Assembly: GCF_000701445.1 (NCBI RefSeq)
Contig: NZ_KL370782.1
Coordinates: forward strand, 68,983-132,982
DNA: 64,000 bases
Origin: Brevundimonas bacteroides DSM 4726
GTDB lineage: Bacteria > Pseudomonadota > Alphaproteobacteria > Caulobacterales > Caulobacteraceae
Reading direction: 5' to 3'
Part shown: one piece after another, positions 1-64,000 of the stretch
How the letters are laid out: every line of letters starts with the position of its first letter
Position numbering within the stretch: the stretch's first letter is position 1
The notes under the pieces: generated by a model
What the model was told of the DNA's origin: nothing
Seen by the model: only the letters and a program-made list of their open reading frames with translations
Database searches by the model: none
Position numbers and translations under genes: made by a program

Positions 1-59
1 GAGTTTCCCGCGCCATCGGAACTAAGTCGCTGATTTTGTTAGATCGCCCGCTGCTTTCC

Positions 60-127
60 CGACGTTTCCGGACCCTATCCGGCCCGGATTTTGAGTCCGG
101 CGCGTCTACCAATTCCACCACCGGGGC
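60..127 (-). tRNA. tRNA-Leu (anticodon CAA), 5' part only; disrupted
   Basis: Read on the minus strand from base 127, the acceptor 5' strand GCCCCGG, a D-arm (GTGGAATTGGTAGACGCG) and an anticodon arm CCGGA-CTCAAAA-TCCGG are all normal for tRNA-Leu. The anticodon CAA is at 91-93. A variable-arm-like hairpin (CCGGA/TCCGG) follows. After that no T-arm with GGTTCGA and no CCGGGGC acceptor partner can be found down to base 1, so the 3' part is missing. The likely reading is an attachment-site fragment left by an integrated element. It could also be a decayed tRNA. A functional tRNA is not supported. Confidence 0.75.
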
Positions 128-222
128 GCGGGTCCGCTCATAGCGGGCGACGCCGGGCCGCGTCATCAGGAAAATGGGTCGAGGCCTTGCGTTCCATCGT
201 GGTGTAACGCATCTGGCGTCGC

Positions 223-1176
223 ATGAGCGCCTCACTGCCTGACCTCGCCGTCGTCTATGAACATCCTGAGTGGTTCGAGCCCCTGTTCCGGGCGCTGGAG
301 CGCCACGGCGTCAGCTATGTGAAGGTGCCCCTGGCGGGCAGCACCTTCGACCCAGCCGCCTCGCCCGCTCCGGCGACGGTGGTGTTCAGCCGGGTGGCGA
401 TGAGCTCCTTCCTGCGCGATCCGGAGCATCCGATCTTCTACGCCCAAAGCCTGTTCGAGCACTGGCAGGGGCTGGGGACGCGGGTGGTGAATGCCTCGGC
501 GCTGAACATCGACACCTCCAAGGCGCGGCAGATGAGCCTGATCGCGCGGCTGGGGCTGAAGGGTCCGGCGACGCGGGTGGCGCACCGGCAAGCGGACATT
601 CCGGCAGCGGCGCAAGGGTTGCGGTTCCCCGTGCTGGTCAAGGCGGACATCGGCGGGGCGGGCGCGGGCATCACCCGCTATGAGACGCCGGAGAAACTGG
701 CCGAGGCGGCGGGCGAGAAGTGGTGCCCGGTCGGCGTCAACGGCATCTCCCTGATCCAGGAATATGCGCCCCGCCGCGACGGCAAGGTGACGCGCGTCGA
801 GACGCTGAACGGCAAATACCTGTACGCCATCGACATCGAGAGCCCGGGCGACGCCTTCGACCTGTGCCCCGCTGACGCCTGTCTGGTGCGGCCGGGCGCG
901 CCGACGCTAACGATGACGAAGGCCGAGCCGTCGGCGGAGATCATCGCGGCGGTGGAGCGGATCGCTGTCGAGGGCGGGCTGGAGGTCGGCGGGGTCGAAT
1001 ATCTGGTCGACGAGCGTGACGGTTCGGTTCTCTTCTACGACATCAACGGTCTGTCGAACTTCGTGGCCAATCCGGTCCAGGTGCTGGGCTTCGACCCGCA
1101 CGACGATCTGGTGGAATGGCTGAAGACGATCATCGCGGACGAGAAGGCCAAGCGCGGCGGAGACCTGGCGGCATGA
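223..1176 (+). CDS. ATP-grasp domain protein (RimK/glutathione-synthetase-like ligase)
   Basis: A 317-residue protein with the two-part ATP-grasp layout. The central part has the phosphate-binding lysine and glycine loop (FPVLVKADIGGAGAGITRY, about residues 135-153). The C-terminal part has acidic and Asn metal-binding residues (GVEYLVDERDGSVLFYDING). ATP-grasp ligases join a carboxylate to an amine or thiol through an acyl-phosphate. The substrate cannot be read from the sequence. The gene ends in an ATGA overlap with the flavin monooxygenase downstream, so the two are probably co-translated and work on the same small molecule or peptide. The ATG at 223 has only weak ribosome-binding signal. 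Confidence 0.85.
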   Translation: MSASLPDLAVVYEHPEWFEPLFRALERHGVSYVKVPLAGSTFDPAASPAPATVVFSRVAMSSFLRDPEHPIFYAQSLFEHWQGLGTRVVNASALNIDTSKARQMSLIARLGLKGPATRVAHRQADIPAAAQGLRFPVLVKADIGGAGAGITRYETPEKLAEAAGEKWCPVGVNGISLIQEYAPRRDGKVTRVETLNGKYLYAIDIESPGDAFDLCPADACLVRPGAPTLTMTKAEPSAEIIAAVERIAVEGGLEVGGVEYLVDERDGSVLFYDINGLSNFVANPVQVLGFDPHDDLVEWLKTIIADEKAKRGGDLAA

Positions 1177-2216
1177 GATACGGATACTGGGCCCCGGTCT
1201 TCGGCGGCTGGCTGAGGAACGTCGACGACGAGCGCGAGGCGAGCTGGGAGAACCTGTCGCGACTGGTCAAGCGGTCGGAGACGCTGGGCTATGACCTGAC
1301 CCTGATCGCCGAGCTGAACCTGAACGACATCAAGGGCATCGAGGCGCCGGCGCTGGACGCCTGGTCCTCGGCGGCGGCGCTCGCGGCGATCACCGAGACG
1401 ATCGAGCTGATGGTGGCGGTGCGGCCGAACTTTCACCAGCCGGCCCTGTTCGCCAAGCAGGCGGCCAACATCGACCGGATCTCGGGCGGCCGCCTCGCGC
1501 TGAATGTCGTGTCGTCCTGGTGGGCCAAGGAGGCCGAGAGCTATGGCCTGCAGTTCGACCAGCATGACGACCGCTATGCCCGCACCGGCGAATGGCTGGA
1601 AGTGCTGAACCGTCTGTGGACGGAGAAACGCGTCGATTTCGAGGGGCGCTACTACACGCTGAAGGACGCCATCGTGGAGCCCAAGCCGACGTCGAGCCCT
1701 GAGCGGCCGCGCCCGGTGATCTATGCGGGCGGCGAGTCGGAAGCGGCCAAGACCCTGATCGCCCGATTCTGCGACGCCTATGTCATGCATGGCGACGAGC
1801 CGGAGTTCATCGCAGAGAAGGTGGCCGACATGAAGGCGCGGCGCGAGAGCTTCGGCCTGCCGCCGATGCAGTACGGCATGGCGGGCTATGCGATCGTGCG
1901 CGACAGCCAGGCCGAGGCCGAGCGCGAACTGGAGCGTATCACGACCATCCCAGGCCTGGCCGAGGGCCAGCCGCCCGCTGGCTTCGCCAACTTTGACCAG
2001 TGGCTGTCAGGCACGGAACTGGAACGCGAGCTGAAGATCCTCGAGTACAGTGTCTCCAACCGCGGCCTGCGCCCCGGCTTCGTCGGCACGCCGGAAACTG
2101 TCCGGGAGCGGATTGAGGCCTTCGAGGCGGCAGGGCTGGACCTGCTGCTGCTCCAGATGTCGCCTCAGGAAGAAGAGATGGAGCGGTTCTCGGCGCAGGT
2201 GATGCGGCCGAACTGA
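1173..2216 (+). CDS. LLM-class flavin-dependent monooxygenase (SsuD/SfnG-like)
   Basis: A 347-residue bacterial-luciferase-like TIM barrel. The N-terminal YGYWAPVFGGWLRN, the NVVSSWWAKEAESYG segment and the long C-terminal helix region match FMNH2-dependent alkanesulfonate and dimethylsulfone monooxygenases. These use reduced flavin from a separate reductase to cleave C-S bonds, but many family members have other substrates. The start at 1173 gives a four-base ATGA overlap with the ATP-grasp gene. In-frame codons upstream lie inside that gene and encode an unrelated basic stretch. No flavin reductase or sulfonate transporter is nearby, so a sulfur-scavenging role is not supported by context. 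Confidence 0.85.
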   Translation: MRYGYWAPVFGGWLRNVDDEREASWENLSRLVKRSETLGYDLTLIAELNLNDIKGIEAPALDAWSSAAALAAITETIELMVAVRPNFHQPALFAKQAANIDRISGGRLALNVVSSWWAKEAESYGLQFDQHDDRYARTGEWLEVLNRLWTEKRVDFEGRYYTLKDAIVEPKPTSSPERPRPVIYAGGESEAAKTLIARFCDAYVMHGDEPEFIAEKVADMKARRESFGLPPMQYGMAGYAIVRDSQAEAERELERITTIPGLAEGQPPAGFANFDQWLSGTELERELKILEYSVSNRGLRPGFVGTPETVRERIEAFEAAGLDLLLLQMSPQEEEMERFSAQVMRPN

Positions 2217-2220
2217 CGGT

Positions 2221-3228
2221 TTAGAGCGGCGTCACAACCTGCTCGATCGCTCCAAAGATCGAGTGGTGCTTCTCATCGAGCATCTCAATGCGGACGGTGT
2301 CGCCGTGCTTCAGGAAGGGCGTAGTGGGCGCGCCGGAGGTGATCGTCTCGACCGTCCGCACCTCGGCGATGCAGGAGTAGCCGAGTCCGCCCTGGTCGAC
2401 CGGCTTGCCGGGGCCGCCGTCGGCGCCGCGGTTCGAGACCGTGCCTGAGCCGATAATCGACCCGGCGACCAAGGAACGCGTCTTCGCCAGATGGGCGATC
2501 AGGACGCCGAAGTCGAAGGTCATGTCGACTCCGGCATCGGCGCGACCGAAATCCTGGCCGTTCAGTTGGACCGCCATGGCACCGTGAAGCTTGCCGTCTT
2601 TCCAGCGGTCGCCCAGCGCATCCGGCGTGACGAAGACGGGCGACAAGGCCGACGCCGGCTTGGACTGGACGAAGCCGAAGCCCTTGGCCAGTTCACCGGG
2701 GATTAAGTTCCTGAGCGACACGTCATTGACCAGACCGACGAGGCGGATGTGCCCCTTCGCCTCCTCCGGTGTCACGCCCTGCGGCACGTCGCCGGTGACG
2801 ACGACGATTTCAGCCTCCAGGTCGCAGCCCCACGCCTCGTCGGCGAGCCGGATGGGATCGCGCGGGCCCATGAAGTGGTCCGAGCCGCCCTGATACATCA
2901 GGGGGTCGGTCCAGAAGCTGGCGGGCATCTCGGCGCCCCGCGCCTTACGCACCAGTTCGACGTGGTTCACATAGGCCGAGCCGTCCGCCCACTGGTACGC
3001 GCGGGGCAAGGGGGCGGCGGTGTCACGCTCATGAAAGCGGCCGCGTGGCACGGCTTCGTGATCCAGACTTTCGGCCAGCGCCCGCAGGCGGGGCTCGCAC
3101 CGGTCCCAGTCGTCCAGCGCTGCCTGCAACGTCGGGGCGATCAGGAAGGCGTCGGTGAACCAGGCGAGGTCCGAGGAGACGACGACGAGGCGGCCGTCGC
3201 GGCCGTGCTTGAGCGAGGCGAGTTTCAT
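2221..3228 (-). CDS. fahA: fumarylacetoacetate hydrolase family protein (fumarylacetoacetase)
   Basis: A 335-residue FAH-fold hydrolase. The metal-binding acidic residues are seen in WGCDLEAEIVVVTGDVP. The later GFVQSKPASALSP and SIIGSGTVSNRG segments are typical of the catalytic core. Family members split fumarylacetoacetate to fumarate and acetoacetate in tyrosine breakdown, or cleave related beta-diketones. The N-terminus MKLASLKHGRDG matches the bacterial single-gene fumarylacetoacetases of about 330 residues, not the longer eukaryotic form. No homogentisate dioxygenase or maleylacetoacetate isomerase gene is in the window, so the pathway role is inferred from family alone. It converges with the monooxygenase gene, with four bases between. 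Confidence 0.85.
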   Translation of the reverse strand: MKLASLKHGRDGRLVVVSSDLAWFTDAFLIAPTLQAALDDWDRCEPRLRALAESLDHEAVPRGRFHERDTAAPLPRAYQWADGSAYVNHVELVRKARGAEMPASFWTDPLMYQGGSDHFMGPRDPIRLADEAWGCDLEAEIVVVTGDVPQGVTPEEAKGHIRLVGLVNDVSLRNLIPGELAKGFGFVQSKPASALSPVFVTPDALGDRWKDGKLHGAMAVQLNGQDFGRADAGVDMTFDFGVLIAHLAKTRSLVAGSIIGSGTVSNRGADGGPGKPVDQGGLGYSCIAEVRTVETITSGAPTTPFLKHGDTVRIEMLDEKHHSIFGAIEQVVTPL

Positions 3229-3273
3229 GGCGGGAGGCTTACGGCCTTTCCGCGTCGATGGGAACGCCGGGGA

Positions 3274-4005
3274 TCAGTGATGGCCGCCCGGGGTGGGCTT
3301 GGGCGCGGGCACCTCTGTCGCCAGCTGGCGGGCGGCGGCCTCCAGCTCCCGGATCCGCGCGTCGGCGGCAGGATCGGAAGGAGTCGTCCCCCACCAGCCG
3401 GCGAACTCCTCCAGCGCCGCGCGCACGCCCGCGACGTGCTGGGGCGGCGACGGCGACGGCGGTGGCGGCGGCGGCGGCGGGCCAGGAGGCAGGTGCAGGA
3501 CCGCGCCGACCAGACCACCGCTCTCGCCCACGGCCGCTGCTCCAGCCGCGCCTGAGCCCGCGGCAGCCGAAGCAGCAGCCCCGCCTCCCTGACCGGGAAT
3601 TGGGACGATCACCGCATGAGGGGTGACCGGCTGGATCGGCGGCGGAGGCGGGGCCGCGGGCTTCACCTTACCGGCGATGGCGTCCTTCAAAGCGCCGCTC
3701 GACTTGCCCAGCGGACCAGCCAGGCCCAGCACCGTCCCCAGGCGGATCTCGATCTCGTCGACCAGGGCCTGGGCGGCGTTGATGGTGGCTCCGCCATGGG
3801 CGGCGAGCGCGGCGTTCAGCTTGCGCTGGATGGCGGCGTGGATGGAGGCGGCGACGGCTCGAGGGGATGGGCCGTCGTTCTTCTTCATTCGCGCCAACGC
3901 ATATCCGGCCCAGACCGCGAGCGCGAGGACCGCCAGACCCGCCAGCACCATCGGCAGGCTGATGACCGGAACGGCGCGTTCGACCGGGAAATCCTGAGGA
4001 TACAT
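3274..4005 (-). CDS. membrane-anchored protein with proline-rich and glycine/alanine-rich linker, function unknown
   Basis: A 243-residue protein starting at the ATG at 4005, preceded by GGGAG about nine bases upstream. A longer start at 4062 is possible but lacks this site. One transmembrane segment (about residues 14-32, VLAGLAVLALAVWAGYALA) leads to a helical, moderately charged region. Then come a Gly/Ala linker, a run of eight prolines in a Pro/Ser stretch, and a short helical C-terminus. The proline run comes from a GGC-type repeat near 3455-3485. I recognise no family. A cell-envelope role is plausible because proline-rich linkers often span the periplasm or recruit partners, but nothing in the neighbours confirms it. 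Confidence 0.7.
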   Translation of the reverse strand: MYPQDFPVERAVPVISLPMVLAGLAVLALAVWAGYALARMKKNDGPSPRAVAASIHAAIQRKLNAALAAHGGATINAAQALVDEIEIRLGTVLGLAGPLGKSSGALKDAIAGKVKPAAPPPPPIQPVTPHAVIVPIPGQGGGAAASAAAGSGAAGAAAVGESGGLVGAVLHLPPGPPPPPPPPSPSPPQHVAGVRAALEEFAGWWGTTPSDPAADARIRELEAAARQLATEVPAPKPTPGGHH

Positions 4006-4098
4006 CGATGGGTCTCCCGTCACGGCCTGGCCGATCATTGGCGGGCCGGGGCGGCTTCGCAACGGAAAAGGTTAACGCCGGTCGGTGAAACCTGTGCG

Positions 4099-4368
4099 TC
4101 AGCCCGGCGCGTGCAGCAGGGCGCGGGCCTCCACGCCCGTCCTGGTCGCCGGATCGCGGACTTCGACTTCGACGACGATGGCACCGGCGGGGTCGTGCGC
4201 CCAAAGGTAGCGACGCTCGACCTCGACCGTGCGCCCGGAAGGGGCGAAGCCCTCGAAGCTGTCGCCCCACGGGGTGATCCGCTTCAGCTCCGGCCAGGTC
4301 AGGGCGCAGGCGGCGTTCAGCTCCTCCTGGGCCATCTCGGTCAGTTCATCGGCCGGGTTCACAGCCAT
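4099..4368 (-). CDS. small conserved-looking protein, function unknown (89 aa)
   Basis: An 89-residue acidic protein with no signal peptide or membrane segment. It starts as a helix (NPADELTEMAQEELNAACAL) and then reads as alternating beta strands (RRYLWAHDPAGAIVVEVEV). I do not recognise the family. Its start overlaps the end of the ICMT-like methyltransferase by ten bases on the same strand, which suggests translational coupling and makes it likely to be real. Confidence 0.6.
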   Translation of the reverse strand: MAVNPADELTEMAQEELNAACALTWPELKRITPWGDSFEGFAPSGRTVEVERRYLWAHDPAGAIVVEVEVRDPATRTGVEARALLHAPG

Positions 4369-4835
4369 CGGCGGACCCGGCGACGATAGGCGTCATAGTC
4401 AGCGCCGAAGCGTGCGGAGAGGTAGACCTCCTCGCGCTGGATGACGAAGCGATCGACGACGAGCAGACAGGGGAACAGCAGGACAAGCGCCAGCGGGCTG
4501 TTCAGTCCCACGGCAAGCGCCAGATAGGTGATGGCGAAGCCGAGGTAGATGGGGTTCCGGGTCACGCCATAGATGCCAGTGGTCACCAGGCTCGTGGAGG
4601 GCTTCCACGGTTGCACCGCTGTCTTCGCGTTCTGGAACATGCCGGCCGCCCAGGCCTCGATGAAGAGACCGAGCGCCAACCCGGCCAGCGCGATCCCGCC
4701 GCGCAGATTGCGGTCTAGACCCAGGCCCGGTTCCTCGATCAGACGACCTACGCCCCAGCCGAGCGCGAGGAAGCCGAGATAGATCAGAGGCGGTGGCGCG
4801 ATCACGCCGGGGATGTCGGATGCCGGGCGGCTCAT
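4359..4835 (-). CDS. isoprenylcysteine carboxyl methyltransferase-like membrane methyltransferase
   Basis: A 158-residue integral membrane protein with four or five hydrophobic segments. The C-terminal signature YGVTRNPIYLGF followed by FVIQREEVYLSARFG-DYDAYRRRVRRWL is that of the ICMT/PEMT superfamily, which uses S-adenosylmethionine at the membrane. In bacteria the substrates are usually unknown lipids or modified cysteines. It lies between the isoaspartyl peptidase gene (four bases upstream) and the 89-residue gene it overlaps, so the three probably form one operon. Confidence 0.85.
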   Translation of the reverse strand: MSRPASDIPGVIAPPPLIYLGFLALGWGVGRLIEEPGLGLDRNLRGGIALAGLALGLFIEAWAAGMFQNAKTAVQPWKPSTSLVTTGIYGVTRNPIYLGFAITYLALAVGLNSPLALVLLFPCLLVVDRFVIQREEVYLSARFGADYDAYRRRVRRWL

Positions 4836-4839
4836 GGGC

Positions 4840-5898
4840 TCAGTCTTCGTCGGAGTAGATGGCCACGCGGGCTGGTTCCGAGGAGGTGATCGCGCCCCGA
4901 TACATGCCGGAAGTGGTCATGGCGAAGCCGGGCACGCCGTTCGCATCCACGACGATGACCCCGCCATAGCCCCCTAGCGACAGGGCGTCGTCGACTTCGG
5001 CCTGACCGGCCTCTTCGGACGAAGCCCCGGCGGCGATGCGGGTGCAGATGTCGCGGGCGACCGTTGCGCGGATGTAGAACTCCCCGTCTCCGGTGGCCGA
5101 GACGGCGCAGCCGTCGCGGTTGGAGGCATAGGTGCCCGCGCCAAGCACAGGCACGTCGCCGACACGGCCCCAGCGCTTGCCCGTGGTGCCCCCGGTCGAG
5201 GTCCCGGCCGCCAGGGTTCCCGACTGGTCCAGCGCTACGGCGCCCACTGTGCCGAACTTGCGCTCGTTCAGCGGCGGAGCCGGTTCCAGCGAGGCCATGC
5301 CGGCGGAGGGCGCGCCGAGCGGGCGGGCGGGGATGGGCAGGTTCCGCTCACGGAGGAAATTCTCCAGACCGCGCCAGCGCCGCTCGGTAAAGAAGTAGGA
5401 GGGATCGACCTGCTCCAGCCCCTGAGACGCCGCGAAGCTGTCCGCGCCCTGGCCGATCAGCATGACGTGGGGCGAGTGTTCCATGACCGCCCGCGCAGCG
5501 GCGATGGGGTGGCGTGTGGTGGTCAGGCCCGCGACGGCCCCGGCGGACAGGTCGCGGCCATTCATGACCGCCGCGTCGAGTTCGTTGCGCCCATCGGCCG
5601 TGAAGACGGCGCCCCTGCCCGCGTTGAACAGGGGGTCGTCCTCCATGATCTGGATGGCGGCCTCGATGGCGTCGAGCGAGGATCCGCCGTCGCGCAGGAT
5701 GGCGGCCCCGGACTCGAGCGCGCGCGACAGGGAAGCGCGGTAGGCGGCATCCTGTTCAGGCGACAGGTTCGCGCGCTCTATGACGCCGGCTCCGCCGTGG
5801 ATGGCGAAGGCCCAGCGGGGTGCATCCTGTGCGGCGGCGGGGACTGTGAGCGCGGCTGACGCGAGGAGCACCAGCGCCGAAAGCTTTGTTGTGTTCAT
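4840..5898 (-). CDS. iaaA: exported isoaspartyl peptidase / L-asparaginase (Ntn hydrolase)
   Basis: A 352-residue plant-type asparaginase. A Sec signal peptide ends near residue 24 (TVPAAAQD), placing it in the periplasm. The precursor cleaves itself before the nucleophile Thr217 in KFGTVGAVALD. The following TSTGGTTGKRWGRVGD and GAGTYASN supply the substrate site. It hydrolyses beta-aspartyl dipeptides and to some extent asparagine. The N-terminal HGGAG motif and length are normal for the family. It is the first gene of a minus-strand cluster with the ICMT-like methyltransferase. Confidence 0.92.
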   Translation of the reverse strand: MNTTKLSALVLLASAALTVPAAAQDAPRWAFAIHGGAGVIERANLSPEQDAAYRASLSRALESGAAILRDGGSSLDAIEAAIQIMEDDPLFNAGRGAVFTADGRNELDAAVMNGRDLSAGAVAGLTTTRHPIAAARAVMEHSPHVMLIGQGADSFAASQGLEQVDPSYFFTERRWRGLENFLRERNLPIPARPLGAPSAGMASLEPAPPLNERKFGTVGAVALDQSGTLAAGTSTGGTTGKRWGRVGDVPVLGAGTYASNRDGCAVSATGDGEFYIRATVARDICTRIAAGASSEEAGQAEVDDALSLGGYGGVIVVDANGVPGFAMTTSGMYRGAITSSEPARVAIYSDED

Positions 5899-6028
5899 CG
5901 GGCCGTTCGCTCCGCTGCGCGCTGTGGTCTAGGTCAGTCTAGGGTCAGGCATCGTCGGAGCCGGGGATTGTAATGTCCAGAGGACTCGACCGAAGGCGAA
6001 GCGCGATGCTAGCTCGGACCATCTCCAT

Positions 6029-6982
6029 TCAGCCCTGCCGCGTCGCCGGTGGCGGCGCAAACGATGGGCGAACCGCTCCAAAGGCGACGCGCCCCCGCCC
6101 ATAGTCCAGCATGACCCGGTCAAACCGATAGAGCACGTCGGCCCCAAGCAGCAGGGCCGGACGGTCTGCCAGCCCCAGAGCCTCGAAGGCATGAAGGTCG
6201 GCGAATAGCAAAGGCGTCTCACCAAGCGACCGCCCGCCGACCGTCAAATCCCGTACCTGGCCGAGACGGGCGGCGAGCCTTTGGCCTGTCACGCCATAGA
6301 CGTCGATGCCGTCACGCGTCGTTGTTCCGTCCAGCGAAGAAAGCAGCGCCAAGTTTCCAATGGAATATTGGGCACCCGAATCGACGAAGGCGTCCACGGG
6401 GCGACCCTCGACCCGGCTGTTCAGCAGTATCAGTTGACCGAACCGCCCGGTCCGGGCCCCGGTTTCGCGCGGCAGCCTGGTCGGAGGCACGCCGGTCACG
6501 ATGCGGTCGCCAGCGGGCCTAATTCGAACCTCGCGCCGGATCAGATCAACTTCAAGAGTGAATGATGACAAGACATCCAGCCCGACGAGACCGTCGGCGG
6601 CGAGGCTCCGGCGAGGAAGGGCCGGTGCGACGAGATGCCGGAACCGTCGGCCCCCGAAGCTGAGTCGGCCGAGGACGACCGAGGCGACGATCTCAGCCGC
6701 CGTCACTCCGTGGACGACGAGGCCCGGCCCCGCCGGCAATCCCAGCGACGCCGCGAGATCGGCCGCGATGGCCGTCCGTTCCGCGCCGGTATCGAGCACG
6801 AACAGGGCCTCGTGCCCGTCGACGCGAACGGTCGCCGCCATGCGGGTCAGGCTGTTGACCGACAGGGCCTGTGCCGTCTCTGGCGGGGTCTGCTGACTCG
6901 ATAGCCAGGCTGCGGCGACCAGCCCGGACAGTGCGACGCGCCGGTCCAGACCTCGATCCAGCCGCTCATCACCCTGGTCCAT
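6029..6982 (-). CDS. retropepsin-like aspartic protease, two-domain, probably exported
   Basis: A 317-residue protein with two aspartic-protease half-sites: DTGAERT at 64-66 onward and DSGAQYS at 201-203 onward, each at the start of a clan-AA beta-barrel lobe. A hydrophobic segment near residues 18-28 after an Arg-rich start may be an export signal or anchor. The family includes single-lobed dimers. Here both lobes are in one chain, as in pepsin-type enzymes but with retropepsin-like spacing. The second site has Ser instead of Thr after Asp, which aspartic proteases tolerate. Substrate unknown. Confidence 0.8.
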   Translation of the reverse strand: MDQGDERLDRGLDRRVALSGLVAAAWLSSQQTPPETAQALSVNSLTRMAATVRVDGHEALFVLDTGAERTAIAADLAASLGLPAGPGLVVHGVTAAEIVASVVLGRLSFGGRRFRHLVAPALPRRSLAADGLVGLDVLSSFTLEVDLIRREVRIRPAGDRIVTGVPPTRLPRETGARTGRFGQLILLNSRVEGRPVDAFVDSGAQYSIGNLALLSSLDGTTTRDGIDVYGVTGQRLAARLGQVRDLTVGGRSLGETPLLFADLHAFEALGLADRPALLLGADVLYRFDRVMLDYGRGRVAFGAVRPSFAPPPATRQG

Positions 6983-7115
6983 GCCAGCCCTCGCCCCGAA
7001 ACCCGGGCCGTGACGCTAGGCTCCGGGTCGGGCGGCGCCAAGCGTCGGGCTTCACGCAAGCGTTCGTCTTGGTACCGGACTGTGCTATGCAGGGTTGCGA
7101 ACATGGGAGGTCGTG

Positions 7116-7463
7116 ATGCTGCCGATCCTGCTGCTTCTGGTCGCCGAGCCCCAGTCGGTGACGATTGCGCCTGGTGCCGAGCCTCTGAATCAGGCGCACC
7201 GGACGGCGGCTGACATTCCGGTTCTGGGTCGACCGCACCCGAGTTGCTCGCCTCAGACGGTACTCATCCGAAGCGCTCCGGCGGCCGCCGAGGACCTGCT
7301 GTGGCGTGACTCCGATCCGGCGATCGGCCTGCACCTGTTGCTGGAGCGCCGGATCGCAGGATGTCCCGCGCCCCTCGTCGTCGGATACCGGTCGCCGGGT
7401 TCGACATCTTCGGCCGCCGTCCCATCGTCGGCCACCGCCCTGACGCGGCGGCTCGCCGACTAG
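7116..7463 (+). CDS. small protein with N-terminal hydrophobic segment, function unknown (115 aa)
   Basis: Starts at ATG 7116 with GGAGG five bases upstream, a strong ribosome-binding site and the main reason to believe it. The N-terminus MLPILLLLVAEPQS looks like a short export signal without the usual positive charges. Two cysteines (SC.PQT and AGCPAP) could form a disulphide outside the cytoplasm. No family recognised. Its end overlaps the end of convergent xerC by four bases. It is divergent from the protease at 6982. Confidence 0.55.
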   Translation: MLPILLLLVAEPQSVTIAPGAEPLNQAHRTAADIPVLGRPHPSCSPQTVLIRSAPAAAEDLLWRDSDPAIGLHLLLERRIAGCPAPLVVGYRSPGSTSSAAVPSSATALTRRLAD

Positions 7464-8389
7464 GCTCTTGGATGAGCCGAGGCGTAGGCCCCCAGCAAAT
7501 GGGCGGCATCGACGGCGGTGTACTTCTGCGTCGTCGACAGGCTGGCGTGGCCCAACAATTCCTGGATGCTGCGTAGATCGGCCCCCGCGCCCAGCAGGTG
7601 GGTGGCGAAACTGTGCCGGAGCGCATGCGGCGTCGCCGAGGCGGGTAGGCCGAGCCGTCCCCGGAGCCGCTGGACCGTGGCCTGAACGTGCCGGGCGGAC
7701 AACGGCCCTCCGCGACGGGCCCGGAATAGGGCATCGGTCGGTTCCGGCGGAAAGGGCTGGGCGGCGACGGCGCGGTCCACGGCCTGGCGCACCGCGGGCA
7801 GGACCGGCACGATTCGGGTCTTGCCGCCCTTGCCTGTGATCCTCAGTGTCTCCGGCAGGGGCGCGTCGGCGCGGTTCAGGCTGAGCGCCTCCGAGAGCCG
7901 CAGCCCGCAGCCGTAGAGCAGGCTCAGCACCGCCGCGTCCCTCAGCGCCTCCCAAGGCTCGGCGTCAGGATCGAGGCCGGGCTCGGCTAGCATTCCCTTG
8001 GCCTGATCGGCGCTGACGGGCCGGGGCAGGGACGGCTTGACCCTGGGTCCTCGCACCAGCGCCAGCTGAGGCGTCGGCACACCGCAGCGCCGGTCCAGAA
8101 AGCCGTGGAAGGTGCGGATGGCCGACAGGGTCTGGCTCAGCGACCGGGCCGACAGGGGATGATTGCCACCGCGTCGCTCGGCCAGATGCGCGCGCACCTC
8201 GGCTGCGGTCACGGTGCCCAGATCCGCCAGCCGTTGTGGCTCGCCGCGATGCCGCTCCAGAAACGCCAGCCAGCTCCGGCCGACATGCCCATACGCCTCA
8301 AGTGTTCGCGGCGACAGGCGGCGCTCGTGCGCCAGGTGCTCAAGCCAGGCTGCGAAGGCCTCGGAAGCTGGCACCTGGGTGGCGGTCAT
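7460..8389 (-). CDS. xerC: tyrosine recombinase XerC
   Basis: A 309-residue tyrosine recombinase with an N-terminal SAM-like DNA-binding domain (about 10-105) and a full catalytic set: Arg164 in CGLRLSEAL, Lys in TGKGGK, His255-x-x-Arg258 in PHALRHSF, His281 in LGHASLS and the nucleophile Tyr290. XerC with XerD resolves chromosome dimers at dif. Length and its placement in a housekeeping cluster (tal-DUF484-xerC) argue for XerC and not a phage integrase. DUF484 is also next to xerC in many proteobacteria. Confidence 0.92.
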   Translation of the reverse strand: MTATQVPASEAFAAWLEHLAHERRLSPRTLEAYGHVGRSWLAFLERHRGEPQRLADLGTVTAAEVRAHLAERRGGNHPLSARSLSQTLSAIRTFHGFLDRRCGVPTPQLALVRGPRVKPSLPRPVSADQAKGMLAEPGLDPDAEPWEALRDAAVLSLLYGCGLRLSEALSLNRADAPLPETLRITGKGGKTRIVPVLPAVRQAVDRAVAAQPFPPEPTDALFRARRGGPLSARHVQATVQRLRGRLGLPASATPHALRHSFATHLLGAGADLRSIQELLGHASLSTTQKYTAVDAAHLLGAYASAHPRA

Positions 8390-8390
8390 C

Positions 8391-9098
8391 TCAGCTCAGG
8401 ACCGGCCAGCGCTCGGCGGTGCGCGCCACCACAGCGGCGACGAAGGCCACCAGCTCGCACCCCATGCCGGGCGTGAACCCTTCGGGCTCGGGCGATCCGA
8501 ACGCCGCCAGCGCCGGCCGCGCCTCCTCGGCCCGCTCGCCGCCCAAGTGCAGGGCCATGCGGATCAGGGCGACCGACTTCACCTCATCGCCCGCCGGGCC
8601 GAAGAGGTCGAGCTCCGGAAACATCGGTCCCAGCCAGGTCAGGCCGTGCCCGCCCAGCCAGGCGTCCACGCCACCCGGTTCCAGCGCCTTCCAGCCGAAC
8701 GGCACGCCACCCGGCTTCTCGACAGCGATGGCGGCGGCCGACAGGCCGAAGCGCGCCTGGGCGGCGGCGTCCAGACGCCGGGCCAGATCGGAGTGGCTGC
8801 GCGCCTCCATCAGGTCCAGCGCGGCGACATGGGTCTGGGTCTGGGCGGCGAAGTTGGCGCGGGCGACGTCCTCGATGCGCTTCCTGGCGTCCGCCTCGCG
8901 CTCGGCGGCGGCCTCGAGCTTCGTCAGCGCCGTGCGGCCGAACTCGACGACGTTGCGGCCTCGCACGAGCAGGCCGATCTCTTCCAGCAGCGACCGGTCA
9001 TCCAGCAGGGTGTCGGGGTTGGCCTGCAGCCAGGCGCGAATCTCCGGCCAGTGCGGCTCGCGCGGGGCGAACAGGTCGGCGGTCTCTTCCTTCGACAT
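8391..9098 (-). CDS. DUF484 family protein (GAF-like)
   Basis: A 235-residue DUF484 protein: an N-terminal region (REPHWPEIRAWLQANPDTLL) with the family's characteristic 'residues-per-dimer' opening, a coiled coil (about 50-90), and a C-terminal GAF-like domain. Function is not established, though it is very often found just upstream of xerC, as here, with one base between. A GTG at 9101 is possible, but the ATG at 9098 is preferred. Confidence 0.85.
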   Translation of the reverse strand: MSKEETADLFAPREPHWPEIRAWLQANPDTLLDDRSLLEEIGLLVRGRNVVEFGRTALTKLEAAAEREADARKRIEDVARANFAAQTQTHVAALDLMEARSHSDLARRLDAAAQARFGLSAAAIAVEKPGGVPFGWKALEPGGVDAWLGGHGLTWLGPMFPELDLFGPAGDEVKSVALIRMALHLGGERAEEARPALAAFGSPEPEGFTPGMGCELVAFVAAVVARTAERWPVLS

Positions 9099-9142
9099 CA
9101 CGCGGTCGGCGCTCCTCCCGGAGGACGCGCCGGGCCGCAGAA

Positions 9143-9796
9143 TCAGAGAATCGACTGGCCGGTCTTGCCCCAGTCGGCCAGGAAGGCATCAAGCCCCTTG
9201 TCGGTTAACGGGTGCTTGACCAGGGCCTTGAAGGTGTCGGCCGGAAGCGTCGCGGCGTCCGCCCCCGCCAGCGCCGCGGCCTCGACATGGGCCGGATGGC
9301 GCAGCGATGCCGCCAGAATCTCCGTCTCGAATCCGTGGGTGTCGTAAAGGACGCGGATGGCCTCGATCAGTTCGGACCCGTTCGCCCCGTGGTCGTCCAG
9401 CCGCCCAACGAAGGGCGAGACGAAGGTCGCCCCGGCCTTGGCCGCCAGCATGGCCTGGGCCACCGAGAAGCACAGGGTGACGTTGGTCTTGATGCCCTTG
9501 TCCGCGAAGTTTCGCGCCGCCCGCAGCCCGTCCCAGGTCAGGGGCAGTTTGACGACCACGTTGGGGGCGATGGCGGCCAGCTTGTCGCCTTCGCGGACCA
9601 TGGTCTCGAAATCGGTCGCCACGGCCTCGGCCGAAATCGGCCCCTCGACCAGGGCGCAAATCTCGGCGATGACCTCGGCGATGTTGCGACCGCTCTTGGC
9701 GATCAGAGACGGGTTGGTGGTCACGCCATCGACCATGCCGGTGGGGATCATCTCCCGGATGACGGCGACGTCTGCGGTGTCGAGGAAGAGTTTCAT
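9143..9796 (-). CDS. tal: transaldolase, small TalC/Fsa-type
   Basis: A 217-residue TIM-barrel aldolase with the Schiff-base lysine at residue 83 in [12 protein letters not shown], and the family start [10 protein letters not shown] with GVTTNPSL. Transaldolase moves a dihydroxyacetone unit between sugar phosphates in the non-oxidative pentose phosphate pathway. The short form is typical of alphaproteobacteria. Fructose-6-phosphate aldolase activity is possible within the same subfamily. Its start codon is only six bases from that of divergent priA, so each promoter must lie at least partly in the other's coding region. Confidence 0.93.
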
Positions 9797-9802
9797 GGCG
9801 CG

Positions 9803-11989
9803 ATGTCTAGCCGAGCGGGCCGCCCGGTGAAAGTCGCATCCGTCCTCCTTCCCCTGCCGGTGCCCGAGGCCTTCGACTACGAAGTCCCCGACGCGCTCGA
9901 CCTCGCGCGCGGCGATCAGGTCGCCGTGCCGCTCGGTCCACGATTGATGCGCGGCATCGTTTCGGAGGTCCGCGAGACCACCGGGTCGAACCGGCGACTG
10001 AAGGCGGTGGAGCAACGGTTGACCGAGCCGCCCGTGCCCGGCGGCGCGCTCGACTTCGTCGAATGGGCCGCGCGCTGGACGCTCAGCCCGCCCGGCGAAA
10101 TGGCGGCCCTGACGCTGAAAGGGCTGCGCAATCCCGCGCCCCGTCCGGAACGGCGCGTGCGCCGCGTCGGCGACCGCCAACCCGTCCGGCCCACGCCCGC
10201 CCGCGCGGCGGTGCTGGAGGCGCTGGGCGACCGTGCTCTTCCTGCCGCCGATCTGGCCCGCGCGGCCGCCGTCTCGTCCGGCGTCGTCAAGGGCCTGATC
10301 GACGAGGGCGTGCTGGAGATCGTTGAGATCGCGGCCGTCGCCGCCTTCGACCCGCCCGATCCCGACCACCGCCCCGCGACGCTGAACCCGGATCAGGCGG
10401 CGGCCGCGCAGGCCATCGGCGACGCGGCGGAGAAGGGCGGCTTCTCCGCCTTCCTGCTGGACGGCGTCACCGGCTCGGGCAAGACCGAGGCCTACCTGGA
10501 GGCCGTGGCTCGGGCGCTGCGGGCCGATCCGACGGCGCAAATCCTGATCCTCCTGCCCGAAATCGCCCTGACCCAGGCGGTGATCGAGCGCATCACGACC
10601 CGCTTCGGCGCGGTGCCCGCCGAATGGCACTCCGGCGTCTCCGGCCCTCGGCGTCGACAGGTCTGGGAGGCGGTCGTCGCCGGGCGCTGCACCATCGTGG
10701 TCGGGGCGCGTTCGGCCCTGTTCCTGCCTTTCCAGAAGCTGCGCCTTCTGATTGTCGACGAGGAGCACGACGGCTCGTTCAAGCAGGAGGATGGCCTCGT
10801 CTATCACGGCCGCGACCTGGCCGTGGCCCGCGCCCGGATCGAGGGGGCGACCGCCGTTCTGGCCTCCGCCACCCCGTCGCTGGAGACCCTGTGGAACGCG
10901 CGCCAGGGCCGCTACGCCTGGCTTCGGCTCGGGCGGCGTCACGGGGCGGCGACCCTGCCCGACATCCGCCTGCTGGACCTGCGCGAGCACCCGCCCGAGC
11001 GGGAGCAATGGCTCTCGCCGCCGCTGCGCGCCGCCATGGCCGAGACGCTGGCGGTCGGGGAGCAGACCCTGCTCTTCCTCAACCGGCGCGGCTATGCGCC
11101 GGTCGTGCTGTGCCGAGCCTGCGGCCACCGGCTGACGGCGCCGGACACTGACAGCTGGCTGGTCGAACATCGCTATACCGGTCGGCTGGTTTGTCACCTG
11201 ACGGGCTTTTCCATGCCGCGACCCAAGGCCTGCCCGGCCTGCGGAGCGAAGGACACGCTCGTTTCGGTCGGCCCCGGCGTCGAGCGCGTCGAGGAGGAGG
11301 TGCGGCTGCTGTTTCCCGACGCCCGCACCGCCGTGTTCAGCTCCGACACCGTGCCGGACGGCAAGGCCGCGCGCGCCCTGATCCAGCGCATGACCGAGGG
11401 CGAGATCGACGTCCTGGTCGCCACCCAGGCCGCCGCCAAGGGCCACAACTTCCCGCGCCTGACTCTGGTGGGGGTGGTGGACGCGGACCTTGGCCTGAGG
11501 GGCGGCGACCTCCGCGCCGCCGAGCGCACCTTCCAGCTCCTGACCCAGGCGACGGGCCGAGCGGGTCGCGCCGACCGACCGGGCCAGGCGCTGCTGCAGA
11601 CCTGGACGCCCGAGCACCCGGTGCTGATGGCGCTGGCCGCCAGCGACCGCGACGCCTTCGTCGAGGCGGAGATGGCCGAGCGGGAGATGGCGTCGCTGCC
11701 CCCGCACGGTCGGCTGGCCGCGATCGTCCTGTCCGGTGAAGACGCCGGCGCGGTGGAACGCACGGCCTCGGCGCTGGCCGCCGCCATTCCCAACGCCGAG
11801 CGGCTGGAGGTCTATGGCCCCGCCGACGCGCCACTCGCCCTCGTGCGCGGACGCCGTCGGAAGCGGCTGCTGGTCCGCGCCGACCGGGACGTGGATCTGC
11901 AAGGCTTTCTGCGGGCCTGGCTGGCGCGGGTGAAGGTGCCGGGGTCGGTCCGCCTCAGAGTCGATGTGGACCCTTACAGTTTCCTGTAG
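9803..11989 (+). CDS. priA: primosomal replication restart helicase PriA
   Basis: About 728 residues. N-terminal 3'-end-binding domain ([20 protein letters not shown]), then a superfamily-2 helicase with Walker A in [14 protein letters not shown] and Walker B DEEHD followed by GSFKQEDG. Zinc-binding cysteines are seen as CRACGH and CPACGAKD within the helicase, and the helicase C-lobe has the [12 protein letters not shown] motif. PriA reloads the replicative helicase at stalled forks. ATG 9803 is chosen. A GTG at 9827 would remove eight residues and start at the conserved VKVASVLLP, so it is a real alternative. Confidence 0.95.
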
Positions 11990-11992
11990 CGG

Positions 11993-13075
11993 TCAGGCCC
12001 CCGCCTTCTTGGCGAAGCTCCAGGCTCCAGCCGCCAGCGGCTCGACCTGCGCCGCCATTGTCCGCGCATGGGCCGAGGCCGCCGTGCCGTCGCGAACCCG
12101 CCCCGCGATGCCCTGACAGATGGCGGCCAGCCGGAACAGGTTGTAGGCGAACAGCCAGTCGAGGTTGGCGGGCGGCGGCGAGCCGGTCTTGTCGACGTAG
12201 CGGGCGACGGTCTCCTCGACCGAGGGGATGCCGAGCGCCTTCAGGTCCGCGCCGGCCAGACCATTGCGCAGCGTCGCCGGAATGGCCCAGGCGATCAGCA
12301 GGTAGGAGAAATCCGCCATCGGATCGCCCAGCGTCGACAGCTCCCAGTCCAGGACCGCCCGTACCTCAGGCGCGTCGGGCGCCAGGATCATGTTGTCGAG
12401 CCGAAAATCGCCGTGGACGATCCGCGTCGGCCCCTCGGGCGGCAGCCCTGGCGGCAGGAAGGCGATCAGCCGGTCCATGTCAGGGATCGGATGGGTCTCG
12501 GACGCCTGATACTGCTTGGTCCAGCGCGCGACCTGACGGGCGAAGTAGTTGCCCGGCTTTCCGTAGTCGGAAAGGCCGATCGCGTCTGGCTCGAAGCGGT
12601 GCAGCGCGGCCAGGGTATCCACCTGGGTGTCGTAGATGGCGCGGCGCTGGTCTGGCGTCATGCCGGGCAGCTTCAGGTCCCACAGGACCCGGCCCTCGAC
12701 CTTGTCCATGACGTAGAAGATGGAGCCGATGACGTCTTCATCCGTGCACAGCGCATGGGCACGGGCGACCGGAAAGCCTTCGGCATGTAGCGCCGAGATC
12801 ACCGTGAACTCGCGATCCACGGCATGGGCGGAAGGCAGCAGGGTCCCCGGGGGTTTGCGTCTCAGCACATAGGCGGCGGTCGGCGTGGTCAACTCATAGG
12901 TCGGGTTCGACTGCCCGCCCTTGAACTGGCGCACCGTCAGCGGCCCGACGTAGCCTGCCACGTTCGCCGTCATCCAGGCGTCGAGCGCGGCCTCGTCCAG
13001 GCGATAGCGGGGATCGACCTCGCGCGTGCCGGAGAAGGTCGATTGCGGATCGTCGAGAGCGGCGGAGTCAGTCAT
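11993..13075 (-). CDS. phosphotransferase family protein (APH-like, acyl-CoA dehydrogenase-associated type)
   Basis: A 360-residue aminoglycoside-phosphotransferase-fold kinase. The catalytic loop HGDFRLDNMIL and the metal-binding VLDWELSTLGDPMAD are both intact. This subgroup resembles the N-terminal domain of vertebrate ACAD10/11 and is usually linked to fatty-acid breakdown, not drug resistance. The ATG at 13075 overlaps the end of glpK by eight bases, so the gene is probably translated after it. A TTG at 13087 would add four residues. Confidence 0.85.
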   Translation of the reverse strand: MTDSAALDDPQSTFSGTREVDPRYRLDEAALDAWMTANVAGYVGPLTVRQFKGGQSNPTYELTTPTAAYVLRRKPPGTLLPSAHAVDREFTVISALHAEGFPVARAHALCTDEDVIGSIFYVMDKVEGRVLWDLKLPGMTPDQRRAIYDTQVDTLAALHRFEPDAIGLSDYGKPGNYFARQVARWTKQYQASETHPIPDMDRLIAFLPPGLPPEGPTRIVHGDFRLDNMILAPDAPEVRAVLDWELSTLGDPMADFSYLLIAWAIPATLRNGLAGADLKALGIPSVEETVARYVDKTGSPPPANLDWLFAYNLFRLAAICQGIAGRVRDGTAASAHARTMAAQVEPLAAGAWSFAKKAGA

Positions 13076-14564
13076 GGGCGGCGACAATGGCGGCCCGCAC
13101 GGCGCGACGCCAGCCCCCCAGCAGCCGCTCGCGTTCGCCGGCGTCCATGCGCGGCGTCCAGACGGCGGGCGCCTCGTCGCCGCGCGGCTTCAGGTCGTCG
13201 ATCAGCCCCGCGCCATAGGCCGCCAGCCGCGCGGCCCCCAGCGCCGTCATCTCCTGAAACGCCGGGCGCTCGACCGTGACATCGCAGATGTCGGCGACGA
13301 ACTGCATGGCGAAGGCGTTGGCGGTCACCCCGCCGTCGACCTTGAGCACGCCCAGCCTCGGTGCCCCGTCGGCGGCCAGGGCGTCGAGCAGGTCGCGCGT
13401 CTGATAGGCCAAGGCCTCCAGCCCCGCGCGGACGAAGTGGGCCGGGGTCGAATCCCGCGTCAGGCCGATGATCGCCCCGCGCGCCTCCGGCTCCCACCAG
13501 GGCGCGCCTAGCCCCGTGAAGCCGGGCACCAGATAGACCCCGCCGTTGTCCTTCAAGCCCTGCGCCAGCGCCTCGGAGCCCCGGCTGTCGGCGATCATGC
13601 CCACGCCGTCCCTCAGCCACTGGATCGCCGAGCCTGCCGAGAAGATGGAGCCCTCCAGCGCATAGGCGGCCTCGCCGTCCACCGCATAGCCGAGCGTGCC
13701 CAGCAGCCGGCTGGTCGAGGCCACCGGCGCCGGCCCCACATTGGCGACCAGAAAGGCGCCGGTGCCATAGGTGATCTTGGCGTCGCCCGCCTTCAGCGCC
13801 CCGTGGCCGACCAGCGCCGCCTGCTGATCGCCCGCCGAACCGGTGATCTGCAGCGCCCGGCCGAACAGCCCTGCCTCGGTCTGGCCGAGCTCGCCCGCGC
13901 ATTCGCGGATGTCCGGCAGGGCCCCGCGCGGCACCCGGAACAGGGCGCACAGGTCGTCGCGCCAGACCCGGTCCTTCAGGTCCATCAAGGAGGTGCGGCT
14001 GGCGTTGGTCGCATCGGTGACGTGGGCCGCACCGCCCGTCAGCTTCCAGATCAGCCAGGTCTCGATCGTGCCGAGCAAGACTTCACGACGGTCCGCCCGT
14101 TCGCGCGCGCCGGGTACGGCGTCCAGCAGCCAGGCGAACTTGGTCGCCGAGAAATAGGGGTCGAGGATCAGGCCCGTCGCGGACTGGACCGCCGTCTCAT
14201 GCCCCTCGGCCTTCAGGCGGTCGGTGACGTCGGCGGTGCGCCGGTCCTGCCAGACGATGGCGTGGTGCAGCGGCTCACCCGTCGCGGCGTCCCAGATCAC
14301 GGCCGTTTCGCGCTGGTTGGTGATGCCGACCGCCGAGAACCGGCCGATCCCGCCGGCCTTGGCGATGACCTCGCGGCAGGTCTGGAGCGTCGCCGTCCAG
14401 ATCTCATCGGCGTCGTGCTCGACCCAGCCGGAGGCCGGGAAATGCTGCTGAAGCGCGATCTGGCTGATGGCGACGGGGTGCAATCCGCCGTCGTCGCGGA
14501 GTTCAAACGCGATGGCGCGGGTCGAGGTGGTGCCCTGGTCGATGGCGAGGATGCAGGTCGTCAT
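13068..14564 (-). CDS. glpK: glycerol kinase
   Basis: A 498-residue FGGY-family sugar kinase. The phosphate-binding opening ILAIDQGTTSTRAIAF, the WQDRRTA substrate loop and the C-terminal LKVDGGVTANAFAMQ are classical for GlpK. It makes glycerol 3-phosphate from glycerol and ATP. No glpF or glpD lies nearby. The only partner is the APH-like kinase that overlaps its 3' end. It is divergent from the threonine dehydratase, with 45 bases between start codons. Confidence 0.96.
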   Translation of the reverse strand: MTTCILAIDQGTTSTRAIAFELRDDGGLHPVAISQIALQQHFPASGWVEHDADEIWTATLQTCREVIAKAGGIGRFSAVGITNQRETAVIWDAATGEPLHHAIVWQDRRTADVTDRLKAEGHETAVQSATGLILDPYFSATKFAWLLDAVPGARERADRREVLLGTIETWLIWKLTGGAAHVTDATNASRTSLMDLKDRVWRDDLCALFRVPRGALPDIRECAGELGQTEAGLFGRALQITGSAGDQQAALVGHGALKAGDAKITYGTGAFLVANVGPAPVASTSRLLGTLGYAVDGEAAYALEGSIFSAGSAIQWLRDGVGMIADSRGSEALAQGLKDNGGVYLVPGFTGLGAPWWEPEARGAIIGLTRDSTPAHFVRAGLEALAYQTRDLLDALAADGAPRLGVLKVDGGVTANAFAMQFVADICDVTVERPAFQEMTALGAARLAAYGAGLIDDLKPRGDEAPAVWTPRMDAGERERLLGGWRRAVRAAIVAAHD

Positions 14565-14609
14565 GGCGCCACCTTACGCAGGATCGGGCGATGCGCTAAT
14601 CCGCCGGAC

Positions 14610-15602
14610 ATGGCCGACCGCATCGCTTCCTTCGAAGGCGTCATCGACGCCGCCCGTCAGATCGAGGGGGTCGCCGTCCGCACCCCCCTGATCGAGAGCC
14701 CCGCCCTGAACGAACGCGCGGGCGGGCGCATCCTGCTCAAGGCCGAGAATCTGCAGGTCGCGGGGGCCTTCAAGTTCCGGGGGGCCTACAACCGCATCAG
14801 CCGCCTGACGGACGAGGAGCGGGCGCGAGGCGTCGTCGCCTTCTCGTCGGGCAATCACGCGCAAGGCGTGGCGGCGGCGGCGCAGAAGATGGGAACCAGC
14901 GCCACCATCGTCATGCCGTCCGACAGCCCGGCCATCAAGATCGCCGGCGTTCGGCGCTTCGGCGGCGAGGTGCGCCTCTACGACCGCTGGACCGAGAGCC
15001 GCGAGGAGATCGGCGCCGCGCTGGCGGCCGAGAAGAACGCCGTCCTGGTGCCGCCCTTCGACGATCCCTTCGTCATCGAGGGTCAGGGCACGAGCGGGCT
15101 GGAGATCCTGCAGCAGTCCGACACGGCGATCGATCAGCTGGTCTGCTGCTGCTCGGGCGGCGGGCTGCTGGCCGGGATCAATCTGGTGCTGGAGGCCAAG
15201 AGCCCCAAGACGCTGAGCTGGGCGGTCGAGCCCGAGAACTTCGACGACACGGCGCGGTCCCTAGCGGCCAAGCAGAGGGTGGGCCATCCCAAGGCCGCGC
15301 CCTCGATTTGTGACGCGCTCCAGACCCCCATCCCCGGCGAGCTGACCTTCCCGATCAACCAGCGGGTCCTGAAGGGGGCGCTGGGCGTCAGCGACCTGGA
15401 GGCGGCCGAGGCCGTCCGCTACGCCTTCCATACGCTGAAACTGGTGCTGGAGCCGGGCGGGGCGGCGGCGCTGGCGGCGGTGCTGGCGGGCAAGGTCGAG
15501 ACCCGCGACCGGACCACCGCCGTCGTCCTGTCGGGCGGCAACATCGACCCCGCCCTGTTCGCCGAGATCATCGAAGACCGCTTCACCGGAGCCGCCGCAT
15601 GA
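14610..15602 (+). CDS. threonine/serine dehydratase (PLP fold-type II)
   Basis: A 330-residue enzyme with the pyridoxal-phosphate lysine at residue 55 in GAFKFRGAYN, and the SSGNHAQGVA and CCSGGGLLAG cofactor-binding loops. It lacks the C-terminal ACT-like regulatory domain of biosynthetic IlvA, so it belongs to the short catabolic (TdcB) or serine-racemase-like group. These deaminate threonine or serine to 2-oxoacids. ATG 14610 is the first sensible start after divergent glpK. The stop overlaps the MaoC-type gene (ATGA). Confidence 0.9.
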   Translation: MADRIASFEGVIDAARQIEGVAVRTPLIESPALNERAGGRILLKAENLQVAGAFKFRGAYNRISRLTDEERARGVVAFSSGNHAQGVAAAAQKMGTSATIVMPSDSPAIKIAGVRRFGGEVRLYDRWTESREEIGAALAAEKNAVLVPPFDDPFVIEGQGTSGLEILQQSDTAIDQLVCCCSGGGLLAGINLVLEAKSPKTLSWAVEPENFDDTARSLAAKQRVGHPKAAPSICDALQTPIPGELTFPINQRVLKGALGVSDLEAAEAVRYAFHTLKLVLEPGGAAALAAVLAGKVETRDRTTAVVLSGGNIDPALFAEIIEDRFTGAAA

Positions 15603-16054
15603 CTAAGCCGAGTGACCTCGCTTCCCTGATCGGCCAGGAGGTCGGCGTCAGCCGCTGGATCGAGATCGACCAGGCCCGCATCGACGCGTTTGCAAAGATC
15701 ACCGAGGACGAGCAGTTCATCCACGTCGATCCGGAGGCCGCCAAGGCCACCCCGTTCGGCGGAACCATCGCCCACGGCTTCCTGACGCTGAGCCTCGCCT
15801 CGGCCATGTCCTATGACGCGGTCAAGCCGCTGGAGGGCGTGGTGATGGGCGTCAACTACGGCTTCGACAAGCTGCGCTTCCTCGCGCCGGTTCCGGCCGG
15901 ATCGAAGGTGCGCGGGCGGTTCAAGCTGCTGTCGGCCGAAGACAAGGGCGGTGGTCGCTGGCTGCTGAAGCACGAGCTGACCGTCGAGATCGAGGGCTCG
16001 GAAAAGCCCGCCCTGATCGCCGAATGGCTGGGGATGCAGATCGTCTCGGCCTGA
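15599..16054 (+). CDS. MaoC-like (R)-specific enoyl-CoA hydratase/dehydratase
   Basis: A 151-residue single hot-dog domain. The hydratase motif with catalytic Asp and His is visible in ITEDEQFIHVDPEAA, followed by TPFGGTIAHGFLTLSL. The family hydrates trans-2-enoyl-CoA to (R)-3-hydroxyacyl-CoA in fatty-acid or polyhydroxyalkanoate metabolism. It is translationally coupled to the dehydratase before it by a four-base overlap, although the two enzymes are not obviously in one pathway. Confidence 0.88.
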   Translation: MTKPSDLASLIGQEVGVSRWIEIDQARIDAFAKITEDEQFIHVDPEAAKATPFGGTIAHGFLTLSLASAMSYDAVKPLEGVVMGVNYGFDKLRFLAPVPAGSKVRGRFKLLSAEDKGGGRWLLKHELTVEIEGSEKPALIAEWLGMQIVSA

Positions 16055-16119
16055 TCAAGAAAAGCACTTTACATTCCAAAGTAACTGCGGCATATCCGGG
16101 CCACACAGGAGACATCGCC

Positions 16120-17052
16120 ATGTTCAGAACCCTCGTCTGCGCCGCCGCCGCCCTCTGCCTCGCCGCCCCGGCCCTCGCCCAGAGCCGCGAGGCCGCCGAC
16201 CATTCGCATCATCGCCACGCCGACTTCCAGTCGACCCGCATGCACGTCCGTGTCGACGGCGAGGCGGGTCCGGGCGTGCGCGACATAATCCTGATTCCGG
16301 GTCTCAGCTCCTCTCCCAAGGTCTGGCAGGGGACGATCGATCACCTGGGCGCAGGCTGGCGCGTCCACTCCATCCACATCCAGGGCTTCGCCGGCGCGCC
16401 GGTCGAGGGCAACGCCGAGGGCCCCGTCGCCGCTCCGGTGGCCGAGGAGATCGCCCGCTACATCGCCGAGCAGGGGCTGGATAGGCCCGCCGTCGTCGGC
16501 CACTCCATGGGCGGCACCATCGGCATGATGCTGGCGGCGCGCCATCCCAACGCGGTCGGCAAGCTGATGGTCGTGGACATGGTGCCCTTCATGGGCGCGA
16601 TGTTCGGCCAGCCTGGGACCAATCCGACGGTCGAAAGCGTCACGCCGATCGCCGACATGATCCACGCCCAGATGTTGAACAACCCTGAAGAGGCCTACCG
16701 CGCCCAGGCCGCCCAGACCGTCGCCGCCATGGTCCGCGACGAGGCGGCTGAGCCTATGATCCTCGCCGACACCGCCGCCAGCGACCGCATGGTCTCGTCC
16801 AACGCCTATCGCGAGCTGATCGTCACCGACCTGCGCCCTGAGCTGGCCAATATCACGGTCCCGACCGAGGTCGTCTATGTGGCCTTCGACATGCCCGGAA
16901 TGAGCCCGGAGATCTCCGACACCATCTACCGCATGTCCTACGCCACCCTGCCGGGCGTGGAGCTGACCCGCATCGATGACGCGGCGCATTTCGTCTTCAT
17001 CGACCAGCCCCAGGCCTTCTTCGCCGAGCTGGACGCCTTCCTGGCGGAATGA
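16120..17052 (+). CDS. exported alpha/beta hydrolase
   Basis: A 310-residue alpha/beta hydrolase with a Sec signal peptide (cleavage near AAPALAQS, residues 18-23), so it acts outside the cytoplasm. The nucleophile serine is in GHSMGGT and the oxyanion-side motif is LIPGLSSSPKVW. A candidate catalytic His is in DDAAHFVFID near the C-terminus. A short His-rich stretch follows the cleavage site (DHSHHRHADF). The ATG at 16120 has AGGAG ten bases upstream and gives the signal peptide. Earlier in-frame codons would bury it. It overlaps the next gene by four bases. Confidence 0.88.
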   Translation: MFRTLVCAAAALCLAAPALAQSREAADHSHHRHADFQSTRMHVRVDGEAGPGVRDIILIPGLSSSPKVWQGTIDHLGAGWRVHSIHIQGFAGAPVEGNAEGPVAAPVAEEIARYIAEQGLDRPAVVGHSMGGTIGMMLAARHPNAVGKLMVVDMVPFMGAMFGQPGTNPTVESVTPIADMIHAQMLNNPEEAYRAQAAQTVAAMVRDEAAEPMILADTAASDRMVSSNAYRELIVTDLRPELANITVPTEVVYVAFDMPGMSPEISDTIYRMSYATLPGVELTRIDDAAHFVFIDQPQAFFAELDAFLAE

Positions 17053-17729
17053 TCGACCCGGCCGAGCGCATTATTGGCCTTTATGACGACAAGGCCGAGG
17101 GCTGGATCGCGGATCGCGGTCCGGCCCTCGGCGGTCTCGGCAAATCCATCGACGAGGTTGAGGCGTTCGAGCGGTTCGCCGCAGCCCTGCCGCGGGGCGG
17201 AGCCGTGCTCGACGTCGGCTGTGGCTCCGGCTGGCCCTGGGGTGCTGCATTGATTGAGCGAGGCTTTCGCGTGACCGGCCTGGACGCATCGCCCCGCCTC
17301 CTCGCCCATGCCGCACAAACATTGCCCGAGGGAGAATGGGTTGTCGGCGACATGCGCGCGTTCGACCTCGCCCGCACGTTCGACGGTGTGCTCGTCTGGT
17401 ACAGCCTGTTCCACCTGACGCCGGGCGATCAGCGCCGGGCGCTACGCCACCTGCTGCCGCATTTGCCGCCCAACGGCGTTCTGATGATGACCATTGCGAC
17501 CGAGGCCGGCGTGAGCATCGGACACTGGCGCGGCGAGAGCCTTTATCACGCCAGCCTGGGCGCAAGCGCCTATGCCGCCATCCTGGCCGACGGCGATTTC
17601 ATTCGGGACGACCACGGAGGTCGGCCCGACACCGGCTCAGAAGCATGGATCCTCAGGCGACGGACGGATCATCCACCGTCACAACCGAACGTCGTTCCCG
17701 GACTGGATCAGAGCGCTCACCAAGGCTAG
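17049..17729 (+). CDS. class I SAM-dependent methyltransferase
   Basis: A 226-residue methyltransferase: motif I VLDVGCGSGWPWGA, motif II acidic GLDAS, then VVGDMRAFDLA and WYSLFHLTPGDQRR. This is a small-molecule type (methyltransferase domain 11/25). Substrate unknown. It is coupled by an ATGA overlap to the exported hydrolase. A third gene, the export lipoprotein, follows after 29 bases and may share the transcript. Confidence 0.85.
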   Translation: MIDPAERIIGLYDDKAEGWIADRGPALGGLGKSIDEVEAFERFAAALPRGGAVLDVGCGSGWPWGAALIERGFRVTGLDASPRLLAHAAQTLPEGEWVVGDMRAFDLARTFDGVLVWYSLFHLTPGDQRRALRHLLPHLPPNGVLMMTIATEAGVSIGHWRGESLYHASLGASAYAAILADGDFIRDDHGGRPDTGSEAWILRRRTDHPPSQPNVVPGLDQSAHQG

Positions 17730-17758
17730 AAGGCTGGCGGGATACAGGGGATAGCGTC

Positions 17759-18343
17759 ATGCGTAACGGTCTGACCTGGTTACTCGGTCTTCTGCTCGGT
17801 CTGGTCTTGGCTGGTTGCGCCGCCGCTCCAGCCATCGCTCCCCTCGCCCAGACCGATGATGTCGCGGCAGCTGTGCGGATCGTGCCCGAGTATCGCCTAG
17901 GCCCCGCTGACAAGGTCCGCATCAACGTCTTCGGTGAAGAGGCGCTGACCGGCGAGTTCACCGTCGGCAACTCCGGCAAGGTCTCCCTGCCCCTGATCGG
18001 CGAAGTCCAGGCCGAAGGGCTGACGATCGCCCAGCTCCAGGAAGCCATCGCCGAGGCCCTGCGTCAGGGCTACATCAACGAGCCACGCGTCAACGCCGAG
18101 GTGCTGAATTACCGGCCCTTCTATATCCTCGGCGAGGTCAATACGCCGGGCGAATACCCGTACACGGCCAACCTGACGGTCCTGAACGCGGTGGCCACGG
18201 CAGGCGGGTTCACCTATCGGGCCGACACGCGCCGGGTCTACATCCGTCGTGCTGACAGCGGGGGCGAGCAGGCCTATCCCCTGACCACCAACACTCAGGT
18301 CGCACCCGGCGACACCATCCGCATTGGCGAGCGGTTCTTCTAG
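17759..18343 (+). CDS. polysaccharide export outer-membrane lipoprotein (Wza-like, short)
   Basis: A 194-residue lipoprotein: signal with lipobox LAGC (Cys at about residue 20), a Poly_export domain (RLGPADKVRINVFGEEALTG) and an SLBB domain (FYILGEVNTPGEYPY). The family forms or lines the outer-membrane channel for exopolysaccharide. The short form has only one clear SLBB domain. The start at 17759 follows AGGGG. No other exopolysaccharide gene is next to it, so it is either an orphan exporter or serves a locus elsewhere, such as holdfast or capsule export. Confidence 0.88.
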   Translation: MRNGLTWLLGLLLGLVLAGCAAAPAIAPLAQTDDVAAAVRIVPEYRLGPADKVRINVFGEEALTGEFTVGNSGKVSLPLIGEVQAEGLTIAQLQEAIAEALRQGYINEPRVNAEVLNYRPFYILGEVNTPGEYPYTANLTVLNAVATAGGFTYRADTRRVYIRRADSGGEQAYPLTTNTQVAPGDTIRIGERFF

Positions 18344-18346
18344 GGC

Positions 18347-18913
18347 TCAGCCCGCGATCAGGACCCACAGCCCCGTCGCGGCGAACGCGGCTGCTGCCGC
18401 CATGCGGATGTATCTGAGCGGCAGCCTGCGGGCCGTCGCCTCGCCCAGCCAAACCGCCGGGCCATTGACCAGCATCATGCCGATGGTCGACCCGGCGATC
18501 ACGAGAGGCAGGCTATCGAAGCGGATGGCCAGTCCAGCCGTAGCGATCTGGGTCTTGTCCCCCATCTCGACCAGGAAGAAGGCCGCCGTGGTCGTCCAGA
18601 ACACGCCCCAGGCGCTCTTCTCTGCCGGCTCTGCCTGAGCGACCTCCAGGGTGTCAGGGATCAGGGCCCAGACTGCGAAGCCCAGGAAAGCAATCCCGAC
18701 GACCCATCGCATCCACGGGCCCTCCAGGTACTGCGCCGCCAGCACGCCGGCCACAGCGGCGAAGGCGTGGTTCACCAGGGTGGCGGCCAGAATTCCCAGA
18801 ACGATCGGTGTCGGGCGTCGCCAGGTCGCCGCGAGCGCGATCGCCAGCAGCATGGTCTTGTCCCCTATCTCCGCCAAGGAGACGAGGCCGATGGAAATTA
18901 GCGCGGCGTCCAA
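18347..18913 (-). CDS. TMEM165/GDT1 (UPF0016) family cation exporter, probably manganese
   Basis: A 188-residue six-helix membrane protein with the duplicated family motif: LAEIGDKTMLLA near the N-terminus and LVEMGDKTQIATA in the middle. Family members exchange Mn2+ or Ca2+ for protons. The reading frame begins with TTG (18911-18913), since the family motif is too close to the next ATG (residue 20, inside the first motif). No clear Shine-Dalgarno is seen. It converges with the export lipoprotein gene with three bases between. Confidence 0.88.
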   Translation of the reverse strand: MDAALISIGLVSLAEIGDKTMLLAIALAATWRRPTPIVLGILAATLVNHAFAAVAGVLAAQYLEGPWMRWVVGIAFLGFAVWALIPDTLEVAQAEPAEKSAWGVFWTTTAAFFLVEMGDKTQIATAGLAIRFDSLPLVIAGSTIGMMLVNGPAVWLGEATARRLPLRYIRMAAAAAFAATGLWVLIAG

Positions 18914-19342
18914 AACGCACTCGATCGCGGGGCCTCGGCGGACGGACCTGTGGCGTTCGCAGCCGGACCCCGCGTGGAATCAACCCTGCGAAGCCAACGG
19001 TCTTGTCAGGTTTGAGTGTCCCCCAACACTCGACGCGCGGCGTCGCTGCTTGAGGGACGAGGCTTCCGAAAGGAAGGGCCTCTGATCCGAACCGTCCGCG
19101 CCATCCCCTCCGGGCGAGAGGAAGTCTGTTGACGCGGGCCCCGCTGAACGCGCGGGTGACTACTCCCCGATGACGCGAAGTCGTGTAGTCGCTGCCACAC
19201 CGCAGGGCAAGCGCAGCACCGGAGGTAGACAGTCCAAAATGGTTAATATAACCGTGTTGCTGCGGGTCGCAGACCTCCTCAAGGGTTCGCCTGACAGGGG
19301 AAAAGTGAAGTCTCGCAAGGACTTGAGAGGGGAGCTGACTGA
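18914..19342. other. 429-base non-coding gap with a hairpin repeat and promoter-like DNA
   Basis: Lies between the divergently transcribed GDT1-type gene and the heptad-repeat gene. It holds one copy of a short hairpin repeat (19029-19054), the hairpin CTTCC-gaaa-GGAAG just after it, and the small palindrome GGTTA-ata-TAACC at 19241-19253 in the only AT-rich part. I see no convincing gene, and no well-spaced sigma-70 promoter that I would assign. Confidence 0.6.
19029..19054 (+). repeat. short hairpin repeat, copy A (CTCG-stem-GCG-stem-CGCTGCTTGAG)
   Basis: Reads CTCG, then ACGC-GCG-GCGT (a four-base stem with a GCG loop), then CGCTGCTTGAG. The same scaffold occurs at 24766-24793, 24826-24850 and, on the other strand, 34932-34959. 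This copy lacks two bases (CT) after the stem. All copies are outside genes. Confidence 0.7.
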
Positions 19343-19801
19343 ATGGATCCGATCACTTCGATCGTGGCCTCCATGCTGATTTCGGGCGCTGCGGCGACGG
19401 ACGGTCATGGTTGTGCCGAGGCGCCGCACTACGACGGCGTGCCCTGCGCCTGTACCCGCGTCGTCGATTTCTACGGCCCGTGGACGGGCGGTGGTGGCTA
19501 CACGCCTCCCGGTGGCTGGCCGCCGCCGATCAACGTTCCTGCCGGTCCGGCCATTACCGTCGCCTCGCCGGGTTACCGGGTGATCGGCCGCCCGGTTCAG
19601 GTCGCCGGCCCGGTCGTCAACATCCAGGGCCCGCCGGTCTATGTGGACGCCCCGCCGATCCGCATCGCCCCGGCCCAGATCTATGTGCAGCGTCCGGAGG
19701 TCCATGTGCGGCCGTCGGAAATCCTGGTCGAGCCTCCGCAGGTCCACTTCTCGGACTGCACCGACGGCACGGTCTGCACGCCCGTGGACGGCGGCCACTA
19801 A
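19343..19801 (+). CDS. protein with ten tandem seven-residue beta-strand-like repeats, function unknown
   Basis: A 152-residue protein; ATG with a GAGGGG site about ten bases upstream. Residues 1-18 are mildly hydrophobic and may be a weak export signal. Next comes a Cys-rich part (GHGCAE, GVPCACT), then a Gly/Pro stretch. Residues 71-140 are ten unbroken heptads of the form [V/I/Y]-x-[V/I/F]-x-x-P-x, for example VNIQGPP, VYVDAPP, IYVQRPE, ILVEPPQ, with a less exact unit (INVPAGP) before them. The end has a Cys pair (DCTDGTVC). Alternating hydrophobic residues with a proline turn every seven suggest a stacked beta structure. I recognise no named family. It is monocistronic, with a strong terminator after it. 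Confidence 0.8.
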   Translation: MDPITSIVASMLISGAAATDGHGCAEAPHYDGVPCACTRVVDFYGPWTGGGGYTPPGGWPPPINVPAGPAITVASPGYRVIGRPVQVAGPVVNIQGPPVYVDAPPIRIAPAQIYVQRPEVHVRPSEILVEPPQVHFSDCTDGTVCTPVDGGH

Positions 19802-19825
19802 GCCGATCCCCATTAAAACGCTCAA

Positions 19826-19854
19826 GGGGTCCGGACAGCGTCCGGGCCCCTTTT
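19826..19854 (+). terminator. Rho-independent terminator
   Basis: An 11-base-pair stem (GGGGTCCGGAC / GTCCGGGCCCC, one G-U pair) with loop AGC, followed by TTTT. It ends the transcript of the heptad-repeat gene 24 bases after its stop codon and separates it from the exonuclease-lpt operon. Confidence 0.9.
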
Positions 19855-19906
19855 GCTTTGGGGCCACGCCTATCGCGTCGGGACCGCCGCTGCGCTAGGA
19901 AGCGCC

Positions 19907-20527
19907 ATGACCGTTCACTTTCATGAGGGCGACCTGCCCGACGGCCTGGACCTGGGCCCCGAAGTCGCCGTGGATTCCGAGACGCTGGGCCTGCGCTTCC
20001 GCCGCGATCCGCTGTGCGTTGTCCAGCTGTCGGCCGGCGACGGCGACGCCCATGTCGTTCGTCTGAACCGCCCGTCCTACGACTGTCCGAACATGAAGCG
20101 GCTGATGGCCGATCCGGCCGTGTTGAAGATCTTCCACTTCGGCCGCTTCGACATCGCCATGCTGGAGCTGCATCTCGGCGTCGAGACCCGCCCTGTCTAC
20201 TGCACCAAGATCGCCTCCAAGCTGGCCCGCACCTACACCGACCGGCACGGCCTGAAGGATGTCGCGCGCGAGCTGGCCGGCATCGACCTGTCCAAGGCCC
20301 AGCAGTCGTCGGACTGGGGCGCGGCCGAGTTGTCTCCGGCCCAGCTGGAGTATGCCGCCTCAGACGTCCTGCACCTGCACGTCATCAAGGCGAAGCTCGA
20401 TGAAATGCTGGCGCGCGAGGGCCGGACGGCGGTGGCGCAGGCCTGTTTCGACTTCCTGCCGGTCCGAGCCCGGCTCGACCTCATGGGCTTCGAGGACGAC
20501 GTCTTCGCCCACACCTGGACCAAATGA
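19907..20527 (+). CDS. RNase D-like 3'-5' exonuclease (short form)
   Basis: A 206-residue DEDDy exonuclease with just the catalytic domain. The acidic residues are in VAVDSETLGL (motif I, Asp-Ser-Glu), FHFGRFDIAML (motif II) and the Tyr/Asp pair in YAASDVLHL (motif III). Full-length RNase D has two extra HRDC domains, which are absent here. Substrates could be structured RNA 3' ends. The start ATG 19907 follows AGGA. The gene overlaps lptC by four bases and leads the lptC-lptA-lptB operon, an arrangement common in alphaproteobacteria. Confidence 0.9.
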   Translation: MTVHFHEGDLPDGLDLGPEVAVDSETLGLRFRRDPLCVVQLSAGDGDAHVVRLNRPSYDCPNMKRLMADPAVLKIFHFGRFDIAMLELHLGVETRPVYCTKIASKLARTYTDRHGLKDVARELAGIDLSKAQQSSDWGAAELSPAQLEYAASDVLHLHVIKAKLDEMLAREGRTAVAQACFDFLPVRARLDLMGFEDDVFAHTWTK

Positions 20528-21183
20528 GCCAGACCGATCCGGCCGAGGATCGAAAGGCCGCCGACGAGGCGCGGCTGGCGGCCGAGGCCGAACGCTGGCG
20601 CGCGCGGTCTCAGCGGGTGCGGCTTTACCGCCGCCTGCTGCCCATCCTGATCGTGGTGCTGGCGGGCGGGGCCCTGACCTGGACGGTGTTCCGCACCGTG
20701 ATGTCCGGGGTCGAGCGTGAGGCCAGCCAGGCGCGTGACATCCGGCTCGACAACCCCATGTTCCACGGTCAGGACGCCGAGGGCCGCAGCTTCGTCATCG
20801 GAGCGGAGGGCGCTGTGCGCGACCCGGCGACGGGTCGATTCCGTCTGAACGGCCCGGTGCTGCGGCTCAATCTCGGCGGCGCGAAGGTCACCGAAATGAC
20901 CGCCGATGCGGGCGTCTACAACGAGACGGCGCGCACGGTGACCATCGGCCCCAATGTGCGGATTTCCGACGGCGGGTCGGGCTTTACCCTGACGACGCCA
21001 GAGGCTGTGGTGAACACCGCCACCGGTGTCGTCACCGGCGACAAGGGCGTTGAAGGCCGCGGGCCGCTTGGAACCATTTCCGCGACGTCCTATGCCATAT
21101 ATGAACAGGGCCAGCGGGTCGTGTTCAGCGGCTCGGGCGATAACAAGGTGCGGGGCACGATCGCCGCCGCCTCCGGTGAATGA
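20524..21183 (+). CDS. lptC: LPS transport periplasmic protein LptC
   Basis: A 219-residue bitopic protein. After a charged, helical N-terminus comes one membrane anchor (about residues 40-60, LLPILIVVLAGGALTWTVF), then a periplasmic beta-jellyroll with LptA-like repeats (FVIGAEGAVRDPATGRFRLNGPVLRL). LptC passes lipopolysaccharide from the LptB2FG transporter to LptA. It overlaps lptA by four bases, and lptB follows. Confidence 0.92.
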   Translation: MSQTDPAEDRKAADEARLAAEAERWRARSQRVRLYRRLLPILIVVLAGGALTWTVFRTVMSGVEREASQARDIRLDNPMFHGQDAEGRSFVIGAEGAVRDPATGRFRLNGPVLRLNLGGAKVTEMTADAGVYNETARTVTIGPNVRISDGGSGFTLTTPEAVVNTATGVVTGDKGVEGRGPLGTISATSYAIYEQGQRVVFSGSGDNKVRGTIAAASGE

Positions 21184-21671
21184 CCATGAAGACGACGCAT
21201 CTCCTCGCGACGGCCGCGACCGTCCTGGCGCTCGCAGCGGGCGGCATGGCGCTGGCCCAGAGCCGGCCGAACACATCGAACCAGCCGATCGGCTACGGCG
21301 CCGACACAGGCGAGCTGACCAACACCTCGGTCTCCCTGCGCGGTCGCGCCGAGATCACCCAGGGTCAGGCCCGGCTGCGCGCCAACGCCATCGAGGGCGC
21401 GCGTGACGCCTCGGGCGGCCTGACCACCATCGAGGCCTCCGGCGATGTCTATTATGTCACCCCGACCGAGACGATCCGGGGCGACCGGGCGATCTATACC
21501 GTCTCGAACGCCACTGTGGTGGTGACCGGCGACGTGATCCTGCGCCAGGGCCAGAACGTCCTGACCGGCTCGCGCCTCAGCTACAACGTCGATACCGGCC
21601 AGGCCCGTATCGAGGGCGGGGGCCAGGGCGGTCGCGTGCGCGGCGTCTTCTATCCGGAAGGGTCGAACTGA
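21180..21671 (+). CDS. lptA: LPS transport periplasmic bridge protein LptA (OstA-like)
   Basis: A 163-residue exported protein: signal peptide ending near GGMALAQS, then one OstA/LptA jellyroll domain (ITQGQARLRANAIEGARDASG, VVVTGDVILRQGQNVLTGSRL, cut here for brevity). LptA oligomers form the bridge that carries LPS across the periplasm. A second in-frame ATG six bases on (21186) is an equally good start. Confidence 0.9.
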   Translation: MTMKTTHLLATAATVLALAAGGMALAQSRPNTSNQPIGYGADTGELTNTSVSLRGRAEITQGQARLRANAIEGARDASGGLTTIEASGDVYYVTPTETIRGDRAIYTVSNATVVVTGDVILRQGQNVLTGSRLSYNVDTGQARIEGGGQGGRVRGVFYPEGSN

Positions 21672-21698
21672 GGCCCGGTCGGCCCGGTCGGCGACCCG

Positions 21699-22490
21699 AT
21701 GGCGCGCAAGGAACTCTCGGCCCTGAACCTCAAGGAGCGCGAGGCCGAAGCGGCCGCCGCGCCCGCGCCGCTGGACAAGGGCCTGCGCGTCCGGAACATC
21801 GCCCGGGCCTTCGGCGCGCGTCAGGTCGTCAAGGACGTCTCCCTGACCGTCCAGCGCGGCGAGGTCGCGGGACTCCTGGGTCCCAACGGCGCCGGCAAGA
21901 CCACCTGCTTCTACATGATCACCGGCCTGATCCCGGCCGACAGCGGCTCCATCTGGCTGGACGGCGTCGATATCACCAGCCAGCCCATGTATCAGCGGGC
22001 GCGCATGGGCGTCGGCTATCTGGCGCAGGAGGCTTCGATCTTCCGCGGCATGACGGTCGAGCAGAACATCATGTCGGTGGTCGAGCTGAACGCCACGGGT
22101 AAGGCCATCGAGACCGAGACGAGCCGTCTGCTGGACGAGCTCAACATCGGCCATCTGCGCCACGCGCCCGCCACGGCCCTGTCGGGCGGCGAGCGGCGAC
22201 GGGTGGAGATCGCCCGGTCGCTGGCGGGCCGGCCCAGCTTCATGCTGCTGGACGAACCCTTCGCCGGCATTGATCCGCTGGCCATCGCCGACATCCGCCA
22301 GGTCATCCGCTATCTGGCCGGCGAGGGCATCGGCGTGCTGATCACCGACCACAATGTCCGCGAGACGCTGGATATCATCGACCGCGCCTCCATCATTTCG
22401 AACGGCGAGGTCCTGTTCGAAGGCACCGCCGACGAGGTCATCCACGACCCCGAGGTTCGCCGCGTCTATCTGGGCGATCTTTACGGCTGA
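21699..22490 (+). CDS. lptB: LPS export ABC transporter ATP-binding protein LptB
   Basis: A 263-residue ABC ATPase: Walker A LLGPNGAGKTTCFY, Q-loop in YLAQEASIFRGM, signature LSGGERRRVEIARSLA, Walker B FMLLDEPFAGID and H-switch TDHNVRE. The LAQEASIFR and DHNVRETL wording is specific to LptB. It has about 25 extra N-terminal residues compared with E. coli LptB, as in other alphaproteobacteria. It energises LPS extraction from the inner membrane. rpoN comes next downstream, as in many proteobacteria. Confidence 0.95.
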   Translation: MARKELSALNLKEREAEAAAAPAPLDKGLRVRNIARAFGARQVVKDVSLTVQRGEVAGLLGPNGAGKTTCFYMITGLIPADSGSIWLDGVDITSQPMYQRARMGVGYLAQEASIFRGMTVEQNIMSVVELNATGKAIETETSRLLDELNIGHLRHAPATALSGGERRRVEIARSLAGRPSFMLLDEPFAGIDPLAIADIRQVIRYLAGEGIGVLITDHNVRETLDIIDRASIISNGEVLFEGTADEVIHDPEVRRVYLGDLYG

Positions 22491-22562
22491 GCCAGCATCG
22501 CGGGTGGCCATTTACCGTTCTCGGCAAGTCGGCGGAAACGAACAAGGGTCCAAGCTGATGGC

Positions 22563-22811
22563 ATGGCCAACACCTGGTTCGCGATCGAATACGTCCTGAC
22601 CGCTCCGGGCCGATGGGTCGCGTGGTTTAACTGGGCTCTGCCGTGGGGCCCTGGCTACCATGATGACGAGCTGAGAGATTCGCGAAGGTTTCATTGGCTG
22701 ATGGCGGGCGCCACCTACCTGGGCCTGCATCAGTCCGTTCAGGTCGTCATGGAGCGGGGCGGATTCGAGCTGGCCGCGGCCAACTTCGCGATCATGTTCG
22801 GCGTCCGTTAA
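22563..22811 (+). CDS. small tryptophan-rich protein, function unknown (82 aa)
   Basis: An 82-residue protein with six tryptophans in the first 46 residues and two hydrophobic helices (around 47-62 and 68-80). Codon use is the same as its neighbours. It sits alone between lptB and rpoN. The ribosome-binding signal is weak (AAGGG about 14 bases upstream). I recognise no family. It could be a small membrane-associated protein. Confidence 0.55.
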   Translation: MANTWFAIEYVLTAPGRWVAWFNWALPWGPGYHDDELRDSRRFHWLMAGATYLGLHQSVQVVMERGGFELAAANFAIMFGVR

Positions 22812-22877
22812 CCGCTTCGCTTCATCGTCCCAGCAAGTTCCGGGCCACGGCGGTCCGGCGGCAGGGGCGATGCGGAC

Positions 22878-24380
22878 GTGATCGGTCAGAGGCTCGAGAT
22901 CCGGCAGGGCCAGGGGTTGGTCATCACCCCCCAGCTCCAGCAGGCGATCAAGCTGCTGCAGCTGTCCAATCAGGAGCTCGACGAATACGTCGAGGCCGAG
23001 CTCGAGAAGAACCCGCTCCTCCAGCGCGAGGAGACCGAGGCCCCGGCCGAGCCGACACGGGAGCTGACCGCCGACACCGCTGAGCTCAGCTTCTCCGAAG
23101 CCGAGGCGGCGGACCGTTCGTCCAGCGTCGATGCGCGCGAGGACGACGTCTATGGAGACGCCACCCCCGGCGAGCGGACCTCGGACCGGCTGTCGGACGA
23201 GGCGGCGTCCCAGCCAGGCCTGTCGGACTGGTCGGCCGCCGGCAAGGGCGGCTCGTTCAACGACGGCGACGGCGGCGAGAGGCCCGAGCGGCATGATCCG
23301 ACCCTGTGGGAGCATCTACAGGCCCAGGCTTCGGCAGCCGGGCTTTCGGCTGCGGATCACGCCATCGCGCTGGCCCTCATCGACGGGGTCGACGAAGGCG
23401 GCTACCTGCGCGGCGAACTCGAGGAGCTGGCCGATCGCCTTGGGTGCGGCCTGGACCGGATCGAGGCGGTGTTGACCGTGTGCCAGGGCTTCGAGCCGAC
23501 GGGCGTCATGGCGCGCTCGGTGCCGGAGTGCCTGAAGCTGCAGTTGGTCGAGCGCAACCGCTTCGACCCGGCCATGGCGGCCCTGCTGGACAACCTCGAC
23601 CTGCTGGCCCGGCGCGATCTCGCTGCGCTGCGCAAGGCCTGCGGAGTCGACGCCGAGGACCTCGCCGAAATGATCGCCGAGCTGAAGGCGCTGACGCCCC
23701 GGCCCGGCGCGGGGTTCGCGGGCGAGGTGGCTCAGACGGTGATTCCGGACGTCCACGTCCGGCCCGATCCGGCCGGCGGGTGGAAGGTGGAGCTGAACGC
23801 CGACACCCTGCCCAAACTCCTGGTCGACAAGCGGTATCACGCTTCCATCAGCGCAGGCGCTCGAACCGAGGCCGAAAAGACTTTCGTGGCCGACTGCGCC
23901 GCCCAGGCCAACTGGCTGGTGAAGTCGCTGGACCAGCGGGCCAAGACCATCCTGAAAGTCTCCTCGGAGATCGTGCGCCAGCAGGACGCTTTCCTGGCCT
24001 TCGGCGTGGAGTTTCTGCGGCCTCTGAATCTCAAGACCGTGGCCGACGCGATCGGCATGCACGAATCGACCGTCAGCCGGGTGACCTCGAACAAATACGT
24101 CTCGACCCCGCGCGGGGTGTTCGAGCTGAAGTTCTTCTTCACCGCCGCCATCCAGGCGGTGGACGGAGGGGCCAGTCACTCCGCCGAGGCCGTCCGTCAC
24201 CGGATCAAGTCGATGATCGACCATGAGGCGCGCGACGGCGATGTCCTGTCCGACGACCGCATCGTCGAGATCCTGAAGGAGGCGGGCATCGACATCGCGC
24301 GTCGAACCGTCGCCAAGTATCGGGAGGCCTTGCGGATTCCCTCTTCTGTCGAGCGTCGTCGGATGATGAAGGCGGGATAG
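22878..24380 (+). CDS. rpoN: RNA polymerase sigma-54 factor RpoN
   Basis: A 500-residue sigma-54. The Gln/Leu-rich region I (QGLVITPQLQQAIKLLQLS) contacts activators. An acidic region II with variable length follows (about 55-130). The C-terminal part has the HTH (ADAIGMHESTVSRVTSNKYV) and the RpoN box (ARRTVAKYREAL) that reads the -24 promoter element. It starts with GTG at 22878. In Caulobacter relatives sigma-54 drives flagellar and stalk genes. It is followed by a long gap, then hpf and ptsN, the classical rpoN neighbourhood. Confidence 0.97.
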   Translation: MIGQRLEIRQGQGLVITPQLQQAIKLLQLSNQELDEYVEAELEKNPLLQREETEAPAEPTRELTADTAELSFSEAEAADRSSSVDAREDDVYGDATPGERTSDRLSDEAASQPGLSDWSAAGKGGSFNDGDGGERPERHDPTLWEHLQAQASAAGLSAADHAIALALIDGVDEGGYLRGELEELADRLGCGLDRIEAVLTVCQGFEPTGVMARSVPECLKLQLVERNRFDPAMAALLDNLDLLARRDLAALRKACGVDAEDLAEMIAELKALTPRPGAGFAGEVAQTVIPDVHVRPDPAGGWKVELNADTLPKLLVDKRYHASISAGARTEAEKTFVADCAAQANWLVKSLDQRAKTILKVSSEIVRQQDAFLAFGVEFLRPLNLKTVADAIGMHESTVSRVTSNKYVSTPRGVFELKFFFTAAIQAVDGGASHSAEAVRHRIKSMIDHEARDGDVLSDDRIVEILKEAGIDIARRTVAKYREALRIPSSVERRRMMKAG

Positions 24381-24515
24381 GAACGCCATCGCGGCTGTCG
24401 GTCCTTCCGGTGCGGCGCCGCCGAGCCTGGAACCCCGGGGTGGCGGGTCGGGCGTCGCGTGTCGGTGCAGGCGCGCCTGATCGCTCTTCCGCTGTGAACG
24501 GGATGGGAAGGGCGG

Positions 24516-24583
24516 GCGGAGCAGCCGGGCCTTCGCCCGGAGACCGTGAGGGTTTGTGTTTCGGCGAAAGACGACTGCTCCGC
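24516..24583. ncRNA. candidate structured RNA: nine-base-pair stem closing two inner hairpins
   Basis: GCGGAGCAG (24516-24524) pairs perfectly with CTGCTCCGC (24575-24583). Inside it are CCGGGC-CTTC-GCCCGG (24525-24540), stacked directly on the outer stem, and a weaker TTTC/GAAA hairpin near 24560-24570, giving a possible three-way junction. It lies 135 bases after rpoN. It could be a small RNA or part of the rpoN 3' or hpf 5' region. The sequence matches no RNA class I recognise, and the strand cannot be decided. Confidence 0.35.
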
Positions 24584-24765
24584 GCGGCTGGTCTGACCGG
24601 AAGCGGACGGCCCCGCGTCGCTCGAAGCCGACTGCCCGGGGACCAACGGCCCTGTTAGAGCCTTGCCGCTACTGACGCCTCCGGCGGGAAGGTCGGCGTG
24701 CTTGCGAAAGCCGATCCCCTGAACGCGGCGAGTCTTCTGCTCGCCGCCTTGTCGGTGGGCTACCG

Positions 24766-24793
24766 CTCGACGCGCGGCGTCTCGCTGCTTGAG
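24766..24793 (+). repeat. short hairpin repeat, copy B
   Basis: Reads CTCG, ACGC-GCG-GCGT, CTCGCTGCTTGAG: the full 28-base form. It differs from copy D (34932-34959, other strand) in the stem bases only, and the changes keep the pairing. Confidence 0.75.
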
Positions 24794-24825
24794 CCAGACG
24801 CTTTGCGTTTGGCGGGTTACCGCCT

Positions 24826-24850
24826 GGAACGCGGTTCCGGGCTGCTTGAG
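24826..24850 (+). repeat. short hairpin repeat, copy C (divergent)
   Basis: Reads GGAAC-GCG-GTTCC then GGGCTGCTTGAG: the same GCG loop and GCTGCTTGAG tail with a different five-base stem. The tail plus CCC can itself fold as GGGCT-GCTTG-AGCCC. It lies 33 bases after copy B. Confidence 0.6.
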
Positions 24851-25143
24851 CCCGGGACCCTCATTCCGAACGGCAACGTTGCCCACGCCACCCCCTTGAT
24901 CCGGACGCCGGACGACCGCTCTTCACGGCCTCCGGTCGTTGGACCTCGGGAGCCCCCGCTCCAACCGCTCCCGCCGCGACAAGCTCGCAAGGCCTTGCGC
25001 CCTTCCCAGGCGACGGAACCGGGGGTGATTGTAAGGCAGGTTTCAATGAGGGCGCGTTCAGAGCGTCTCAAACGGAGCGGGCGTTGATTTTACTCGCTGA
25101 TTCCGGGCGTCGTTGGATGATTGAGAAAAACGGCGTGTGGGTT

Positions 25144-25166
25144 TCCCTCTCCCAGAGCGAGAGGGA
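25144..25166. repeat. small inverted repeat upstream of hpf
   Basis: TCCCTCTC and GAGAGGGA form an eight-base-pair perfect stem around a seven-base loop. It is about 135 bases upstream of hpf. No T-run follows, so it is not an ordinary terminator. It resembles extragenic palindromic repeats. Confidence 0.6.
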
Positions 25167-25300
25167 GTGGCAGGCATCGCCCCATGCGCGCTTGAGCAAC
25201 CGTGTCCTTCTGACTCAGGCTCCAGCTGATCGCAAAAGCGTGACCGTAAAACCGACGTTCCCGATTGACACTTTTCGCAGGCAGTCGCGTTCTGTGTGAC

Positions 25301-25960
25301 ATGCAAGTCCAGGTCAGCGGCAAGCACGTGGATGTCGGCGAAGCGTTAGGCTCGCGCATCTCCCAGGAACTCGAAGACGGGGTTGGAAAATACTTCGAAC
25401 GCGGCGGTCAGGACGCCGAGGTCGTCGTCTCCAAGGACGGCCACGGCTTCAAGGTGGACTGCTGGGTCCGCCTCGCCTCGGGCCAGGCTCTGGTCACCAC
25501 CGGCCACGGCGGCGACGCCCATGCGGCCTTCTCCGACAGTCTCGAAAAGCTGGAAAAGCGGGTTCGTCGCTACAAGCGCCGACTCAAGGACCACCACATC
25601 GGGCCCAAGCCTCTCTCACCCGAGAAGACCGAGAACGCAGCGCGGGAAGTCGCCCGCTCCATCGTCCTGCGCGATCCCGACTCGGTCGAGGATGACGAGT
25701 TCGGCGATGCCGGAGCCGAGGGCCCGCCCCCGGTTGGCATGGTGATCGCCGAGACCGAGGCCGAGATCCGCACCCTGACCGTCGGTCGCGCGGTGCTGGA
25801 GCTCGACATGACCGGTTACCCGGTCGTGATGTTCCGCAACGCCGCCCACGGCGGGCTTTCGGTCGTCTATCGCCGGCCGGACGGCAATGTCGGGTGGATA
25901 GACCCTGAACGCACCGTGTCGTCGAACGGACACGGTTCTGTAAACGGTTCTGGCGCATAA
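25301..25960 (+). CDS. hpf: ribosome hibernation promoting factor, long form
   Basis: A 219-residue long HPF. The N-terminal S30AE domain (about 1-100, MQVQVSGKHVDVGEALGSRI and KLEKRVRRYKRRLKDHH) binds the decoding site. A flexible linker follows (about 105-155). The C-terminal dimerisation domain (LTVGRAVLELDMTGYPVVMF) joins two 70S ribosomes into 100S particles in stationary phase. The position after rpoN and before ptsN is the usual one. Confidence 0.94.
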   Translation: MQVQVSGKHVDVGEALGSRISQELEDGVGKYFERGGQDAEVVVSKDGHGFKVDCWVRLASGQALVTTGHGGDAHAAFSDSLEKLEKRVRRYKRRLKDHHIGPKPLSPEKTENAAREVARSIVLRDPDSVEDDEFGDAGAEGPPPVGMVIAETEAEIRTLTVGRAVLELDMTGYPVVMFRNAAHGGLSVVYRRPDGNVGWIDPERTVSSNGHGSVNGSGA

Positions 25961-26059
25961 GCCTTCCAAAGAGGCGCGGTTCGGGCTATGCGGCCCGCGC
26001 CCGTCGCCTCCCCTCTTGGGCCGCCTGAACCTCGTAAGAGTGTGTGAGTCGAGACTATC

Positions 26060-26524
26060 ATGGATATTGGTGAACTGCTGGTCCGGGACGGCGTCGTCCT
26101 GAGGGGCGGCGCGTCGTCCAAGCGACAGGCTCTGCACACCGTGGCCGCCTGCGCTGCCCAGGCTCTGGGCGTCGCCGAAGACCGCGTGTTCGAGGCCCTG
26201 CTGGAACGGGAAGCGCTCGGCTCGACGGGGCTCGGTTCCGGCGTCGCCGTGCCCCATGCCCGCCTCGAGGGTCTGGACCGCGTGCGCGCGGTGTTCGTGC
26301 GGCTGGATACGCCGGTGGCTTACGACGCCGTGGACGATCGGCCGGTCGATCTGCTGTTCGCCCTGTTCGCCCCGCCGCGCGACGGCGCTGAGCATCTGCG
26401 GGCGCTCGCAGCCGTGTCGCGCGCCCTGCGCTCGCCGGAAATGCGCGAGCAGCTGCGTCAGGCGCATACCGTCGACGCCGTCCACGCCCTGTTCGTCACC
26501 AACGAGACGGCCACCGCCGCCTGA
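26060..26524 (+). CDS. ptsN: nitrogen phosphotransferase system EIIA protein PtsN
   Basis: A 154-residue EIIA-Ntr. The phosphorylated histidine is His66 in GSGVAVPHARL. Flanking helices and the VDLLFALFAPP strand are conserved. PtsN takes phosphate from NPr/EI-Ntr and regulates potassium uptake and nitrogen or stress responses by protein contact. It is the last gene of the rpoN-hpf-ptsN block. Its stop codon lies in the loop of a terminator hairpin. Confidence 0.94.
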   Translation: MDIGELLVRDGVVLRGGASSKRQALHTVAACAAQALGVAEDRVFEALLEREALGSTGLGSGVAVPHARLEGLDRVRAVFVRLDTPVAYDAVDDRPVDLLFALFAPPRDGAEHLRALAAVSRALRSPEMREQLRQAHTVDAVHALFVTNETATAA

Positions 26525-26534
26525 GGCGGTTTTC
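26513..26534 (+). terminator. probable terminator overlapping the ptsN stop codon
   Basis: ACCGCC / GGCGGT (alternatively CCGCC-TGA-GGCGG) followed by TTTC. The ptsN stop TGA is in the loop. The stem is short and the T-run only four bases, but the gene end and the convergent DUF1150 gene 15 bases away make a terminator sensible. Confidence 0.55.
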
Positions 26535-26539
26535 GTCGG

Positions 26540-26794
26540 CTAGTGGACGGAAACCGGCGCCAGTTCGTGCGCCACGGCGGCGGCGAAGGCCGTTTCGCGA
26601 TCCAGCATGACCGCCAGCCGCTCGCCGTCGGCGCTGTGCACCGCATAGAGAGTCTGGTCGGGATCGATCATCAGGCCCTTGGCCTCTTCGACCCGCACGT
26701 CGGCCAAGACGTCGGCCGCGCTGATCTCTCGCACATAGACGAGGTCGGGCGCGCCCAGCCCCTTCAGGTCTTCCTTGGTCATTATCGGCGTCAT
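26540..26794 (-). CDS. DUF1150 family protein
   Basis: An 84-residue DUF1150 protein (LGAPDLVYVREISAADVLAD, RLAVMLDRETAFAAA). The function is not known. The family is restricted to alphaproteobacteria and is usually next to a small heat-shock protein gene, as here. ATG 26794 has GGAGG nine bases upstream. It is 83 bases after hsp20 and separated from it by a hairpin. Confidence 0.88.
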   Translation of the reverse strand: MTPIMTKEDLKGLGAPDLVYVREISAADVLADVRVEEAKGLMIDPDQTLYAVHSADGERLAVMLDRETAFAAAVAHELAPVSVH

Positions 26795-26827
26795 CAGGAC
26801 CGCCTCCTTCGAAAAGACAACGCCGCA

Positions 26828-26850
26828 GCGCCCGGCGGGTTCGCCGGCGC
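26828..26850 (-). other. hairpin between hsp20 and the DUF1150 gene
   Basis: Arms GCGCCCGGCG and CGCCGGCGC pair over nine base pairs with one bulged C and a four-base loop. On the coding (minus) strand it comes before the ribosome-binding site of the DUF1150 gene, with GTCTTTTC in between. It could be a weak terminator/attenuator or an mRNA-stability element that lowers DUF1150 expression relative to hsp20. Confidence 0.45.
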
Positions 26851-26877
26851 GTCCAAGCGTCGCTATTGGGGTTGAGA

Positions 26878-27291
26878 TCAGCCGAGGCTGATCGGAATGC
26901 GCTTCACGGTCGCGGCCTCTTCCGGCCGCTTCAGATCGACATGCAACAGGCCGTGCTCCAGCGTCGCGCCCTCGACCTCCAGACCGTCGGCGAGGACGAA
27001 GCTGCGCACGAAACCGCGCGAGGCGATGCCGCGATGCAGGAAGGCCTGGTCGCCGGCGCTCTCGCGCTTGCCGGCGATGGTCAGCTGCCGGCCCTCCAGG
27101 GTGATCGCCAGGTCGTCGGGCGAGAAGCCCGCCACGGCCAGGGAAATGCGCACGCCGTGGTCGCCGATCTGCTCGACGTTGTAGGGCGGGTAGCTCTCGG
27201 CCGCAGCCTTGGCGGCGCGGTCGATCAGGGCGCGGGTCTGGTCGAAACCCAGAAGAAACGGGCTGTCGAACAGCACGGGGCGGCCGGTCAT
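26878..27291 (-). CDS. small heat-shock protein, Hsp20/alpha-crystallin family (IbpA-like)
   Basis: A 137-residue sHSP. The alpha-crystallin domain (about 36-130) has YPPYNVEQIGDHGVRISLAVAGF, the GKRESAGDQAFLHRGIASR loop typical of class A alphaproteobacterial sHSPs, and ATLEHGLLHVDL before the C-terminal RIPI (I-x-I/V type) tail that links oligomers. It holds unfolded proteins for refolding by DnaK/ClpB. A sigma-32-type promoter lies upstream. Confidence 0.93.
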   Translation of the reverse strand: MTGRPVLFDSPFLLGFDQTRALIDRAAKAAAESYPPYNVEQIGDHGVRISLAVAGFSPDDLAITLEGRQLTIAGKRESAGDQAFLHRGIASRGFVRSFVLADGLEVEGATLEHGLLHVDLKRPEEAATVKRIPISLG

Positions 27292-27364
27292 GGTCAGTCC
27301 TCACTCAGAAGCGACTATAGAGCCGGAGACGCCCTTAAGCGGCGCGCCCTCGGCTTCGGTGAGG

Positions 27365-27394
27365 AATATGGGATCGGGCGCGGCGAGCGGCAAG
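27365..27394 (-). promoter_or_regulatory. probable sigma-32 (heat-shock) promoter of hsp20
   Basis: On the minus strand CTTGCC (27389-27394) is followed, after 16 bases, by CCCATATT (27365-27372). This matches the alphaproteobacterial RpoH pattern of CTTG in the -35 box and CCCCATAT-like -10. It lies about 75-100 bases before the hsp20 start codon. Inferred by eye from the consensus. Confidence 0.55.
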
Positions 27395-27406
27395 CGCGGC
27401 GGCCCG

Positions 27407-28180
27407 TCAGACCTCGAACACCCGATAGTGCGTCTCGCCGAGCGTCCTCAGCACCGGCAGGGCGACGTTGAAGACCGGCACGCCCCGGTTCGTCTTGCCT
27501 TCAGGCGCGCCCCGGTGGGCGTGGCCGTGCAGGACCAGCTTGACGTTGTCGTAGCGATCGATGGTCTCCGCCAGCCGCGACGAGCCGAGAAACGCGTGGA
27601 TCTCCGGCGGCTCGCCCACGACGGTGTCGACCACCGGCGAATAGTGCAGCAACACGACCGACCGCTCGGTCCGCAGAGAGCGGATCGAGGTTTCCAGCGC
27701 GGTGGCGTCCTCCACCGCCTCCTGCACGAAGGTCTTGATCGAGGCCTCGCCAAAGGCGCTGAGCATGTAGCGGCCGAAGCCGCCGACGAAGCCCTTGCCG
27801 CCGGCGAAGCCGACGCCGCCGACCTCGCAGCTGCGCCCGCCCGACAGCATGGTCACCCCGGCGTCGGTCAGCATCTTCTCGACGGTCTCGGGCTGGCCGC
27901 ATTCGTGCTCGTGGTTGCCCATGACGCCGACCATGGGGATGCGGCAGCTCCTGAGGTCGTCGAGCAGCACCTCGACCTCGGCGGTCTTGCCGAAGTTGAC
28001 CAGATCGCCGCACAGGCACAGCACGTCGGCGTCGTCCGAGACCCGCTCGAACAGAGCGCGGTGCGGTCGCGTCTGGCCCTCGCCGACGTGCAGGTCGCCG
28101 ACCGCCGCGACGCGCAGCCGCCGGGTGGGCCCAGGTTCGAGGCCAGGTTGCAGGGTCTGGGCGTCAGTGGACAGGGTCAT
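27407..28180 (-). CDS. calcineurin-like metallophosphoesterase
   Basis: A 257-residue phosphoesterase with all five metal-binding motifs in order: VGDLHVGEG, CGDLVNFGK, GNHEHE, a mid-protein LLHYSPV and LHGHAHRG. The substrate is not predictable. An ATG at 28180 is preferred. An upstream start at 28216 would extend further into the nucleotidyltransferase gene and add a non-conserved segment. It overlaps that gene by 17 bases, so they are probably co-translated. Confidence 0.85.
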   Translation of the reverse strand: MTLSTDAQTLQPGLEPGPTRRLRVAAVGDLHVGEGQTRPHRALFERVSDDADVLCLCGDLVNFGKTAEVEVLLDDLRSCRIPMVGVMGNHEHECGQPETVEKMLTDAGVTMLSGGRSCEVGGVGFAGGKGFVGGFGRYMLSAFGEASIKTFVQEAVEDATALETSIRSLRTERSVVLLHYSPVVDTVVGEPPEIHAFLGSSRLAETIDRYDNVKLVLHGHAHRGAPEGKTNRGVPVFNVALPVLRTLGETHYRVFEV

Positions 28181-28943
28181 GGCGCTCTTCGAGCCCCTTG
28201 CCGACCACGTCGCCAAAGCCCCATTCGGCGATATCGGAGACGTAGTCGCGCGCGCTGAACAGACGGCCGCGGCAGACCTTGATCCGCGGCGCCGGCAGGT
28301 TGACCTGGGCCTGCAGCCGCTCGGTCAGTTCCGTCATCAGCCAGGACGGCACGTTCTCGCGCTCGGTCGGATAGGCGAAGCGGAAGTTCAGCAGGTGCGC
28401 CATCAGCACCTCCCAGTACAGGTCCATCTGGTCCAGCAGCGACTTCCAGTCGATGTTGGCCGCCTGCTTGAGGATGATGTGGTTCACGTCCGCGCCGTCG
28501 TAGCGGTAGCGGTCCTGGATGAAGACCTTGGACAGGATCAGCGCCGTCGGGGGCGTGATGCCGACCTCGTGGCCATAGACCTCGATGGTGTCGGGGCCGA
28601 ACCAGCTGTCGTTGACGGCGATGGCGCCGTTCGACATGGCGAAGATGACGTCGAAGAAGCGGTCCTCGTCCTTCCAGACCTTGGCGATCCAGCGCTCGTC
28701 CTCGACGTCGGTCCGGTAACCGCGCGCCTGGAAGAAGGCGAGGATGCGGGGGTAGTCGCCGGGCTTGCAGAAGACGTCCAGATCCTTGGTCGGCCGCCGG
28801 ATGCCTGTGTAGGCCGTGACCGCATAGGTGCCCGACAGCAGGAAGGGGATGCCGCTCTCCTTCAGCAGGCGCAGGCTCTCCTCATAGAAGTCGACCGCGT
28901 CCTCGGGCGGATGAAAGCTCGGATCGGCGACAGTGTCGCTCAT
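28164..28943 (-). CDS. nucleotidyltransferase-fold protein
   Basis: A 259-residue protein resembling MNT/AbiEii-type nucleotidyltransferases: SGTYAVTAYTGIRRPTKDLD contains the glycine/serine start and the paired acidic DLDVF motif, and a third acidic residue is likely in RFFDVIFAM. The C-terminal part is helical. It has no antitoxin-like partner. The neighbour is a metallophosphoesterase whose start it overlaps, suggesting a pair that adds and removes a phosphate-containing group. Confidence 0.75.
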   Translation of the reverse strand: MSDTVADPSFHPPEDAVDFYEESLRLLKESGIPFLLSGTYAVTAYTGIRRPTKDLDVFCKPGDYPRILAFFQARGYRTDVEDERWIAKVWKDEDRFFDVIFAMSNGAIAVNDSWFGPDTIEVYGHEVGITPPTALILSKVFIQDRYRYDGADVNHIILKQAANIDWKSLLDQMDLYWEVLMAHLLNFRFAYPTERENVPSWLMTELTERLQAQVNLPAPRIKVCRGRLFSARDYVSDIAEWGFGDVVGKGLEERHDPVH

Positions 28944-29013
28944 GCTGGAACCCCTGATATCGAGGGGTGTCCAACGGCCCGCCCGCGGCCACGGTTCCGG
29001 CTGCGACGAGGCG

Positions 29014-29742
29014 TCAGCCCTTGAAGACGTCCTTGGCGGCGCGCCGCGCGGCGAACTCCGCGCCGTCGCGCGCGGTCAGATAGGGGTTGAAGCGTCGTTC
29101 GACCCCCAGCGTGGTCGGCACGGTGGGTTCGCCCAGCGCGCGTTTAGTGAAGACGCCTTCGGCATGGGCGCGGACCTCGGGCCGGTCGTCGACGCTCAGC
29201 ATGAAGCGGGCGTTGGACGCCGTGTACTCGTGCGCGCCATACAGCACCGTCTCGTCCGGCCAGGCGGCGATGCGTTGCAGGCTGTCCCACATCTGCTCGG
29301 GCGTGCCCTCGAACAGGCGGCCGCAGCCCAGGGTGAACAGGGTGTCGCCGGTAAAGGCGATGTTGTCCGGGATCGAGCGAAAGACGACGTGGCCCAGCGT
29401 GTGTCCGGGCGTGGCGGTGACGTGCAGCGTCGTCTCGCCGATGGTCACGACATCGCCCTCCTCGACGATGTGATCGACCGGGGCGACCTTGCGGACTTCC
29501 TCCGGCCCCCAGATGTCGCAGCCGGTGTCGGCCTTCAGCCGTTCGTTGCCCTCGGTGTGATCGGGGTGCCAGTGGGTGTTGATGATGCGATCCAGCTTGC
29601 CCCAGCCCAGCGACTGGATCGCGTCCAGGATGACCTGGGCGTCCGGGGTGTCGATCGCGGCGACCGTCCCCGTCGCCTCGTCGCGGGCCAGAAAGGCGTA
29701 GTTGTCCTCGCGCGCCGGGAACAGGTGAACGGTCAGGGGCAT
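29014..29742 (-). CDS. gloB: hydroxyacylglutathione hydrolase (glyoxalase II)
   Basis: A 242-residue metallo-beta-lactamase fold enzyme with the binuclear metal motif NTHWHPDHTEGN, later His/Asp ligands in TPGHTLGHV and FTGDTLFTLGCGRLFEG, and the glutathione-binding C-terminal helix region with Arg/Lys-rich end. It hydrolyses S-lactoylglutathione in methylglyoxal detoxification. It is divergent from a methyltransferase gene 47 bases away, an arrangement widespread in alphaproteobacteria. Confidence 0.94.
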   Translation of the reverse strand: MPLTVHLFPAREDNYAFLARDEATGTVAAIDTPDAQVILDAIQSLGWGKLDRIINTHWHPDHTEGNERLKADTGCDIWGPEEVRKVAPVDHIVEEGDVVTIGETTLHVTATPGHTLGHVVFRSIPDNIAFTGDTLFTLGCGRLFEGTPEQMWDSLQRIAAWPDETVLYGAHEYTASNARFMLSVDDRPEVRAHAEGVFTKRALGEPTVPTTLGVERRFNPYLTARDGAEFAARRAAKDVFKG

Positions 29743-29789
29743 GGTGCGGTCCTTGGTGGCGAGGCTTGATCCGCCATATAGTGGAGACC

Positions 29790-30557
29790 ATGCGTCGCGC
29801 CATCGAGGATCTTCGCGCCTTCTACGGCGAGCCCCGGGGCGCCCTGGTGCGCCGGCTGCTGGCCAAGCGTCTGGAAGACGCCTGGGGCGAGGCCGAGGGC
29901 TGCGACGTGCTGGGCGTCGGCTATGCGACGCCGTGGCTGGACGCCTTCGTCGGCGCGCGCCGCGTCATCGCCGCCATGCCGGGCGGTCAGGGGGTGGAGC
30001 TGTGGCCCTCCGTCGGAAAGAACCGGACGCTGCTGGTCGACGACAAGCGGTTGCCGCTCGCGGCGGGGACGTTCGATCGCGTTCTGCTGGTGCATGCGCT
30101 GGAGGAAGCCGACGATCCGACGCTTCTGCTGACCGAGGCGGTTCGGGCGCTGGCGCCCGCCGGGCGGATCATCCTGGCGGCGGCGGCGCGGGGCGGCATG
30201 TGGGCGCGGGCCGAAAGCACGCCCTTCGGCCACGGCCGGCCCTTTACGCGCGGTCAGCTGGAGCGGCTGGTCCGCGCCGTCGGGCTGGAGCCGACCGCCT
30301 GGTCCCAGACGCTGTATGTCCCGCCGTGGACGCCGATCTTGGGCATGGCCGACGGGTTCGAGCAGATCGGTCGCCGGGTCGCGCCGGGCTTCGCGGGCGT
30401 CATCCTGCTGGAGGCGACGCGCCAGGCCTACGCCCGCATCCGCCCATCCGGCCACGGGGCGCGGGTTGCGGTCCCGCAAGGGGTGCTCCAGCCCCAGCCC
30501 GCGACGCGGTCGCCGCGTGACGGCGACGGGGTGGAAGCGCGCGGCGAACCCCTGTAA
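29790..30557 (+). CDS. class I SAM-dependent methyltransferase, gloB-divergent type
   Basis: A 255-residue protein with a Rossmann-type methyltransferase fold. The motif I glycines are degenerate (CDVLGVGYATPWL), followed by NRTLLVDDKRLPLAAGTFDR, HALEEADDP and ALAPAGRIILAA. This wording matches the methyltransferase family found beside gloB. Substrate unknown. ATG 29790 follows GTGGAG. The C-terminal 40 residues are Pro/Arg-rich. Confidence 0.8.
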   Translation: MRRAIEDLRAFYGEPRGALVRRLLAKRLEDAWGEAEGCDVLGVGYATPWLDAFVGARRVIAAMPGGQGVELWPSVGKNRTLLVDDKRLPLAAGTFDRVLLVHALEEADDPTLLLTEAVRALAPAGRIILAAAARGGMWARAESTPFGHGRPFTRGQLERLVRAVGLEPTAWSQTLYVPPWTPILGMADGFEQIGRRVAPGFAGVILLEATRQAYARIRPSGHGARVAVPQGVLQPQPATRSPRDGDGVEARGEPL

Positions 30558-30567
30558 CGGCGGCCTC

Positions 30568-31080
30568 ATGCACCGCCTGATCCTGATGCGCCACGCCAAG
30601 ACCGAGCGCGCCGCCGCCTCCGGCCTCGACCGCGACCGCGCCCTGACCGAGCGCGGCCTGTCCGACGCCGCGCTGATGGGCCGGGTGCTGGCGGAGAAGA
30701 AGCTGCGCCCGGATCTGGCCCTCGTCAGTCCGTCCACCCGCACCCGCCAGACCTGGGACGCGGTGCAGGAGGCGTTCGGCGACGTGGAGGTCCGTATTGA
30801 GCCCCGCCTCTACGACGCCTCGCCCGACACCATCCGGCGTCTGGTTCAGGACGCCGAGGATGAGGCTGGATGCCTGCTGGTCATGGGCCACAATCCGGGC
30901 ATTCACACCCTCGCCTACGACTATCTGACGGAAAGCGCCGCCTCGCCCGCGATCCTCGACCGTCTGGCCGGCGGCTTCCCGACCGGGGCGGCGGCTGTGT
31001 TCGAGGTGGATGTGGCCGGTCGCTGCGCCTACGACGGCTTCCTGACGCCCAAGGCCTTCGGCGGCGGAGCCGAGGACTGA
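30568..31080 (+). CDS. SixA-like histidine phosphatase
   Basis: A 170-residue branch-1 histidine phosphatase. The RHG-type motif is LILMRHAKTERA (phosphoryl-accepting His8 region) and the second His is in VMGHNPGIH. SixA-type enzymes dephosphorylate phosphohistidine on relay proteins. Other small phosphoesters are possible. Its stop codon overlaps the start of the DUF952 gene by one base (TGATGG), and pyrD follows. Confidence 0.88.
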   Translation: MHRLILMRHAKTERAAASGLDRDRALTERGLSDAALMGRVLAEKKLRPDLALVSPSTRTRQTWDAVQEAFGDVEVRIEPRLYDASPDTIRRLVQDAEDEAGCLLVMGHNPGIHTLAYDYLTESAASPAILDRLAGGFPTGAAAVFEVDVAGRCAYDGFLTPKAFGGGAED

Positions 31081-31391
31081 TGGCCGAGCGCTACGCCTAC
31101 AAGCTGCTCGACGCCGCCGAATGGCGCGAGGCCCTGGCCGAGGGCGTCTTTCTCGGCTCGGCGGTCGATCTGGCCGACGGCTACGTCCACCTGTCGACGG
31201 CGGCGCAGCTGGAGGAGACGGCGCGGAAGCACTTCGCGGGCCGGACCAATCTCATGCGTCTGACCGTCGATCTGGAGGCGCTGGGCGACGCCGTGGTTTG
31301 GGAGCCTTCGCGTGGCGGAGCGCTGTTTCCGCACATCTACGGCCCTCTGCCGACCACGGCGGTGACCGAGGCGACGCCGTTCGCATGCTGA
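31080..31391 (+). CDS. DUF952 family protein
   Basis: A 103-residue DUF952 protein, starting from the ATG in TGATGG. Family residues YKLLDAAEWREA, DGYVHLSTAAQLEETA and FPHIYGPLPTTAV are all present. It resembles an ADP-ribosyltransferase-like fold, but no function is established. The coupling to pyrD, whose start lies seven bases before this gene's stop, is common in alphaproteobacteria. Confidence 0.88.
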   Translation: MAERYAYKLLDAAEWREALAEGVFLGSAVDLADGYVHLSTAAQLEETARKHFAGRTNLMRLTVDLEALGDAVVWEPSRGGALFPHIYGPLPTTAVTEATPFAC

Positions 31392-32416
31392 CAGCGCTGC
31401 TCCGCACCCTCGACCCGGAGACCGCCCACGGCTTGGCCATCGGCGGCCTGAAGCATGCGCCCCTGCCCGCGCCGCCGCCGGATGATCCGATCCTCAGGAT
31501 GTCGCTGGCGGGCCTAGAGCTGCCCAACCCGATCGGCCTTGCCGCGGGTCTGGACAAGAACGCCGAGGCCCTGACCGGCCTGTCCCGCCTAGGCTTCGGC
31601 TTCGTCGAGGCCGGGTCCGTCACCCCGCGAGCCCAACCCGGCAATCCGAAGCCCCGCCTGTTCCGCCTCTCGGAAGACCGGGCCATCATCAACCGGATGG
31701 GTTTCAACAACGGGGGGCTCGAGGCCTTCGCCGCCAACCTGTCGCGCCGCCCTTCCGGCATCGTGGTAGGAGCCAACCTGGGGGCAAACAAGGACACAGA
31801 GGATCGCGCGGCGGACTATGTCGCCGGTCTTCAACGCCTCGCGGGCCTGTCCGACTACTTCACCGTCAACATCTCCTCGCCCAACACGCCGGGCCTTCGC
31901 GCGCTGCAGGGGCGTGAGGCGCTCGACGATCTGCTCGGCCGCGTGGCCGAAGCGCGGACGACGCCGGCGCCCGTCTTCCTCAAGATCGCGCCGGACCTGA
32001 CGCCGGACGAGATCGCCATGATCGTCCAGGCGGCGCTGGCGCACCGGATCGATGCCCTGATCGTCTCGAACACCACGCTGGACCGCCCCTCCAGCCTGCG
32101 CTCGCGCGACCGGGCCGAGGCCGGGGGACTCTCCGGCGCGCCGCTCTGCGAGAAGGCGCACAAGGCGCTGATCCACGCCGCCGAGGCGGCGAAGGGTCGT
32201 CTGCCGCTCATCGCCGTCGGCGGAATCGACAGCGGGGCGGAGGCCTACCGCCGCATCCGGGCCGGCGCTTCGGCGGTCCAGATCTACTCCGCCCTGATCT
32301 ACGGCGGGCCGGGCCTGGTCGGCCGCATCAAGCGCGATCTGGCCGCCCGTCTGCGCGCCGACGGCTTCGCCTCCCTGGCCGAGGCATCCGCCAACCCTGC
32401 GTTGACGGAGCGTTAG
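31385..32416 (+). CDS. pyrD: dihydroorotate dehydrogenase (quinone), class 2
   Basis: A 343-residue class 2 PyrD. FMN-binding and active-site motifs: GLAAGLDKNAEAL, NRMGFNNGG, FTVNISSPNTPGLR (with catalytic Ser) and the C-terminal IAVGGIDSG and VQIYSALIYGGP. An N-terminal amphipathic region contacts the membrane quinone. It oxidises dihydroorotate to orotate in pyrimidine synthesis. The start at 31385 overlaps the DUF952 gene by seven bases. Confidence 0.96.
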   Translation: MLTALLRTLDPETAHGLAIGGLKHAPLPAPPPDDPILRMSLAGLELPNPIGLAAGLDKNAEALTGLSRLGFGFVEAGSVTPRAQPGNPKPRLFRLSEDRAIINRMGFNNGGLEAFAANLSRRPSGIVVGANLGANKDTEDRAADYVAGLQRLAGLSDYFTVNISSPNTPGLRALQGREALDDLLGRVAEARTTPAPVFLKIAPDLTPDEIAMIVQAALAHRIDALIVSNTTLDRPSSLRSRDRAEAGGLSGAPLCEKAHKALIHAAEAAKGRLPLIAVGGIDSGAEAYRRIRAGASAVQIYSALIYGGPGLVGRIKRDLAARLRADGFASLAEASANPALTER

Positions 32417-32475
32417 GCCGCTTCGGTCATGATGGTTTCCGCCAGGGGCCCGTGCGCCTCATTTCGGGGACGTGC

Positions 32476-34506
32476 ATGTCGCAGGCCTATAAGGATTCGG
32501 CGCCGGACTGGACGCCCGCGATCCAGGCCCGTCGGCGCGCCCTGATGCAGCGGCTTGGCATGGGCGCCGCGATGGCGCTCATCTTCACGCCGGTGTTCGG
32601 CTCGGAGGTCTCGGCGCTGTGGTGCGTCGGCTATTTCCTGGTCCAGGCGCTCGACCTATGGATTTTCGCGCCCGTGCTCTCCGGCCGGGTGGAGCGCATG
32701 GGCCCGATCCGCAGCGCGGCGGGCAATGTGATGCTGTTCCTGAACGCGGCGTCGTTCGGGAGTCTTTCCGTTCCGCTCTGGCTGCTGGGCGGCCCCATGG
32801 GCGGGGTCTGCGCGGCCATCGTGGCGGCGTCGGGCGCCATCTACGGCGTGATCAACTCGCCCGGCTCGCGCAAGGTGCTGGCGATCACCATCGCGCCGCA
32901 CTTCCTCTACATGGCGGCAGTGCCGTTCTGGATGAGCTTTTACGGGGCGTCCCACGCCTTCGTCATGGCGGTGACCATCTCCTTCGTCGTCTTCGGCATC
33001 TATTGCGTCTCGACCTGGGAGCGGATGAACAAGGCCCAGCAGTCCGAGAGCGCCGCACGACTGGAAGCGGACCGGAAACGCACCGAGGCCGAGCGCATCA
33101 TGGCCAGCCGACAGGCGTTTCTCGCCGCCGTCGGCCATGACCTCAGGACCCCCATCAGCGCCATCATGACCGGAGCCGCAGAGCTGGAGGCCGGGGCTAA
33201 AACCAGTTCGGCGCGCGCCCAGGCCGCCCTGATCTCGGACGCCAGCGTGATGATGAAAGCGTTGCTGGACGACCTGCTTGACCACGCCAAGCTCGAAGGC
33301 GGTCACATGACGGTCGAGAGCGTGGACTTCAATCTGCGCAGCCTGATCGCCCAGACCCTGATGTTCTGGCAGGGCGAGGCCCGCGCCAAGGGCTTGTCCC
33401 TCCGCGTGGAGGGGGCGTCGTCGATGCCCGCTTCGGTCAAGGGCGACCCGATGCGGTTGCGGCAGGTGCTGAACAACCTGGTCTCCAACGCCATGAAGTT
33501 CACCGACGCGGGCTCGGTGACCCTGCGCCTCGCCTCCTGGCCCGAGGAACCGGCCGAGCACGCCATCCTGATCGAGATTGCCGACACCGGCCCCGGCATG
33601 TCGGCCGACCAGCTGGCCCGCCTGTTCACGCCATTCGATCAGCTTTCCGAAGGCGTCAGCGCCCGGCATGGCGGCTCAGGGCTCGGGCTGTCCATCAGCC
33701 GCGACCTGATCGAGCTGATGGGCGGTCGGCTGACGGCGCGCAGCCGACCCGGCGAGGGCGCGGTCTTCACCGTCTCGCTCGTCCTGCCGCAGGGCGACGC
33801 CGAAGCCGCGACGCCGCGCACCTTCGGCGAGGACAGCCGGGGGGACATCGTCCGCAGCCTGGCGCCGCGCAAGCCCAGTTCACGCGCGCCGCGCAAGTCC
33901 GAGCCCAAGCCGGAACCGGCCGTCGAGGCCGCGCCCGCGCTGTCGGCCACTGAGGCCCTTCTCGCGCAACTGGGGGCCGAGATTCCGGCCGAGCCCGTGG
34001 CGGAACCGAAGCCAGCGGAAACGCCCGCCGTCGATACGACGATGGCGGTCGCACAATCCGACGAGCCGCCGCTCGCCGAGGCCGCCGAGGCGGAGGCCGA
34101 CCGCCCCCTGCGCGTTCTTGTGGTCGACGACCACGACATCAACCGCCGCGCGGTCGAACTCATTCTGGCGCCCCTGGGGTGTGACATCGCCACGGCCGCT
34201 GACGGCCTCGCGGCTCTCGCTCAGTGCGAGACGGGTGTCTTCGACGTCATCTTCATGGACGTGCGCATGCCCGAGCTGGACGGCCGCGAGACCACGCGCA
34301 GGCTCCGCGCCGGCGGCGGACCCAACGCGGGCGTTCCCGTGATCGCCGTCACCGCAGACACCGCGCCCGAAGACATCGCCGCCTGCATGGCGGCGGGCAT
34401 GACCTACTTCGTCTCCAAGCCCCTGACGCCACCGGCCCTGCTGGGCGCGCTGGAGCAGGTGCTGTCTGAGGCGGAGGCCGCGCCATCCGAGGTCGCCGCC
34501 GCCTGA
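32476..34506 (+). CDS. membrane hybrid histidine kinase with C-terminal receiver domain
   Basis: About 676 residues. Five or six transmembrane helices (about 25-175) serve as the sensor. Then come a HisKA domain with the phospho-His in VGHDLRTPISA (about residue 222), a HATPase domain (NNLVSNAMKFTDAG, ADTGPGMSAD, GGSGLGLSISR), a 95-residue Ala/Pro/Glu-rich linker (about 455-545) and a receiver domain with the phospho-acceptor Asp in VIFMDVRMPELDG (about 594) and Lys in VSKPLTPP. The ligand and partner are unknown. A GTG at 32452 is an alternative start. The 3' end overlaps vsr on the other strand by 103 bases. Confidence 0.88.
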   Translation: MSQAYKDSAPDWTPAIQARRRALMQRLGMGAAMALIFTPVFGSEVSALWCVGYFLVQALDLWIFAPVLSGRVERMGPIRSAAGNVMLFLNAASFGSLSVPLWLLGGPMGGVCAAIVAASGAIYGVINSPGSRKVLAITIAPHFLYMAAVPFWMSFYGASHAFVMAVTISFVVFGIYCVSTWERMNKAQQSESAARLEADRKRTEAERIMASRQAFLAAVGHDLRTPISAIMTGAAELEAGAKTSSARAQAALISDASVMMKALLDDLLDHAKLEGGHMTVESVDFNLRSLIAQTLMFWQGEARAKGLSLRVEGASSMPASVKGDPMRLRQVLNNLVSNAMKFTDAGSVTLRLASWPEEPAEHAILIEIADTGPGMSADQLARLFTPFDQLSEGVSARHGGSGLGLSISRDLIELMGGRLTARSRPGEGAVFTVSLVLPQGDAEAATPRTFGEDSRGDIVRSLAPRKPSSRAPRKSEPKPEPAVEAAPALSATEALLAQLGAEIPAEPVAEPKPAETPAVDTTMAVAQSDEPPLAEAAEAEADRPLRVLVVDDHDINRRAVELILAPLGCDIATAADGLAALAQCETGVFDVIFMDVRMPELDGRETTRRLRAGGGPNAGVPVIAVTADTAPEDIAACMAAGMTYFVSKPLTPPALLGALEQVLSEAEAAPSEVAAA

Positions 34507-34910
34507 CCGCGCACGGCGGCGAGGATGCGGGCAGCCGCGTCCTCACCCTTCAGATCGCACTCCCAGATGGTCACCACGCGCCAGCCGTCTGTGGTCAGTC
34601 TGGCGAACACGTCGGCGTCCCTCGCGATGTTCCTGGCGCGTTTGGCGTCCCAGTAGGCGGCGTTGGCCTTGGGCCGCCGCGCGCCTCTCGGACAGTCGTG
34701 CCCGTGCCAGAAGCAGCCGTGCACGAACACGACCACCCGTCGGCCCTTCATCGCCAGATCGGGCCGCCCCGGCAGGCCGCATCCGCCGAGCCGGTAGCCT
34801 ATCCGGGCGGCACGCAGGGCGCGACGGACGAAGAGCTCTGGAGCGGTGTTGCGCCCTTTGACCCGGCGCATGACGGCGCTGCGCTGCTCGGGCGTGAAGA
34901 CGTCTGTCAT
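34404..34910 (-). CDS. vsr: very short patch repair (Vsr) mismatch endonuclease
   Basis: A 168-residue Vsr endonuclease: RRVKGRNTAPELFVRRAL, LPGRPDLAMKGRRVVVFVHG with the catalytic Asp and FWHGHDCP with metal/His residues. Vsr nicks T:G mismatches that arise when 5-methylcytosine deaminates. The last 35 residues or so (Ala/Ser-rich) run over the end of the histidine kinase gene and look non-conserved. No cytosine methyltransferase gene is in the window, so it is an orphan here. Confidence 0.88.
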   Translation of the reverse strand: MTDVFTPEQRSAVMRRVKGRNTAPELFVRRALRAARIGYRLGGCGLPGRPDLAMKGRRVVVFVHGCFWHGHDCPRGARRPKANAAYWDAKRARNIARDADVFARLTTDGWRVVTIWECDLKGEDAAARILAAVRGQAAATSDGAASASDSTCSSAPSRAGGVRGLETK

Positions 34911-34931
34911 ACTGGTCTCAAAAGCCCGCGC

Positions 34932-34959
34932 TCAAGCAGCGAGGCTCCGCGAGCCGAGC
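34932..34959 (-). repeat. short hairpin repeat, copy D
   Basis: On the minus strand: CTCG, GCTC-GCG-GAGC, CTCGCTGCTTGAG, 28 bases. It has the same flanks and loop as copy B but a different, still fully paired stem. It lies in the 59 bases between vsr and the peroxiredoxin gene. Confidence 0.75.
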
Positions 34960-34969
34960 CTTAGCGCCG

Positions 34970-35455
34970 CTAAATCTGCGCGATCAGGTGCTCTGCCGAC
35001 GAGACCTCGAAAGCGCCGGGCTCCTCGATGTTCAACTGGGTCACGACGCCATCCTTGACCAACATGGAATAGCGCTTCGACCGCTGGCCCATGCCGCCCC
35101 GGCTGGCGTCCATGACCAGATCCACCGCGCGGGTGAAGTCGCCGTTGCCGTCGGCCAGCATCAGGACCGTGTCGGCGTCGACCTTCTGGCTCTCAGCCCA
35201 GGCGCCCATCACGAAGGGATCGTTGACCGACAGGCAGGCGATCGTATCGACGCCCTTGGCCTTCAGCGCGTCCTTATTCTCGACATAGCCCGGCAGGTGC
35301 CGCGCCGAGCAAGTCGGGGTAAAGGCGCCCGGAACCGCGAACAGGGCGACCGTCTTGCCGCCGAAAATCTCGTCGGTCGTGATCGGCCGGGGGCCGTCCG
35401 GGGTCGGCGTCATCAGGGTGGCGGACGGGATGCGGTCGCCGATCTGCAGGGTCAT
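34970..35455 (-). CDS. peroxiredoxin (Prx5/AhpC-TSA-redoxin type)
   Basis: A 161-residue Prx5-type peroxidase with the peroxidatic Cys49 in PGAFTPTCSARHLPGY. It lacks a fused glutaredoxin domain. It reduces hydrogen peroxide and organic peroxides using thioredoxin or glutathione/glutaredoxin. ATG 35455 starts the conserved MTLQIGDRIPSATL. A longer frame upstream (to 35551) has no family match and is excluded. Confidence 0.92.
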   Translation of the reverse strand: MTLQIGDRIPSATLMTPTPDGPRPITTDEIFGGKTVALFAVPGAFTPTCSARHLPGYVENKDALKAKGVDTIACLSVNDPFVMGAWAESQKVDADTVLMLADGNGDFTRAVDLVMDASRGGMGQRSKRYSMLVKDGVVTQLNIEEPGAFEVSSAEHLIAQI

Positions 35456-35592
35456 GGCAGGCTCCGGAAGGTCTGGGATCACGCGGACATCGCGTTCGAG
35501 CGGACTGATAGTCCCCGGCCGCGTCCGGGCCAAGCCCGCCCGCGACGCCATCGGCCCTTGCGCTCGGGGTCGCCCGCCCCGATCATCGGATC

Positions 35593-36162
35593 ATGACCGA
35601 GTTCTCCTCCCTCGCCGGTCGTCTGCTGGTCGCCATGCCGGGCATCGGCGATCCGCGTTTCGAGCACGCGGTGATCATCGTCTGCGCCCACGGCCCCGAC
35701 CATGCGATGGGCCTGAGGATCGACCGGCCCGCGCCGGGCGTCGACCTGAAGTCGGTGCTGGAGAAGCTGGATACGCCGGGCGCCGTCACGGCCTCCGGTC
35801 GCCCCGTTCTCGTCGGCGGGCCGGTCGAGAAGGAACGCGGCTTCGTGTTGCACACCGACGACTGGATGATCGAGGACAGCTCGGTGGGCTTCGGCGAAGG
35901 CCTGGCCATGACCGGCACGCGTGAGGCGCTGGCGGCCATGACCCGTCCCGTCATGGGGCCGCGCCGTTCGGTTCTGGCGCTGGGCTACGCCGGCTGGGGC
36001 GACGGTCAGTTGGAGGAGGAACTGGCCGACAACGTCTGGCTCGTCGCCGAGCCGGATCTGGACCTGCTGTTCGACACCGATTTCGAGACCAAGTGGGCGC
36101 GGGCTCTGGCCACCCTCGGCGTCGACGCCGCCATGCTGTCGGCCCAGACGGGGCGGGCCTAG
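35593..36162 (+). CDS. YqgE/AlgH family protein
   Basis: A 189-residue UPF0301 protein: LAGRLLVAMPGIGDPRFEHA, VLVGGPVEKERGFVLH and LGYAGWGDGQLEEEL are the conserved segments. The fold is known, but the molecular role is not. In many proteobacteria it is next to yqgF, here it stands alone. It converges with pdeA, overlapping by four bases at the 3' ends. Confidence 0.9.
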   Translation: MTEFSSLAGRLLVAMPGIGDPRFEHAVIIVCAHGPDHAMGLRIDRPAPGVDLKSVLEKLDTPGAVTASGRPVLVGGPVEKERGFVLHTDDWMIEDSSVGFGEGLAMTGTREALAAMTRPVMGPRRSVLALGYAGWGDGQLEEELADNVWLVAEPDLDLLFDTDFETKWARALATLGVDAAMLSAQTGRA

Positions 36163-37838
36163 CCCGACCGCGCCTTGAGCGGCGCCACGCCATCGGAAAG
36201 GCTTTCGTTCAGATAGACCTCGGCCTCTTGGGCCGGCAAGGCAGGCGCATAGCCGAAGCCTTGGCCATAGTGGCATTGCTGATCCAGAAGCAGACGCGCG
36301 AGGCTGGCGTTCTCCACCCCCTCGGCCACGACTTCCAGCGACAGGTCGCGGCCGAGGTTGACGACCGACTTCACGATCTTCGCCGAGCCCTCGTCCTTGT
36401 CCATCGTCAGCACGAAGTAGCGGTCGATCTTCAGCGTATCGAACGGCAGCCGCGCCAGATAGGACAGCGAAGAGAACCCGGTTCCGAAGTCGTCGAGCGC
36501 CAGAGAGGCTCCGGCATCCTTGAGCTTCTGCAGGATCACGGCGGCGGTCGCCGTATCCCGCATGATGTCGCCTTCGGTCACTTCCAGCTTGAGCGCACCC
36601 TTGGGCAGTCCCGTTTCGGCGATGACCCGCGCCACGTCCTCGACCAGGTTCGGCCGCTCGATCTCCCCGACCGACAGGTTGACGCTGCAGAACAGCTTGC
36701 CCGCCGTCGGGTGCCGATGCAGCCACTCGGCCAGCTGCCGCGCCGACTGGGTCATCATCATCAGGCCCAGATCGTTCATCAGGCCCATTTCATCGGTCAG
36801 GCCCAGGAACTCGTCCGGCGCCACCATGCCCCGCCTGGGATGACGCCAGCGCGCCAGTGCCTCGAAACCCGCCACGGCACCAGTGTGCAGGTTCACGATC
36901 GGCTGGAAAAAGGGCTCGATCTCGCCGCGCACGAAGGCGTTCCTGAGATCGGCCTCCAGCGCCAGACGGCTCAGGCTATCGCTCTCCAGCGATCGGCCAT
37001 AGGCGGCGGTTCCGCCACGCCCCAGCTTCTTGGCCGATCCCACGGCCAGTTCGACGCGCCGCAGAAGCTCGGCCGGATCGGCGGCGTCCGGGCCCCCTTC
37101 GCAGGCGAGCGACCCGATCGAAACGGTCGGATAGATGTCGAAGCCCGCGACCCGGAGCGGCTGCTCCAGCGCGTCGCGGAGGCGATCGGTAGCCTGCCCG
37201 AATCCGCGCGGCACGATCGCGGCAAACTCGTCCTCGCCGATTCGGGCGGGATGCGCCCCGTCCGAGAAGGCCGCCGCCATGCGCGAGCCCAGCGCCGAGA
37301 TGACCATGTCGGTCCGCTCGTGCCCCAGCGCCTCGTTCAGCCGGCGCAGCCGATCGACGTCGGCCACGACCATCTCGTAGTCGCCCGGCGTGGTCAGGGT
37401 CTCGCCGACGCGGGCGAGGAAGCTCTTGCGGTCCAGCAGGCCGGTCAGGGCGTCCTTGTCCACGCCGGCGATCTTGGTGTCGAGCGCCACCATGCCGGCG
37501 GCGCGGAGCCCATCTTCCAGCCAGACGCCGCGCCACAGGCAGGTCTCGCCCGCCCGCATGCGCAGACGCACCACGACCTCGGTGCCTTCCTCGGCGGGCT
37601 TCAGGATGCGCTCGGCCAAGGCCCGGTCCTGCGGCAGGGCCAGGGCGATGAAGGCGGCGCCGGAGCATTCGGGCGCGAGCGGACCCAGACCCAGCGGTCG
37701 CGTCGCCCCGGTCAGGCGCAGGGAATCCTCGGCGGGCGTCCAAATCCACAGCGCGCTTTCGGCGGCGGCCAGGGCCTCGATCGCCGTGGTCGCGTCCCAG
37801 GTCAGGCTGCGGGATCGCGGGGTCACGTCGCGGGACAT
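36159..37838 (-). CDS. pdeA: cyclic di-GMP phosphodiesterase with degenerate GGDEF and active EAL domain (PdeA-like)
   Basis: A 559-residue PAS-GGDEF-EAL protein. A PAS-like N-terminus (about 20-120) is followed by a GGDEF domain whose signature is GEDEF (201-205), and an EAL domain with the catalytic EAL at 326-328 (FEALARWRHP), the second acidic set in LALDDFGTGFSSL and the Lys/Glu motif ending VAEGVENAS. Caulobacter PdeA has the same length class and the same GEDEF motif, which binds GTP to switch on the EAL activity. It lowers cyclic di-GMP during the swarmer phase. The assignment rests on this architecture and is quite likely, not certain. Confidence 0.82.
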   Translation of the reverse strand: MSRDVTPRSRSLTWDATTAIEALAAAESALWIWTPAEDSLRLTGATRPLGLGPLAPECSGAAFIALALPQDRALAERILKPAEEGTEVVVRLRMRAGETCLWRGVWLEDGLRAAGMVALDTKIAGVDKDALTGLLDRKSFLARVGETLTTPGDYEMVVADVDRLRRLNEALGHERTDMVISALGSRMAAAFSDGAHPARIGEDEFAAIVPRGFGQATDRLRDALEQPLRVAGFDIYPTVSIGSLACEGGPDAADPAELLRRVELAVGSAKKLGRGGTAAYGRSLESDSLSRLALEADLRNAFVRGEIEPFFQPIVNLHTGAVAGFEALARWRHPRRGMVAPDEFLGLTDEMGLMNDLGLMMMTQSARQLAEWLHRHPTAGKLFCSVNLSVGEIERPNLVEDVARVIAETGLPKGALKLEVTEGDIMRDTATAAVILQKLKDAGASLALDDFGTGFSSLSYLARLPFDTLKIDRYFVLTMDKDEGSAKIVKSVVNLGRDLSLEVVAEGVENASLARLLLDQQCHYGQGFGYAPALPAQEAEVYLNESLSDGVAPLKARSG

Positions 37839-37841
37839 CCT

Positions 37842-38429
37842 TCAGGGCGCGCTGAACTCGTCCGACACCAGGCCGAACAGGAGATGATCTGCCCATGCGC
37901 CGTTAATTTTGAGATAAGCCCGCGCCTCGCCCTCCTTGCGGAACCCGGCCTTCTCCAGCACCCGCCGCGAGGCGAGATTGGTCGGAATGCAGGCCGCCTC
38001 CAGCCGATGCAGCCGCGCCGACCGGAAGGCGAAGCCCGCCATCGTCCGAACCGCCGCCGTCGCCAGGCCTCTTCCGGCAAAAGGCTCGCCGATCCAGTAG
38101 CCGAGGGTGCCCGTCTCGGCGACGCCCCGCCGGACGTTGGACAGGGTGATGGCGCCGTAGAGCGTCCGCCCCTTCGGGTCGAACACGAAGAAGGGCCAGG
38201 CGTGGCCCTGATCCATCTCCCGCGCATAGAGCCCGAGCCGTCGACGAAAGGCCGCGCGGGTCAGGTCGTCGTCCGGCCAGGTGGGCTCCCAAGGGCGAAG
38301 ATACTCGCGGGACAGGTGGCGCAGGTCGGCCCAGGCCTCGAAATCGCCGGATCGGGGCGGCCGCAGCATGACGGCGCCCCCCTCCACCACGGGACCGGTC
38401 GCATCCGTCATCCAGTCCAGCAGGGCCAT
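37842..38429 (-). CDS. GNAT N-acetyltransferase, RimJ/RimL-like
   Basis: A 195-residue GNAT protein. It has the family's opening (VMLRPPRSGDFEAWADLRH), the acetyl-CoA loop GEPFAGRGLATAAVR and the typical ending NLASRRVLEKAGFRKEGEARAYLKI. Members acetylate ribosomal protein N-termini or small amines. The target is unknown. The gene lies three bases upstream of pdeA on the same strand. Confidence 0.88.
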   Translation of the reverse strand: MALLDWMTDATGPVVEGGAVMLRPPRSGDFEAWADLRHLSREYLRPWEPTWPDDDLTRAAFRRRLGLYAREMDQGHAWPFFVFDPKGRTLYGAITLSNVRRGVAETGTLGYWIGEPFAGRGLATAAVRTMAGFAFRSARLHRLEAACIPTNLASRRVLEKAGFRKEGEARAYLKINGAWADHLLFGLVSDEFSAP

Positions 38430-38470
38430 GGGGGAAGCCTAGTCCGTTCTACCGGTCTTGGGGAGACATC

Positions 38471-39733
38471 TCAGGCAAGGCGAGCCGCGAAGGCCGGGCC
38501 GGCCGGGGCGGCGGTCTTAGGCCCGAGCACGGCGGTGGCGGCGTGGCCGCTCTGGATCGTGCGGCGGCCCGCCTCTGCCACGGCCTCGGCGGTGACGGCG
38601 TCGATGCGGGCGGCGGTCTCCTCCGACGGGATCGGCCGGTCGAACATCAGGGTCTGGGCGGCCATGCGGCCGGCGCGGCTGGCCGGGCTCTCGTCCGACA
38701 TCCACAGGCCGGCCTTGAGCACGGCCTTGGCGCGCGACAGCTCCGCGTCGGTCGGACCGTGGTCGGCCAGATCGCGGATCTGGTCGGCGGTCAACTCGGC
38801 CAGTTCCACGGCTCGGTCGGCGGCGGCGCCGGCGTAGACGCCGAGGATGCCCGCGTCGTCGTAAGGGTCGTGCCAGGCGTCGATGGCGTAGGCCAGACCG
38901 CGTTCCTCGCGCGCCGTCTGGAACAACCGGCTGGCCATGCCTCCGCCCAGGATTTCGCTGAACACCCGCATCGCCGGAGCGGCGGGATCGGACGCCGAAA
39001 CACCGGGCAGTTCGAAAACGAGGTTGGCCTGTTCGATTCGGCGCGAGAGGCTGGCCTGTCCGCCCGTGAAGGCGGCGGGCGCGGGGGCGTCGGCTGAAGC
39101 CGGGACGGCGTCGCCGAAGAAGCGTTCGGCGAGCGCCAGCAGCTCGTCCTCGTCCACGGCGCCGGAGACGGCCACGGTCATGCGGTCGGGCGAATAGAGC
39201 CGGGCGCGCCACGCCTGCATCGTCGCCCGGTCGGCGGAGGACAGGCTCTCGACCGAGCCCAGAATGGGCCGACCCAGGGGCTGGCCGGCGAAGGCCTGGG
39301 TCTGGGCCATTTCGAACACGTGGTCGTCGGGCGTGTCGAAGGCCTCGGCGATCTCCTGGGCGACGACGTCCTTCTCGCGTTCGATCTCTGCGGGGTCGAG
39401 CGTGGGGCGGAAGACGAGGTCGGACACGACCTGCAGGGCGAGCGACAGGGAGCCGTCCAGCGCCCGGACGTCGAAGCTGGTGCGCTCATAGCCGGTGGCG
39501 GCGTTGATCGATCCGCCCTCGGCCTCGATGCGTTCGACGATGTCGCGCGCGCCCATCGCGCCCGCGCCCTTGAAGACGAGGTGCTCCAGCAGGTGCGACC
39601 AGCCCGAGCGGTCCTCCGGCTCCCACCGCGCCCCGCCCTTGACGGCTACGGTCAGGGCGAGCGTTCGCAGGCCCGGCATGGGGTCGCAGACGACGCGAAC
39701 GCCGTTGGAAAGGGTGTGCAGACGGGGGTTCAC
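38471..39733 (-). CDS. M16 family zinc metallopeptidase
   Basis: A 420-residue processing-peptidase-like M16B protein with the inverted zinc motif HLLEH (47-51) and the downstream Glu in EKDVVAQEIAEAFD. The second half has the R/Y substrate pair region (REERGLAYAIDAW). The fold is two M16 domains in a chain. In alphaproteobacteria this gene is related to mitochondrial MPP. It starts with GTG at 39733, which gives a four-base overlap with the SURF1 gene. It is usual after thrC or, as here, after the cytochrome oxidase cluster. Confidence 0.9.
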   Translation of the reverse strand: MNPRLHTLSNGVRVVCDPMPGLRTLALTVAVKGGARWEPEDRSGWSHLLEHLVFKGAGAMGARDIVERIEAEGGSINAATGYERTSFDVRALDGSLSLALQVVSDLVFRPTLDPAEIEREKDVVAQEIAEAFDTPDDHVFEMAQTQAFAGQPLGRPILGSVESLSSADRATMQAWRARLYSPDRMTVAVSGAVDEDELLALAERFFGDAVPASADAPAPAAFTGGQASLSRRIEQANLVFELPGVSASDPAAPAMRVFSEILGGGMASRLFQTAREERGLAYAIDAWHDPYDDAGILGVYAGAAADRAVELAELTADQIRDLADHGPTDAELSRAKAVLKAGLWMSDESPASRAGRMAAQTLMFDRPIPSEETAARIDAVTAEAVAEAGRRTIQSGHAATAVLGPKTAAPAGPAFAARLA

Positions 39734-40446
39734 GCGCGGCCCCGGAGGCGGCGGATCAGCATGGCGACGTAGACGCCGGCCAGCGCGAGCGCGAGGCCGA
39801 ACCAGGTGATCGCATAGCCGAGATGATTGTTGGAGAAGACGGCCGGAGGCGCGGAGGCGACCAAGGCCTCCCACTCCGGATTGGGGCTGACGAGGGCGAA
39901 CAGGGTGAACTCCGACGGCGGGGTTGTGGCGCCGAGCGCCCGGGCCATCGCGGCGTTGTCCCGACCGTAGAAGCGGGTCCCTTCCGGCGCGGGGGTCATG
40001 GCGCCCGGCGGCGGCGTGCGGCGCAGCTCCACCGTCAGGCTGAGCGGCAGGGTGGACGGCTGGATCGGCGGGCGCGCGGAAATGGTCTCGGCCACGAAGC
40101 CCCGGTCGACGAGGAAGGTCTGATCGAGCCCCTCGGGCGCGCAGGCCGAGATCAGGCGGACGCCCGGCTGGCCGTCCTGGATGGAGACGAGCTCGACATA
40201 GGGGGCGGTGGGCAGGCCCCGGCAGAGGACGAGCGCCTTGCGGAACTCAGGATCGGGCGCGGCGAGGACGTCGGCCAGGAGCGCCGGCGGCTGGGCGGCC
40301 GCTGCCTCGGCGCGGGCGATGACATCGGTCTTCCAGGCCAGGCGCTGGGTCTGCCAGACGCCCAGCCCGATGAGCAGGCCGAGCGCCGGGATCAGCAGGA
40401 TCGTCAGCAGCCAGGGGAACCCCGGCCTGCGTTCGGGATCAGCCAA
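39730..40446 (-). CDS. SURF1 family cytochrome oxidase biogenesis protein
   Basis: A 238-residue protein with two transmembrane helices at its ends (about 12-32, WLLTILLIPALGLLIGLGVW, and 210-230) and a periplasmic domain between (PGVRLISACAP, FLVDRGFV, FSNNHLGYAITWFGLA). SURF1 helps insert haem a into subunit I. It begins with TTG (40444-40446) and no better start is available. It overlaps the end of ctaE by eight bases, so it is part of the oxidase operon. Confidence 0.92.
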   Translation of the reverse strand: MADPERRPGFPWLLTILLIPALGLLIGLGVWQTQRLAWKTDVIARAEAAAAQPPALLADVLAAPDPEFRKALVLCRGLPTAPYVELVSIQDGQPGVRLISACAPEGLDQTFLVDRGFVAETISARPPIQPSTLPLSLTVELRRTPPPGAMTPAPEGTRFYGRDNAAMARALGATTPPSEFTLFALVSPNPEWEALVASAPPAVFSNNHLGYAITWFGLALALAGVYVAMLIRRLRGRA

Positions 40447-41311
40447 AGGTGACGTAGACGAAGGCGAAAAGGAACAGCCAGACCACGTCCACGAAGTGCC
40501 AATACCAGGCCGCCGCCTCGAAGCCGAAGTGCTTCTCCGGGCGCAGTTGACCGGCCAGCAGGCGCAGCAGGCAGACGGCCAGGAAGATGGTGCCTACCAG
40601 AACGTGGAAGCCGTGGAAGCCGGTGGCCATGAAGAAGATGGAACCATACAGCCCCGAGCCCGCCGCTTCGTCGTTGAAGAACAGATTCTCGTGGATGATG
40701 TGCTGGTACTCATAGGCCTGCACGCCGGTGAACAGGATGCCCAGCGCGACCGTGATGATCAGGCCCAGACGGGCGCCGTTGCGGTCGCCGACCTGAAGCG
40801 CGTGGTGGGCCCAGGTCACCGTCGTGCCCGACAGCAGCAGGATGACGGTGTTCAGCAGCGGCAGCTGCCAGGCGTCCAGCGTCTCGACGCCGCGCGGCGG
40901 CCAGGTCGACCAGGCGGCGGCGGTCTCGGCCCAGCTGGAGATCTCGGGGATGTTCGTGCGCGCCTCGTTGAAGAGGGCCATCTCGAAGAACATCCAGAAG
41001 AAGGCGGCGAAGAACATGATCTCCGACGCGATGAACAGCGTCATGCCGTAGCGCAGTCCGATCGACACAACGGGCGTGTGGTCGCCCTTCTGGCCCTCGC
41101 GGATCACGTCCCACCACCAGGCGCCCATACCGTACAGCGTGCCGGCCAGACCCGCGAAGAACAGCCACGAGGTGCCTTCCGGCAGACCGAACAGCCCCTT
41201 CATCCAGGCCACGGCGCCGACCATCATCACGGTGACGGTGATGGAGCAGAGCAGCGGATAGGGGCTGGGGTCGACCAGGTGGTAGTCGTGATGCGGAGCG
41301 GCGTGGGCCAT
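40439..41311 (-). CDS. ctaE: cytochrome c oxidase subunit III
   Basis: A 290-residue seven-helix subunit III, starting MAHAAPHHDYHLVDPSPYPL. Conserved points: the Glu of FFWMFFEMALFNEA, WPPRGVETLDAWQLPLLNT and the final YWHFVDVVWLFLFAFVY. It stabilises the aa3-type oxidase and supports proton uptake. It comes 53 bases after ctaG in the operon. Confidence 0.96.
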   Translation of the reverse strand: MAHAAPHHDYHLVDPSPYPLLCSITVTVMMVGAVAWMKGLFGLPEGTSWLFFAGLAGTLYGMGAWWWDVIREGQKGDHTPVVSIGLRYGMTLFIASEIMFFAAFFWMFFEMALFNEARTNIPEISSWAETAAAWSTWPPRGVETLDAWQLPLLNTVILLLSGTTVTWAHHALQVGDRNGARLGLIITVALGILFTGVQAYEYQHIIHENLFFNDEAAGSGLYGSIFFMATGFHGFHVLVGTIFLAVCLLRLLAGQLRPEKHFGFEAAAWYWHFVDVVWLFLFAFVYVTFG

Positions 41312-41364
41312 GTCGTGTCCGGGTCAGGCGATAGGAGGTTTGCGGCAGGCTATAGCGTCGGGTT

Positions 41365-41928
41365 TCAGCCCGCGCCAGAGGCCGGAGCGTCTTCCGAAGA
41401 GGGATAGAAGGTGTAGCTGAGCGTGATCTCCTCGACACCGTCAGTCTCCGCGTTCTCGGCGATGAGCGGATCGACATAGTACTGCACTGGGAATTGGATG
41501 GTCTGGCCGGGCGCGATCGTCTGATCGTCGAAGCAGAAGCACTGCAGCTTCTGGAAATACTGGCCGGTCTGCTCAGGGACGACGTTGTAGCTGGCGCGCG
41601 CCGCGATCGGCTGGTTCGAGGTGTTGGTGACGTCGAAATAGGCCAGGCCCGTCTCGCCGATGCGGACGGTCTGGGTGACCTGCTCGGCCTTGAAGGTCAT
41701 GGGCAGGTTGCGGACGTTGGTGTCGAAGCGCACCTTGATGGTGCGGTCGAGGACGACGTCGGAGGGCTTGTCGGCCCGCATGGTCGTGCCGCCGAAGCCG
41801 GTGACCTGGCAGAACAGCTGATAGAGCGGCACGGCCGCGAAGGCCGCGCCGGTCATGGTCAGGACGACGCCCGCGCAGGCGAGCGCCACGGCGCGAGTGG
41901 ACCAGCGGGACTTGCGCTCTTCGCCCAT
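41365..41928 (-). CDS. ctaG: cytochrome c oxidase assembly protein CtaG (Cox11)
   Basis: A 187-residue Cox11-type copper chaperone: one N-terminal membrane anchor, then a periplasmic Ig-like domain with the copper-binding motif KLQCFCFDDQ. An additional Cys in PLYQLFCQVTGFGG is also conserved. It delivers copper to CuB of subunit I. Start ATG 41928 shares its bases with the stop of the small coxF-like gene (TGATGG). Confidence 0.95.
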   Translation of the reverse strand: MGEERKSRWSTRAVALACAGVVLTMTGAAFAAVPLYQLFCQVTGFGGTTMRADKPSDVVLDRTIKVRFDTNVRNLPMTFKAEQVTQTVRIGETGLAYFDVTNTSNQPIAARASYNVVPEQTGQYFQKLQCFCFDDQTIAPGQTIQFPVQYYVDPLIAENAETDGVEEITLSYTFYPSSEDAPASGAG

Positions 41929-42107
41929 CAGCGCGCGGCCTCCGCCGCCGCGGCGGCGTTCAGTGCCTTTCGCTCTGCCAGGTTCGACTGCATGCGCAGG
42001 AAGGTCGTCAGGAAGATCAGCACGATGAAGCCGACGAGGCCCAGCGCGATCCACAGGCTGCGGCGGTTGCGGGCCTTGAGCTGTTCGGGGGTCAGGAAGG
42101 TGGACAT
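41928..42107 (-). CDS. coxF: small membrane protein of the oxidase operon (CoxF-like, 59 aa)
   Basis: A 59-residue reading frame exactly filling the space between ctaB and ctaG. Its ATG (42107) overlaps the ctaB stop and its TGA overlaps the ctaG start. The product begins MSTFLTPEQLKARN, has one transmembrane helix (about 18-37, LWIALGLVGFIVLIFLTTFL) and ends in an Ala-rich helix. A small protein of this size is present here in the oxidase operons of other alphaproteobacteria. Its function is not established. It is easily missed because it is short. Confidence 0.88.
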   Translation of the reverse strand: MSTFLTPEQLKARNRRSLWIALGLVGFIVLIFLTTFLRMQSNLAERKALNAAAAAEAAR

Positions 42108-43072
42108 CAGGCGGCTCCGAACGGCGCGAAACGTTCGACCAGCAGGGCGGCGAACAGGGCCATCAGATACAGGATCGAAAAGGCGAAAAGATTGCGCGCC
42201 GGTTTGGCCTCGGCGCGCACGTCATACAATGCGGCCTCTCGCCCCACGGCCTCGGCCTTGTCGGGCTGATCGCCCGCGCGGGAACGCCAGAGCCGGAACG
42301 CCAGCGCCAGGAACAGCAGGCCCCCGGCGACCGAGACGGCCAGATAGATCGGGCCGCCCAGCCCCGTCAGGCCGGGCGCGATCGCCACGGGGACGAACAC
42401 CAGCGAATAGAGCAGGATCTGCAGGCGGGTGGACTTGGCTCCGCGCGCCACGGGCATCATCGGAATGCCCGCCTTGGCGTAGTCGCCGGTCGAATAGAGC
42501 GCCAACGCCCAGCTGTGCGGCGGGGTCCACAGGAAGATGATGAGGAAGAGCAGCCACGCCTGCCACGGCGCCTCGCCCGTCGCCGCTGCCCAGCCGATCA
42601 CCGGCGGAAAGGCGCCCGCGGCTCCGCCGATCACGATGTTCTGAGGCGTCCGCCGCTTCAGCATCAGGGTGTAGAAGACCGCGTAGTAGGCAATGGTGAG
42701 GAGCAGCAGCCCGCCCGCCAGCCAGTTGGTGTTCATGCCCAGCAGCATGACCGAGAACACCGACAGGACGATCCCGAAGGCGAGAGCATCGTTCCGGCGG
42801 AGACGACCTGCCGCCACCGGCCGCCCGCGCGTGCGCCGCATCAGGGCGTCGGTCTCATGCTCCAGCGCCATGTTGAGGGCTCCGGCCGCGCCCGCGCCGA
42901 CCGCGATGCACAGGATAGCGATGGCGCCGACCAGCGGATTGATGTCGGCCCCGGCCACGACCAGCCCCGTCGCCGCCGTGAAGATCACCAGCGACATGAC
43001 GCGCGGCTTCAGCAGCTGGAAGAAATCCTCCGGCTGGGCCGTCGACAGGGCGGGGGCGGCGGGTGAGGTCAT
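42107..43072 (-). CDS. ctaB: protohaem IX farnesyltransferase (haem O synthase)
   Basis: A 321-residue nine-helix UbiA-family prenyltransferase. The first Asp-rich motif is NMALEHETDALMRRTRGRP and the second is YSTGDYAKAGIPMMP. It makes haem O, which CtaA turns into haem a for the oxidase. It lies between ctaD and the coxF-like gene. The stretch before its start codon is occupied by a large inverted repeat. Confidence 0.95.
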   Translation of the reverse strand: MTSPAAPALSTAQPEDFFQLLKPRVMSLVIFTAATGLVVAGADINPLVGAIAILCIAVGAGAAGALNMALEHETDALMRRTRGRPVAAGRLRRNDALAFGIVLSVFSVMLLGMNTNWLAGGLLLLTIAYYAVFYTLMLKRRTPQNIVIGGAAGAFPPVIGWAAATGEAPWQAWLLFLIIFLWTPPHSWALALYSTGDYAKAGIPMMPVARGAKSTRLQILLYSLVFVPVAIAPGLTGLGGPIYLAVSVAGGLLFLALAFRLWRSRAGDQPDKAEAVGREAALYDVRAEAKPARNLFAFSILYLMALFAALLVERFAPFGAA

Positions 43073-43083
43073 GTCGTCCTTCT

Positions 43084-43223
43084 AATCCTCCCCCGTGAGC
43101 AAAGCGAAACGGGGGAGGGGGACCGCGAAGCGGTGGAGGGGGCGGCTCCAGACACGGTGTGCGTGTCCGCCCCCTCCACCAGCCTTCGGCCGGTCCCCCT
43201 CCCCCGCTGAGCGGGTGAGGATT
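43084..43223. repeat. large palindromic extragenic element (about 140 bases)
   Basis: The ends AATCCTC (43084-43090) and GAGGATT (43217-43223) are exact inverted repeats. Inside, GGGGGAGGGGGACCG pairs with CGGTCCCCCTCCCCC, and GGTGGAGGGGGCGG with CCGCCCCCTCCACC, around a short centre. The two arms together make a hairpin of over 30 base pairs with small bulges. It fills almost the whole ctaD-ctaB gap. It has the look of a non-autonomous repeat element with no coding capacity. Confidence 0.88.
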
Positions 43224-43232
43224 GCGGTCCTC

Positions 43233-44912
43233 TTAGTGGCTGTCGGCCTTGACCACCGGCAGTTCGTTGAACTGGTGATGCGGCGGCGGGCTGGACAGGG
43301 TCCATTCCAAGGTCGTGGCGCCCTCGCCCCAGGGGTTGGCGACGCCGGCGCGACGACGCACGGCCGCCTCGATCAGGACGATCAGGAACACGACCACGCC
43401 GACCGCCGTGATGGCGTAGCCCCACGACGAGACCTGGTTCCACAGGGTGTAGGCCTCGGGGTAGTCGATGTAGCGGCGCGGCATGCCCTGCAGACCCAGG
43501 AAGTGCTGAGGGAAGAAGATCACGTTCACGCCGACGAACATGATCCAGAAGTGCAGCGCGCCCAGGAACTCGTTGTACTTCACGCCGAACATCTTCTCGA
43601 ACCAGTAGTAGAAGCCCGCGAAGATGGCGAAGACCGCGCCCAGCGACAGCACATAGTGGAAGTGCGCCACGACGTAGTAGGTGTCGTGCAGGCTGTAATC
43701 GATGCCCGCGTTGGACAGCACAACGCCGGTCACGCCCCCGACGGTGAACAGGAAGATGAAGCCGATCGCCCACAGCATGGGCGTCTTGAAGCTGAGCGAT
43801 CCGCCCCACATGGTGGCGATCCAGCTGAAGATCTTCACGCCCGTCGGCACCGCGATGATCATGGTCGCGGCGATGAAGTAGGCGCGCAGGTTCACGCTCA
43901 TGCCGACGGTGTACATGTGGTGCGCCCACACGATGAAGCCGACGAAGCCGATGGCGACCATGGCGTAGGCCATCGCCAGGTAGCCGAACACCGGCTTCTT
44001 GGAGAAGGTCGAGACGATGTGGCTGATGATGCCGAAGCCCGGGAGGATCAGGATGTAGACCTCCGGGTGACCGAAGAACCAGAACAGGTGCTGGAACATC
44101 ACCGGATCGCCGCCGCCGGCCGGGTCGAAGAAGGACGTGCCGAAGTTGCGGTCCGTCAGCAGCATGGTGATGGCGCCGGCCAGAACCGGCAGCGACAGCA
44201 GGAGCAGGAAGGCGGTGACGAGCACCGACCAGGCGAACAGCGGCATCCGGTGCAGCGTCATGCCCGGGGCGCGCATGTTGAAGATGGTGGTGATGAAGTT
44301 GATCGCGCCCAGGATCGACGAGGCGCCCGCGACGTGCAGCGAGAAGATCGCCAGGTCCATGGCCGGACCGGTGTGGCCGCTGGTCGAGAGCGGCGGATAG
44401 ATGGTCCAGCCGCCGCCGAAGCCGCGACCCGGTCCACCGTCCACAAACAGCGACAGGCACAGAAGCACCCAGGCCGAGACCAGCAGCCAGAACGAGACGT
44501 TGTTCATGCGCGGGAAGGCCATGTCCGGCGCGCCGATCATGATCGGCACGAACCAGTTGCCGAAGCCGCCGATCATCGCCGGCATGACCATGAAGAAGAT
44601 CATGATCAGGGCATGGGCCGTGACGGTGACGTTGTAGCCGTGCTTGGACGCCTCGACGATGCCCAACTGCTCGATCAGGCCGCCCGGGACGAACCACTGG
44701 ATGCCCGGCTCGGCCAGTTCCAGACGGATGAAGCCCGACAGGATGCCGCCGACGATGCCCGCCATGATGGCGAAGATCAGATACAGCGTCCCGATGTCCT
44801 TGTGGTTGGTGGACAGGAACCAGCGGGTGAAGAAGCCCGGCTTGTGATCGTGCTCCGCATGGGCGTCATGCCCGGGCGAAACGTGGGTGTCGGCGGTGAT
44901 ATCGGTGGCCAT
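43233..44912 (-). CDS. ctaD: cytochrome c oxidase subunit I (aa3-type)
   Basis: A 559-residue twelve-helix subunit I. Haem/copper ligands are seen in [18 protein letters not shown] (His-Glu/Tyr site), THKDIGTLY near the N-terminus, and the [15 protein letters not shown] (two haem ligand His). The proton channel D motif ([23 protein letters not shown]) is present, cut here. The start [12 protein letters not shown] at 44912 is the family start. A frame that continues upstream is antisense to ctaC's end and unrelated. Confidence 0.97.
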
Positions 44913-44932
44913 GATCGATTTCGGTCTGACGA

Positions 44933-45919
44933 TTACTGCGCGGGCGCGGCGGCGGGAGCGGCCGGAGCGGCGGGGTTCGGGGCTTCGGCGACGGCGGGCT
45001 GGGCCGCGTCGGCGGCGGCCGGGGCCGCGGTCGGAGCGCCCGTCGTGCCGGCGGCGGCCTGTGCGGCGGTACCGCCCGGAGCGGCCTCGGCCGAGGCCGG
45101 GGTCATGGAGCCGCCCTTGGAGGCGACCCAGGCGGCGAACTCGGCTTCCGACACCACATTGATCTGGATCGGCATGAAGGCGTGGTCGACACCGCACAGC
45201 TCCGAACATTGGCCATAGAAGACGCCTTCGCGCTCGGCGCGGAACCAGGTCTCGTTCACCCGGCCCGGGATGGCGTCGGTCTTCAGGCCGAAGGCCGGCA
45301 GGGCGAAGGCGTGGATCACGTCCGAAGCGGTGACCAGAACACGGACGGTCTGGCCGACCGGCACGACGATCGGCTCGTCCACGGCCAGTCGATAGGGCAC
45401 GCCCTGGGCCTGGGCCTCGGCTTCCGGCAGCATGTTGGAGATGTATTCGGCCACGCCCTGGTCCGGGTACTCATAGGCCCAGTTCCACTGGTTGCCCGTG
45501 GCCTTCACCGTCAGGTCCGGCGTCGGCATGTCGTGATAGGCGAACAGCAGGCGGAACGAGAACAGGGAGATGCCGACCAGGATCATCACCGGCAGGACCG
45601 TCCAGACGATCTCGACCAGGGTGTTGTGGCTCCACTTGGCCGGGGTCGGGTTGGCCTTGGCGTTGTAGCGGACCACGACCCAGATCAGCAGGCCGAGCAC
45701 CAGAAGCGAGATGCCGACGATGATCGGCATCAGGATGGCGTCATGGAAGAAGTGCGCCTGATGCTTCAGCGGCGAAGCGGCGGGCTGGAGCCCGATGCCG
45801 CCCGGCGTGGGCTGACCCATCAGGTCCTGCGCCCAGGCGGGCGCGGCGAAGAAGGCGGCGAGCGAGGCCGTGGCGATACCGCCCGTGACCCCGTTCAGGG
45901 CGCGCTTGCCCAGACGCAT
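44933..45919 (-). CDS. ctaC: cytochrome c oxidase subunit II
   Basis: About 328 residues: a signal peptide ending at PAWAQD, two membrane helices, and a cupredoxin domain with the CuA motif [12 protein letters not shown] (Cys238 and Cys242) and [10 protein letters not shown]. The last 50 residues are an Ala/Pro tail beyond the usual end. ATG 45919 is chosen since GAGGAA lies about nine bases upstream. ATG 45934 or TTG 45943 would add five or eight residues. It is the first gene of the operon. Confidence 0.95.
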
Positions 45920-46096
45920 GCGATTGTTCCTCATCCTGCTCAACGAACCGGATCAGGCGGGGAAGCGCGGACCCGGCGTCGCCCCCGAAACGACAGGGAT
46001 CGACGATTTGAGCCGGTCCTTATCGCCCCGCCCCCCGCTTGCCAAGCGATTGGACGCCGCACCGGCGATTTGGCGCAGGCGCAGACTGACCTTGCG

Positions 46097-47068
46097 TCAG
46101 CAATCCGGGCAGTCGGGCAGGACGTCTGTCTCGAGCTGAAACGTCGTGTGGGCGATGCCGAAGCGAGTCTTGGCCAAGCTTTGCGCCTCCGCCAGCAGGG
46201 CCTTGGGATCGCCCCGCTCGTGCACCAGATGGGCCGTCAAAGCGGTCTTCGTCGTCGACAGTCCCCAGACGTGGAGATCGTGGACAGCCGTCACGCCGGG
46301 AATATCGGCCAACGCCTTCTTGACCGCCCCCACATTCACCGAAGCCGGGGCAGCGTCGAGCGCGAGGTTCAGCGATTCCCGGAACAGGCCCCAGGTGCCG
46401 AGCAGGATCACCGCCACGATGATCAGGCTGACCGCAGGATCGATGACGCTCCACCCGGTCAAGAGGATCAGCCCGCCCGAGACGACGACGCCCAGTGAGA
46501 CCCCGGCGTCGGCCATCATGTGCAGATAGGCGCCCCGGGCGTTCAGGTCGTGGTGGTCCTTCATGAACAGGAACGCGGTGCCGAGATTGATGACGAAGCC
46601 GATCCCGGCCACGGCCATGATGAGGCCGGACTCGACCGGCGCCGGCTCGGCGATGCGTCGGATGGCCTCGAAGGTGATGGCCCCGCAGGCGAAGATCAGC
46701 AGGATGGCGTTGGCCAGGGCCGCCAGCACCGTCGCCTTGCCGAAGCCATAGGTGCGGCTGGGCCCTGCCGCGCGTCGGGCCAGCACCGCCGCCCCGCCGG
46801 CCATGGCGAGCCCCAGAACGTCCGACAGGTTGTGCCCCGCATCGGCCAGCAGGGCCGTCGATCCTGAGATCACGCCCGCGATCGCCTCGCAGATGACGAA
46901 GGCCAGATTGACGACCAGACCCACACCATAGCGCCAGTCGCCGGTGTCGACCGGGCCGTGGCTGTGGCCATGCCCGTGGTGATGGCCGTGGTGCGCGTGG
47001 TCGTGGCCATGATCGTGGTGATCATGGTCGTGGTGCGCGTGGTCCGCGTGTGCGTGTCCGCCCGACAT
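46097..47068 (-). CDS. cation diffusion facilitator with His-rich N-terminus (DmeF/CzcD-like)
   Basis: A 323-residue CDF exporter. Residues 1-38 contain 19 histidines. Six transmembrane helices follow, with the metal site HNLSD (79-83, helix II) and HMMAD (helix V). The C-terminal cytoplasmic domain has VHDLHVWGLS. Such proteins export zinc, cobalt or nickel in exchange for protons. The upstream membrane protein gene, nine bases away, probably shares the transcript, and a palindrome lies before it. The final CPDC could also bind metal. Confidence 0.93.
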   Translation of the reverse strand: MSGGHAHADHAHHDHDHHDHGHDHAHHGHHHGHGHSHGPVDTGDWRYGVGLVVNLAFVICEAIAGVISGSTALLADAGHNLSDVLGLAMAGGAAVLARRAAGPSRTYGFGKATVLAALANAILLIFACGAITFEAIRRIAEPAPVESGLIMAVAGIGFVINLGTAFLFMKDHHDLNARGAYLHMMADAGVSLGVVVSGGLILLTGWSVIDPAVSLIIVAVILLGTWGLFRESLNLALDAAPASVNVGAVKKALADIPGVTAVHDLHVWGLSTTKTALTAHLVHERGDPKALLAEAQSLAKTRFGIAHTTFQLETDVLPDCPDC

Positions 47069-47077
47069 TACCCCAGC

Positions 47078-47737
47078 CTAGTGCTGGTGCGTCACGATAA
47101 GAAGGCCGATCGCGATCAGGGCGACGCCCAGCACCGCGCCCTCGTACCGCGCCCACCGCTCCAGCCGCAGGATCGAGGCCCCGGCGCGAGCCAGCAGGGT
47201 GAAGACGGCCATGCCCAGAACTGTGCCGAGCGCGAAGGCGAGCGTCAGCAGCGCCAGCACCGCCGCCCCCTCGCCCGCCGCAGACATGTAGATCGGCAGC
47301 AGCACCTCGCCCGGCGACAGGGCCATGATTCCGACCAGGCCCCAGAAGGCGGCGGCGTGCGACACCGTCGGCTCGGCCAGGTCCATGCCGGGGCCACCGG
47401 CCGTAACCGGCCTGCGCACCATCGCCCGGATCAGGTAGAAGCCGCCGAACGCGAACAGCAGCCCCGCCGACAACCAGGGCAGAAGACCGTCGATCACAGT
47501 GTCCAGCACCAGTCCCGCCGCCACGATCAGGCTGCCGACGAAGACGGTCGAGGCCACATGGGCCAGCCCCGCCGCCGTCACCGCCGCCATGTTGCGCGTC
47601 AGGCTCCACCGCTGGGCTCGCCCGACCAGCACGAACGGCAGCCAGTGCGTCGGCAGGGCCGCGTGCAGGAAGGCGGCGGCGAACCCGCCCCCGACGAGCG
47701 AGAGCAGGACCGGCTGTTCAAGGTCGGACGGCGACAT
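47078..47737 (-). CDS. multi-pass membrane protein, possibly NicO/UreH-like metal transporter
   Basis: A 219-residue protein with six hydrophobic helices. The first has HAALPTHWLPFVLVG, two His spaced as in UreH/NicO-like metal transporters, and a third His in AGLAHVAST. The second half (FWGLVGIMALSPGEVLLPIYM) repeats this layout without His pairs. No specific function is established for this subgroup. The coupling with the CDF exporter points to metal export. Confidence 0.7.
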   Translation of the reverse strand: MSPSDLEQPVLLSLVGGGFAAAFLHAALPTHWLPFVLVGRAQRWSLTRNMAAVTAAGLAHVASTVFVGSLIVAAGLVLDTVIDGLLPWLSAGLLFAFGGFYLIRAMVRRPVTAGGPGMDLAEPTVSHAAAFWGLVGIMALSPGEVLLPIYMSAAGEGAAVLALLTLAFALGTVLGMAVFTLLARAGASILRLERWARYEGAVLGVALIAIGLLIVTHQH

Positions 47738-47754
47738 TGCCGACCCTATAGCGT

Positions 47755-47767
47755 GTTACTTTATAAC
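47755..47767. promoter_or_regulatory. operator-like palindrome before the metal-exporter pair
   Basis: GTTA-CTTTA-TAAC (13 bases) is an inverted repeat 18 bases upstream of the membrane-protein start, in an AT-rich patch that contrasts with its surroundings. It overlaps a CTATAG-like -10 region. It is compatible with binding of a metal regulator such as Zur or another Fur-family protein. No regulator gene is nearby and the motif match is by eye only. Confidence 0.4.
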
Positions 47768-47780
47768 GGTCGAGAAGTTT

Positions 47781-49097
47781 TCAGGCGTAGAGGCTGCGCC
47801 GGTCCAGCGGTAGGCCGCTGGGTCCCGCGCGGCGGCGCTGGGCGACCGTCTGGTAGACGAGGATAGACCCCCGCTCGAAGCCCTTGGCGCACATGGCGAA
47901 GAAGATCAGCCATAGCCGGGTGCGTTCCTCTCCGACCATCGCCACTGCTTCGTCTCGCCGGGCCATAAGGCGTCGCGACCACTCCGCCGTGGTGCGCTGG
48001 AAGTGTTCGCGCAGGTCTTCGACGTCCAGCACCTCGAAACCCAGCCGGCCGAGGTTCGTCACCGTCATGCCGATGGTGTCCAGCTCCCCGCCCGGGAAGA
48101 TGAAGCGGCTGATGGCCCGCGTCGCATGGGTCTGGGGCGCGATGTTGGCCGGATCGCTGCCGCCGCGCCGCACCGAGGCCTGGTGGAAGTAAAGGCCGCC
48201 CGGTTTGAGCAGGCGCTTCATCTCCAGGAAATGCCGGTCGTGGTTGGCGAAGCCGACGTGCTCGAACATCTCGACCTGGCTGATGGCGTCGAAGTGATCC
48301 GACAGGTCCAGGTCGCGGTAGTCGCGCAGCTCCAGCGTGATCCTGTCCGAGAGGCCCAGCCGCTCGACCTTGGCCCGGGCGAAGGCGAGTTGTTCCTCCG
48401 ACAAGGTCACGCCGTGGACGGTGACGCCGTAGTGCCGAGCGGCCCAGCACGACAGTCCGCCCCAGCCGCAGCCGACGTCGAGCAACTGCTGGCCGGGCTT
48501 GAGGCGCAACTTGCGACAGATCAGGTCCAGCTTGCGGGTCTGGGCCTCCTCCAGAGAGGTCGCAGCGTCGGCGTAGTAGGCGCTGGAATAGACCATCTCC
48601 GGATCGAGGAAGAGGCCGTAGAAGTCGTTGCCGACGTCGTAGTGAAAGGAGATGAAATCCTTGTCCCTGCGGGCGGCCTTGTCCTGGCGCTGGCCGGCCA
48701 TGCCCTCGACGTCATAGGCGGCGTCGCCGACGCCGCGCGTCCGGCTGCCCATGAGGAAGGGCAGCAGCTCGCGCGCGATCAGACCCTTGTCGACCCGGCG
48801 CGGCAGGTGGACGGCACGGCCGTGGTCCCAGCGTTCCGCCGCCTCCAGAGGACTGCCGCCCTCGATGCGAACGTCACCCGCGCCATAGAGCTCGAACAGC
48901 GTCATCAGGCTGGGCTTGAGGATCAGCCGCCGCACCGCGCCCGGATCGGTCAGGACGATGCGAATATCGTCGCGCGCGTTCGGCCCCAGCGGCAGGACCT
49001 CGCCGGTCCAGAGCTGCAGCGACAGGTCGGCCTGGAGATGCTCGGCCACATGCGAGGCGATCCGGCGCGCGGCCTGGACCCGGCGGTCTTGCGTCAT
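47781..49097 (-). CDS. cfa: cyclopropane-fatty-acyl-phospholipid synthase family methyltransferase
   Basis: A 438-residue enzyme. The N-terminal membrane/phospholipid-binding region (about 1-130) has the ISFHYDVGNDFYGLFLDPEM link. SAM-binding motif I is LLDVGCGWGGLSCWAA, and the active-site region has SQVEMFEHVG and the GGSD/FIFPGGEL loops. It adds a methylene across double bonds of membrane lipid acyl chains. It is preceded by pgsA, so the two lipid genes may be co-transcribed (seven bases apart). Confidence 0.92.
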   Translation of the reverse strand: MTQDRRVQAARRIASHVAEHLQADLSLQLWTGEVLPLGPNARDDIRIVLTDPGAVRRLILKPSLMTLFELYGAGDVRIEGGSPLEAAERWDHGRAVHLPRRVDKGLIARELLPFLMGSRTRGVGDAAYDVEGMAGQRQDKAARRDKDFISFHYDVGNDFYGLFLDPEMVYSSAYYADAATSLEEAQTRKLDLICRKLRLKPGQQLLDVGCGWGGLSCWAARHYGVTVHGVTLSEEQLAFARAKVERLGLSDRITLELRDYRDLDLSDHFDAISQVEMFEHVGFANHDRHFLEMKRLLKPGGLYFHQASVRRGGSDPANIAPQTHATRAISRFIFPGGELDTIGMTVTNLGRLGFEVLDVEDLREHFQRTTAEWSRRLMARRDEAVAMVGEERTRLWLIFFAMCAKGFERGSILVYQTVAQRRRAGPSGLPLDRRSLYA

Positions 49098-49104
49098 TGC
49101 GGGC

Positions 49105-49743
49105 TCAGTCTTGCGGTTCGGCCAGCGAGCGGCGCGCGGTGTCGAAATACTGCCAGCCAGTCCAGACCGTGGCGATGGCGGCGAACCAGATCAGGGTGTC
49201 GGCGAACAGCTGGAACCAAGGCAGGTAGTCGAACTCCAGTCCAAAGCCGTCCCAGTTTCGCGCGAACAGCTGGGCGCCCAGCGCCACCAGCTGAACGGTG
49301 GTCTTCCACTTGGCCAGCGTCGTGACCTCCAGCGTCACCCGCCCGGCCACGGTCTCGCGCAGCGCCGAAACCGCGAACTCCCGGAACAGGATCAGGCCGC
49401 AGGGAATGGCGATCTGGGGCACGCTGCCGGACGTCAGCACGCCCAGGATGGCCCCGGTGACCAGGATCTTGTCGGCGATCGGATCCAGGATCGCCCCCCA
49501 CCGCGACGTCGCGTTCCAGCGCCGGGCCAGATAGCCGTCGACCCAGTCCGTCGAGGCGGCCACGACGAAGATGTAGAAGGCCGCGCGATACAGGCCGAAC
49601 TGATCCTCGGGGCTCAGATAGGACGACAGGATGGGCACGCCCCCCGTCGCGCCGGCCAGGATCAGGAACATCACCACGCCCGCGATCAGTCGCAGCCCGG
49701 TCAGGATGTTGGGGATGGGATTGTGGCGGGCAGCGTGTGACAT
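49105..49743 (-). CDS. pgsA: CDP-diacylglycerol-glycerol-3-phosphate 3-phosphatidyltransferase
   Basis: A 212-residue membrane enzyme with the CDP-alcohol phosphotransferase signature in DWVDGYLARRWNATSRWG followed by LDPIADK (D-x2-D-G-x2-A-R-x8-G-x3-D-x3-D). It makes phosphatidylglycerol phosphate, the first step to phosphatidylglycerol and cardiolipin. ATG 49743 (MSHAARHNPIPNILTGLR) has the usual family start and an AAGG site. ATG 49779 is possible. Confidence 0.93.
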   Translation of the reverse strand: MSHAARHNPIPNILTGLRLIAGVVMFLILAGATGGVPILSSYLSPEDQFGLYRAAFYIFVVAASTDWVDGYLARRWNATSRWGAILDPIADKILVTGAILGVLTSGSVPQIAIPCGLILFREFAVSALRETVAGRVTLEVTTLAKWKTTVQLVALGAQLFARNWDGFGLEFDYLPWFQLFADTLIWFAAIATVWTGWQYFDTARRSLAEPQD

Positions 49744-49806
49744 GGGAGCCTTCAGGACGATCAGGACGGGAGATGCCATGCTTTGCGGCGCGAAGCGAAC
49801 GCAGGA

Positions 49807-50433
49807 TCAGTCCAGCGCTTCGAATCGCGGGTTCTCGGTCAGCACTCTCAGCACGCCGTCGGCGATACCGAAATGAACGCCGCTGAGGGCCAGGGTTCCG
49901 GCAGCCTCGCGCTCGGCGATCCAGGGAAAGGTGCGCAGGTTCGCCAAAGACAGGCGAACCACCGCCTCCTCCGTCATCTGTTCGACCTCCTCTGGCGCGC
50001 AGGCCTCTGCGACGCGCCGCACAATGGGCGCGCCCTGCGCCACCCATGGCGCTACGAAGTCCTGACAGTTCGCCGGCGCGCCGTGGACCATGGCGTTGAC
50101 CCCGCCGCACTGGGCGTGACCCATGACCAGGATGCGGCGTACGCCAAGCACCTTGACCCCGAACTCCAGCGCCGCCGAGACGCCGTGCAGTTGACCATCG
50201 GGCTGATATGGCGGGACCAGATTGGCGACGTTGCGCACCACGAACAGCTGTCCCGGCGCGGTGTCGAAGATCAGGGCCGGATCGGCGCGACTGTCCGAGC
50301 AGGCCACGACCAGGGTGTGGGGCTTCTGGCCGTCGACCGCGAGCGCTTCGTATTGGGCCCGGGCCTCGGGCCAGTGGTCTTCCCGGAAGCGACGATATCC
50401 GGCGAGGAGGGCTGCTTGGGAATGTTGGGGCAT
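49807..50433 (-). CDS. beta-class carbonic anhydrase
   Basis: A 208-residue beta-carbonic anhydrase. Zinc ligands are Cys45, His106 and Cys109 (CSDSRADP and GHAQCGGV), with the catalytic Asp47/Arg49 pair. It interconverts carbon dioxide and bicarbonate, which supports carboxylases during growth in air. It lies 63 bases upstream of pgsA on the same strand. Confidence 0.94.
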   Translation of the reverse strand: MPQHSQAALLAGYRRFREDHWPEARAQYEALAVDGQKPHTLVVACSDSRADPALIFDTAPGQLFVVRNVANLVPPYQPDGQLHGVSAALEFGVKVLGVRRILVMGHAQCGGVNAMVHGAPANCQDFVAPWVAQGAPIVRRVAEACAPEEVEQMTEEAVVRLSLANLRTFPWIAEREAAGTLALSGVHFGIADGVLRVLTENPRFEALD

Positions 50434-50493
50434 GGGACTCGATGCAAGGTAATCGGTAAAGGCTGAGCCGCAGATGGCTCGCGTGGACTGTGG

Positions 50494-50802
50494 CTACGGA
50501 CGGCGGACCTTTGGATCAATAAGCACCGCCTGCTGCCATGCGCTCGGCGCTTTGTCGGTGCGGTGGATGCAGCCGGCCCAGCAGCAGGGGCGCTTCTTGC
50601 CCTCGCGCATCTCCTCCAACGTGCGGACGATGCGACGCTCGCGGGTCCTTGGCTGTTTGGCGTCCTCGACCCAGCAGATGAACTCGTTGCGGCCGAGCGG
50701 GGTCAGGGACTCCCACAGGGCGTGCGTTTCCGCATCGGCTTCGATGGCGGCGCGCAGGTCGCCGCCTGCCTCATGCGCTGTGCCCTGGGAAAAGACGCTC
50801 AT
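50494..50802 (-). CDS. YdeI/OmpD-associated-like small protein
   Basis: A 102-residue protein with the YdeI-type segment LWESLTPLGRNEFICWVEDAKQPRTRERRI, shortened here to its key parts (LTPLGRNEF, WVEDAKQPRTR). The family is small and of uncertain function. Two cysteines sit together in RPCCWAGC. ATG 50802 is used. A TTG two codons earlier is possible. Confidence 0.75.
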   Translation of the reverse strand: MSVFSQGTAHEAGGDLRAAIEADAETHALWESLTPLGRNEFICWVEDAKQPRTRERRIVRTLEEMREGKKRPCCWAGCIHRTDKAPSAWQQAVLIDPKVRRP

Positions 50803-50829
50803 CGTCAAGGCTCCGACTTCCGCAGGACC

Positions 50830-52734
50830 TTATCGCCCCGTTTGCGGGTGGAAGAAGCCGTAAATCCGTTCCGCCAGCGCCTGGTTCACCCCCTCGACCT
50901 TGACCAGATCGACGACCGAGGCGCGCGACACCCCCTTGGCCGAGCCGAAGGCGTGCAGCAGGGCGCGCTTCCTGCCCGGCCCGACTCCCTCGATCTCGTC
51001 CAGCGGGTTCTTCTTGATGTCCATAGCCCGGCGTTTGGCGTGCGCCCCATTGGCGAAGCGGTGGGCCTCGTCCCTCAGCCGTTGGATGTAATAGAGCGCC
51101 GGCGCCTTCAGCGGCAGCATGAAGGGCGGCTTGCCGGGCACGAAGAACCGCTCAAGCCCGGCGTCGCGGTCCGGCCCCTTCGCTACCCCGACGGCCGTGA
51201 TGTCTTCCAGCCCGAGGTCCGCCAGCACGGCCTGGACCTCGGCCAGCTGGCCCGCGCCGCCGTCGATCAGCAGCAGGTCGGGCCGCACGACTTCCTCGGT
51301 CCCCTCCTCCTCGTCCTTGACCAGGCGGGAGAAGCGGCGGCGCATGACCTCGCGCATCATGCCGTAGTCGTCGCCGGGGGTCAGGTCGGTCCCCTTGATG
51401 TTGAACTTGCGGTACTGCGACTTCTGGAAGCCCTCGGGCCCCGCCACGATCATCCCGCCCACGGCGTTAGAGCCCTGGATGTGGGCGTTGTCGTAGACCT
51501 CGATACGCTCGGGCCGGCTCTCCAGCCCGAAGGCCTCGCAGACCTCGTCCAGGATCTTCGACTGCGCCGAGCTTTCGGCCAGTTTCCGGCCCAGCGCCTC
51601 GCGCGCATTGGTCAGGGCGTGGTCGACCAGCCCCTTGCGGTCGCCCCGCATCGGCCGCTCGATCGAGACGACCCGGCGGCCGTCGGCCTGCTTGGCCTTC
51701 ATGGAGAAGGCCTCCTCCAGCAACTCCTTTTCGAAGGGCGCCACGTTCAACAGGATCAGGCGCGGGACCGGCTTGTCCTCATAGAACTGGCCGAGGAAGG
51801 CCGACAGGATCTCCGGATCGGTGTCGGACTTGTCCACGCGCGGGAAATAGGCCCGCCCGCCCCAGTTCTGGCCACCGCGATAGAAGAACACCTGGACGCA
51901 GGCCTGGCCGCCCTCGCTGTGGAGCGCGAAGACGTCGGCCTCGGCCACGCCGTCGGCGTTGACGCTGTTCTCCATGGCGATGGCCGAGAGCGCGCGGATG
52001 CGGTCGCGGACCCGCGCCGCCTGTTCGAAATCCATGCGCTCGGCCGCCTCGGTCATCTCCTGCGACAGTCGGCTGATGACCGCGCGCGACTTGCCGCGCA
52101 GGAACAGGGACGCCTCCTCGACCAGATCGCCGTAGTCTTCCAGCGAGATCAGGCCTGTGCAGGGCGCCGAACAGCGCTTGATCTGGTGCAGCATGCAGGG
52201 CCGGGTGCGGGTCTCGTAGACGCTGTCCGAGCAGGATCGCAGCAGGAAGGCCTTCTGCAGCGTCGTCAGGGTCCGGTTGACCGCCCAGGTCGAGGCGAAC
52301 GGTCCGAAGTAGTCCCCCGGCGTCGTGTGCGCGCCCCGGTGCTTCCTGACCTGGGGCGCGCGGTGGTCCTTGCGGATCATCAGCTCGGCGAAGGACTTGT
52401 CGTCCCTGAGCACCACGTTGAAGCGCGGCTTCAGCTTCTTGATGAAGTTGGATTCCAGCAGCAGGGCCTCGGTCTCCGAGGCTGTCACGACCAGCTCCAT
52501 CGACCGGGTCAGGGACACCATCAGGCCGATGCGCTGGGTGTGGAACCGCCCTTGCGCATACTGCAGGATGCGCTTCTTCAGCGACCTCGCCTTGCCGACA
52601 TAGAGGCAGGCGCCGTCCTCGCCGTACATGCGATAGACGCCAGGCTTGTCGGGCGCGCGCCGGGCCTCGTCGCGGATCAGGTCGGCGGCGACGAGGGCGG
52701 AGGGCGCGTCGAGAGCGGGCGTGTCGGAAGGCAT
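50830..52734 (-). CDS. uvrC: excinuclease ABC subunit C
   Basis: A 634-residue UvrC. GIY-YIG nuclease domain (KPGVYRMYG..ACLYVGKARSLKKR), a Cys-rich segment (CSAPCTGLIS), a UVR helix pair for UvrB binding (EMTEAAERMDFEQAARVRDR), the RNase H-like 5' nuclease domain (IEVYDNAHIQGSNAVGG, LLIDGGAGQL) and the C-terminal helix-hairpin-helix pair (IEGVGPGRKRALLHAFG). It makes both incisions in nucleotide excision repair. The true start is at 52734. The upstream extension is non-conserved. Confidence 0.97.
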   Translation of the reverse strand: MPSDTPALDAPSALVAADLIRDEARRAPDKPGVYRMYGEDGACLYVGKARSLKKRILQYAQGRFHTQRIGLMVSLTRSMELVVTASETEALLLESNFIKKLKPRFNVVLRDDKSFAELMIRKDHRAPQVRKHRGAHTTPGDYFGPFASTWAVNRTLTTLQKAFLLRSCSDSVYETRTRPCMLHQIKRCSAPCTGLISLEDYGDLVEEASLFLRGKSRAVISRLSQEMTEAAERMDFEQAARVRDRIRALSAIAMENSVNADGVAEADVFALHSEGGQACVQVFFYRGGQNWGGRAYFPRVDKSDTDPEILSAFLGQFYEDKPVPRLILLNVAPFEKELLEEAFSMKAKQADGRRVVSIERPMRGDRKGLVDHALTNAREALGRKLAESSAQSKILDEVCEAFGLESRPERIEVYDNAHIQGSNAVGGMIVAGPEGFQKSQYRKFNIKGTDLTPGDDYGMMREVMRRRFSRLVKDEEEGTEEVVRPDLLLIDGGAGQLAEVQAVLADLGLEDITAVGVAKGPDRDAGLERFFVPGKPPFMLPLKAPALYYIQRLRDEAHRFANGAHAKRRAMDIKKNPLDEIEGVGPGRKRALLHAFGSAKGVSRASVVDLVKVEGVNQALAERIYGFFHPQTGR

Positions 52735-52793
52735 CAGGGGCAATATAGGCGCGCCGCAAGCCGCGTCACGGCCCGGATTTCGGGCCATTTGCG

Positions 52794-52822
52794 TTGACTC
52801 GGGTGCGGCACTTGTCTATGTC
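52794..52822 (+). promoter_or_regulatory. sigma-70-type promoter of rplU-rpmA
   Basis: TTGACT (52794-52799), a 17-base spacer and TATGTC (52817-52822). The leader to rplU would be about 60 bases. The -35 box is near-perfect and the -10 has the alphaproteobacterial loose form. uvrC starts in the opposite direction 60 bases to the left. Confidence 0.65.
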
Positions 52823-52890
52823 GCCGCTCTTCGCCCGCGGGGGGTCCTCCGGCGGGCGCATTCTTTTTCGCGTTAAGCCGAGGCCTCAAC

Positions 52891-53394
52891 ATGTACGCGG
52901 TGATCAAAACCGGCGGCAAGCAGTACCGGGTTCAACCGGGCGACACCATCGTGGTCGAGAAGCTCGACGGCGAGGCCGGCGCGGCCGTGAACTTCGGCGA
53001 AGTCCTGATGCTGGGCGGCGACAAGGGCGTCACCGTCGGCGCCCCGCTGATCGACGGCGCCACCGTCGCCGCGACACTGATCGAGACCCGCAAGGGCGAG
53101 AAGGTGAAGATCTTCAAGAAGATCCGCCGCCAGGGCTATCGCCGCACGCGCGGTCACCGCCAAATGGAATCGGTCCTGCGCATCACCGGCATCGAAGGCG
53201 CCGGCGAGAAGGCCAAGTGGGACGGCAAGGTCGAACTGCTGACCAAGGCCGAGATCAATGCCCGCGCCCGTGGCCTGGCTCCCCGCGTGGAAGCCGCTCC
53301 GGCCGAAGAGGCTCCGAAGCCCGCCGCCAAGAAGGCTCCGGCCAAGAAGGCCGCCGCCAAGACCGAAACCGCCGCTTCGTCCGACGAAGCCTAA
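52891..53394 (+). CDS. rplU: 50S ribosomal protein L21, with long C-terminal extension
   Basis: A 167-residue L21. The core (about 1-103, [14 protein letters not shown] to the RRTRGHRQ region that contacts 23S rRNA) is standard. The extra 60 residues form a Lys/Ala/Glu-rich tail ([14 protein letters not shown]), a feature of L21 in Caulobacter relatives. It is the first gene of rplU-rpmA. Confidence 0.96.
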
Positions 53395-53422
53395 GTAGCT
53401 AAGACGTAGAGGGACACCTCCC

Positions 53423-53707
53423 ATGGCACACAAGAAATCCGGCGGTTCGTCGCGCAACGGTCGCGACTCCGAGTCCAAGCGCCTCGGCGTGAAGAAGTTC
53501 GGCGGCGAGCGCGTGCTGGCCGGCAACATCCTCGTGCGTCAGCGCGGCACCAAGTTCCACCCGGGCACCAACGTCGGCCTCGGCCGCGACCACACCCTGT
53601 TCGCCACGGCGACCGGCGCGGTCCAGTTCCAGACCAAACGTGGCGGCCGCTGTTACGTATCGATCATTCCGGCGAACGACGACCAGCAGGCGCTCGCCGC
53701 CGAGTAA
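53423..53707 (+). CDS. rpmA: 50S ribosomal protein L27
   Basis: A 94-residue L27 with a normal start, [16 protein letters not shown]. The N-terminal tail reaches the peptidyl transferase centre. No cleavable leader of the Firmicutes type is present. The stop is followed by a hairpin (AACGCGA/TCGCGTT, with inner CCG/CGG, 53706-53733) that may protect or end the transcript, but it lacks a T-run. Confidence 0.97.
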
Positions 53708-53880
53708 CGCGAAACCGGCCTTCGGATCGCGTTGCTCTCCTCCAGAAAGCAGCCGATCCGGACCAAGGGAAATATTCCGCGGGGAGTCTGGATCACCAGG
53801 CTCCCCGTTTGCGTTCCCCGCCTCGAAGTCCGCCCGAGCCCTCCCCAAGGAGGCGGACACATCATCAGGCGAGGCCGCCC

Positions 53881-54414
53881 ATGTGCGTCATTGAAACCTC
53901 TCCGGTCGTGGAGACGCGGCGGCTCCTGCTGCGCGCGCCCGGACCCCAGGACATCCCCGCGATCGCGCGGCTGGCCAACGATCCCGACATCGCGCGCATG
54001 ACCTGCCGCATGCCCCATCCGTTCGGCCAGGGCGACGCGGAGGACTTCGTCATCGCCGTGGCCGCGCAGGACCCGAACAAGGCCGCGACCTTCCTGATCG
54101 AGCACGAGGATCAGGGCCCGGTCGGCGTCATCGGCATGTTCGAGGACGCCGATGTCGCGCCCGAGGCCGGGTACTGGATCGGCCGACCTTTCTGGGGCCG
54201 GGGCTTCGCCACCGAGGCGCTGGAAGGAGCCCTGGTCTGGGCCAGCAAGCGGTGGAAGCGCCAGGCCATGATGTCGGGCCACTTCGCCGACAATCCGGCC
54301 TCGGGCCGCGTGCTGGAGAAGGCGGGCTTCCTCTACACCGGCGAAACGCGCAAGCGCTTCAGCAAGGCGCGCGGCGAGCCGGTCGACACCCGCATGATGG
54401 TCTGGCTGGCCTGA
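53881..54414 (+). CDS. GNAT N-acetyltransferase, RimJ-like
   Basis: A 177-residue GNAT: TRRLLLRAPGPQDIPAIARL, the acetyl-CoA loop GRPFWGRGFATEALEG and the end GRVLEKAGFLYTGE. It follows rpmA by 173 bases. The same neighbour is common in Caulobacterales. The start ATG 53881 has a weak site (GGCGAGG). The substrate is unknown. Confidence 0.88.
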   Translation: MCVIETSPVVETRRLLLRAPGPQDIPAIARLANDPDIARMTCRMPHPFGQGDAEDFVIAVAAQDPNKAATFLIEHEDQGPVGVIGMFEDADVAPEAGYWIGRPFWGRGFATEALEGALVWASKRWKRQAMMSGHFADNPASGRVLEKAGFLYTGETRKRFSKARGEPVDTRMMVWLA

Positions 54415-54421
54415 CCGCCCG

Positions 54422-55735
54422 TCAGGCTCCGCCGCTCTCCAGGAACCGTAGCGCGCTCAGCACATGGGCGCGCACGCCCACGACCAGCACATCCTCATTG
54501 ACGTCGAACTGCGGTGAGTGGTTCGGCGCGGCGTTGGCCGGATCGACGCCGTCGGCCGTTCCGCCCAGGTGATAGAAGACGCCCGTGACCTCGTTCTGGA
54601 AGTAGGAGAAGTCCTCCGCCACCGTGGTCGGCGGGGTGGCCGGATTGACGTTGCCCTCGCCGGCCGCCTCCTCCAGAACCGGCGCCAACCAGCCCGACAA
54701 GGCCTCATTGTTGAACACCAGCGCCGCGTTCTCGCGGATCGAGAATGCCGCTGTCGCGCCATAGGCCTCGGCGATGTTGTCGATGGCGGCCTCGGCCCGA
54801 TCCACCAGCGCCTGACGCTGGGCACGATCGAAGGTGCGAAGCGTGCCCGACATCGTCGCCGTGTCCGGAATGATGTTGTAGCGGACGCCCGCGTCCACCG
54901 TGGCGATGGTGAAGACGGTCGGCGTCGTCGTGGGATCCACCGTCCGCGCCGTCAGGGTGTTGACGGTCTGGATCACATTGGCGGCCACGGCGATGACGTC
55001 GATGCCCCGCCAGGGCCAGGCCCCGTGGGTCTGACGCCCGGTCAGGGTGATGTCGACGCGATCCGACGCCGCCATGAAGCCCTGCGGCCGATAGAAGATC
55101 GTCCCCGGCCGCCCCGGCACGACATGCAGGCCGAAGATGGCCTCGACCTCGGGGTTCTCCAGCGCGCCGGCCTCGATCATCAGCCGCGCCCCGCCCATCG
55201 GCTCGCCCGGCGGTACGCCCTCCTCGGCGGGCTGAAACAGGAAGACGATGGTGCCGGAGAACCGGTCCTTCATCCCGCTCAGCACCTCGGCGGCTCCCAG
55301 CAGCATGGCGACGTGGGCGTCGTGGCCGCAGGCGTGGGCGACGGGCACGGTGGCCCCTTGATAGGTCCCGGTGGCCGTCGAGGCGAAAGGCAGGCCTGTC
55401 GCCTCCTGCACCGGCAGGGCGTCCATGTCGGCGCGCAGGGCCACGACCCGCTGCGGTCCCTGACCCGTCCCGCGCAAGATGCCGACGACGCCAGTCCGCC
55501 CCACGCCCTCGCGCACCTCATCGAAGCCGAAGCCGCGCAGGCGTTCCGCGACGAAGGCCGCGGTCTGCACCTCGGCCAGCCCGAGTTCGGGGTTCTGGTG
55601 CAGGTGGCGGCGCCAGGCGACGACGTCGGCGTTGACGGCGTCGGCGGCCGTGCGAACCTCGGCGGCGCTGACCTGGGCAAGGGCGGGCGCGGCCGCCAGC
55701 GTCAGAAGGGCGGCGAGGGTGGCGGTGCGGATCAT
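54422..55735 (-). CDS. exported M20 family amidohydrolase/peptidase
   Basis: A 437-residue metal-dependent amidohydrolase with a Sec signal peptide ending at TLAAAPALAQV (residue 20-21). Metal and catalytic residues are in ALRADMDALPVQE, AHACGHDAHVAMLLGAA, FQPAEEGVPPGEPM and a late GGTA-type segment. The family includes hippurate, N-acetyl-amino acid and indole-acetyl hydrolases. A periplasmic location suggests nutrient scavenging. The gene is divergent from the ferredoxin-like gene. Confidence 0.92.
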   Translation of the reverse strand: MIRTATLAALLTLAAAPALAQVSAAEVRTAADAVNADVVAWRRHLHQNPELGLAEVQTAAFVAERLRGFGFDEVREGVGRTGVVGILRGTGQGPQRVVALRADMDALPVQEATGLPFASTATGTYQGATVPVAHACGHDAHVAMLLGAAEVLSGMKDRFSGTIVFLFQPAEEGVPPGEPMGGARLMIEAGALENPEVEAIFGLHVVPGRPGTIFYRPQGFMAASDRVDITLTGRQTHGAWPWRGIDVIAVAANVIQTVNTLTARTVDPTTTPTVFTIATVDAGVRYNIIPDTATMSGTLRTFDRAQRQALVDRAEAAIDNIAEAYGATAAFSIRENAALVFNNEALSGWLAPVLEEAAGEGNVNPATPPTTVAEDFSYFQNEVTGVFYHLGGTADGVDPANAAPNHSPQFDVNEDVLVVGVRAHVLSALRFLESGGA

Positions 55736-55833
55736 GAAGGCGGCCCCTGGAATGCTCGGCGCGATGATGGCCAGAGCGCCTGCGTCCGCGCAAGCGGCTT
55801 GCGAAGCGGCTCGACGCAGCCGATCTGTCGCTC

Positions 55834-56187
55834 ATGGCCATCAAGACGACGAAGACCAAGTGGAAGGACGTCGTCCTCGTCTGCAAGAAGTGCCAGAAGA
55901 AGCTGGACGGCGGTTTCGGCCCCGACGGCGACAAGTCGCTGAAGAAGGCGCTGAAGAAGTATCTCCGGCCCGGCGACGGCAAGGGCAGGAAGGCCGAACT
56001 GGCCGTGATCCAGACGGGCTGTTTCGACATCTGTCCAAAGAACGCCGTGGTCGCCGTCAACGCCGCCGAACCCAAGCAGCTGCTGATCGTGCCGGCCGGC
56101 GCCGACCTGTTTGAGGTCAAGGCGCGGCTGGGGCTGGATGACGGGCGACGATTGAAGCCGACCCTGACGGTGGTCGGCGAGGACTGA
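55834..56187 (+). CDS. thioredoxin-like [2Fe-2S] ferredoxin
   Basis: A 117-residue protein with four cysteines placed as C17-x2-C20 and C63-x3-C67 (CKKCQKK and GCFDICPKN), as in the thioredoxin-like 2Fe-2S ferredoxin family. The lysine-rich loop between them is the site of partner binding. It would be an electron carrier or a sensor. The next gene (MFS transporter) follows after 31 bases. Confidence 0.86.
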   Translation: MAIKTTKTKWKDVVLVCKKCQKKLDGGFGPDGDKSLKKALKKYLRPGDGKGRKAELAVIQTGCFDICPKNAVVAVNAAEPKQLLIVPAGADLFEVKARLGLDDGRRLKPTLTVVGED

Positions 56188-56218
56188 CCCCCGGAGCAGG
56201 ATTGGGGTAAGGCAGGCC

Positions 56219-57508
56219 ATGTCCCCCACCTCGCCCGCCTTTGTGATCCTGTTCGTCGTCAGCCTGATCGCGGCCGCGGGGAACATGGGCCTGCAGTCGG
56301 TGCTGCCTAACATCGGGCGAACGTTCGGACTGGCCGACACCCTGGTCGCCGCCGCCTTCGCCATTTCGGCCCTGATGTGGACGGTGGCCTCGCCGTTCTG
56401 GGCGCGGCTGTCGGATCGGGCCGGACGCAAGAACGTCATCCTGATTGGCCTGACGGGTTTCGTCGTGTCGATGGCCGGGTTCGGTCTGGGGGCCACCTTC
56501 GGCCTCGAAGGGTGGCTGGCCCCGATCACCGCCTTCGTCCTGATGGCCATCGCGCGCACCGTCTATGGCGTGCTGGGCTCGGCGGCGCCGATCGCGTCGC
56601 AGGCCTATGTCGCCGACCGCACGAGCCCGGAAGAGCGCACCCAGGCCATGTCGTTGCTGGCCTCGGCGCAGGGGCTGGGCACGGTGATCGGGCCGGTCCT
56701 GTCGCCCTTCCTCGTCCTGCCGATCGTCGGGTTGGCGGGACCGATGTATGCCTTCGCCTTGATCGGGCTCGTCGTGCTGGTCGTCGTGTGGAAGCGCCTG
56801 CCGTCGGGCGACGTGGTGCGCCAGCCGACCGCCCGAAAGGACAATGCGGGCAAGGGATTGTGGCGCGACCCGCGCGTGCGCGACTTCCTGCTCTACGGGC
56901 TTCTGGTCACCAGCGCCCAGGCCGTGAACATCGCCGTCCTGGGCTTTCACATCATCGACGAGATGGCCGAGACCGGCCTGCCCGCCGCCCAGGCCCAAGC
57001 CTTCATCGGCGTCGCCATGTTCGCGGGGGCAGCCGCCACCCTGATGGTGCAGTGGGGCCTGATCCCGCTCCTGAAGATGCAGCCCCTGGCCCTGATGCGC
57101 TGGGGGGCCGGGCTGGCTCTGGCGGGCAATCTGCTCAGCATGGTGGCACCGGGCTATTTCGGCGTCGTGGTCGGCTATGCCGTCGTGTCGATGGGCGTTG
57201 GCTTTGCCCGCCCCGGCTTCACGGCCGGCTCATCGCTCGCCGTCGGTCCCGGCGAGCAGGGGGCCGTCGCCGGCCTCATGATGTCGCTGGCGGGCCTCAG
57301 CTTTCTCGTGCCGCCGGTCGCGGGGGTGGCGCTCTATGGTCTGGGCGAGGCCGCGCCATTCGGCGCGAACGCGGTCCTCCTGGCGTTCGCCACGGCGATG
57401 GCGCTGCTCAGCCCGACGCTACGCCGCGACCCGCACCCGGACCTGATCGATACGCCCGCGCCCGAGACCCCGCCGGCGTCCCAGCCCGGCCCCGAAGGCA
57501 ACCGCTAG
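56219..57508 (+). CDS. MFS transporter (drug:H+ antiporter-like)
   Basis: A 429-residue, twelve-helix MFS protein. The motif A loop FWARLSDRAGRKNVIL follows helix 2, and motif C-like GLGTVIGPVLSPF marks an antiporter. It may export a toxic compound, but the substrate is unknown. Coupling with the ferredoxin gene may be transcriptional only. Confidence 0.88.
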   Translation: MSPTSPAFVILFVVSLIAAAGNMGLQSVLPNIGRTFGLADTLVAAAFAISALMWTVASPFWARLSDRAGRKNVILIGLTGFVVSMAGFGLGATFGLEGWLAPITAFVLMAIARTVYGVLGSAAPIASQAYVADRTSPEERTQAMSLLASAQGLGTVIGPVLSPFLVLPIVGLAGPMYAFALIGLVVLVVVWKRLPSGDVVRQPTARKDNAGKGLWRDPRVRDFLLYGLLVTSAQAVNIAVLGFHIIDEMAETGLPAAQAQAFIGVAMFAGAAATLMVQWGLIPLLKMQPLALMRWGAGLALAGNLLSMVAPGYFGVVVGYAVVSMGVGFARPGFTAGSSLAVGPGEQGAVAGLMMSLAGLSFLVPPVAGVALYGLGEAAPFGANAVLLAFATAMALLSPTLRRDPHPDLIDTPAPETPPASQPGPEGNR

Positions 57509-57565
57509 AGACGCGACGAACGCCCGCGCTTGCGTCCGGCGCCCTTGCTTGCGACATCGCCCCCC

Positions 57566-58000
57566 ATGAACCCTTTCAAGATCGAAAAGCGGATCGGCAT
57601 CCAGACCAGCGCTGAGCGCATCTGGGCGCTGATCGCCGACCTGTCGGACTGGGACCGGTGGAACCCGATCGAGACCAGCGTCGAGGGGCGTATCGGCTTT
57701 GGCGGCAGCCTGACTCTGACCGAGACCCTGCCGGAACTGGGCGAGCGCCGCACCACGCTCGGCATTGTCGAGTGGACGCCTGAGCGACAGCTGATCCTCG
57801 CTGAAAAGCGCGGCTTCCTGTTCAACGTCACCCGCTACTTCGAGATCGAACAGTTGCAGCCTCAGAGCTGCATCGTCTCCAACGGCTTCGTTTTCTCCGG
57901 CTTCCGGGCCGAGGGCTTCCACGACAAGCATCGGCCGAAACTGCGCACCGCCTGCGAAGCCGTGAACGAGGGCCTGAAGATGTACGCCGAAGCGGGCTGA
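57566..58000 (+). CDS. SRPBCC-domain protein (START-like)
   Basis: A 144-residue SRPBCC fold protein. KRIGIQTSAERIWALIADL, WDRWNPIETSVEGRIGFGG and GFRAEGFHDKHRPKL mark the helix-grip fold with a hydrophobic ligand pocket. The ligand is unknown. ATG 57566 starts the conserved fold. It converges with tadC, four bases away. Confidence 0.85.
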   Translation: MNPFKIEKRIGIQTSAERIWALIADLSDWDRWNPIETSVEGRIGFGGSLTLTETLPELGERRTTLGIVEWTPERQLILAEKRGFLFNVTRYFEIEQLQPQSCIVSNGFVFSGFRAEGFHDKHRPKLRTACEAVNEGLKMYAEAG

Positions 58001-58004
58001 AGCT

Positions 58005-59012
58005 TTATTCCGCCTGCGGAGCCGTCGCCTGCTGACCGTCGCGGGTTTTCATCTGATCCTGGATCTGGATGATGGCGGGGCCGAGGATCACGACGAACAG
58101 CACGGGCAGGAAGAACAGGATCATCGGCACAGTCAGCTGGGCCGGCAGGGCCGCCGCCTTCTTCTCGGCCGCCGACAGGCGCAGCTCGCGGTTTTCCTTG
58201 GCCATGGTGCGCAGCGCGGTCGCGAGCGGCGTGCCGTACTGTTCAGCCTGCACCATCGCCGTCGCCACGGCGCGCACGCCCGGATGGTTGGTTCGCTTGG
58301 CCAGGCCGTCATAGGCCATGCGCCGATCGGGCAGATAGCTCAGCTCGGCCGACAGCAGAGCCAGTTCCTCGGCCAGTTCCACCGAGGTCGTGCCGATCTC
58401 CTGGCTGACCTTCACGATCGCCGCCTCGATCGACATGCCCGATTCCACGCAGATCAGCAGCAGGTCCAGCGCATCGGGAAAGCCCAGCATGATGGACTGG
58501 CGCCGTTTGGTGATGCGGTTCTGCAGATAGACGTTGGGGCCATAGAAGCCGAGCACGGTCGCGCCCATGATCATCGGCAGCTTGGTGATCGGCGGAAGGC
58601 CGAAGTCGTTGATGAAGAACAGATAAAACGCGCTGAACAGCAGGAAGAAGATCGGCGTGGCGAAGCGGAAGAAGTAGAAGGTCGTGACCGGCTTGGGCCC
58701 GCGGAAGCCCGCCTGGATCATCTGCTCGGCGACCTTGGGGTCCTCCAGCAGCTTGGACAGGTTCAGCTGCTCGACGATCTTCTTCTTGAAGCCGTCGTCG
58801 GTATGGCGAAGCCCCCCCTGGCCGCCGGCGATGGCGGCCCGCGACTTTCGCTTCAGCTCGTCGCGTCGCGTCGAGACCGATTGCATCCGCTTGTTCAGCT
58901 CGACCCCGCCGGTCATGGAGCTCATCAGGGTCAGGATGGTGGCGAACACCAGCACGCCCACGCCGATGCTGAGCAGGTTCCGGGGTTCGACGATGGCTTC
59001 GATGATGCCCAT
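58005..59012 (-). CDS. tadC: Tad pilus inner-membrane platform protein TadC (CpaH)
   Basis: A 335-residue type II secretion F-domain protein. The T2SF domain has LLLICVESGMSIEAAIVKVSQ and YDGLAKRTNHPGVRAVATAMVQ, trimmed here. Four hydrophobic segments lie at the N-terminus, near 100-150 and at the C-terminus. With TadB it forms the platform that the CpaF ATPase drives to extend and retract the pilus. It is the last operon gene in the window. Confidence 0.93.
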   Translation of the reverse strand: MGIIEAIVEPRNLLSIGVGVLVFATILTLMSSMTGGVELNKRMQSVSTRRDELKRKSRAAIAGGQGGLRHTDDGFKKKIVEQLNLSKLLEDPKVAEQMIQAGFRGPKPVTTFYFFRFATPIFFLLFSAFYLFFINDFGLPPITKLPMIMGATVLGFYGPNVYLQNRITKRRQSIMLGFPDALDLLLICVESGMSIEAAIVKVSQEIGTTSVELAEELALLSAELSYLPDRRMAYDGLAKRTNHPGVRAVATAMVQAEQYGTPLATALRTMAKENRELRLSAAEKKAAALPAQLTVPMILFFLPVLFVVILGPAIIQIQDQMKTRDGQQATAPQAE

Positions 59013-59021
59013 GCCCGGCCT

Positions 59022-60002
59022 CTAGATCTTGAACGAGATCATGCGCTTCATCACGAAGATGCCGCAGCCCATCCAGATCGCCGAGCCGAGCAGCATGATC
59101 TGCCCGCGGATGTCGGTGAACATCAGCGCCATGTAGGACGGCGTCGTCAGACCGACGAGCGCCATCACGACGGGCGGCAGCGAGCCGATGATGCCGGCGG
59201 ACGCGAGCGCCTCGGAGGACAGCGCCTTGACCTTCTCGCGCATCATCCTCCGGGCCCGGAGGACGTGAGACAGATTGCCCAGCGCCTCGGCCAGGTTGCC
59301 GCCGGTCTTCTGCTGGATGGCGATGACGATGGTGAAGAACTTGAGCTCCGGCGTCGGAATGCGCTCGTACATCTTTTCGAGAGCTTGAGCCAAGGTCAGG
59401 CCTACGCCGAGACCCTCCACCAGCGTCTGGAACTCTGGTCCCAGAGGCGCGGGGCTCTCCTTGGCGATGATCTTGAAGCAGTCGTGGACCGGCAGGCCCG
59501 ATTTGATGCCGCGCACGATGACGTCCACAGCATTGGGGAATTCCAAACCGAACTTCTTCATCCGGCCCGAGGCGACAAACCCGACCACCCAACGCGGCAG
59601 ACCCAGTCCGGCAGCCACCCCGGCACCCAGCGCCACAAAGACGTGCAGGCCGAACACCAGGGCGACCAGGGCAGCAACGATGCCTAGGCCCGCGCTGATC
59701 AACCAGAAGGTCCGCACGCTGATCCCCAGACCGGCGTGCTTCAGGCGCGCCGCGATAGTCATGCGGGCCTTGCGCTCCTTGCGCTCGGCTTCCTTCAGCT
59801 GACTCTCGATGGCCTTTCTGCGGGCTTCTGGTGTGTTCGCTTCCGCCTTGGCGGCCTTGACGCGAGCGGCCTTGGTCTGGCCCAGACCCATGGCCTCGGC
59901 GCGCTTCACCGCCTGCGCCGAGCTGTCGTCGCCGCCGACGAAGACCCAGCCCAGGCCTCCGATGGTGATGAAGGCCAGGATCGCGGCGAGGACTTCCAGC
60001 AT
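59022..60002 (-). CDS. tadB: Tad pilus inner-membrane platform protein TadB (CpaG)
   Basis: A 326-residue F-domain protein. N-terminal membrane helix, a charged cytoplasmic part (about 45-85), a hydrophobic pair, then the T2SF domain (LPVHDCFKIIAKESPAPLG, QQKTGGNLAEALGNLSHVLR). It is followed by tadC after nine bases and preceded by cpaF after five. Confidence 0.93.
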   Translation of the reverse strand: MLEVLAAILAFITIGGLGWVFVGGDDSSAQAVKRAEAMGLGQTKAARVKAAKAEANTPEARRKAIESQLKEAERKERKARMTIAARLKHAGLGISVRTFWLISAGLGIVAALVALVFGLHVFVALGAGVAAGLGLPRWVVGFVASGRMKKFGLEFPNAVDVIVRGIKSGLPVHDCFKIIAKESPAPLGPEFQTLVEGLGVGLTLAQALEKMYERIPTPELKFFTIVIAIQQKTGGNLAEALGNLSHVLRARRMMREKVKALSSEALASAGIIGSLPPVVMALVGLTTPSYMALMFTDIRGQIMLLGSAIWMGCGIFVMKRMISFKI

Positions 60003-60007
60003 GGCCG

Positions 60008-61636
60008 CTACTCCGCCGCGTCCAGGGCCTCAGCCAGTTCCCGCTCCAGCCCGTAATAGCGGGCGCGGTCCCAGAAGCGCGGGCGGGCGATACCGGTCGA
60101 GCGGTGGCGGCCGATGATCTTGCCGTTCTCGTCCTCACCGGTGATTTCGTAGACGAACAGGTCCTGGGTGACGATCACGTCGCCCTCCAGACCCACGACC
60201 TCGGTGATGTGGGTGATGCGGCGAGAGCCGTCGCGCAGGCGCGCGGCCTGGATGATGACGTCGACCGACCCGACGATCATTTCACGGATGGTCTTGGACG
60301 GCAGGCCGTAGCCGCCCATGGTGATCATGGATTCCATCCGGCTGATAGCTTCGCGCGGGCTGTTGGCGTGCAGCGTGCCCATAGACCCGTCGTGGCCGGT
60401 GTTCATGGCCTGGAGCAGGTCGAAGGCCTCGGGTCCACGCACCTCGCCGACGATGATCCGCTCGGGACGCATCCGCAGGCAGTTCTTCACCAGGTCGCGC
60501 ATGGTGATCATGCCCTGGCCTTCTAGGTTCGGCGGCCGGGTCTCCAGACGGACGACGTGCGGCTGCTGCAGCTGCAGTTCGGCCGCGTCCTCGCAGGTGA
60601 TGACCCGCTCGGTCGGGTCGATGAAGGCCGTCATGGTGTTCAGCAGCGTCGTCTTGCCCGAGCCGGTGCCGCCCGAGATGACGACGTTGCATCGGCAGGC
60701 GCCGATGACGCCCAGGACCCGCGCGCCTTCCGGGCTGATGGAGGCGTACTCCACCAGGTTGCGCATGGTCAGCTTGTCTTTCTTGAACTTCCGGATCGTC
60801 AACGTCGCGCCGTCGATGGCGAGCGGCGGGGCGATGACGTTGACGCGGCTTCCGTCCGGCAGGCGGGCGTCGCAGATCGGAGAGCTCTCGTCCACGCGGC
60901 GGCCGACCTGAGACACGATCCGCTGGCAGATGTTCATCAGCTGGGCGTTGTCGCGGAAACGGACGTTGGTCAGCTGGACCTTGCCGCCGACCTCGATGAA
61001 GACCCGGCCCGCGCCGTTGACCATGATGTCGGCGATGTCGTCGCGGCTGAGCAGCGGCTCCAGCGGCCCGTAGCCCAGCACGTCATTCACGATGTCCTGG
61101 ACCAGATGCTCCTGCTCGGCCACCGACATGGAGACGTTCTTGATCGCCACCAGCTCGGCGACGATGTCGCGGATTTCCTCGGCCGCCGCCTTGGGATCGA
61201 GCTGGGCCAGCTGGGCCAGGTCGATCGTGTTCATCAGGGCGTTGAAGATCGTCGTCTTGGTGGCGTGATAGTAGTCGCTCTGTTCCCGAACGATCTCGGC
61301 GACGGCCTGGGCCTTCTTCAGCTGCTCGAAGCCCGGCGTGGCCTTGGGGCCGGGGCCGGTCGAGGCCTGGGGCTGGGGTTTCGGCTTGGGCTTGGACGCC
61401 AGGGCGTCGAGGCGGTCGACGCCGGCGGCGGGTCCCGGCTTGGGCTGGGCGGCCGGGCCGGGCTGGGGCGCGATGCCCTCGGCCGAAAAGCCGAAGGCCT
61501 GGGTCTGATGGCCCTGCTGGGGCTGGGGCGAGGCGGCGGCATGGTCAAACGCGGCCGCCGGCTCGGGCATGGGCGCGGGCTGGGGCGGCGGTGGGGCCGT
61601 CGCGACGCCGGGCGAACCTGTGCGCTTGCCGAACAC
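60008..61636 (-). CDS. cpaF: Tad pilus assembly ATPase CpaF (TadA)
   Basis: A 542-residue secretion ATPase. A proline/glutamine-rich N-terminus (about 1-115) precedes the two-helix and PAS-like N-domain, then Walker A SGGTGSGKTTLLN, the Asp box, Walker B EDAAELQL-type and His box (RPERIIVGEVRGPEAFDL, MGTLHANSP). CpaF powers both extension and retraction of tight adherence pili. It starts with GTG three bases after cpaE's stop. Confidence 0.95.
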   Translation of the reverse strand: MFGKRTGSPGVATAPPPPQPAPMPEPAAAFDHAAASPQPQQGHQTQAFGFSAEGIAPQPGPAAQPKPGPAAGVDRLDALASKPKPKPQPQASTGPGPKATPGFEQLKKAQAVAEIVREQSDYYHATKTTIFNALMNTIDLAQLAQLDPKAAAEEIRDIVAELVAIKNVSMSVAEQEHLVQDIVNDVLGYGPLEPLLSRDDIADIMVNGAGRVFIEVGGKVQLTNVRFRDNAQLMNICQRIVSQVGRRVDESSPICDARLPDGSRVNVIAPPLAIDGATLTIRKFKKDKLTMRNLVEYASISPEGARVLGVIGACRCNVVISGGTGSGKTTLLNTMTAFIDPTERVITCEDAAELQLQQPHVVRLETRPPNLEGQGMITMRDLVKNCLRMRPERIIVGEVRGPEAFDLLQAMNTGHDGSMGTLHANSPREAISRMESMITMGGYGLPSKTIREMIVGSVDVIIQAARLRDGSRRITHITEVVGLEGDVIVTQDLFVYEITGEDENGKIIGRHRSTGIARPRFWDRARYYGLERELAEALDAAE

Positions 61637-61639
61637 GGA

Positions 61640-63193
61640 TCAGGTCTTCTTCTTGAACAGGCCAGAGAACAGGGACTTGCCTTCGGCCTTCGGCGGCTTG
61701 GGCGCCTTGCCGGGCGCGGCCAGAGCCGGCAGTTCGCGGCGCGACACGATCTGGGCCAGAAGCTGGAAGGCCTCGGCCGCCTTGGACTTGGCGCCCATGT
61801 CCAGGATCATCTGGCCGTTGTTGGCCGCCGCTCCGAACAGCTTGGCGTCGAACGGGATCGACAGGCTGGGATGCACCCCCAGCGCCGCCCCGAAATCCTT
61901 GGCCGAAATCTCGGGCCGTCCCGGCACGCCGACCTGATTGAGCACCAGACGCGGCGGCGCGTCGTTCGGACGACCCGAGCGAATCAGGTCGATCATGTTC
62001 TTGGCGTTGCGGAGCGACGCGAGGTCCGGCGTCGCCACCACCACCACCTCGTCGGCCGCGATCAGGGTGCGGCGCATCCAGCCCGACCAGATGTGGGGCA
62101 GGTCCAGCACCACAAAGGGCGCGGTGCCCCGGATCTGGGTCGTGACCTCCTCGAAGGCCTCGGCGCTGATCTCCCAGTCGTTGTCCAGCGTCGCGGGAGC
62201 CGCGAACAGGCTGAGCTTGTCCGTGCAACGGACCATCATCCGGTCCAGCAGCACCGGGTCCAGACGATCCGGCTGGCCCAGCGCGTCAGCCACGCCGTTC
62301 AGCGGGTCCTGATTGAAATCCAGCCCCGCCGTGCCGAACGGCAGGTCATAGTCGACGATCACGGTGTTGGCGCCGATCTTCTCGGACATCGCATAGGCGG
62401 TGTTGTGCGCCACCGACGACGCGCCCGAGCCTCCGCGCGCCCCGACGAAGGCGATGGAGCGGCCGACGAAGGGCTGGGCGGGATCCGAGAACAACCCCCC
62501 GATCGCAGCGATCAGCTGCAGCGGCTGGATCGGCGCGACCAGATATTCGCTGACGCCGCGCTTCATCAGTTCCCGGAACAGGATGATGTCGTTGGTCGCG
62601 CCGATGACGATGACCTTGGTGCCCGCGTCGCAGACCTCGGCCAGGCGATCCACCTGCCACAGCAGGGCGCCGGGGTCCTGCATGCATTCGACGATGATCA
62701 GGGGCGGCGTCGGCTCCTGATTATAGGCATCGACGGCGGCCGGGATGCCGCCCACGCGAATCTGGGTCGTGGCGCGCGCCATGCGACGATCCTGACCGGC
62801 CCGTTCCGACGCCGCCAGCGTGTCCTGACGCTCAGCGAAGACGTGGATCGCGATGCGCGGGATGGTGACTTCGTTCTGCAGCCCCGCAGACAGGGCGTGC
62901 GGCTGGATGGCGGCGGACGCGCCCGCGACCAGGTCGCCAACGGGGTTGTAACCGGCGCCGGCGGGCAGGCCGCCCTGCGTCACCGGCAGACCGGCGGGAT
63001 GGGCCACCACGGCGCCGCCCGGCGCGAGAGGCGCGTTCGGATCATGTCCGCCGGGAGCCGTGAACTGCAGCGGCTCGCGCGGATTGATATCCCCGGCTTC
63101 TAACGGCGGAGCGGCCTGGGGCATGACGTCAAGTTCGGCGTCGAACTCGTCGTCTAGGGAATCATAAGGGCGCGAGGCGAACGCATTGGTCAT
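61640..63193 (-). CDS. cpaE: pilus localisation protein CpaE (ParA/MinD-like ATPase)
   Basis: A 517-residue protein. A Pro/Gly-rich start, an N-terminal receiver-like domain (about 150-260, VIVIGATNDIILFRELMKRG), then a ParA/MinD domain with deviant Walker A GARGGSGASSVAHN and switch motifs DYDLPFGTAGLDF and VLDLPHIWSG. In Caulobacter it sits at the flagellated pole and is needed for pilus placement. The last 30 residues are Lys/Pro-rich. Confidence 0.93.
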   Translation of the reverse strand: MTNAFASRPYDSLDDEFDAELDVMPQAAPPLEAGDINPREPLQFTAPGGHDPNAPLAPGGAVVAHPAGLPVTQGGLPAGAGYNPVGDLVAGASAAIQPHALSAGLQNEVTIPRIAIHVFAERQDTLAASERAGQDRRMARATTQIRVGGIPAAVDAYNQEPTPPLIIVECMQDPGALLWQVDRLAEVCDAGTKVIVIGATNDIILFRELMKRGVSEYLVAPIQPLQLIAAIGGLFSDPAQPFVGRSIAFVGARGGSGASSVAHNTAYAMSEKIGANTVIVDYDLPFGTAGLDFNQDPLNGVADALGQPDRLDPVLLDRMMVRCTDKLSLFAAPATLDNDWEISAEAFEEVTTQIRGTAPFVVLDLPHIWSGWMRRTLIAADEVVVVATPDLASLRNAKNMIDLIRSGRPNDAPPRLVLNQVGVPGRPEISAKDFGAALGVHPSLSIPFDAKLFGAAANNGQMILDMGAKSKAAEAFQLLAQIVSRRELPALAAPGKAPKPPKAEGKSLFSGLFKKKT

Positions 63194-63199
63194 CGACCG

Positions 63200-63874
63200 T
63201 CAGTCCACAGCATCCGAAACCTGTCCGTTCTCGAGCAGGGTTTCGATGACAGCCGCCGTCTGTTCTCCACGGCGGTAGCGATCCAGTACGACCGCGCGTC
63301 GACCGGCGTCGGGCGGGGTCATGGCGCGCGGCGTCACGATGTCGCGCGGATTGGCGATCTGGGCCGCCAGGTTGGCGTTCACGGCGCAGCCGAAGTTGGC
63401 GCTTCCGGCGTTCGAGCCCGTCCGCGCCAGATTGGTCCAGGTCGTCCCGCAGCGCGGGATGGCCGCGCGCACCGTGTCGAAGCCGACGAGCACCGGCGCG
63501 CGGGGATCGGGCGCGACATAGGTCACGACCTGCACCTGGTGGCCGGGGACGCCCAAGCCTTCCAGCGCATTGCGGACGCTCCAGGCCATCTCGCTCGACA
63601 CGGGATCGTCGCCGGACGGCGCCTCGACCCGCAGCACGGGCGCGCCCTCGGCCGAGAAGCGATAGGCGAAGTCCTGCAGCGCCCGGCTCTGGTTGGCGGA
63701 CGGTCCCGTCTCATGGACCGCCAGCGCGATCCGTTCCACGCCCGGCTCGACGGCCAGGGCGTAGCGCGAGGTCGGCGTCAGCGGCTGCGGGCCGGTTCCC
63801 TCAGCGGGCAGGCCCATGCAGGCCGAGAGCGCCAGGGCGGACACAGCGACGAGTGTCATAGTACGGATCATCAT
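63200..63874 (-). CDS. cpaD: pilus assembly lipoprotein CpaD
   Basis: A 224-residue lipoprotein. Signal with lipobox SALALSACMG (Cys about residue 18). The Tad-specific segments RCGTTWTNLARTGSNAGSANF and FGCAVNANLAAQIANP match the CpaD family. It belongs to the outer-membrane pore with CpaC. ATG 63874 is preferred. A GTG at 63883 overlaps the cpaC stop (GTGA) and would add three residues. Confidence 0.9.
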   Translation of the reverse strand: MMIRTMTLVAVSALALSACMGLPAEGTGPQPLTPTSRYALAVEPGVERIALAVHETGPSANQSRALQDFAYRFSAEGAPVLRVEAPSGDDPVSSEMAWSVRNALEGLGVPGHQVQVVTYVAPDPRAPVLVGFDTVRAAIPRCGTTWTNLARTGSNAGSANFGCAVNANLAAQIANPRDIVTPRAMTPPDAGRRAVVLDRYRRGEQTAAVIETLLENGQVSDAVD

Positions 63875-63879
63875 GGCGC

Positions 63880-64000
63880 TCACTCGATCACATAGCCGAC
63901 CGGACCGGACCAGGCGGGCGCGGTCGACGCGCCCGGCGCCGGCGAGCCATAGGCCTGGTTCAGCTGGCCGAAGAAGATGGTCTGGGCGTCGTTGGCGATC
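63880..64000 (-). CDS. cpaC: CpaC secretin, C-terminal fragment (gene runs off the right edge)
   Basis: The last 39 codons of the gene upstream of cpaD, ending with GYVIE and a TGA at 63880-63882. The visible part (FGQLNQAYGSP, a Gly/Pro/Ala-rich linker, then WSGPVGYVIE) fits the C-terminus of the RcpA/CpaC secretins. The operon order cpaC-cpaD-cpaE-cpaF supports this. The secretin core itself lies outside the window. Confidence 0.8.
   Translation of the reverse strand, partial: IANDAQTIFFGQLNQAYGSPAPGASTAPAWSGPVGYVIE

Follow-up and report, generated by a model that had tools for sequence, protein, structure and literature searches.

What structure does a run of ten seven-residue units form in a small protein of Brevundimonas bacteroides DSM 4726, and with which partner does this protein work? 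The gene in question (c0, the heptad gene) is found in the window, i.e., the whole stretch of 64,000 nucleotides that was analysed, between a leftward gene at 18347-18913 on one side and a rightward RNase D-like gene on the other (Table 1). The leftward gene (- strand) is presumably of the GDT1/UPF0016 type, and we take the rightward side to begin with the RNase D-like gene, after which come genes of the lpt type and one resembling rpoN. Our preferred reading, held tentatively at a probability of roughly 0.4, is that the heptad protein and a second small protein (c1) would be an obligate pair forming a CtrA-timed two-protein module of the cell envelope, as far as can be told from sequence.

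Table 1. Features of the heptad gene and its surroundings, in window coordinates.
Feature	Position	Strand	Basis
Manganese (yybP-ykoY) riboswitch, leading the presumed GDT1/UPF0016-type gene	19008-19180	-	49.6 bits (gathering score 45)
Upstream element GACAG-N4-AAATGGTTAATATAA with CtrA-type half-site ATGGTTAA (19239-19246), probable promoter	19228-19251	+	13-region alignment
Shine-Dalgarno-like GGGGAG before the ATG	19329-19334	+	sequence
Heptad-array gene (c0), 152 aa	19343-19801	+	ORF translation; dN/dS 0.13-0.32
Hydrophobic N-terminus MDPITSIVASMLISGAAA, probable export signal, basic n-region absent	19343-19396	+	protein sequence
CxC motif (C35, C37)	19445-19453	+	21/21 core sequences
Ten-heptad array, residues 71-140	19553-19762	+	pattern count, core alignment
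C-x5-C motif (C139, C145)	19757-19777	+	C-x4-6-C at the same place in 20/21 core sequences
Intrinsic-terminator-like hairpin, 13 pairs, G-T allowed	19824-19852	+	stem scan: 1 found, shuffle mean 0.6

The array consists of the units ITVASPG, YRVIGRP, VQVAGPV, VNIQGPP and VYVDAPP followed by IRIAPAQ, IYVQRPE, VHVRPSE, ILVEPPQ and VHFSDCT. The initial annotation had described these ten heptads as unbroken, with alternating hydrophobic residues and a proline at nearly every turn, and both the ORF translation and the pattern count agree: all ten units have V, I, Y or F at both position 1 and position 3, and nine of them carry a proline at position 5, 6 or 7. In 100,000 shuffles of the window protein minus its first 18 residues no run exceeds 5 units, compared to the 10 observed, for a pattern that was defined only after being seen. 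A super-period, as would be expected of a solenoid, is not significant for two heptads (permutation p 0.09), and there is no sign of one of three units. At the DNA level, the 21-base units share on average only 45% of their bases (maximum 67%), which rules out a recent DNA duplication, and comparison of the gene with seven relatives (dN 0.07-0.24, dS 0.37-0.74, ratio 0.13-0.32) indicates a constrained gene under purifying selection; the earlier proposal that selection acts on the protein is thus supported. The cysteines said to flank the array and the ribosome-binding site are likewise present (Table 1). Regarding the strong terminator that had been claimed, a terminator-like stem of 13 pairs exists, but the stem scan alone does not make it significant given the shuffle mean. 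The heptad protein is probably exported, judging from its N-terminus, though in this subfamily the N-terminus has no basic n-region; relatives of the other classes start with ordinary-looking Sec signals.

A paralogue of the window protein is encoded on another contig of the same genome, with 89% identity over residues 1-150 and a longer C-terminal tail, and a scan of named genomes yielded 11 loci in records titled Brevundimonas, Caulobacteraceae or Alphaproteobacteria (best segment 76-94% identical). Our sample of the family contains relatives in 75 of 299 genomes and 3 of 22 genera, namely g1 (the window's genus), g16 and g32, with a patchy distribution inside each. Some kind of match to the core profile is found in 85/131 genomes of the window's genus, and 36/131 by our own tally of the match table have the core protein (E <= 1e-15), the remainder being weaker and mostly longer open frames. 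The core class, comprising the window type and class 2 (whose proteins begin with "VKHI"), has ten units free of gaps in 21/21 sequences (the window protein and 20 relatives) from three genera of the Caulobacteraceae. Several residues are invariant at specific units of this 21-sequence alignment, for example PP before unit 5, APP ending unit 5, QI joining units 6 and 7, and PS in unit 8. The hydrophobic pattern is broken at unit 1 in four core rows (L008, L010, L070 and L075), at unit 2 in three (A at position 1 in L051, L053 and L056), and at unit 10 in L070.

Longer Brevundimonas relatives (class 3; 12 translated) have 253-405 residues with glycine-rich N-terminal parts, and their longest unbroken run is 5-14 units under a looser rule that also accepts T (n = 12); some of these arrays slip by one residue. 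As read from the sequences, all classes keep the seven-residue register, with a constant unit count in the core and a variable one in class 3. The expectation that unit count would vary within a kept register is therefore borne out, the nuance being the constant count among the direct relatives. Long frames devoid of a heptad array (L003 with E 0.007, L004 with E 0.02, L020, L022 and L026) were set aside. All 13 class 3 proteins inspected (L012-L019, L021, L023-L025 and L030) end in GERG, and the class 2 proteins L008-L011 likewise end in DGERG, possibly a C-terminal signal. Close to the class 3 genes, the end of a gene that we take to be SDHAF4-like is found on the same strand in 12 of 13 loci, and in L018 another frame intervenes. 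Four class 3 proteins (L021, L016, L017 and L023) show, by eye, super-repeats of about 41 residues made of five heptads and one six-residue unit, suggesting recent expansion.

The partner protein was found by its place in the genome. The c1 cluster recurs in 19 of 26 heptad loci of 12-16 kb each, in some of which a rough gene caller overlooked or truncated the heptad gene. It mostly lies tail-to-tail with that gene, and the other neighbours of the pair vary from genus to genus. These proteins of 150-250 residues begin with a hydrophobic stretch, after which come a segment bracketed by cysteines (SC...WVC), a proline-rich linker that varies, and a C-terminal domain; all six cysteines, four of them in this last domain, are present in 16/16. 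From its start, c1 is probably exported as well. It has no significant match in Pfam or other family libraries, and its AlphaFold model, made from two sequences, has a pLDDT of 54.4 overall, with 61-75 for a hairpin, low confidence for the linker and 80-94 for helices over residues 121-170. A Foldseek search of this model against the PDB gave no match at E below 3.3, and the weak fold matches, none significant, include TPR-type chains (best E 3.3). A heptad-like strand within c1 that had been seen by eye was dismissed as weak (9/16 loosely, 3/16 strictly).

Across the 299 genomes of the family sample, 44 have the heptad core (E <= 1e-15), 43 have c1 (E <= 1e-5), and 42 have both, a co-occurrence with a Fisher p of about 1e-47 that is uncorrected for phylogeny and treats genomes that are not independent. 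The core occurs without c1 in G327 and G330 only, as weaker matches in longer frames, and c1 without the core in G094 only (weak, E 3e-6); weak relatives may be missed given that at most 12 or 17 first-look candidates were scored per genome. Seven further genomes with only weak long-frame heptad matches have no c1 (G026, G036, G095, G135, G157, G181 and G185); in G026 and G036 the matches were directly seen to be of class 3. Forty of the 42 pairs lie within 750 bp as measured between the ends of the profile matches, and 39 of the 42 genomes have a convergent heptad copy beside c1, with G240 having a divergent one only. One c1 is flanked by heptad genes on both sides in three genomes (G140, G225 and G257), and three others, including the window's own (G000, G189 and G299), have two heptad genes and one c1.

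The window's genome is itself one of the two exceptions to adjacency. Here, c1 is kept but unlinked on another contig, flanked as in relatives by genes that we presume to be PAP2-phosphatase-like and ribonucleotide-reductase-like, and the heptad gene still lies by the GDT1-type gene. The heptad gene, c1 and both sets of flanking genes are all together in locus L043 (4563-9207), and comparison of this stretch with the window gene and L100 makes a breakpoint between the convergent genes in the window's lineage probable. In G189 the two genes are also on separate contigs with c1 kept, and both separations may be one single event.

Five loci of g32 (L076-L080, 5/5) hold near the pair a third cysteine-containing, probably exported protein (c5, DDCPPNP-PGKCYEKV), either next to it or one or two called frames off. 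The copy at L077:5924-6784 (+) has VRPAR/VPAxY repeats. That of L080 matches a peptidoglycan-binding domain above cut-off (E 7.7e-6), which points to the cell wall, and HxsA under cut-off.

Searches beyond the family were nearly empty. Outside the family, a class sample with 384 other genomes gave no heptad relative at E <= 1e-3 (at least four Caulobacteraceae being among the matches listed, with at most 13 first-look candidates scored per genome), and a class sample with 189 others gave no c1 at E <= 1e-4. All six genomes with matches in an order sample of 120 belong to the window's own family; a separate scan gave one match outside it (G047), which is weak and contains stops. Viral carriage was considered and dropped, as five stretches of viral contigs fitted the pattern and none was confirmed, and so was carriage by plasmids or phages, with zero matches in either. 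The open-licence literature searched held no work on a Brevundimonas heptapeptide repeat or a heptapeptide beta-strand solenoid, none relevant by title on PXPV, and nothing relevant on Caulobacter heptapeptide repeats among the matches listed.

The timing part of the proposal comes from the DNA ahead of the gene. An alignment of 13 upstream regions, both paralogues included, shows GACAG...GGTTAATATAAC kept about 100 bases ahead of the start; the region 5' of this element has diverged between the paralogues, and the leader 3' of it is kept. Both the 8-mer of the half-site (shuffle mean 0.06) and the long pattern derived from the alignment (0/100 shuffles) occur once in the window. TTAACC or GGTTAA is found within 150 bp upstream of 45 of 50 distinct heptad genes compared to 16 of 167 controls, and the 8-mer upstream of 24/50 compared to 6/167, an enrichment that is descriptive since the genes share ancestry and their starts were only roughly assigned. 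The 50 are core plus class 2 genes (60 loci before identical upstreams were pooled; neither class 3 nor the window gene, itself a carrier of the hexamer, is counted), and the controls are intergenic regions ahead of other genes of the 26 heptad loci, with starts from a rough gene caller. The five upstreams that count as lacking the hexamer include L061, which had a misplaced start. In some subfamilies the hexamer lies at -28 to -59 in opposite orientation, and this other place and orientation argue for function rather than mere inheritance. Upstreams of c1 hardly have it (2/19, with 0/19 for the 8-mer), so that the heptad gene and c1 need not be co-regulated.

The full motif TTAA-N7-TTAA is the CtrA site and occurs in a Brevundimonas phage, according to one study (PMC9437464). 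Class 2 upstreams have a near-full CtrA site, TTAAGGTTACCATAAC, and among 12 class 3 genes three have the full TTAA-N7-TTAA, five a half-site and four neither; the canonical full site is absent upstream of the window's heptad gene. We take the window's AATATAAC to resemble a Caulobacter -10 element, and this likeness together with the conserved half-site suggests that CtrA may time the heptad gene, most likely by repressing it. Another factor, or the promoter itself, could also explain the conserved GGTTAA.

Joined together, these parts would work as follows. The ten heptads would fold into a single ordered structure of fixed size, probably of short beta strands with proline at the turns, clamped by the cysteine pairs at both ends. 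Partial structure prediction suggests that c1 would consist of a beta hairpin bracketed by cysteines and, across a long flexible linker, a helical domain; from where their cysteines lie, both proteins would be disulphide-bonded. They would pair up in the envelope of some Caulobacteraceae, either in the periplasm or on the surface, with the heptad protein as a rigid scaffold or ligand surface and c1 docking on it and linking it to something else. With a single half-site beside the -10 region, the heptad gene would be repressed at high CtrA and its protein then made in the stalked or early predivisional phase. An envelope module of two proteins would fit the fixed array, the conserved cysteines, the near-obligate partner and the putative cell-cycle element, and for it we infer export, disulphides, physical contact, CtrA as the factor, the timing and the envelope role. 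Its role is more likely to be structural than enzymatic.

Each part of this proposal has to be weighed against competing explanations. Regarding the array, the heptads might be an extended, largely unfolded proline-rich spacer that only keeps the two cysteine motifs apart, comparable to PXPV repeats or to the PPVYK proteins of plant walls. AlphaFold2, run on the window protein and 10 relatives, indeed gives a pLDDT of 29.9, nine of ten heptads have a proline, and one of two long Brevundimonas relatives weakly matches the PXPV repeat. However, this low pLDDT comes from a shallow alignment of only 11 similar sequences and speaks neither for nor against the short-turn stacked beta structure that the initial annotation had suggested, every unit of the window protein is hydrophobic at positions 1 and 3, and spacers usually drift in length and letters, which the core array, gap-free in 21/21 with its unit-specific invariants, does not; a spacer is therefore rather unlikely in our view, if the most serious of the competitors. 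Regarding c1, a different division of labour would make it the assembly factor or periplasmic chaperone of a heptad protein that then polymerises or inserts on the surface. One c1 accompanying two heptad genes (G000, G189 and G299) or standing between two (G140, G225 and G257) would suit such a role, as would the predicted helical domain (pLDDT 80-94 over residues 121-170) and the weak TPR-type matches; since none of these fold matches is significant (best E 3.3) and no family match is either, we consider it unlikely.

Two further explanations compete with the module as a whole. Neighbours could simply have been inherited and lost jointly through shared ancestry, with no functional link, given that 40/42 pairs are adjacent, that all pairs belong to one family and that G000 and G189 may owe their separated genes to a single event. 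Yet a convergent pair has no promoter in common, the genes around it change from genus to genus, both genes are kept where they are separated, and each of Brevundimonas, g16 and g32 has the pair in a patchy manner, all of which leaves shared ancestry alone an unlikely account. A toxin/immunity or two-peptide bacteriocin pair is very improbable: the proteins are small, probably exported, cysteine-containing and patchily distributed, and contact-dependent bacteriocins are known in Caulobacter according to one paper (PMC5380434), but an export-like hydrophobic segment stands at the start of both, the mostly convergent genes are not co-transcribed, and one c1 stands against two heptad genes in G000, G189 and G299. 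We thus favour the paired envelope module. A bolder extension of it, which strikes us as quite improbable, is an undescribed fold in which ten seven-residue strand-turn units, repeated with no slack, would be clasped by disulphides linking the two ends, the cysteine-bracketed c1 hairpin would dock by adding a strand, and the product would be a surface or periplasmic rod made once per cycle under CtrA timing.

If the module is real, the dimorphic Caulobacteraceae possess, so far unrecognised, an envelope module timed by the cell cycle and made of two small exported proteins, nameless in the family libraries used. The same bacteria have another small envelope protein, HfaA, the holdfast anchor of Caulobacterales. 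HfaA is found in 121/131 Brevundimonas genomes compared to 36/131 for the core heptad protein at E <= 1e-15, and G140, G225, G257 and G749 carry the heptad protein but give no HfaA match; this distribution rules out HfaA or the holdfast as a necessary partner.

The claim that no named fold has such a unit is partly upheld, as the window protein has no significant match in Pfam, NCBIfam or PDB, but two short matches under cut-off in relatives indicate that the heptad pattern is not wholly unlike known ones. The PXPV repeat (PF12778), which the window protein does not match, reaches 17.7 bits (E 0.0035; curated cut-off 23.1 bits) in one of the two long Brevundimonas relatives and is likewise a short proline/valine tandem repeat, from which the heptad protein differs by its seven-residue period with hydrophobic positions 1 and 3. 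The beta helical trimerization domain PF21930 aligns over 23 residues in 4/10 core relatives (best E 0.0096, 16.3 bits; cut-off 27 bits) and appears at E <= 1 in 5/21, the window protein having no match; being short, under cut-off and absent there, it serves as a lead only. Short-repeat beta solenoids (the pentapeptide repeat, the hexapeptide left-handed beta helix and the RTX nonapeptide) combine short units, alternating hydrophobic residues and turn residues, and by analogy the heptad protein may resemble them in all three, though it has no significant match to a family and its period is 7. If true, a seven-residue beta unit would widen the set of such short-repeat folds.
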